This document shows, one piece after another, positions 1-21,072 of a stretch of DNA of 21,072 nucleotides (within the stretch, counting starts at the first letter, position 1; each line of letters starts with the position of its first letter). The translations under genes and the position numbers were made by a program. This stretch comes from a virus. Where the stretch lies: positions 1 through 21,072 of IMG/VR virus record IMGVR_UViG_3300005593_000013; one strand, 5' to 3'. The notes under the pieces are model-generated. The model was not told where the DNA came from and ran no database searches. It saw only the letters and a list, made by a program, of their open reading frames with translations.

Positions 1-162
1 CTTATCTAATTCATTTGATCTTAAAGTAACATCAACTGTGGCTTCATGACCGTGAAGATGTCGGCACTTACATTGACTATCTAAACTAAACTCTTTATTT
101 AGTTCCTGTGTCCAGACTCTATGACCATAACAAAAATTAAACGATTTACTTATCTCCCACAT
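1..162 (-). CDS. queD: QueD-like 6-carboxytetrahydropterin synthase, N-terminal part
   Basis: The first 54 codons of a gene that runs off the left edge. The frame is open from ATG 162-160 to base 1. Residues 8-14 (FNFCYGH) and the Cys33-x3-His37-Gly-His39 cluster match the zinc-binding His and CxxxHGH motif of the QueD/6-pyruvoyltetrahydropterin synthase family. QueD turns dihydroneopterin triphosphate into 6-carboxytetrahydropterin on the way to preQ0, the precursor of queuosine and of 7-deazaguanine bases that some phages put in their DNA to resist restriction. The start overlaps the end of the DnaE-like gene by 17 bases, so the two are probably translated from one mRNA. The catalytic His/Asp/Glu part lies outside the window. 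A folate or biopterin role for another family member cannot be excluded. Confidence 0.8.
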   Translation of the reverse strand, partial: MWEISKSFNFCYGHRVWTQELNKEFSLDSQCKCRHLHGHEATVDVTLRSNELDK

Positions 163-727
163 CACATACCTCCTTTAACTCCTCACATATTAAATTCATC
201 TGTACAGTAATTGCTACAGCATACGCAATTGCATGAGCTTTCTTAAAGTAGTACTCACCACTCTCTGGACGAATCCATACAGTTTCACTAATCTCTGTCC
301 AATTCTTTCCTAATAGGTGCCTTTTCCCCGGGCGTATCATTGCTAGTATCATTGCTAGTTCTTCTACTGACTTTGGTTTCATCTTCTTTAGAATTGTGCT
401 GTGTTCGCCTACGTGAAACAATTGCTTTACGAAGTCTTGATGCTCTAGAAGTTCCCATAATGGCTCCTTTTGTAGTAAGGTATTTAAATGATTTTCATCT
501 TTGATAGCTTGATAAAGGCTTACATTAAGAAAGTCTAATTTGAAATATCCTCTAGAATCTGCAGATTTATAATCAACAGTTGACATGTTATCTACAGGAT
601 TATTTGGAATTTCCGTAAAGTAAACTCCTGTGTTATGCTTTTTATTTGAGTTTAATTTCGCAATACGATGTTTTAATTTACTTAAAATAATACTTCTGTC
701 TGCAAAATCAATATCAATATCAGGCAT
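146..727 (-). CDS. Miniature DnaE-like (C-family polymerase palm) protein, 193 aa
   Basis: The sequence opens with MPDIDIDF, matching the DnaE palm motif PDFDVDF; Asp5 and Asp7 line up with E. coli D401 and D403. KHNTGV (30-35) resembles DnaE HAAGV. KS-(x)6-YFKLDFL (54-67) matches the strand with the third catalytic aspartate (KFDFLG, E. coli D555; here Asp65). Further on, KPKSVEELAMILAMIRPG resembles the DnaE KP..FED..A..A.YRPG segment, and YYFKKAHAIAYA resembles FNKSHAAAYA. The PHP, beta-binding, OB and tau-binding regions are absent, and about 100 residues are missing between the first two motifs, giving 193 aa against roughly 1,160. From memory, similar short proteins recur in marine T4-like phages, usually as unknowns. 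Whether it polymerises, binds DNA or only regulates is unknown. ATG 727-725 overlaps the upstream stop by one base (TAATG). Confidence 0.8.
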   Translation of the reverse strand: MPDIDIDFADRSIILSKLKHRIAKLNSNKKHNTGVYFTEIPNNPVDNMSTVDYKSADSRGYFKLDFLNVSLYQAIKDENHLNTLLQKEPLWELLEHQDFVKQLFHVGEHSTILKKMKPKSVEELAMILAMIRPGKRHLLGKNWTEISETVWIRPESGEYYFKKAHAIAYAVAITVQMNLICEELKEVCDVGDK

Positions 728-1413
728 TATAAATTACTTTCCTTTGCTACTTCTTTAACAAGTTCAACATCAGCAACATGTCTTTTAAAACGCATAGCCC
801 AATGTTTTGGGTCCATTACATGATATACTATTTGTAATTGTTCATCATTAAATTTACTTAACATCTGTTTACCACTATTAGTATTAAGTACTAACCATGG
901 ACTTATTTTACCATCTTTAATATCTTGACAAGCACGATTTAAACTTGAATAAGAAAAATAATGATTCCATTGAGCTTCTTTTTCAATACCCCAATCCATC
1001 ATAGTTTTAATAGATCTTTCAAGTGCAGTTTCTACGCTTTCTTTAAGTATTAATTCTAATGCATATTTTTCATATAATTCTTCTTTACACCAATGGTCTA
1101 ATTTAACTCCACTAGTAACAACATAATCTACATACTTGTCAGGATATAAAGGTCGTACATTACTGACAAAACTGCCAAACTTGACAAAAGCATTATAGTA
1201 AGGACTATCACAAAATTCTTCATACGTTTTTGTTCCTTTGTATTTCTGGCACAACTGATAGAATCTTATAAATGTAAGATGTCCTAACTGTACTCTCTTT
1301 TCGTCTTTTTGAACATGTCGTCTTTTCTTTTCACACATATGAACAGCAAGAGTATTTTCCCTTGTGTATCCTGTATTACAATACTTGCAGATATATGGTT
1401 TAGAATTTGACAT
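727..1413 (-). CDS. CCHC zinc-finger protein of unknown function, 228 aa
   Basis: The N-terminus carries a finger-like element, Cys9-x2-Cys12-x12-His25-x-Cys27, followed by a basic stretch (EKKRRH), which suggests nucleic-acid binding. The remaining roughly 190 residues are mostly helical-looking, with no motif I recognise. The frame extends upstream to a TTG at 1479 and an ATG at 1443. ATG 1413 is preferred because the finger starts just after it, a GAG lies 7 bases upstream, and overlap with the preceding gene falls to 14 bases. From memory, homologues occur in marine T4-like phages beside the same two neighbours, the 153-aa protein and the DnaE-like protein. That suggests one conserved module, perhaps in replication or gene regulation. 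The function is inference. Confidence 0.8.
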   Translation of the reverse strand: MSNSKPYICKYCNTGYTRENTLAVHMCEKKRRHVQKDEKRVQLGHLTFIRFYQLCQKYKGTKTYEEFCDSPYYNAFVKFGSFVSNVRPLYPDKYVDYVVTSGVKLDHWCKEELYEKYALELILKESVETALERSIKTMMDWGIEKEAQWNHYFSYSSLNRACQDIKDGKISPWLVLNTNSGKQMLSKFNDEQLQIVYHVMDPKHWAMRFKRHVADVELVKEVAKESNL

Positions 1414-1861
1414 CTTTTTTCTCAAGCCCAAGGTCTTGGACATATTGTTTAAGTTCCGCTTTTGTAGATATTGTAGCAAGTAATTCTACCTCATCTTCTT
1501 TCATGTTAGGAAATATTGTTTCTAAAAACTTTGTTGCTGGAGTGGCTTTTGCTTTCTTTTGCCCAATCCATCCATGCCTACGTGGTTCTCTTTTAGCATT
1601 ATGAGTACCACATAATGTTAGCCATTGTAGCTTTGGATGTTTCGCAATAGCCATATAATTTTTGTTATAGTATTCGTTAGTTAACAAGATTGCTAACTCT
1701 TTTGCATCGCGGCTACCTTCGACAATACTTGCGTATCTGTTTAAAAGCCAAAAGGATAATTCTTTCCTTTCTTCTTCACTCCACTCGTCATACGCCGATT
1801 TTGCATCACCGTCCATACAAGCAAAGACTTCTGATAATGGTAACTTTCTTTTAGAACTCAT
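1400..1861 (-). CDS. Conserved hypothetical protein, 153 aa, first gene of the DnaE-like module
   Basis: No known domain is recognised. It is charged and Trp-rich in the middle, with NEYYNKNY, HPKLQWL and HGWIGQKK as its most distinctive segments. The last 40 residues read as two helices ending KKDVKF. The general plan (about 150 aa, a basic middle, a helical tail) loosely recalls the T4 clamp-loader small subunit gp62, but I see no convincing alignment, and no gp44 gene lies upstream as it would in T4. ATG 1861-1859 begins only 6 bases after the TATAAT of a strong sigma70-type promoter, so the mRNA should be leaderless. It is the first gene of an overlapping three- or four-gene unit that includes the CCHC finger and DnaE-like proteins. 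Confidence 0.8.
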   Translation of the reverse strand: MSSKRKLPLSEVFACMDGDAKSAYDEWSEEERKELSFWLLNRYASIVEGSRDAKELAILLTNEYYNKNYMAIAKHPKLQWLTLCGTHNAKREPRRHGWIGQKKAKATPATKFLETIFPNMKEDEVELLATISTKAELKQYVQDLGLEKKDVKF

Positions 1862-1867
1862 GCTTAT

Positions 1868-1896
1868 ATTATACTTTCTTATTTAGAAGAAGTCAA
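1868..1896 (-). promoter_or_regulatory. Promoter P1, sigma70-type, predicted leaderless
   Basis: On the minus strand TTGACT (1896-1891) is followed by exactly 17 bases and TATAAT (1873-1868). Only six bases (ATAAGC) separate the -10 box from ATG 1861. A normal start 6-8 bases after the -10 would therefore put the 5' end at or next to the A of the start codon. The -35 box is formed by the last codons (Leu-Thr) of the small gene just upstream. The near-consensus boxes suggest early use by the host RNA polymerase. This is predicted from sequence only. Confidence 0.8.
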
Positions 1897-2043
1897 GTAT
1901 TTTTTAGTATACCATTCTTTAAACTTTGGATCAGCCTCAAATTCTTCTTGTACTTGTCTAGCAGATAATTGATCTGATCGAATACAGTCAGCTAATTGTT
2001 GGTATTTGTGTTCGCGTTCTGATCCAGCTTGTCCATTAGCCAT
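1879..2043 (-). CDS. Small protein, 54 aa, unknown
   Basis: The translation begins MANGQAGSEREHKYQQLADC and ends YLTSSK. It is polar and probably helical, with no recognised domain. A central segment (LSARQVQEEFEADPKFKEWY) looks like a helix-turn-helix-sized helical pair, but no DNA-binding motif can be claimed. ATG 2043 lies inside the end of the next gene upstream (8-base overlap), which fits translational coupling. Its terminal codons TTG ACT TCT TCT supply the -35 region of promoter P1, so coding and promoter functions overlap here. Support is the start/stop fit and tight packing, not homology. Confidence 0.65.
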   Translation of the reverse strand: MANGQAGSEREHKYQQLADCIRSDQLSARQVQEEFEADPKFKEWYTKKYLTSSK

Positions 2044-2206
2044 CAAGCTCTCCTAGTTCTTTTTTTTCTTCTTCCTTAGTTAATATATTGCCATAATTTG
2101 GCCATCCATAAACGTCTGGGCTTTCACCTACATACCTCCAACGTATTACTCCTGTATCAGGATTACGTTCATATATTTTAGGTTTATCACATTGTTGGTC
2201 CTTCAT
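2036..2206 (-). CDS. Small protein, 56 aa, unknown
   Basis: The translation begins MKDQQCDKPKIYERNPDTGV and continues with a Trp/Tyr-rich segment (IRWRYVGESPDVYGWPNYGN) and an acidic-basic tail (KEEEKKELGELDG). The pattern around the Asn-Pro-Asp-Thr-Gly turn looks like a small beta hairpin. No family is recognised with certainty; similar short proteins occur in marine T4-like phages as far as I recall. ATG 2206 overlaps the zinc-ribbon gene by 20 bases, and the stop overlaps the next small gene by 8, so it fits the coupled operon. Confidence 0.65.
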   Translation of the reverse strand: MKDQQCDKPKIYERNPDTGVIRWRYVGESPDVYGWPNYGNILTKEEEKKELGELDG

Positions 2207-2405
2207 ATTTCCTAAACTCCTTTCTTATGATAACTTCATTATTGTTGTTAGTTGTCCAACCTTCAGGCTTTAATGACCAAGTTGTTCTTTTCATTATAAC
2301 ATAGCGACAACTTGGGCATCGTTGCTTATTATTCCTGTCTTGAACTTGTACAATAAGCCTTTCAGTCCAAGCACATCTAGAACATTTGTATTCATATAAA
2401 GGCAT
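2187..2405 (-). CDS. FmdB-type zinc-ribbon protein, 72 aa
   Basis: It starts MPLYEYKCSRC, the classic opening of the FmdB/CxxC_CxxC_SSSS family, with Cys8-x2-Cys11 and Cys30-x2-Cys33 forming a zinc ribbon. The tail (WSLKPEGW) is short and carries no second domain. Family members are usually called putative regulators, but their function is not established. The gene lies directly after the cupin gene, with ATG 2405 adjacent to that gene's last base (2406), and shares its operon. A role as a small metal-binding or nucleic-acid-binding accessory protein is inference. Confidence 0.8.
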   Translation of the reverse strand: MPLYEYKCSRCAWTERLIVQVQDRNNKQRCPSCRYVIMKRTTWSLKPEGWTTNNNNEVIIRKEFRKYEGPTM

Positions 2406-2771
2406 TTATTTCTCCTCAACTTTTGTCCCTACAGTTCGTCTTACAATATCATTATGATCAAATTCAGCCCAATAAAGTTCAAAAGCTACTCCGTCGTTTA
2501 TGCCTTCAAACTGATGTACTTTACCTGGTTTAACTACAGTAAAGTCTCCTGGTCCGAGAATAGTTTCATCTACTAATCCTTCTTGATCGTCAGTTTGCCA
2601 AACACGTACAATCATTGTACCTTGTTCAACATAAAAGCCGTTAAACTTATATTGATGTTCGTGTTCCGAACATTTAAAGCCTGCTTTAAATTCAATACGG
2701 TGAAATTCTAATACACCGTTAGCATGTATTAATTCTGTACTTCCCCATATCTTACCGGCGCGAACTCCCAT
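2406..2771 (-). CDS. Cupin-domain protein, 121 aa
   Basis: A single small beta-barrel of the cupin type. Motif 1 appears as F-KAGFKCSEHEHQYK with His37 and His39, and motif 2 as PGDFTVVKPGKVHQFEG (74-89) with His86. The metal ligands are therefore kept and the protein could be an enzyme (isomerase, epimerase or dioxygenase) or a sugar-binding protein. GGAG sits 7 bases before ATG 2771. It follows the 2OG oxygenase gene by two bases and is probably the last enzyme of the modifying operon. The substrate cannot be told from sequence; association with sugar-nucleotide chemistry is a guess from the window's glycan genes. Confidence 0.75.
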   Translation of the reverse strand: MGVRAGKIWGSTELIHANGVLEFHRIEFKAGFKCSEHEHQYKFNGFYVEQGTMIVRVWQTDDQEGLVDETILGPGDFTVVKPGKVHQFEGINDGVAFELYWAEFDHNDIVRRTVGTKVEEK

Positions 2772-2773
2772 CT

Positions 2774-3526
2774 TTATTCTCCAAATTTAAATAACTTTTC
2801 TTGTACATGACAATCGATATTAATATATCGTCTAATACTATTTGGGTTATCTCTTGGTTCAACTCCATGTATACTATTAACTGTATTTAGAAAAGCTACC
2901 ATTGTATTTTGCATATAAGGTACATGCCAAACTGCTTCAATATCTTCAGGTAATGCTTCTCGCCCGCCACCTTGTCTACGCCATTGTCCTAATGTCTTCT
3001 TTTTATAAACGTCTAAGCCTCCGTCATCGCCTTTGTCATCAAATTTTTTAAAGTAAAATAAAAATGCAAATAGTTCTCTAGCTTGATCAACATGAGGTGT
3101 TCTAATATATTGATTGTCAATAGCATTTATAACAAACTGCATTTCCATTTTCATAGCATCAATAGGACCCTTTTCATATCTAGGTTTTACATCAGCTCTG
3201 GCGTATTTGATACGTAACTTATCACCATAGTGTGTTTGTATTGCTCCACTGAGTACTTGTATAGCTTCATCTTTAAAATATTTACTAGTATGATAGTCAG
3301 CAAATGCTTTCCACAAAGGAGTAATAGCTGAGTAGTCAAAATCCTTTTGTTGGTAACGTTTATCACCAAAGCCTCTAGTTTCTCCATTAAGCATAAGCTC
3401 TTCTGGGTACTGTTCTTCTAGTTCTTTATATAACCCCCACGGTAACACTTGTGGTATATGAATGTGTGGAAACGGATCCATCTTAAGATGTTCTGGTTTA
3501 AAATTTTGTAATACACTTAAATTCAT
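2774..3526 (-). CDS. 2-oxoglutarate/Fe(II)-dependent oxygenase, 250 aa
   Basis: The double-stranded beta-helix iron site is visible as His145-Val-Asp147 in RTPHVDQARELFAFLFYF, with the distal ligand His220 in NSIHGVEP and a 2OG-binding Arg about a dozen residues later (IRRYINI). This is the HxD...H...R pattern of prolyl-4-hydroxylase-like enzymes. Such enzymes hydroxylate proteins, nucleic acids or small molecules; many marine T4-like phages carry several of unknown substrate. A good Shine-Dalgarno (GGGAG) lies 7 bases before ATG 3526, and the start overlaps the preceding methyltransferase by ATGA. This is one of two such oxygenases in the operon, each next to a methyltransferase. Confidence 0.85.
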   Translation of the reverse strand: MNLSVLQNFKPEHLKMDPFPHIHIPQVLPWGLYKELEEQYPEELMLNGETRGFGDKRYQQKDFDYSAITPLWKAFADYHTSKYFKDEAIQVLSGAIQTHYGDKLRIKYARADVKPRYEKGPIDAMKMEMQFVINAIDNQYIRTPHVDQARELFAFLFYFKKFDDKGDDGGLDVYKKKTLGQWRRQGGGREALPEDIEAVWHVPYMQNTMVAFLNTVNSIHGVEPRDNPNSIRRYINIDCHVQEKLFKFGE

Positions 3527-4254
3527 TTATATCTCCCTTTTATTTCATCGCTTGAAATATTGTCATTATTATATAGATGTTGTTGTGGCGAACTAAACTT
3601 ATTATTTTCTCGTTTTTGCATAACTGCAACAATCATTGGATCTCGTTCCCATGTATCTAAAGCAAAGTCGTGTCTGTATCCTTTATCACGAGATAACTTG
3701 CCGCCGAGCTTTTCAATACGACCGCCATTGCTTTCACCAATCCATAGTTGGCATAATTTATAATTGTTTTGTAATGCTAGGCACGGAAATAAATTAGGTT
3801 GAAAATTATAGAAGCCATGATCAACCCATCTATAAAAAGGCAATACGTGTACCATAAAGCCTTTGGGCTGACATAAGTCATGAGCATTCTTAAAGACCAT
3901 ATATTGATTGAAGACATGTTCTCCTGTCCCATTATTAGTTACTAAATCGAATTTTTCATTAAATCCGTAATGTTTACCTAAATCCATATTTAAATCTAGT
4001 GCAACTGCATCCTTATCAGTGTTTACATCTATAGCAAGATACTTTCTAAATCCTATATCATGATAAAATTCTTTTGTTGTAGAAAGATTTGGAGTACCTG
4101 TAATGCCAAGCCTGTTATAAATTTTAGCACGTGACTTATTATTTTTTAATCTTTGATTACCAAGTTCAACTACTGACGGTGTACACTTTCCGTTACATGT
4201 AACTTCGTCTAATATAGTATCGATTGCATTAGTTATTAAATTTGTAAAAGACAT
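3523..4254 (-). CDS. SAM-dependent methyltransferase-like protein, 243 aa
   Basis: A Rossmann-type methyltransferase is suggested by VVELGNQ (28-34, motif I position), YLAIDVN (72-78, acidic end of strand 2) and FDLVTNNGTGEHVFNQ (from 102, motif IV region), followed by KGFMVHVLPFYRW. The glycine-rich motif is weaker than usual (ELGNQRL rather than GxGxG), so SAM binding should be treated as probable. The C-terminal 30 residues are Asn- and Lys-rich and look disordered. The gene overlaps both neighbours (TAATG and ATGA) and sits between two 2OG oxygenases. Substrate unknown; it could methylate a sugar, a small carboxylate or a modified base. Confidence 0.7.
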   Translation of the reverse strand: MSFTNLITNAIDTILDEVTCNGKCTPSVVELGNQRLKNNKSRAKIYNRLGITGTPNLSTTKEFYHDIGFRKYLAIDVNTDKDAVALDLNMDLGKHYGFNEKFDLVTNNGTGEHVFNQYMVFKNAHDLCQPKGFMVHVLPFYRWVDHGFYNFQPNLFPCLALQNNYKLCQLWIGESNGGRIEKLGGKLSRDKGYRHDFALDTWERDPMIVAVMQKRENNKFSSPQQHLYNNDNISSDEIKGRYK

Positions 4255-4763
4255 TAAATGTAATTAACTCCTATATTAACTCTAACATTTTGGTCAGTAC
4301 ATGTTGTACTTGCATGTTCTAAACTTCCATCAAATGTTAAGAGTCGGTTAGCTCGACTTTCTATTTTTGTACCATCTTCTAAAACTGTATGACCGTTATT
4401 AGAATTAATGTATAAGAGTGAAACGGTGTGTTTAATCTTAAAATCAGAATGCCATCCATGTTGATGATAGTGTCCTACGTTAGGATAAAGATTAGCTTTA
4501 ACACGCATTAATCCAGATACTCCAAGAGCATCTATAAGTGGATCAAATACATTTCCATAGTTTGTCCAAAACTTATTATCTCTATAATACCCATGTGTAA
4601 AGTAATAGTAATCACCATCTTTGTCGGCCTGTGTATCAGCATATCCTACTACACCTGCCATATAATTCCAGGGAAAATGATCACCCATAAGTTGATCAGA
4701 GATAAATCTAAAAACATCTCTATCTAAAAAGTTATCTTGTATTGTGTGTTCTGTTGCCATCAT
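4254..4763 (-). CDS. 2-oxoglutarate/Fe(II)-dependent oxygenase, 169 aa
   Basis: A compact oxygenase with the complete iron and cosubstrate set: His105-Ser-Asp107 in HQHGWHSDF, His150 in FDGSLEHAS and Arg161 in NVRVNIGV. Its short length and YHQHGWHSD context resemble prolyl-4-hydroxylase-like proteins common in cyanophages and pelagiphages. It is clearly different from the 250-aa oxygenase downstream, so this is not a recent duplication. ATG 4763 overlaps the previous stop (ATGA); a second ATG follows at once (4760), and either could be used. Substrate unknown. Confidence 0.85.
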   Translation of the reverse strand: MMATEHTIQDNFLDRDVFRFISDQLMGDHFPWNYMAGVVGYADTQADKDGDYYYFTHGYYRDNKFWTNYGNVFDPLIDALGVSGLMRVKANLYPNVGHYHQHGWHSDFKIKHTVSLLYINSNNGHTVLEDGTKIESRANRLLTFDGSLEHASTTCTDQNVRVNIGVNYI

Positions 4764-5257
4764 AAATCAAACCTCATTGTTGCACGGGGACCTGTAGTAA
4801 CTTCTTCGTATATTGTACCTGCAGGAATATATAACAAGTCTCCAGGGTTTAACCAAGTTTCACCAGTGCCAGTTAACGCATACCCTACCTTACCAGGACC
4901 ACCAACAAGTAATACATTTGACTTATTGCTGATAGGTCCATACGTTGGTGCATCTTTGGCAAACGAGACATACAAACATGTCATATTTTTAACTTCTTTT
5001 AATTGTTGTATTTCACTAATTGCAGTTTGTATAGAATTGGGATAATACTCAGAATGTAATATCATTGTTGGCAAATCGTCTGGATTAAGTTTTCCGTTGA
5101 TAATTTCATTACCAAGATATTTAACAGTATCAGGCTCTTTTGTAGAATCCCATTCTATTTTATCTAACACTTCATCCCAAATAATTTCCTTAGCTCTCTG
5201 AAATTGACTAGGAATTATTTTAGGCTCTTTAGGATTGTGTGCTTTTTTTTCAGGCAT
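4760..5257 (-). CDS. Cupin/JmjC-like beta-barrel protein with degenerate metal site, 165 aa
   Basis: The C-terminal half carries a cupin/JmjC-type signature, LNPGDLLYIPAGTIYEEV (136-153). In active JmjC or ROXA-type enzymes this reads GDxLYIPxGxxHxV with an iron-binding His; here that place reads Tyr-Glu-Glu. The expected HxD further upstream is also not evident (APTYGPISNKSNVLLV). The fold is therefore likely but iron catalysis is doubtful; it may bind a substrate or partner protein. The N-terminal 60 residues are charged and helical. The gene overlaps its neighbours by 8 and 4 bases and sits between a methyltransferase and an oxygenase. Confidence 0.65.
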   Translation of the reverse strand: MPEKKAHNPKEPKIIPSQFQRAKEIIWDEVLDKIEWDSTKEPDTVKYLGNEIINGKLNPDDLPTMILHSEYYPNSIQTAISEIQQLKEVKNMTCLYVSFAKDAPTYGPISNKSNVLLVGGPGKVGYALTGTGETWLNPGDLLYIPAGTIYEEVTTGPRATMRFDL

Positions 5258-5819
5258 GGTCCTTCTCTATTACTACAACATATTTGTTATTAGGATGTAC
5301 TACACCCTTTTTATCTGTTCTTGTTTTTTCTGCAAATTCATGATGTACAATTTTGCCATTAATATGTTTTTCTATTAATGGTTTCCACCAGCCTGGATTT
5401 TCAACAATAAGGTGTGCATTACGTCCGTCGGGTAAAAACTTTTTAGCAGGACTAGTTGCAATAATTAAAAATGCAACCTTTGTAAATAATTCATTCATGT
5501 GTTTTAATACATTCTCTAAAAATACAGGTTCAATATGCTCTAATACGTCTGAAGAGACAAGCATATCAAATGTTCCTTCGGGTCTAGTATTAAAGTTAGA
5601 ATTTCCTGGATCATACCCTTGAACAGTCATGTCTGGATATGCTTCTTGTAATGCTAAAGTTACTCCACCTTTACCGCACCCGTAATCAATAATACTTTTT
5701 GGACTATATTTTCTAATCCATTTTTCAGTTTGTTTTAGTCCTTTAGCATCACCAAATGAAGCTTTTTCATTATGCAGTTGAGCTAATTGTAATACATATT
5801 CTTCACTAATTGTCTTCAT
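5250..5819 (-). CDS. Class I SAM-dependent methyltransferase, 189 aa
   Basis: Clear Rossmann methyltransferase motifs: motif I IDYGCGKGG (44-52), acidic residue after strand 2 in VQGYDPGN, and FDMLVSSDVLEHIEP for motif IV. LEHIEP is typical of small-molecule methyltransferases of the Methyltransf_11/23 type. A later segment, AKKFLPDGRNAHLIVENPGWW, may form the substrate lid. Length is normal for a single-domain enzyme. It overlaps the unknown 244-aa gene by 14 bases and the cupin-like gene by 8. A sugar or lipid-like acceptor is possible; DNA methylation is unlikely because no DPPY-type motif is seen. Confidence 0.85.
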   Translation of the reverse strand: MKTISEEYVLQLAQLHNEKASFGDAKGLKQTEKWIRKYSPKSIIDYGCGKGGVTLALQEAYPDMTVQGYDPGNSNFNTRPEGTFDMLVSSDVLEHIEPVFLENVLKHMNELFTKVAFLIIATSPAKKFLPDGRNAHLIVENPGWWKPLIEKHINGKIVHHEFAEKTRTDKKGVVHPNNKYVVVIEKDHA

Positions 5820-6540
5820 TTAGTCTTTCCTTCTGCTTCCGTATCGCTAGTATACGTTTTAAATACCCTCCCGATATGGAATGAGCTACACCACTATTTA
5901 ATTGGCTTTGCTTTTCAGAACTTATAAGATGGCAGTGAATTTCTACAGGTTTATCAGACATTGGTACTAGTTGTAACCAAGGTAATCCAGCTGGAATTGT
6001 AAGTTGAGTATCGTGTGGAATAAAGATATTATTTAAACAAGCATGTTGGTACTTGTATTCTATAAGTCCTGGAACAGTCCAGTAAGATAAAGGATTATCA
6101 TGATGCCAATCTGGTTTCATCCAAACCCATTGCACTCCTGTTTCTTCTACTAACGTCCACGGAGATGTAATTTTAATCTGAGCCAATCCTGGCTTATGAT
6201 GTTCGAAATCACGTCTATCATGTTCTACCATTTGTATATAATCAGGTACTGCATGAAAAAACCTATTACCACCAGCATCTACTTTAGCATGAAGTTCACA
6301 CCAAGAAGGAAATATAATTCCTTCTTTAAGGATGCCGTTAATTGCAGGACAAGTTTTCATTGTTGCAACAGGCATTTTGTCATAGCCAGGCATATCTGTT
6401 TCTCTATGCAGTGGTAATTTTTTCCACCAGTCTGGTAGAAACTTTCTAGCTAACATAGGTTGGTAAGCATCATACTGATCTTTCCTATCAGTATATGCAT
6501 TTACTACAATAGTATCTGTTTTCTTTTTTTTCCAAAACAT
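5806..6540 (-). CDS. Conserved marine-phage protein of unknown function, 244 aa
   Basis: I recognise the overall pattern from cyanophage and pelagiphage genomes but know no function. Features are a basic N-terminus (FWKKKKTD), FLPDWWKKLP, a Cys-Pro turn in MKTCPAINGI, IIFPSWCELHAKV, and a late motif IPAGLPWLQLVPM followed by basic helices. The alternating hydrophobic strands and the PAG.P..Q.VP element suggest a beta-sandwich or jelly roll with a bound ligand. It is the first gene of the modifying-enzyme operon and lies one base after the 168-aa gene upstream. It might bind or present the molecule that the downstream oxygenases and methyltransferases modify; that is inference from position only. 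Confidence 0.75.
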   Translation of the reverse strand: MFWKKKKTDTIVVNAYTDRKDQYDAYQPMLARKFLPDWWKKLPLHRETDMPGYDKMPVATMKTCPAINGILKEGIIFPSWCELHAKVDAGGNRFFHAVPDYIQMVEHDRRDFEHHKPGLAQIKITSPWTLVEETGVQWVWMKPDWHHDNPLSYWTVPGLIEYKYQHACLNNIFIPHDTQLTIPAGLPWLQLVPMSDKPVEIHCHLISSEKQSQLNSGVAHSISGGYLKRILAIRKQKERLNEDN

Positions 6541-6541
6541 A

Positions 6542-7048
6542 TTATAATAATACTCCGTAATCGATCATTTCACTTTGGCGACTAATATCTTTAACAAAGT
6601 AAGCACATAAAGGATCTTCTCCGTCTTCAATCGGTATTGCTAATAGTTGTCCGTTTTTCATTTTAGGAAAATACCATTTCACATCATTATAAAAATTAGT
6701 TATTTTTATTTCCCCCCAATTTAAAGTATAACTTGTCAAAGGATTAAACAAGAATGCTTCGAATCCTCGATCATTTAAACTTGTTAACGGCAATACTTCT
6801 ATATCCCCTGCACCTTCACTATCGCCAACAGCTAAACTCCAATCTACTGGCATTGTAATTTCTCTACCATTAATTTCTAATACCATTGCTGGAGAACTAA
6901 AACTTTCTAAAAATATTAGCGGTATAAAAAAGAAATCAGCTTCCTTAGGGTTTGAATTATCTAAAACAGCAAATCGTACATCGTCTTTTAATTCTTCCGG
7001 TAAGTTATTAAGATGGAATGTTTTGTTCTCTAGTGTTAATATTTTCAT
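6542..7048 (-). CDS. Conserved hypothetical protein, 168 aa
   Basis: Mostly beta-strand sequence with distinctive segments FFFIPLIFLESF, MPVDWSLAVGD, IEVLPLTSLNDRGFEAF, KWYFPKMKNGQLLAIP and CAYFVKDISRQSEM. I recall closely similar proteins in marine T4-like phages, again without function. It has no signal peptide or transmembrane helix. ATG 7048 overlaps the upstream small gene by ATGA, and that gene follows uvsW by two bases, so this protein is probably co-expressed with the UvsW helicase. Its conserved position suggests a role in replication, transcription or late-gene switching, but nothing in the sequence proves this. Confidence 0.75.
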   Translation of the reverse strand: MKILTLENKTFHLNNLPEELKDDVRFAVLDNSNPKEADFFFIPLIFLESFSSPAMVLEINGREITMPVDWSLAVGDSEGAGDIEVLPLTSLNDRGFEAFLFNPLTSYTLNWGEIKITNFYNDVKWYFPKMKNGQLLAIPIEDGEDPLCAYFVKDISRQSEMIDYGVLL

Positions 7049-7272
7049 TTATTTTTCCTTTTAGCATCGGCTAATATTTCTGCTGGTGTCTTAGTCCCAG
7101 GGTCTAGTTTTGAAAGTCTGCAACTAAGAAGTTTCTTTTTACCTTTGCTAGTTACAATTACTGGCTGTCCATACTCGTCCAGTTCTATCGCTTTAATTTT
7201 AGTAGGCACGTTACGAAATCTTCCTACAGCAATTTCATCTCCTACTTTTACTTCTATTAAAAATGTTTTCAT
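7045..7272 (-). CDS. Small basic protein, 75 aa, downstream of uvsW
   Basis: Five or so short strands (FLIEVKVGDEIAVGRF, KIKAIELD, PVIVTSKGKKKLLSCRL) suggest an SH3-like or KOW-like small barrel, followed by a helical basic tail ending KRKNK. The Lys/Arg content suggests nucleic-acid or phage-protein binding. It begins two bases after the uvsW stop and overlaps the next gene by ATGA. No named family recognised. A helicase accessory role is inferred from position only. Confidence 0.7.
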   Translation of the reverse strand: MKTFLIEVKVGDEIAVGRFRNVPTKIKAIELDEYGQPVIVTSKGKKKLLSCRLSKLDPGTKTPAEILADAKRKNK

Positions 7273-7274
7273 AA

Positions 7275-8732
7275 TTAAGTCCAGTCAAGTTTCTCTATTG
7301 TAAAAGGATACTGAGCTTCTTTATAAAACTTCTTACGTTGCGTTAAATGTCGCTTTGCATACTTACATGTTGACGTAATATCCCATATTTGTACAAAGTC
7401 TTTATCTTCTGCCTTTCGTACGCCCCTGCCTATTGATTGTATAACACGAACAAAACTTTTACCAGGTTCAATAAGAACAAGATTAAAAATTCTAGGAATA
7501 TTAATACCTACAGCCGCTACTCCATAAGTTGCAATAATAACTTTATTAGTTGCTTCTTTAACTTCGTCATATTGCTCTTTCCTATCAGCTAATTTTACAT
7601 CACCTTTAATAAAAACTGCGTCTGGTATTTGTTCTACTAATAATTCACCTGCCTTAATACGGTCTACAAGTATTAATGTATTGCCTGAGTCCTTAATAGA
7701 GCCCATCATTTTGCCTATATGTTCTATTCGTTCTTTATGTGTAACAAGATATTTTAATTCTTCTGCATAGCTATTATGTACTTGTGTATCTATTAGCTGT
7801 ACTATATTAACATGACAGTTAGATAATACACCTTTATCTTGTAATTCTTTTGCACTTATCTTTCCTATTACAGGACCTATACTTGCTAGAATTGCCTGAA
7901 ATTCAAAATCTTCTTTTGGTACAGTTCCAGTTAACCCCCATCTAAGTGGAGCATTTTTTAGATTTTGTGTTAATAATTTTTTTAATACATCGGCTTTAGC
8001 TTGGTGTACTTCGTCAACAATTAATGTTTCTACGCCGTTTAAAAATTCTGCCAATGTTACAACAGCATCATAATCTTTACTTTTCTTATCAAGTATATTC
8101 AAACTTTGCCAAGTACAAATTGTATGTGTTTTGCCAAGTTCTTTTCTATCACCAAAGTATACACCAACATCTAATCCACAGTTAATATAATCTTCTTCTG
8201 TTTGTGTAACTAAACTTTTATTAGGAACAATTACAAGTGTTCGACCAAACGGTTCACAAAGATGTGAAAGTGTTGCAGTAATAATTGTTTTACCAGCACC
8301 TGTGGCGACTTCTTGTAATGCTTGTGGAGTTTCTAAAAAGTTATTAATAACTTCAACTTGATAATCTCTTAATATAATTTTCTCGCCCTCTGCTATATGC
8401 CCTTTCGGCCAAGTTTTATGGGCCCAGTAGTTCTTATCAATTTTGTTAAATGTTAAATTATGCTTAATTCGATTGTCACTAATTTCTGCAACTTCTACTC
8501 CTGAGTCTACTAAAGTATTAACAATAATATCAAGATGGTTAACATACCCTGTGCCTCCTATACCAAAAAAGTTAATCTTACCATCCCAACGACCTAATTT
8601 ATATTGTGGTAAGTATCTTGCATATGGTACTGCAAACTTTAATTTATTTGCAATCTTACGTCGGTATTCAACCGGAAGATTTTCAACCTTTATGTTAACT
8701 TCATCTTGAATTACTATTCGACAGCTTACCAT
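7275..8732 (-). CDS. uvsW: UvsW-like superfamily 2 DNA/RNA helicase, 485 aa
   Basis: A complete SF2 helicase. Residues 1-100 form the small N-terminal domain with KLGRWDGKINFF, typical of UvsW. Motif Q/I follow as LRDYQVEVINNF and ATGAGKT (143-149), motif II is DEVH (240-243), motif III is TGT (268-270), and motif VI is QSIGRGVRK near residue 435. In T4, UvsW unwinds branched intermediates and R-loops and drives the switch from origin-dependent to recombination-dependent replication. Length matches T4 UvsW (about 500 aa). ATG 8732 overlaps the stop of the 425-aa gene by one base (TAATG). Promoter P2 upstream should drive both. Confidence 0.95.
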   Translation of the reverse strand: MVSCRIVIQDEVNIKVENLPVEYRRKIANKLKFAVPYARYLPQYKLGRWDGKINFFGIGGTGYVNHLDIIVNTLVDSGVEVAEISDNRIKHNLTFNKIDKNYWAHKTWPKGHIAEGEKIILRDYQVEVINNFLETPQALQEVATGAGKTIITATLSHLCEPFGRTLVIVPNKSLVTQTEEDYINCGLDVGVYFGDRKELGKTHTICTWQSLNILDKKSKDYDAVVTLAEFLNGVETLIVDEVHQAKADVLKKLLTQNLKNAPLRWGLTGTVPKEDFEFQAILASIGPVIGKISAKELQDKGVLSNCHVNIVQLIDTQVHNSYAEELKYLVTHKERIEHIGKMMGSIKDSGNTLILVDRIKAGELLVEQIPDAVFIKGDVKLADRKEQYDEVKEATNKVIIATYGVAAVGINIPRIFNLVLIEPGKSFVRVIQSIGRGVRKAEDKDFVQIWDITSTCKYAKRHLTQRKKFYKEAQYPFTIEKLDWT

Positions 8733-10009
8733 TAAATTTTTTCTACCTTTCTACCACCTATATCGCCAAAGGGTGTTATGTCAGTATCATACTGAATGTA
8801 TAAATCAGTACCTGAAATAAACCCATCTACTTTAGTATAATTTCTTTTACTACCTAAAGTAAATGCACACACAGGTCTCCACTGAGTTTTTATTAAAGGC
8901 TTAGGAACCTTATTACTATTAATATACACTATTTTTGTCTTATTGTCAACTATATTATTTAAGTGGTTCTCTCTGATGAAATGGTTAAATTCGTTTCCTT
9001 TTGGTGAAGGAAGTCTAAACATAACACTCATTTCTTCTGATGGTATAAAATTTGTAAATCGTCTATGCAGTTCAAATAATTGATCTTGTGCTTGTTTATG
9101 ATCAATAACTATTAACAATGGATATCTATCTAACTCATGTATACTTGCTAATACTTGATCAAGACTCCATTTTAATTTATTAATACATATTACTGATTGC
9201 GACCTTTGTGTAACTTTTGCTGTAAGTTCTGAACAATGTTTAAAACTTTCTAGTACAGAATTCTCGTCAATGTATTCAAGACCATATAAGAATCTTCGAT
9301 CATAATATTTCCAAAGATTGGTTTGACTTGGTTCTTCTTTAATAGAATTAACACAATGTTCTAATCCTTTAGTAGGCAGATTAGCTATTTTATAATTGTA
9401 TATCCCTGGAATATAATTTTGTTTATTAGCATCAAATTCTAATAGTTTATTATATATGTCCATAATTAGTTGATCTATAACAAACTTCTTTTCAAAACGT
9501 TTAGCTATAGTAACAAGTCGCATAACATACTTTTCTTCAAATGGAAAAAAATGTTGGTGTTTTTCGTAGAAATATTCTTTATCTACACTATTTTTTAAAT
9601 CTTCAATATATTTTAAAACTTTTTTATTAAAGGGAAATCTAATTACAAGCATTTTCATATCTTTGTAATCTAAAAGTTTAATCCAATGCTCTTCATTAAT
9701 TTTACGTAACGGAGTACGTAAACGTTCAATACATGATTTTAAATCAATTTCATGTTTATCAAATTGTTCTATGTAATAATCAACTAATAATTTTTGTACA
9801 AGTGTATATTGACGTTGCGTTAATGCTGTACCCTTAAATACTTGTTTAGCAATACTAAACATTATTTTATGGTTGTCTTCGTGTAGTTTAAAATTTTGGA
9901 GTTTAGAGAGTGTAGGGTCGTCATGGAATTTAAGTTGGCTTATTCCAGCAACTAATTCTAAGCAGTCTTCAACAGTTAGGGATTCTTTTCCGACATTTTT
10001 TCTAAACAT
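8732..10009 (-). CDS. Unknown 425-aa protein paired with UvsW
   Basis: No established family is recognised. The N-terminus has a segment (FKGTALTQRQYTLVQKLLVDYY) like the 'LT.KQ..L..K..' helix seen at the front of some phage replication proteins. The middle is helical and charged. The C-terminal third has alternating strands (YPLLIVIDHKQAQ, SVMFRLPSP, TKIVYINSNKVPKP, WRPVCAFTLG, DLYIQYD) like a RecA-like core without a Walker A, so it may be a degenerate ATPase or helicase domain. It is the first gene after promoter P2 and overlaps uvsW by one base. The -10 box ends 8 bases before its ATG, so the mRNA should have almost no leader. A replication or helicase-partner role is inferred from context. 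Confidence 0.75.
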   Translation of the reverse strand: MFRKNVGKESLTVEDCLELVAGISQLKFHDDPTLSKLQNFKLHEDNHKIMFSIAKQVFKGTALTQRQYTLVQKLLVDYYIEQFDKHEIDLKSCIERLRTPLRKINEEHWIKLLDYKDMKMLVIRFPFNKKVLKYIEDLKNSVDKEYFYEKHQHFFPFEEKYVMRLVTIAKRFEKKFVIDQLIMDIYNKLLEFDANKQNYIPGIYNYKIANLPTKGLEHCVNSIKEEPSQTNLWKYYDRRFLYGLEYIDENSVLESFKHCSELTAKVTQRSQSVICINKLKWSLDQVLASIHELDRYPLLIVIDHKQAQDQLFELHRRFTNFIPSEEMSVMFRLPSPKGNEFNHFIRENHLNNIVDNKTKIVYINSNKVPKPLIKTQWRPVCAFTLGSKRNYTKVDGFISGTDLYIQYDTDITPFGDIGGRKVEKI

Positions 10010-10017
10010 AATATACT

Positions 10018-10046
10018 ATTATACTAGATTAGAGAGAAGAAGTCAA
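10018..10046 (-). promoter_or_regulatory. Promoter P2, sigma70-type, nearly leaderless
   Basis: TTGACT (10046-10041), a 17-base spacer and TATAAT (10023-10018) on the minus strand. Eight bases (AGTATATT) separate the -10 box from ATG 10009, so transcription should start within one or two bases of the start codon. The -35 lies in the terminal codons of the upstream glycosyltransferase-like gene (Leu-Thr-Ser-Ser-Leu-stop). The first 12 bases of the box, TTGACTTCTTCT, are identical to P1. Predicted only. Confidence 0.8.
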
Positions 10047-10883
10047 GTGTTTATGTGGTAATCCTTGTGAAATTTCTTCAATTGTCCATTCAGTATATGC
10101 TAAATCGTTAAGCCATTGTTGCCTGTCAGGCATTGTTGGATTATTAATAGTTTCTAATGAATGGTTTCCAACATCCCATGCTAAACTTTCAGGCCCTATA
10201 AAAATAGGTACGCCTCCAATAACTGCTTGGGTCGCCGGATTACTAGACCAATTTACTACTGCCCATGCATTATGGAAATTGAAGTCAAAGTCATCATATG
10301 TGTTTGGAATTTGCTGAGGTACTTCGTGTGTTACGTTTATAAAGTCTGTAAGAGCGGATTTATCTAGTGTTAATTTATTTCTAGGATGTGAACGAACAAT
10401 TATAGGTCTTGCTGTATGATGTCTTATTGTTTCAATAGTAGCAAGAACCCAATCTTCCATTCTTGGCATATCACGCCACTGGTGACTTTTATTATGTTGC
10501 CCACATATAATTATATCTCTACCACTAGTGCGCCAAGGTTGTAACTTTAAATTGAATAAGTTTGCACGTTCAGGACCATGTTCTTTAGGACCAAAATTTG
10601 CTTCCCTATTGATTCCGTTGATTCCAACTTTCCATGTTGTACCTCGTTTGATACCACCGACTTCTAAAACTATTATCGGTTTATTCTGCTTCTGGCATAT
10701 TTCCCATACGTCTTTGTTTGGAGCCATTCTCCCGTTCCACAGAATACTCCAAATAACAGATACGTCACAGTCATGATCGTTATACACAACATCGTGACCG
10801 GAAATACGACACCCACTAGCAAAATTATCAAACACAGATCTACTATTTTTTGCGCCATAGTCTGTCCATAAGCTAAACTTCAT
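10029..10883 (-). CDS. GT-B-like glycosyltransferase-family protein A, 284 aa
   Basis: The C-terminal half looks like the nucleotide-sugar-binding domain of a GT-B or capsule-synthesis (KpsS/KpsC-like) enzyme: ARPIIVRSHPRNK (158-170), then VVNWSSNPATQAVIGGVPIFIGPES and a closing DRQQWLNDLAYTEWTIEEI. The middle (LQPWRTSGRDIIICGQ) and these motifs align with two other proteins here (12155-13081 and 13078-14130), which makes a family of three. Such proteins transfer or build surface sugars; a phage copy could modify virion proteins, phage DNA or host surface glycan. Catalytic activity is not certain. It overlaps the GT-A gene by 11 bases, and its last codons hold the -35 of promoter P2. Confidence 0.7.
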   Translation of the reverse strand: MKFSLWTDYGAKNSRSVFDNFASGCRISGHDVVYNDHDCDVSVIWSILWNGRMAPNKDVWEICQKQNKPIIVLEVGGIKRGTTWKVGINGINREANFGPKEHGPERANLFNLKLQPWRTSGRDIIICGQHNKSHQWRDMPRMEDWVLATIETIRHHTARPIIVRSHPRNKLTLDKSALTDFINVTHEVPQQIPNTYDDFDFNFHNAWAVVNWSSNPATQAVIGGVPIFIGPESLAWDVGNHSLETINNPTMPDRQQWLNDLAYTEWTIEEISQGLPHKHLTSSL

Positions 10884-11715
10884 TCCAATACTTCTCGTTT
10901 CTAGGCACTAAAAGATCTTTTTTTCTACTACTGCCTTCTGTTTTACGAACACCCTTCATATGATCAAGCCACGCTCCTAAAACAGAATTAATTAAAGGAT
11001 GTCCGCCTCCTCCTGTCTTTGCTGTATTATTATAAATGTTTGCACTATAATCTAATACATTAGGATACTTTGCTTTCATTTGATTTAATATATGACCAAA
11101 TACAAACGAATCATGCCATTCATCTAATTTAAAAATACCATCTTCAGCTTCTTCATAATAACGTTCGAATTCGTCTAAAAATTGTCTGCACATTCTATCT
11201 TTAATATTTAAACCATAAAATCCGCACTCGGGCCAGGTTAAAGATCCTATACCCCTGCCTACATAAGTTATCCATTTATCTCTTGGTAATAAATTTTTAA
11301 TTTGTTCATAACTCCAAGTGCTATGGACAAAAGTATCAGCATCGATCCATACTATCCAAGTAGCTTCAGGATCTTGACATTCTTTAAATACAGAATAAAC
11401 TTTGTTAGCAAATCTAATAGCATGCCATTTAAACTCTTTATGATGATCACGTGGACGTCTTTCAGGCCATGGACATTTGCCATTTGCTTTAGGTACATCT
11501 TTCCATTTTTCTTTAAATGCTGTTAGTTTTGTTAATTCTTTTTGATCTTTAATAGTAATTTGTTGAGGTCTAGGATTACTTGGTTGACAATCTTCAGCAT
11601 AAACTATTAATGGAATATTATTATCAACACGCTCTGCAAAGCTATTAATAAATCTTTGACCGTACTCAACTAGTCCCGGTCTATGAAATGTAGTTACAAA
11701 TTTAATGTCTGACAT
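10873..11715 (-). CDS. GT-A-like glycosyltransferase, 280 aa
   Basis: A GT-A fold is suggested by the N-terminal strand-helix (IKFVTTFHRPGLVEYGQRFI), the DxD-type motif Asp125-Ala-Asp127 in WIVWIDADTFV that would bind the metal and nucleotide sugar, and ECGFYGLN, an acceptor/donor-site segment seen in such enzymes. A KLDEWHDSFVFGHIL motif may hold the catalytic base. The last 60 residues are basic and Gly-rich (TGGGGHP). No signal peptide. The donor and acceptor are unknown. The gene lies between the small membrane protein gene and the GT-B-like gene A, overlapping the latter. Confidence 0.75.
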   Translation of the reverse strand: MSDIKFVTTFHRPGLVEYGQRFINSFAERVDNNIPLIVYAEDCQPSNPRPQQITIKDQKELTKLTAFKEKWKDVPKANGKCPWPERRPRDHHKEFKWHAIRFANKVYSVFKECQDPEATWIVWIDADTFVHSTWSYEQIKNLLPRDKWITYVGRGIGSLTWPECGFYGLNIKDRMCRQFLDEFERYYEEAEDGIFKLDEWHDSFVFGHILNQMKAKYPNVLDYSANIYNNTAKTGGGGHPLINSVLGAWLDHMKGVRKTEGSSRKKDLLVPRNEKYWNEV

Positions 11716-11973
11716 TTACCATCTCCAAGGCAACATACTAAGGCCTATTAAGTTTAATACAAATTCTACTACAACAACAAATACTAAACCACCACCTATT
11801 TGCCATGCCCACCATTTCCATCCTGTAAGGCTCCGCGACCATTGTGCAAGTTTACTGTTATGTGCTTTATCATATGCACCAGTTTTATTACCAATTTTTT
11901 CTGCCCAGTAATTACCATCTAATATATTCTTTAACATTATAAATGGCCACATTAGAATTTTTAATATTTTCAT
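11716..11973 (-). CDS. Small membrane protein, 85 aa
   Basis: One clear hydrophobic helix spans about residues 58-80 (IGGGLVFVVVVEFVLNLIGLSM) after an aromatic girdle (WKWWAWQ), and the protein ends LPWRW. The N-terminus (MKILKILMWPFIMLKNIL) is a second, shorter hydrophobic or amphipathic stretch. It could anchor the sugar-transferring enzymes to the host inner membrane, or act as a holin-like protein; size and single helix do not decide. It overlaps the zinc-protein gene upstream by one base, and ATG 11715 of the GT-A gene lies directly after its last base. Confidence 0.75.
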   Translation of the reverse strand: MKILKILMWPFIMLKNILDGNYWAEKIGNKTGAYDKAHNSKLAQWSRSLTGWKWWAWQIGGGLVFVVVVEFVLNLIGLSMLPWRW

Positions 11974-12155
11974 TACTCTTGACCTTCATCTTTATTCTGT
12001 GTATATTTTAAAGCAGTTTTGCCTTTGTTCCGTTTTCCTTGATGGAATACATTTGTTCTTTGCCATGGCATTGCTTTATGATTTGGACACTTACATTGAT
12101 ATCTAAATATGGCATCGCATTTTCTACAAAATCTTGAATTAATTCTACCATCCAT
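11973..12155 (-). CDS. Small zinc-ribbon-like protein, 60 aa
   Basis: The sequence has Cys10-x2-Cys13, Cys21-x-Cys23 and His26 close together (RFCRKCDAIF, QCKCPNH), a likely zinc site, followed by a basic tail (HQGKRNKGK). Three starts are possible: ATG 12221, ATG 12182 and ATG 12155. ATG 12155 is preferred because it forms the TAATG overlap common in this genome and has GAGGAA about 11 bases upstream; ATG 12182 with GGAG 4 bases upstream is the alternative and would add 9 residues. Function unknown. It lies between the GT-B-like gene B and the membrane protein. Confidence 0.7.
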   Translation of the reverse strand: MDGRINSRFCRKCDAIFRYQCKCPNHKAMPWQRTNVFHQGKRNKGKTALKYTQNKDEGQE

Positions 12156-13081
12156 TATATAAAATTCCTCATGTGTTGCCATGCTTCTCCAGTAAGTAAA
12201 TCTCTGAAGCTCCAGTGGCATTGTGCTATGTTATTAATCCATTGTTCTCTATCTTTTTTCTGTAGGTTGTTTATGTCAGCTAAGTTAGTATGACATACTT
12301 CTGATACTTGACTTGCACTAGGATCTTCCACTATTACTGGAACTCCTTCAATTACACTTGCTACAGCCGGACTACTATTATAAACTATTGTAACCATGCT
12401 TTTTGCTAAGTCGTGTTCTATACGAGGTTCAAAACTAATACGTACATTAGGTCCGTGAATTTGTTTTGTATATTCAGGAGCCTTTTTATCGCCCGGGTGC
12501 GGTCTAACTATAATAGGTCGTTGACTGTATTGTCTAATATCTGCTATTTTACTATTAGCCCACTGAACAACATCTTTACCTTTCATTGACCAACCACCAT
12601 TACGTTGTAAGCATAACAGAATACATTCGCGTTCATTTATTGACCACGGTTGTAAAGTAACACCTAGGTCTCTTTGAATTTTACGCCACTGACTATCTGT
12701 TGAATTACTATTACAATAATTCCCAGTATCATTAAAAACGCCATTAAGACTATATCGTAAATAATGATGTGGTTCGTTAGTTACTGCTTTATATAAAAAT
12801 AAATTACTATCTGCTGTTATAAATGCTTTATTTCTTGTATTATTTGATATTCCTCTTCTAAGTTGTATATGTGGAACATGAGCACTTCCTTCATGTATAA
12901 AGCCTTGCATCATCGCAACATCACATTGTAACAATTCAAACCCATCATAAACTAGACCATTATCACCGCATTCTCTTACCCCTGCAATAAAGTTACGTAT
13001 AATTTGCTCTTTATGATTATGCTTTAAAGGTTTAGTTCTAGTCCCTGGTGGGATAACTTTTGTGTAACCAACTACTCTCAT
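12155..13081 (-). CDS. GT-B-like glycosyltransferase-family protein B, 308 aa
   Basis: The second member of the family of three. LQPWSINERECILLCLQ aligns with LQPWRTSGRDIIICGQ of protein A, QRPIIVRPHPGDK (187-199) with ARPIIVRSHPRNK, and VYNSSPAVASVIEGVPVIVEDPSA with the equivalent VVNWSSNPATQAVIGGVP segment. Both end with DR(E/Q)QW and a Trp-rich helix (IAQCHWSFRDLLTGEAWQHM). The RPHPGDK loop and NSSPAVASVIEGVP resemble the nucleotide-binding part of capsular-polysaccharide-type transferases (KpsC/KpsS-like). The N-terminal 150 residues diverge, as would fit different acceptors. It overlaps gene C by ATGA and the zinc protein by one base. Confidence 0.75.
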   Translation of the reverse strand: MRVVGYTKVIPPGTRTKPLKHNHKEQIIRNFIAGVRECGDNGLVYDGFELLQCDVAMMQGFIHEGSAHVPHIQLRRGISNNTRNKAFITADSNLFLYKAVTNEPHHYLRYSLNGVFNDTGNYCNSNSTDSQWRKIQRDLGVTLQPWSINERECILLCLQRNGGWSMKGKDVVQWANSKIADIRQYSQRPIIVRPHPGDKKAPEYTKQIHGPNVRISFEPRIEHDLAKSMVTIVYNSSPAVASVIEGVPVIVEDPSASQVSEVCHTNLADINNLQKKDREQWINNIAQCHWSFRDLLTGEAWQHMRNFI

Positions 13082-14130
13082 TTTATTTTACTCCACGCAT
13101 ATCCATTTAACATCTCGTCATACGTAAATTGATTATTAGCAAGGTAACGACAAAGCCATGTTAATTGTTTACGGCCTGGATGTTTTACAAATTCAATCTG
13201 GTGTAATTTTGTTTCGCAAATATCTTGAGCACAATTAGGGCCTAATACTATTGCAGGTGTTCCATAAATCATTGCTTCTAATGAAGCAATACTATTAAAT
13301 GTTACTAAACAATGTACATCATCTTCTAATGCTTGTTCCATAGTTTGTGTAGAAACCCTAGCTTCTCTACTAGGTTTCTTTCTAATTTCAACTGGTCTTT
13401 GTGTATGCTTTTTAATTTGCATAACAGTATTTTCAATCCAGATATCTAAATCTAATTCAAAATATTTCATTACTTTTTCACTAGGTGGAACTAAAAGAAT
13501 TTTCTTTCCAGGTCTAACATCTTTAAACTGTATAGCAAGACGCTTCCATCTTTCACCACTATAATGTTCGGGAGCTTTTATTAATAAATTAGCATCAAGT
13601 TTTCTTTGTGCAGTTATATCATCATCACCTGGCTCTTTTTTATTATCTTCTAATCTATCTCTAGCTGGCATATGAAGATTTTGTAATGCGTTTTTAACTA
13701 TTCGATGATAAGTTTTCTTACCATTAGGATTCATTGGGCTTGGATTATTTCCAATATAGCCTGTATCCATAAAGTAAAAATCTCTACCTTCTTCGATACA
13801 TTTTTTAATAATTTTAGTTTTACCTAGTCCTCTTACTAGGATTGGTGTTTTATCATTCCAGTCTAAATCATCTGCTCTAATATATTTTCCACCAGACCCT
13901 AATGCCATAGCCATAACAAAAGAATCAACTAATCCAAATGGTGCTTTTTCTTTTTTCTCTACTTTTTTAATTCCGCTATCGACACAAATTAGGTTAGGTT
14001 CTTTAACGCCTTCAAATGCTCGTGTTACTGCATTAACGGCATCTTTAGCCTGACCTGTTGCAACCGCGGCAAGTATATGATTAACTAAATCTTTTAATTC
14101 AGGTTTCAAATGTCTGGGGTCCCACTCCAT
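13078..14130 (-). CDS. GT-B-like glycosyltransferase-family protein C, 350 aa
   Basis: The most divergent family member. It keeps GKKILLVPP, a QRPVEIRKKPSRE loop in place of RPIIVRPHP (the His-Pro is lost), TFNSIASLEAMIYGTPAIVLGPNCA and a final FTYDEMLNGYAWSKIK. The N-terminal 100 residues are charged and helical (MEWDPRHLKPELKDLVNHIL) and absent from A and B. The frame opens upstream at a TTG (14172), but ATG 14130 starts two bases after the upstream stop with AGGGA 8-9 bases before it, so it is chosen. Loss of the loop histidine raises the possibility that it is a non-catalytic or altered-specificity partner of A and B. Confidence 0.7.
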   Translation of the reverse strand: MEWDPRHLKPELKDLVNHILAAVATGQAKDAVNAVTRAFEGVKEPNLICVDSGIKKVEKKEKAPFGLVDSFVMAMALGSGGKYIRADDLDWNDKTPILVRGLGKTKIIKKCIEEGRDFYFMDTGYIGNNPSPMNPNGKKTYHRIVKNALQNLHMPARDRLEDNKKEPGDDDITAQRKLDANLLIKAPEHYSGERWKRLAIQFKDVRPGKKILLVPPSEKVMKYFELDLDIWIENTVMQIKKHTQRPVEIRKKPSREARVSTQTMEQALEDDVHCLVTFNSIASLEAMIYGTPAIVLGPNCAQDICETKLHQIEFVKHPGRKQLTWLCRYLANNQFTYDEMLNGYAWSKIK

Positions 14131-14132
14131 TT

Positions 14133-14879
14133 TTATTTCCCTTGCATTGTTTCTGCAAGTAAATCTTTCCAAACTTGATTATACTCACAGTCTCGATAAT
14201 TTTTAAACCAAGGCCCACCTTCTGTATAATGTAATGCTTTAGGTTTGCCATCTTTTGGTTCTTTATTCCAACCAACTAACCAATTCCACTCGGTTGAAAT
14301 TTTACCTATTTCTTCATCTTCAAGCCATGCAAATCTATGTAAATATTTTCCTGTTGTGTTAGGATTATTAATTAAATCAACTGTAATTTTTTGATTACTT
14401 GGATGTCCACAGTTCCATAAGACTACTGAACTCCAATTTTTTCTTGGATATTGTGATTGTACTCGCCCATCCATCTTCATACCCGGTGGAGGATTATGAT
14501 CGTGTTGTACACACATAACTGCATATTTGTCATCAGCTAGATCAAATAATTTTTGTACATCTTCTAAAAATACAATATCGTCATCACAAAATAATGCCCA
14601 ACCTTTATAATTCATTAATGCAGGAACAAGGAATCTTGTAAATGTAAATTCAGTTGAACCAAGTTTATCAGGTTCTCTCCAATACAGTTTACGTTGTCGT
14701 AAATCTTCTTGTGCTAATGGTTCAACATCAATATTGTTAAATCGTTTAATACTATATTCACATACTTGCCATGGTATGTTACTTCGGGTATCATATCCAA
14801 TAAACACTTTATTCGCTATTAATTCCCTAAGTTGTGCCTGATTAGGCTTTCTTAATTGTCTTAGTCCTTTTGTACTCAT
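14133..14879 (-). CDS. GT8-like glycosyltransferase, 248 aa
   Basis: A GT-A enzyme resembling family GT8: VFIGYDTRSNIPWQVCEYSI near the N-terminus, STEFTFTRFLVPALMNY before the metal motif, and Asp99-Asp100-Asp101 in ALFCDDDIVFL as the DxD site. WSSVVLWNCGHP and HYTEGGPWF match the positions of the GT8 acceptor-site and the C-terminal HxxGxxKPW-like metal ligand. GT8 enzymes transfer glucose, galactose or galacturonate from UDP-sugars with retention; the donor here is unknown. It overlaps the TylF-like gene by ATGA and leads into gene C. Confidence 0.8.
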   Translation of the reverse strand: MSTKGLRQLRKPNQAQLRELIANKVFIGYDTRSNIPWQVCEYSIKRFNNIDVEPLAQEDLRQRKLYWREPDKLGSTEFTFTRFLVPALMNYKGWALFCDDDIVFLEDVQKLFDLADDKYAVMCVQHDHNPPPGMKMDGRVQSQYPRKNWSSVVLWNCGHPSNQKITVDLINNPNTTGKYLHRFAWLEDEEIGKISTEWNWLVGWNKEPKDGKPKALHYTEGGPWFKNYRDCEYNQVWKDLLAETMQGK

Positions 14880-15568
14880 GATTGTTCCTTTCTACAGTAA
14901 ATTGCTGTTTGGTCAATAGTATGTATCTTCATAGTGTCTCCGAAGACGTCATGAAAGGCTTTTTTACTACCTTGCCAACTATTATAGTCATCAATTACAC
15001 ATATACCACCTATTGATAACTTAGGCCAAAGTACTTGTAATTCTTTATATGTACTTTCATACCAATCAGTATCAAGCCGAAGAAGTGCAATATTAGTTGG
15101 TACATTTCCCGGATTCTCAAGTGTTTTACATACGTCACCAACAACATACTTGGTTTGATTTTGTGGAATAAATGGATTTATATTTTCAACAACTTCGTTT
15201 AATTCTGCTCGACACCATTGGTCATAACCGTTTTTTGCTTTAGTACTTTGGTGTGCAAATCCATAAGAACCATCAGCATTGATCCTATAATCATCTTCAG
15301 TTGGTGAAGTCATACCTTCGAATGTATCATACAACCAAAACTGTCTTTTACTTTTTGTATTACCTAACCAAGCACTAATTATTTGTCCGCCTTTATAAAC
15401 ACCACATTCTACTATAGCACCTTCAATTTTTTCTTTGTCTAATTCTTTAATAGTACGAAACGTATGTAAAAGTCTTTCCCCACTTGTCATAGTATAAGGT
15501 TTACATACGTTTAGCATGTTCCATTCATCTTCTGTAAACTCTTCTCTATGATCTTCGTTCAATATCAT
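14876..15568 (-). CDS. TylF/MycF-type sugar O-methyltransferase, 230 aa
   Basis: The TylF family is recognisable: YTMTSGERLLHTFRTIKEL, the SAM motif VECGVYKGG (53-61), FWLYDTFEGM, RLDTDWYESTYKELQVLWPKL with the metal-binding Asp residues, and GGICVIDDYNSW. TylF and MycF methylate deoxysugar hydroxyls on macrolides in a Mg-dependent manner; relatives in phages and surface-polysaccharide loci probably cap or decorate sugars. Length is close to normal for the family. The start overlaps the nucleotidyltransferase-cupin gene by 23 bases and its stop overlaps the GT8-like gene, so the three are likely made together. Confidence 0.9.
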   Translation of the reverse strand: MILNEDHREEFTEDEWNMLNVCKPYTMTSGERLLHTFRTIKELDKEKIEGAIVECGVYKGGQIISAWLGNTKSKRQFWLYDTFEGMTSPTEDDYRINADGSYGFAHQSTKAKNGYDQWCRAELNEVVENINPFIPQNQTKYVVGDVCKTLENPGNVPTNIALLRLDTDWYESTYKELQVLWPKLSIGGICVIDDYNSWQGSKKAFHDVFGDTMKIHTIDQTAIYCRKEQS

Positions 15569-16307
15569 CTTCTACGCACCTATCACCGTATTGTACTTCT
15601 AATATATGACACGGTTCTTTTGTTTCATTACACCCTTGATGCCATTGCTGTTTGTTAATTCTAATTGTTTGATGTTCTTTAAACTTTCCATATTCTTCGT
15701 AATCAGATGAAACATTTATTGTATTCATTGTACACGTTCCTTTAAGAATATACCAATGTTCTGATCTATCTTGATGACGTTGCATACTTAAACTTTTACC
15801 AGGTTCTATTACTAATTCTTTAACTTTGTATCCTGCTTTGTCGTCTAGTACTCTATACCATCCCCAGTTACGTATTGTTTTAGGATTCTTCCATTCTTCT
15901 AATATCCAACTACTAGAATTTTGTTTAACTTCACCACCGACCCCAAAAACAAAATCTACGTTAGGCCATTCATCCATTTCGGGAATATTTTCTTTAGTTC
16001 TATCTCCACCATTTGCAAATATTATTTTTGATCCTATTGATGTTGATGCAATTAATTTAGAAATAGCATTGTTGGCTGTGTCATCTTCGTCATTAAAGTC
16101 CATAACCCAGTCAACATTTTTTAAATTTTTTACTATTGCAATACGTTCTTTTAACGGCATAAACGCACGACCTTTTTTACGTACTAACCATGCATCAGAA
16201 TTAATTCCAACAACTAGTTGGTCGCCTAGTTTTTTAGCCGCTTCAAAATAAGCTATATGGCCCGAGTGAAGTGGATCGAATCCACCGGTTACTAATACAA
16301 TTGTCAT
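15546..16307 (-). CDS. Nucleotidyltransferase-cupin fusion for sugar activation, 253 aa
   Basis: Residues 1-130 are a cytidylyltransferase-like domain: TGGFDPLHSGH with His14-Ser-Gly-His17 (the HxGH motif), VVGINSDAWLVRKKGR and ANGGDR, as in the HldE/RfaE C-terminal domain that makes ADP-heptose. Residues from 145 are a type II phosphomannose isomerase/ManC-like cupin: GWYRVLDD, GKSLSMQRHQDRSEHWYILKG, ending VQYGDRCVEDDIERR. The fusion implies both activation of a sugar phosphate and an isomerase or epimerase step. The HldE kinase half is missing and no kinase is seen, so the sugar phosphate would have to come from the host. Upstream of ATG 16307 no good ribosome-binding site is visible. Confidence 0.85.
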   Translation of the reverse strand: MTIVLVTGGFDPLHSGHIAYFEAAKKLGDQLVVGINSDAWLVRKKGRAFMPLKERIAIVKNLKNVDWVMDFNDEDDTANNAISKLIASTSIGSKIIFANGGDRTKENIPEMDEWPNVDFVFGVGGEVKQNSSSWILEEWKNPKTIRNWGWYRVLDDKAGYKVKELVIEPGKSLSMQRHQDRSEHWYILKGTCTMNTINVSSDYEEYGKFKEHQTIRINKQQWHQGCNETKEPCHILEVQYGDRCVEDDIERRS

Positions 16308-16324
16308 TACAACTGTATTTAATA

Positions 16325-17023
16325 TTATCGGAGAGAAGCTTGTATATAATTGATTATTGTTTCGGGATCAGATACTTCGTATGGATCATCGTCATTACCT
16401 GTTTGATTAAATCCAGGTTCAACAAATGCTTGATCAACAATACCGTTAATAACATATAGTGAATAACGCCACGATCGTGGACCAAATCCTAAATGTCGTT
16501 TGTTACAACTAACGCCTAATGCTTGAGAAAAGTCGCCATTACCGTCTGAAAGTAATTTAACATTTTTAATACTAAGACTTTCAAACCATGCATTCATAAC
16601 AAACCCATCATTAACTGAAACACAATATACTTCGTCTACACCTAGACCTTTAAATCTATCATATGCTTCGTCGTATGCTGGTAATTGTTTGGTTGAACAT
16701 GTTGGTGTAAATGCTCCAGGTAAACCAAATATTACAATTTTTTTCTTAGGGAAAATCTCAGCAGTAGTAATTTTTTGAAAGTCACCCATTACTCTATTAA
16801 CAAAAGTAACATTAGGTATTCGGTCAAATCTTTCTATTTTTTGAATAGAGCCCGGTAAGGCAGGATGACCTGTTCGTTCGTATTTGTCTTTATATGCCTT
16901 AGCATACTCATCAGGAGTAGGTGGTCTTGTAGTTTCGTTTTCAAATGTTTTATCAGTACTACGATGATTACCGCCGTATTGATCTTGGATTTGTTTTCCA
17001 ACATTAGTGTCAGTTAGTTTCAT
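16325..17023 (-). CDS. Prx5-type peroxiredoxin with N-terminal extension, 232 aa
   Basis: The C-terminal 165 residues form a Prx5/AhpC-TSA peroxiredoxin: FGLPGAFTPTCS (99-110) with peroxidatic Cys109, VYCVSVND and GFGPRSWRYSLYV. It reduces peroxides at the expense of thiols. The first 65 residues are polar and outside the family; they may be disordered. No fused glutaredoxin is present, unlike some bacterial Prx5 proteins. A TTG at 17041 is an alternative start, but GGAGG lies about 11 bases before ATG 17023, which also overlaps the small gene upstream by ATGA. A role could be protection of the host cell during infection; placement beside recombination genes is unexplained. Confidence 0.85.
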   Translation of the reverse strand: MKLTDTNVGKQIQDQYGGNHRSTDKTFENETTRPPTPDEYAKAYKDKYERTGHPALPGSIQKIERFDRIPNVTFVNRVMGDFQKITTAEIFPKKKIVIFGLPGAFTPTCSTKQLPAYDEAYDRFKGLGVDEVYCVSVNDGFVMNAWFESLSIKNVKLLSDGNGDFSQALGVSCNKRHLGFGPRSWRYSLYVINGIVDQAFVEPGFNQTGNDDDPYEVSDPETIINYIQASLR

Positions 17024-17190
17024 TTGTATATTTTCCTCCAACGCTGATCATATATGTTCTTGTCGTTTTCTGTTAGTACATATCCGGGATTGTTTGCTAG
17101 TTTTATTGCTAAATCCCTTAGTTCTATTCCTTCTTGTGTTAACTCTGCATCTGGTACATCTTTTAATTGATTTAAGTATTTCCAGCTCAA
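17020..17190 (-). CDS. Small TTG-started protein, 56 aa
   Basis: A frame hidden in the gap between uvsY and the peroxiredoxin. It starts with TTG 17190-17188, preceded by AAGGAGG at about 7 bases spacing, and ends with TGA overlapping the peroxiredoxin ATG (ATGA). Translation: SWKYLNQLKDVPDAELTQEG at the front and NDKNIYDQRWRKIYK at the end. Two helices flank an Asn-Pro-Gly turn. No family is recognised. The strong ribosome-binding site and coupled stop support a real gene despite the rare start codon. Confidence 0.65.
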   Translation of the reverse strand: MSWKYLNQLKDVPDAELTQEGIELRDLAIKLANNPGYVLTENDKNIYDQRWRKIYK

Positions 17191-17202
17191 AGTGCCCCCT
17201 CC

Positions 17203-17658
17203 TTATAGTCTTGCGTCTTCCATTCCAGCAACTCGAAGCTTCACTATATTAGTTAGTTGCCATTGCTTTTGGTCTAGAGCTTTTGTGACTCCCAACCATT
17301 TATTTCGCATTAGTGCGAATTCGTTAATGATTTTTTCATAATCAACTACATCAGCTTCGCCGTCAACATACTTTTCGACATCACGACTGCTTAATGCTCG
17401 TTGATAATTTTCCAGATATTTTTTAAAAAATGAACTTCTTAAACGACGTAATTCAATATTTAGGTATTCTAGTATTGCTTCAAGCTCTTGAAGTTGATTA
17501 AAACGTTGTTCAACTAAGCCGGGCATTTCAGCCGCGGCTTTTTCAACACTACCTTTAATCCGTATTTCAGCTTTTGCTTCTTCAAGCTCATGTTCAAAAT
17601 ACCCAATTGCGGCAGGTATCTTACTAATATCTTTAGCAACGTCTGAATACCAGCCCAT
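17203..17658 (-). CDS. uvsY: UvsY-like recombination mediator, 151 aa
   Basis: A helical, charged protein whose C-terminal half follows T4 UvsY: a Tyr-rich helix (FFKKYLENYQRAL), the exposed VEKYVDGEADVVDYEKII segment and a final long helix (WQLTNIVKLRVAGMEDARL) matching the T4 C-terminal helix that ends IKHIQDMRAFEAG. UvsY loads UvsX recombinase on gp32-coated ssDNA as a hexamer. At 151 aa it is slightly longer than T4 UvsY (137). It lies two genes after uvsX, behind a small acidic protein, and its ATG overlaps that gene's stop by one base. Identity is also supported by synteny. Confidence 0.85.
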   Translation of the reverse strand: MGWYSDVAKDISKIPAAIGYFEHELEEAKAEIRIKGSVEKAAAEMPGLVEQRFNQLQELEAILEYLNIELRRLRSSFFKKYLENYQRALSSRDVEKYVDGEADVVDYEKIINEFALMRNKWLGVTKALDQKQWQLTNIVKLRVAGMEDARL

Positions 17659-17897
17659 TAATAATCCTCGTCGTCGCTATCGTCATCATAATCTTGTTCT
17701 TCATCTTCAAGATAATAAGAAATAGCTTTATCTAGGTCATTGTCAGAACCCAACGCATCTCGAAATGCTTCATCAGAACACCCAAAATCTGCACATAAAT
17801 CAACAAACCGTTCTGCAACGGTTTCCATGCTTTTTTTATCAACATATTCTTTAAAGCATTGCCAAATTTCGCTGACATGCGATCCACTTTCGATCAT
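17658..17897 (-). CDS. Small acidic protein between uvsX and uvsY, 79 aa
   Basis: Helical N-terminal 65 residues (IWQCFKEYVDKKSMETVAER, FGCSDEAFRDALG, LDKAISYYLEDEE) with a strongly acidic, disordered-looking tail ending DDDSDDEDY. Acidic tails on phage replication proteins often mimic DNA or contact gp32-like proteins; that is inference here. ATG 17897 lies 7 bases after the uvsX stop, whose vicinity carries GAGGAGTAAGGA as ribosome-binding site. I recall comparable small acidic proteins beside uvsY in marine T4-like phages, without function. Confidence 0.75.
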   Translation of the reverse strand: MIESGSHVSEIWQCFKEYVDKKSMETVAERFVDLCADFGCSDEAFRDALGSDNDLDKAISYYLEDEEQDYDDDSDDEDY

Positions 17898-17904
17898 ATA
17901 ATCC

Positions 17905-18963
17905 TTACTCCTCTATGTTAGTAGTATCTTCAACTTCAGATTCTTCTATTTGAAAAGAATCGAAACTATTCATAATTATGTCTAACTTCTCTCCTGACCA
18001 GTCTTTTCGATATTCAAGAGTTTCCTTTCCTGTCGAATCAGTGTATTTAAGTCGATTGCCTTGTTGTTTTAAGAGCCCTTTCTTCTCAAATAAATCTACT
18101 AACCCCGAGTATGGATCCATTCCAGTTTCATATGGAATTTTAACTTGTACGCTTTCAAATGGTTTTGCGTAACGTGTTTTCATTATTTTACAAGCGGCTC
18201 TGATACCACGTACATCAGTAACCTTTTTGCCGTCTTCATCTTCTTTAAGTTTTAGCTTTTTCATTGCTATAACTATTGAACTTGCATATATAAATCCTTG
18301 TCCACCACTAATCTTATCGTCTGGATCAAACATATCTTGTGATGCGTAAGTATGATTAGTACATACTAGTCCTACGTTATGTGCGCCAATCATGTTAACT
18401 GTATTACGTACTAATGATGTAAGTGCTTTAGGTTTACGACCCATATCACCCTTCATATCACCTTTTGTAAATTGATCAACATCGGTTGGTGTTAGTAACA
18501 TACCCAAACTATCAATTACGAATAGTATCTTCGGGCGTTCTTCTTCGGGCATTTCTCTGTAGTCTGTCATAAATGTGCTAATAGTTTTAGCAACATCATC
18601 AACCATACTCATACTTAATTTGAGTAATTTTTTGTCGTCGGTGTCTACATCTAATGCTTGTAACCAAGCTTCATCTAATGCATTTTCTGAATCAATCAGA
18701 ATAACATATATACCTTGGTCTTGTGCGGCTTTTACTAAATTACCTGCCGCGATAAATGATTTTCCTGAACCTGATTCACCGGCTAGAACGGTAACCTTAC
18801 CTAGTGGTACGCCTTTATGAAAGTCGCCACTAATAAGATAATTGAGTGCATAGTTACCTGTGCTGATCCAATCGGTTGGATCATGAAAGCCATGACTCAT
18901 GCCGGTAATTGATTTTGTTAAGTTTTTACGAAACTTAGAAACGTCAAATGCTCTATTGGTCAT
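17905..18963 (-). CDS. uvsX: UvsX-like RecA-family recombinase, 352 aa
   Basis: A full RecA-type core: Walker A GESGSGKS (62-69), catalytic glutamate in LIDSENALDE (about 93), Walker B ILFVIDS (146-152), and the DNA-loop region SQDMFDPDDKISGGQGF. UvsX catalyses strand exchange on gp32-coated ssDNA with UvsY, and starts recombination-dependent replication. The frame opens upstream at a TTG (18981), but AAAGGAGA lies about 5-6 bases before ATG 18963, so ATG 18963 is the start. The C-terminus is acidic (EESEVEDTTNIEE). A hairpin precedes the gene. Confidence 0.95.
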   Translation of the reverse strand: MTNRAFDVSKFRKNLTKSITGMSHGFHDPTDWISTGNYALNYLISGDFHKGVPLGKVTVLAGESGSGKSFIAAGNLVKAAQDQGIYVILIDSENALDEAWLQALDVDTDDKKLLKLSMSMVDDVAKTISTFMTDYREMPEEERPKILFVIDSLGMLLTPTDVDQFTKGDMKGDMGRKPKALTSLVRNTVNMIGAHNVGLVCTNHTYASQDMFDPDDKISGGQGFIYASSIVIAMKKLKLKEDEDGKKVTDVRGIRAACKIMKTRYAKPFESVQVKIPYETGMDPYSGLVDLFEKKGLLKQQGNRLKYTDSTGKETLEYRKDWSGEKLDIIMNSFDSFQIEESEVEDTTNIEE

Positions 18964-18989
18964 AATTTCTCCTTTATCCAATTATTATA

Positions 18990-19013
18990 AGGGTGACTGT
19001 TTCCAGCCACCCT
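18990..19013 (-). terminator. Hairpin between gp32 and uvsX, possible terminator or mRNA-stability element
   Basis: Read on the minus strand, AGGGTGGCTG pairs with CAGTCACCCT around a GAAA tetraloop: 10 base pairs with one G-U. It starts 12 bases after the gp32 stop. The 3' flank is TATAATAATT, not a run of T, so it may slow or partly stop transcription or protect the gp32 mRNA rather than fully terminate. The flank also contains a TATAAT with no matching -35. Confidence 0.6.
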
Positions 19014-19024
19014 ATATAACATTT

Positions 19025-19999
19025 TTAGTTGGTTTGACGTGAGCGGATCATTTTTAAAATGTCTTCCGCTTTGTTATTATCCGCCGCCGGTGCTACTTCT
19101 TCAGCAACTGCTTCAGTAGTAGTAGCTGGTGCTACTGCTTCTGGAGTTGGAGTTACTGGAGTTGGATTTGGAGTTGGACTTGGTGTACTTGCTTTAACAG
19201 GATCTCCTGTACGAGCTGACATTCCCGCTGGACGGAAATAGTTACCAAATTTTTCCATATCATATGCTTCACCATCAACTGATGCTTCAAACATATCTTT
19301 AATAGCTTGAACTTCTACTTCGCCTGGTTTCTTAGGTAAGTAATCGTTTAATGTAAACAAGCTATTTGTTTCAATAGCTGAATACTCATCTTCATTTAAT
19401 GGACGCTCTCTGCGTGACCAAGATGAAGTTGAATAGTCTGCATAACCACCTTTAGAAGTTTTAGAAATTCTAAAGTCTACACCTGCGGTATAGTCGGTTG
19501 GCATTTCCTGCATATCAGGATCCATTAATGCACCCTTAATGATTTGGAAAATTTGAGGTCCAATAATAAAACGTCTAATTGGATTTTCTGGAGTGGTATC
19601 CTCGCTAAGAGGGTTATCAGTTACAAAGCCCTGAAATACATATGAACGTTTCTTCCAATACTTACGTCCCATATCTTCTAGGTTTTTATCTTTGAACCAA
19701 CCACGTACTTCTGAAAGTACAGGGCACGTTTCGCCATACATTTCCATACATGGAACTTGTACTTGTACAGGTCGTGAATCAGTTTGATTCTTAACTCCTG
19801 CAAAAGGTAGTTTAATCATCAACCGTTCTTTCCAGAAGAAAGTATTACTTTCATCTCCGTCTGGTAAGAAACGAATCGTTGCTGACTCACCTTCTTTTAA
19901 ATTCCAAAATGGGTAAATTGCGTTGTCGCCGCCGGAACCGCCTGAAGAGCGATTTTCTTGTTCTTTCAATTTTGCACGAATTTCTGCTAGTGTTGCCAT
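19025..19999 (-). CDS. 32: gp32-like single-stranded DNA-binding protein, 324 aa
   Basis: The T4 gp32 plan is present: a short basic N-terminal arm (MATLAEIRAKLKEQ) for cooperative binding, a core with ATIRFLPD and WKERLMIKLPF, and a zinc-region segment VPCMEMYGETCPVLSE with Cys84 and Cys92. T4 uses His64, Cys77, Cys87 and Cys90; here the place of the last Cys is Leu (CPVL), so T4-type zinc binding is incomplete. After residue 270 a Pro/Thr/Ala-rich linker leads to an acidic end (AEDILKMIRSRQTN) that would contact UvsX, UvsY and helicase loader. AAAGGAGG lies 8 bases before ATG 19999, below promoter P3. Confidence 0.93.
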   Translation of the reverse strand: MATLAEIRAKLKEQENRSSGGSGGDNAIYPFWNLKEGESATIRFLPDGDESNTFFWKERLMIKLPFAGVKNQTDSRPVQVQVPCMEMYGETCPVLSEVRGWFKDKNLEDMGRKYWKKRSYVFQGFVTDNPLSEDTTPENPIRRFIIGPQIFQIIKGALMDPDMQEMPTDYTAGVDFRISKTSKGGYADYSTSSWSRRERPLNEDEYSAIETNSLFTLNDYLPKKPGEVEVQAIKDMFEASVDGEAYDMEKFGNYFRPAGMSARTGDPVKASTPSPTPNPTPVTPTPEAVAPATTTEAVAEEVAPAADNNKAEDILKMIRSRQTN

Positions 20000-20007
20000 A
20001 ATTATAG

Positions 20008-20015
20008 CCTCCTTT
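20008..20015 (-). promoter_or_regulatory. Strong ribosome-binding site of gp32
   Basis: AAAGGAGG, 8 bases from ATG 19999, is the strongest Shine-Dalgarno noted in the window and suits a protein needed in large amount. In T4, gp32 represses its own translation by binding this region; whether that happens here is unknown. Confidence 0.75.
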
Positions 20016-20038
20016 AAGTTGTTTAAGCCTTCGTTGCT

Positions 20039-20059
20039 TGTGCCTTTAATAGTAGCACA
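20039..20059 (-). other. Small hairpin in the gp32 leader
   Basis: TGTGC and GCACA form a 5-bp stem around an 11-base AT-rich loop, right at the predicted 5' end of the gp32 transcript. T4 gp32 mRNA has a leader pseudoknot that nucleates autogenous binding; this hairpin is in the right place for such a role but no pseudoknot partner is convincing. The stem start also holds a tiny frame (ATG TGC TAC TAT TAA). Confidence 0.35.
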
Positions 20060-20067
20060 TAATATAT

Positions 20068-20096
20068 ATGTTACTATCTTTTACTTAGTAAGTCAA
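20068..20096 (-). promoter_or_regulatory. Promoter P3 for gp32 and the recombination genes
   Basis: TTGACT (20096-20091), a 17-base spacer and a weaker -10 TAACAT (20073-20068), giving a leader of about 60 bases before gp32. It shares the -35, spacer length and AG-before-the-10 context of P1 and P2. It lies in the 123-base gap after the upstream gene, which otherwise holds only the leader hairpin and ribosome-binding site. Confidence 0.65.
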
Positions 20097-20122
20097 GTTC
20101 TTATTTGCCGAAAAAGTGGTTT

Positions 20123-21072
20123 TTACTGGGGTATACCAGCCAAATGTTTCACACGAGACATTTCGTCGTCTTGATTGTGAAATAATTTGTCAATCATTTT
20201 TTCTGCGTAAGGAATACTCTTCTCACCAAATTCTTTTTCTACGGATGTTAAAACTGCCGTTTCGCCTTTTGGAAATCTATTAGTAGTATAATCATAATAG
20301 CTTTTGATTAGTTCTTCTAGTCTTTCCGATGGTTTCTTTCCGTCATCTTTTTTGTCATCACGTTCTTTGCCTTTTGCCTTTACAATTTTTTTAAGTATCT
20401 TAGGATCAAAATATTGTCCTTTGTCTGGATGATCTAGTGGTGCCGCTTCTGCAGGAACTTCTGTATCTGCTGTATGGTCTGCATCGTCTGGGCTACCTAA
20501 TTGTATTTGATCTATAACCTCTGGTGCTTTAGCTTCTATCCATTTCATTACAAGTGGTGTTACGTTAATGTCGGAATCTTTTTGTCCAATTTTACGGAAC
20601 ATTTCTTGTAATTTTGGATCATCAATAATACCTGCTAAACTTGAAATAGCATTTGCACCGTTAACACCTGCTGGAAAATGATCAGCAACCAATTCGTTAA
20701 TTTTACTAATTGCTTGGCTCTTAGTTTCTTCATCACCATCTAATAATGAATTTTCAGCTTCACCAACAATATAAGAAATAGCTTTTTCATATTCTGCTAC
20801 TGGATCAAATGCTTGTGGTTCTAATTCTTCACTAGTACCATACTCACTTTCGATATCGTCGATCATTCGATTGTAAATTTCTTCATGGTCATCATCTGGA
20901 TGTAACCCATGCTCAACTGAAACGTCGTCGTACATATCTTGTATTGCTTTTTCAATCTCAGGACCATGTTTTCCTCTTTGGCCTTGATCTATTAATTCAT
21001 AAGGATCATTGTCATTTGCAATTTTAGTTAAGAACTCATCAACATTCGATCCGTGACCTTCTTGTGCTTTAT
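20123..21072 (-). CDS. Acidic protein of unknown function, 3' part (at least 315 aa)
   Basis: The frame stays open to the right edge, so the gene's start is outside the window. An internal ATG at 20935 exists, but the coding pattern continues through it (segments KIANDNDPYELIDQG and KHGPEIEKAIQDMYDD). The protein is very acidic in its first half, then has a basic, probably disordered, stretch (KKIVKAKGKERDDKKDDGKK) and a helical end finishing MSRVKHLAGIPQ. Similar 'RxxxLAG' endings are seen on several marine T4-like proteins from memory. No domain recognised. It precedes promoter P3, so it likely belongs to another transcript. Confidence 0.75.
   Translation of the reverse strand, partial: KAQEGHGSNVDEFLTKIANDNDPYELIDQGQRGKHGPEIEKAIQDMYDDVSVEHGLHPDDDHEEIYNRMIDDIESEYGTSEELEPQAFDPVAEYEKAISYIVGEAENSLLDGDEETKSQAISKINELVADHFPAGVNGANAISSLAGIIDDPKLQEMFRKIGQKDSDINVTPLVMKWIEAKAPEVIDQIQLGSPDDADHTADTEVPAEAAPLDHPDKGQYFDPKILKKIVKAKGKERDDKKDDGKKPSERLEELIKSYYDYTTNRFPKGETAVLTSVEKEFGEKSIPYAEKMIDKLFHNQDDEMSRVKHLAGIPQ

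What the first reader, a model, noticed from the sequence alone, without database searches (positions are those of the whole stretch)
146..727. A 193-aa protein keeps all three catalytic-aspartate motifs of DnaE
The protein contains PDIDIDF, KHNTGV, a K-x-D-F-L strand with the third aspartate, an A.IRPG segment and FKKAHAIAYA, in the same order as in bacterial DnaE. About 970 residues of the usual polymerase are gone. Such a stripped palm-and-fingers core is far smaller than known C-family polymerases. It may be a minimal nucleotidyltransferase, a decoy for the host clamp loader or clamp, or a DNA-binding remnant under selection.
Basis: partly seen in the sequence, partly recalled or inferred. 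Interest (0 to 1): 0.78.

Follow-up and report, generated by a model that had tools for sequence, protein, structure and literature searches.

The report
Half of a split mini DNA polymerase
This gene from an uncultured ocean phage makes only one half of a very small bacterial-type DNA polymerase, and its relatives make the other half from a separate gene far away in the genome; the arrangement was described by others in 2021 but I found no experimental test of it.

Summary
Window 146-727 (-) encodes a 193-aa protein with the DnaE palm/finger motifs in order. The catalytic triad (E. coli D401, D403, D555) maps to D3, D5 and D65, not D5/D7/D65. These are invariant in 177 relatives, and dN/dS is about 0.11. 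The AlphaFold model (pLDDT 92) aligns clearly only with DNA polymerase III alpha/PolC (E. coli 400-784).

The missing piece is the GRGS nucleotide-binding half of the palm (E. coli 278-393). It is a second small gene elsewhere in the genome: 62 of 63 phage records that carry this gene carry both, the exception being a 109-kb fragment, and so do 10 of 10 large uncultured contigs checked. The partner ends where this protein begins. So this is the C-half of a two-gene minimal polymerase, beside a family-B replicase. The partner is not in this 21-kb fragment.

Iyer et al. 2021 (PMC7824862) already described this split minimal Pol III alpha in group 2.2 jumbo phages; the window is a marine member. 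I add structural complementarity, co-occurrence, loss of the thumb and the fingers RR...KK motif, a conserved upstream gene pair, and a single-chain ~550-aa mini-DnaE in some relatives. Decoy and remnant readings are disfavoured. Activity is inferred, not shown.

The parts
146..727 (-). C-half of the split minimal DNA polymerase III alpha (PHROG 11778), 193 aa
   Evidence: AF2 model; fold match
719..721 (-). Asp3 codon, counterpart of E. coli DnaE D401
   Evidence: 177/177 D
713..715 (-). Asp5 codon, counterpart of E. coli DnaE D403
   Evidence: 177/177 D
623..640 (-). KHNTGV motif (E. coli KHAGGV 510-515); the ~80-residue thumb that precedes it in DnaE is absent
   Evidence: DxD-to-motif spacing about 27-31 residues against ~109 in E. 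coli
533..541 (-). K63-x-D65, counterpart of E. coli K553 and catalytic D555
   Evidence: 177/177 each
326..337 (-). IRPG finger segment (E. coli FRPG 638-641)
218..247 (-). FKKAHAIAYA end-of-fingers motif (E. coli FNKSHSAAYA 756-765)
727..1413 (-). Upstream gene, PHROG 11058 (weak C2H2-like zinc finger), overlapping the C-half start (TAATG); likely ATG at 1413, longest ORF to 1479; upstream in 162/165 relatives
1400..1861 (-). Next upstream gene, PHROG 11758 relative, unknown function; present in 161/165 relatives

Best explanation
The protein is the C-terminal half of a heterodimeric minimal C-family DNA polymerase. It carries the metal-binding DxD strand, the third-aspartate strand and a shortened fingers region. 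The N-terminal half, encoded at a distant locus, supplies the GRGS loop that binds the nucleotide triphosphate and ends at the helix that in DnaE directly precedes the DxD strand. Shown: the two genes are homologous to adjacent, non-overlapping stretches of DnaE, co-occur almost perfectly, and keep their catalytic residues. Inferred: the two proteins assemble into one pol-beta-like palm and add nucleotides. Further inferred: since the same genomes encode a full family-B replicase, the enzyme is accessory, most likely doing short synthesis such as gap filling, repair, recombination-linked extension or lagging-strand patches, with other phage proteins supplying the DNA grip that the missing thumb would give.
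For: Order and invariance of DnaE motifs: D3, D5, D7, H31, G34, K63, D65 in 177/177. Model with pLDDT 92 clearly matching DnaE/PolC only (Taq 461-870 Z 9.5; E. coli 400-784 Z 8.4). Partner N: PHROG 11127; matches PF07733 positions ~19-97; all 89 ORFs end 0-6 residues after the [ED]FL[KRN] helix and no ORF holds both halves. Partner model pLDDT 93 matches DnaE/PolC (E. coli 278-393, Z 10-12, rmsd 2.1-2.6), and 9/9 PDB hits of the partner profile are Pol III alpha (E. coli 320-392). G-x-G-R-G-S invariant in 89 N proteins. Co-occurrence: 62/63 phage records and 10/10 contigs of 228 kb or more. Family-B polymerase in the same genomes: 8/8 complete or near-complete phage records and both 236-kb marine contigs. 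Purifying selection, median dN/dS 0.11. Neighbours are replication/recombination genes: UvsW, UvsX, primase, gp41. Independent published analysis reached the same split (PMC7824862).
Against: No biochemical or genetic data in the papers searched. The thumb is missing and so is the fingers LRRAMGKK segment (E. coli 708-715; 0/177 have a similar motif), which I recall from ternary complexes as helping hold the triphosphate, so canonical polymerase activity is not assured. The partner gene is not in the 21-kb window, so for this particular phage its presence is inferred from relatives. Assembly of the two halves was not modelled.
Confidence: 0.8

Rival explanations
1. The N+C pair forms the palm but is not a templated DNA polymerase: a nucleotidyltransferase of another kind, for example untemplated end addition, nucleotide transfer to a protein or nucleic-acid end repair.
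For: Thumb absent and the RR...KK fingers helix absent while all metal- and GRGS-type residues are kept; the phages already have a replicase.
Against: Fingers motifs RP(G)K and FKKxHAxxYA are kept, as expected if template/nucleotide contacts matter; best relatives are all replicative DnaE/PolC; the gene sits among replication genes.
Confidence: 0.15
2. The protein no longer catalyses and acts as a decoy or structural adaptor for the host or phage clamp loader or clamp.
For: No direct evidence; DnaE fragments could in principle bind replisome parts.
Against: The DnaE parts that bind clamp, tau and epsilon (C-terminal domains and PHP, by established knowledge) are the ones missing, while the active site is invariant in 177 sequences and its complementary half is kept alongside.
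Confidence: 0.03
3. A degenerate DNA-binding remnant of a host dnaE gene.
For: Small size.
Against: Median dN/dS 0.11, conservation across phages of alpha- and gammaproteobacteria and across ocean samples, split point shared by all.
Confidence: 0.02

Closest known systems
Split minimal DNA polymerase III alpha of group 2.2 jumbo phages (Iyer et al. 2021, Viruses 13:63, PMC7824862)
   Different: Nothing essential; this one is from an uncultured marine phage fragment in which only the C-half is seen. That paper does not, in the sections read, mention the single-chain ~550-aa form found here in relatives.
Bacterial DnaE / DNA polymerase III alpha (E. coli, T. aquaticus, M. tuberculosis)
   Same: Palm strands, DxD and third Asp, fingers motifs, in the same order.
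   Different: PHP, thumb, most of the fingers, helix-hairpin-helix, OB and clamp/tau binding parts are absent; the palm is cut between the GRGS half and the DxD half.
Phage DnaE such as Streptomyces phage and Pseudomonas PB1-type 'DNA polymerase III alpha' (PHROG 405)
   Same: Next-best matches below the family in the phage collection.
   Different: Single-chain enzymes covering the whole palm.
Single-chain ~550-aa PHP-less mini-DnaE in marine contigs (seen here, L189:1693-3348)
   Same: Small, GRGS-type loop plus DxD plus third Asp, in phages that also carry the C-half.
   Different: Unsplit, keeps part of the thumb region, the RR...KK motif and a C-terminal extension.

Membership tests
Split minimal Pol III alpha (C-half), PHROG 11778 | Full-length match to the family profile | tested here: met
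   E 4e-66, residues 3-183 against profile 8-194 of 197
Split minimal Pol III alpha (C-half), PHROG 11778 | Catalytic Asp triad conserved | tested here: met
   D3, D5, D65 invariant in 177
Split minimal Pol III alpha (C-half), PHROG 11778 | Separate N-half gene with GRGS in the same genome | tested here: inconclusive
   Not in the 21-kb window, nor in 28-kb contigs of the closest relatives; present in 62/63 phage records and 10/10 large contigs of relatives
Split minimal Pol III alpha (C-half), PHROG 11778 | Family-B replicase in the same genome | tested here: inconclusive
   None recognised among the window ORFs, which are a fragment; present in all 8 phage records and the two 236-kb marine relatives searched; window has gp32, UvsX, UvsW
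Split minimal Pol III alpha (C-half), PHROG 11778 | N and C proteins form an active complex | not testable with these tools
   needs protein work
Bacterial DnaE (single-chain C-family polymerase) | Palm fold with DxD and third Asp | tested here: met
Bacterial DnaE (single-chain C-family polymerase) | GRGS loop in the same chain | tested here: not met
   absent from the C proteins; 0 ORFs hold both halves
Bacterial DnaE (single-chain C-family polymerase) | Thumb between DxD and KHxxGV | tested here: not met
   spacing about 27-31 residues against ~109 in E. coli
Bacterial DnaE (single-chain C-family polymerase) | PHP and clamp-binding domains | tested here: not met
   193-aa chain; Pfam finds only a weak finger match

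The most novel reading that the evidence does not exclude
A two-gene polymerase palm without a thumb is an active accessory enzyme that needs the conserved upstream gene pair (PHROG 11058 and 11758) as its DNA-holding subunits, and some marine phages run three DNA polymerases at once: family B, the split mini-Pol III and the single-chain ~550-aa mini-Pol III.
Probability: 0.2. Interest if true: 0.7.

Novelty: new member of a known kind. Interest (0 to 1): 0.45.

Why it matters
A catalytic palm shared between two unlinked genes and stripped of its thumb would be an exceptionally small C-family polymerase and a test of how little of DnaE is needed for catalysis. The family is common in ocean phages: a marine jumbo phage survey found PF07733, the Pfam that matches the N-half, in about half of one large cluster (PMC9123017). 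What it does beside a family-B replicase is open and directly testable in culturable phages such as RaK2, 121Q, GAP32 or PA5oct.

Tried and rejected
Inteins or trans-splicing to join the halves: N proteins end 0-6 residues after the palm helix and C proteins begin at or within ~20 residues of the DxD strand, leaving no room for intein halves. N-half inside the window: no match better than E 0.7. Fused or adjacent N and C: none; they lie 11 to 224 kb apart in linear record coordinates. Weak N-profile hits in several marine contigs turned out to be a separate single-chain mini-DnaE, not the N-half. Whether phages with the single-chain form also carry the N-half could not be settled: those contigs are at most 101 kb. 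The 484-kb uncultured phage LR756508 with a single-chain relative gave no C-half match. Pfam alone nearly misses the protein (finger domain E 0.0027, below cut-off). No Rfam family or tRNA in the window. One literature query failed on a term-length rule. No paper with a biochemical test was found; the library lacks most subscription journals.

Full report
Observation. The ORF at 146-727 on the minus strand encodes 193 aa, and all quoted DnaE motifs are there in order. Aligned with E. coli DnaE, the catalytic aspartates are D3, D5 and D65; D7 is the third Asp of the PDxDxDF strand. The family is PHROG 11778, annotated 'DNA polymerase' (E 4e-66). It occurs in 63 phage records and at least 544 uncultured viral stretches. 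In 177 aligned members D3, D5, D7, H31, G34, K63 and D65 never vary, and R132, K135, H165 and Y169 are unchanged in every sequence long enough to show them. Median dN/dS over 83 close pairs is 0.11.

Homology to DnaE. Below the family itself, the next tblastn matches in all phage records are mostly DnaE-type polymerases. A family profile against PDB sequences returns Pol III alpha in 9 of 10 hits. The AlphaFold2 model from a 44-sequence alignment has mean pLDDT 92, and its clear structural matches are all Pol III alpha or PolC-type polymerases: Taq 461-870 (Z 9.5, 192 aligned, rmsd 4.4), E. coli 400-784 (Z 8.4); the next unrelated fold is Z 3.1.

What is missing, and where it is. The chain begins at MPDIDIDF, so the GRGS half of the palm that precedes it in DnaE is absent. 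Searching eight phage records for the Pfam palm family PF07733 found a second small gene in every one, matching only profile positions ~16-98. In the ones read it encodes ~170-190 aa ending in GxGRGSSxxSYxLxLIGxHxxxSxxYxLDxxEFL[KRN] and is PHROG 11127. All 89 such ORFs end 0-6 residues after that helix; none continues into DIDIDF. Its model (pLDDT 93) matches DnaE/PolC, at E. coli 278-393 with rmsd 2.1. The two proteins therefore cover E. coli 278-393 and 400-784, adjoining and not overlapping.

Co-occurrence. 62 of the 63 phage records with the C-half also have the N-half; the exception is a 109-kb fragment, PP728206 (the equality rests on listed accessions plus organism tallies, because three rows were unlisted in each search). 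The one N hit outside this set is a 10-kb fecal record at E 1e-3. Among uncultured contigs of 228 kb or more that were checked, 10 of 10 have both. The genes lie 11 to 224 kb apart in linear coordinates. All eight phage records and both 236-kb marine contigs searched also have a family-B polymerase. The window, a 21-kb virus fragment with gp32-, UvsX- and UvsW-type genes, does not contain the N-half.

Anatomy. Between the DxD strand and KHxxGV there are about 27-31 residues instead of ~109, so the thumb is gone; the fingers segment between RPG and FxKxHAxxYA shrinks from ~114 to ~26 residues and loses the LRRAMGKK motif. That loss is the main reason for caution about templated polymerisation. 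Upstream, a PHROG 11058 gene (weak zinc-finger signal) and a PHROG 11758 relative are present in 162 and 161 of 165 loci; in the window the PHROG 11058 stop overlaps the C-half start (TAATG). They are candidate partners, by synteny only.

Known work. Iyer et al. [quoted passage not shown] Earlier genome papers noted a truncated 172-aa Pol III alpha, which is the N-half (CBB, PMC5259590), or a Pol III alpha without comment (Atu_ph07, PMC6102473). A marine survey (PMC9123017) found PF07733 in 51.9% of one large marine jumbo-phage cluster. No experimental test was found.

Side result. Several marine contigs carry, downstream of the C-half (4.5-9 kb) and next to gp41, a single-chain ~550-aa DnaE-like protein with its own GRGS-type loop, DVDIDF, third Asp and RR...KK motif, and no PHP domain. 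21 of 24 such loci with enough upstream sequence have the C-half nearby, but only 3 of 44 C-loci from the first scan with at least 5.8 kb downstream show it, so it is a subset feature or often lies just beyond the stretch held.

Verdict. A real, conserved, probably catalytic half-enzyme; the idea is already published, the member is new, and the mechanism is untested.

Noticed in passing
L189:1693-3348 (+) and relatives L294-L373: Single-chain ~550-aa PHP-less DnaE-like protein right after gp41 helicase in marine T4-like contigs, usually 4.5-9 kb downstream of the split C-half; possible third DNA polymerase in those phages.
   Followed up: partly
window 727-1861 (-): Gene pair PHROG 11058 and PHROG 11758 upstream of the C-half in almost all relatives; functions unknown, candidate subunits of the enzyme.
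   Followed up: partly
L187 and L188, 1450-2829: The N-half gene is followed by a ~127-aa gene, a GroES/gp31-like co-chaperonin gene and a MazG-like gene; the first two also follow it in RaK2, GAP32, Phosso and PAC2.
   Followed up: no
PP408249.1 202949-206726 (L094, L096): The family-B polymerase of the PA5oct-type phage PAC2 is matched in two separate frames (825 and 379 aa), suggesting an insertion or a split gene there too.
   Followed up: no
window 1-165 (-) and 15546-16307 (-): QueD-like 6-pyruvoyl-tetrahydropterin synthase gene cut by the window end; 15546-16307 holds a fused cytidylyltransferase-like and mannose-6-phosphate isomerase-type cupin protein.
   Followed up: no
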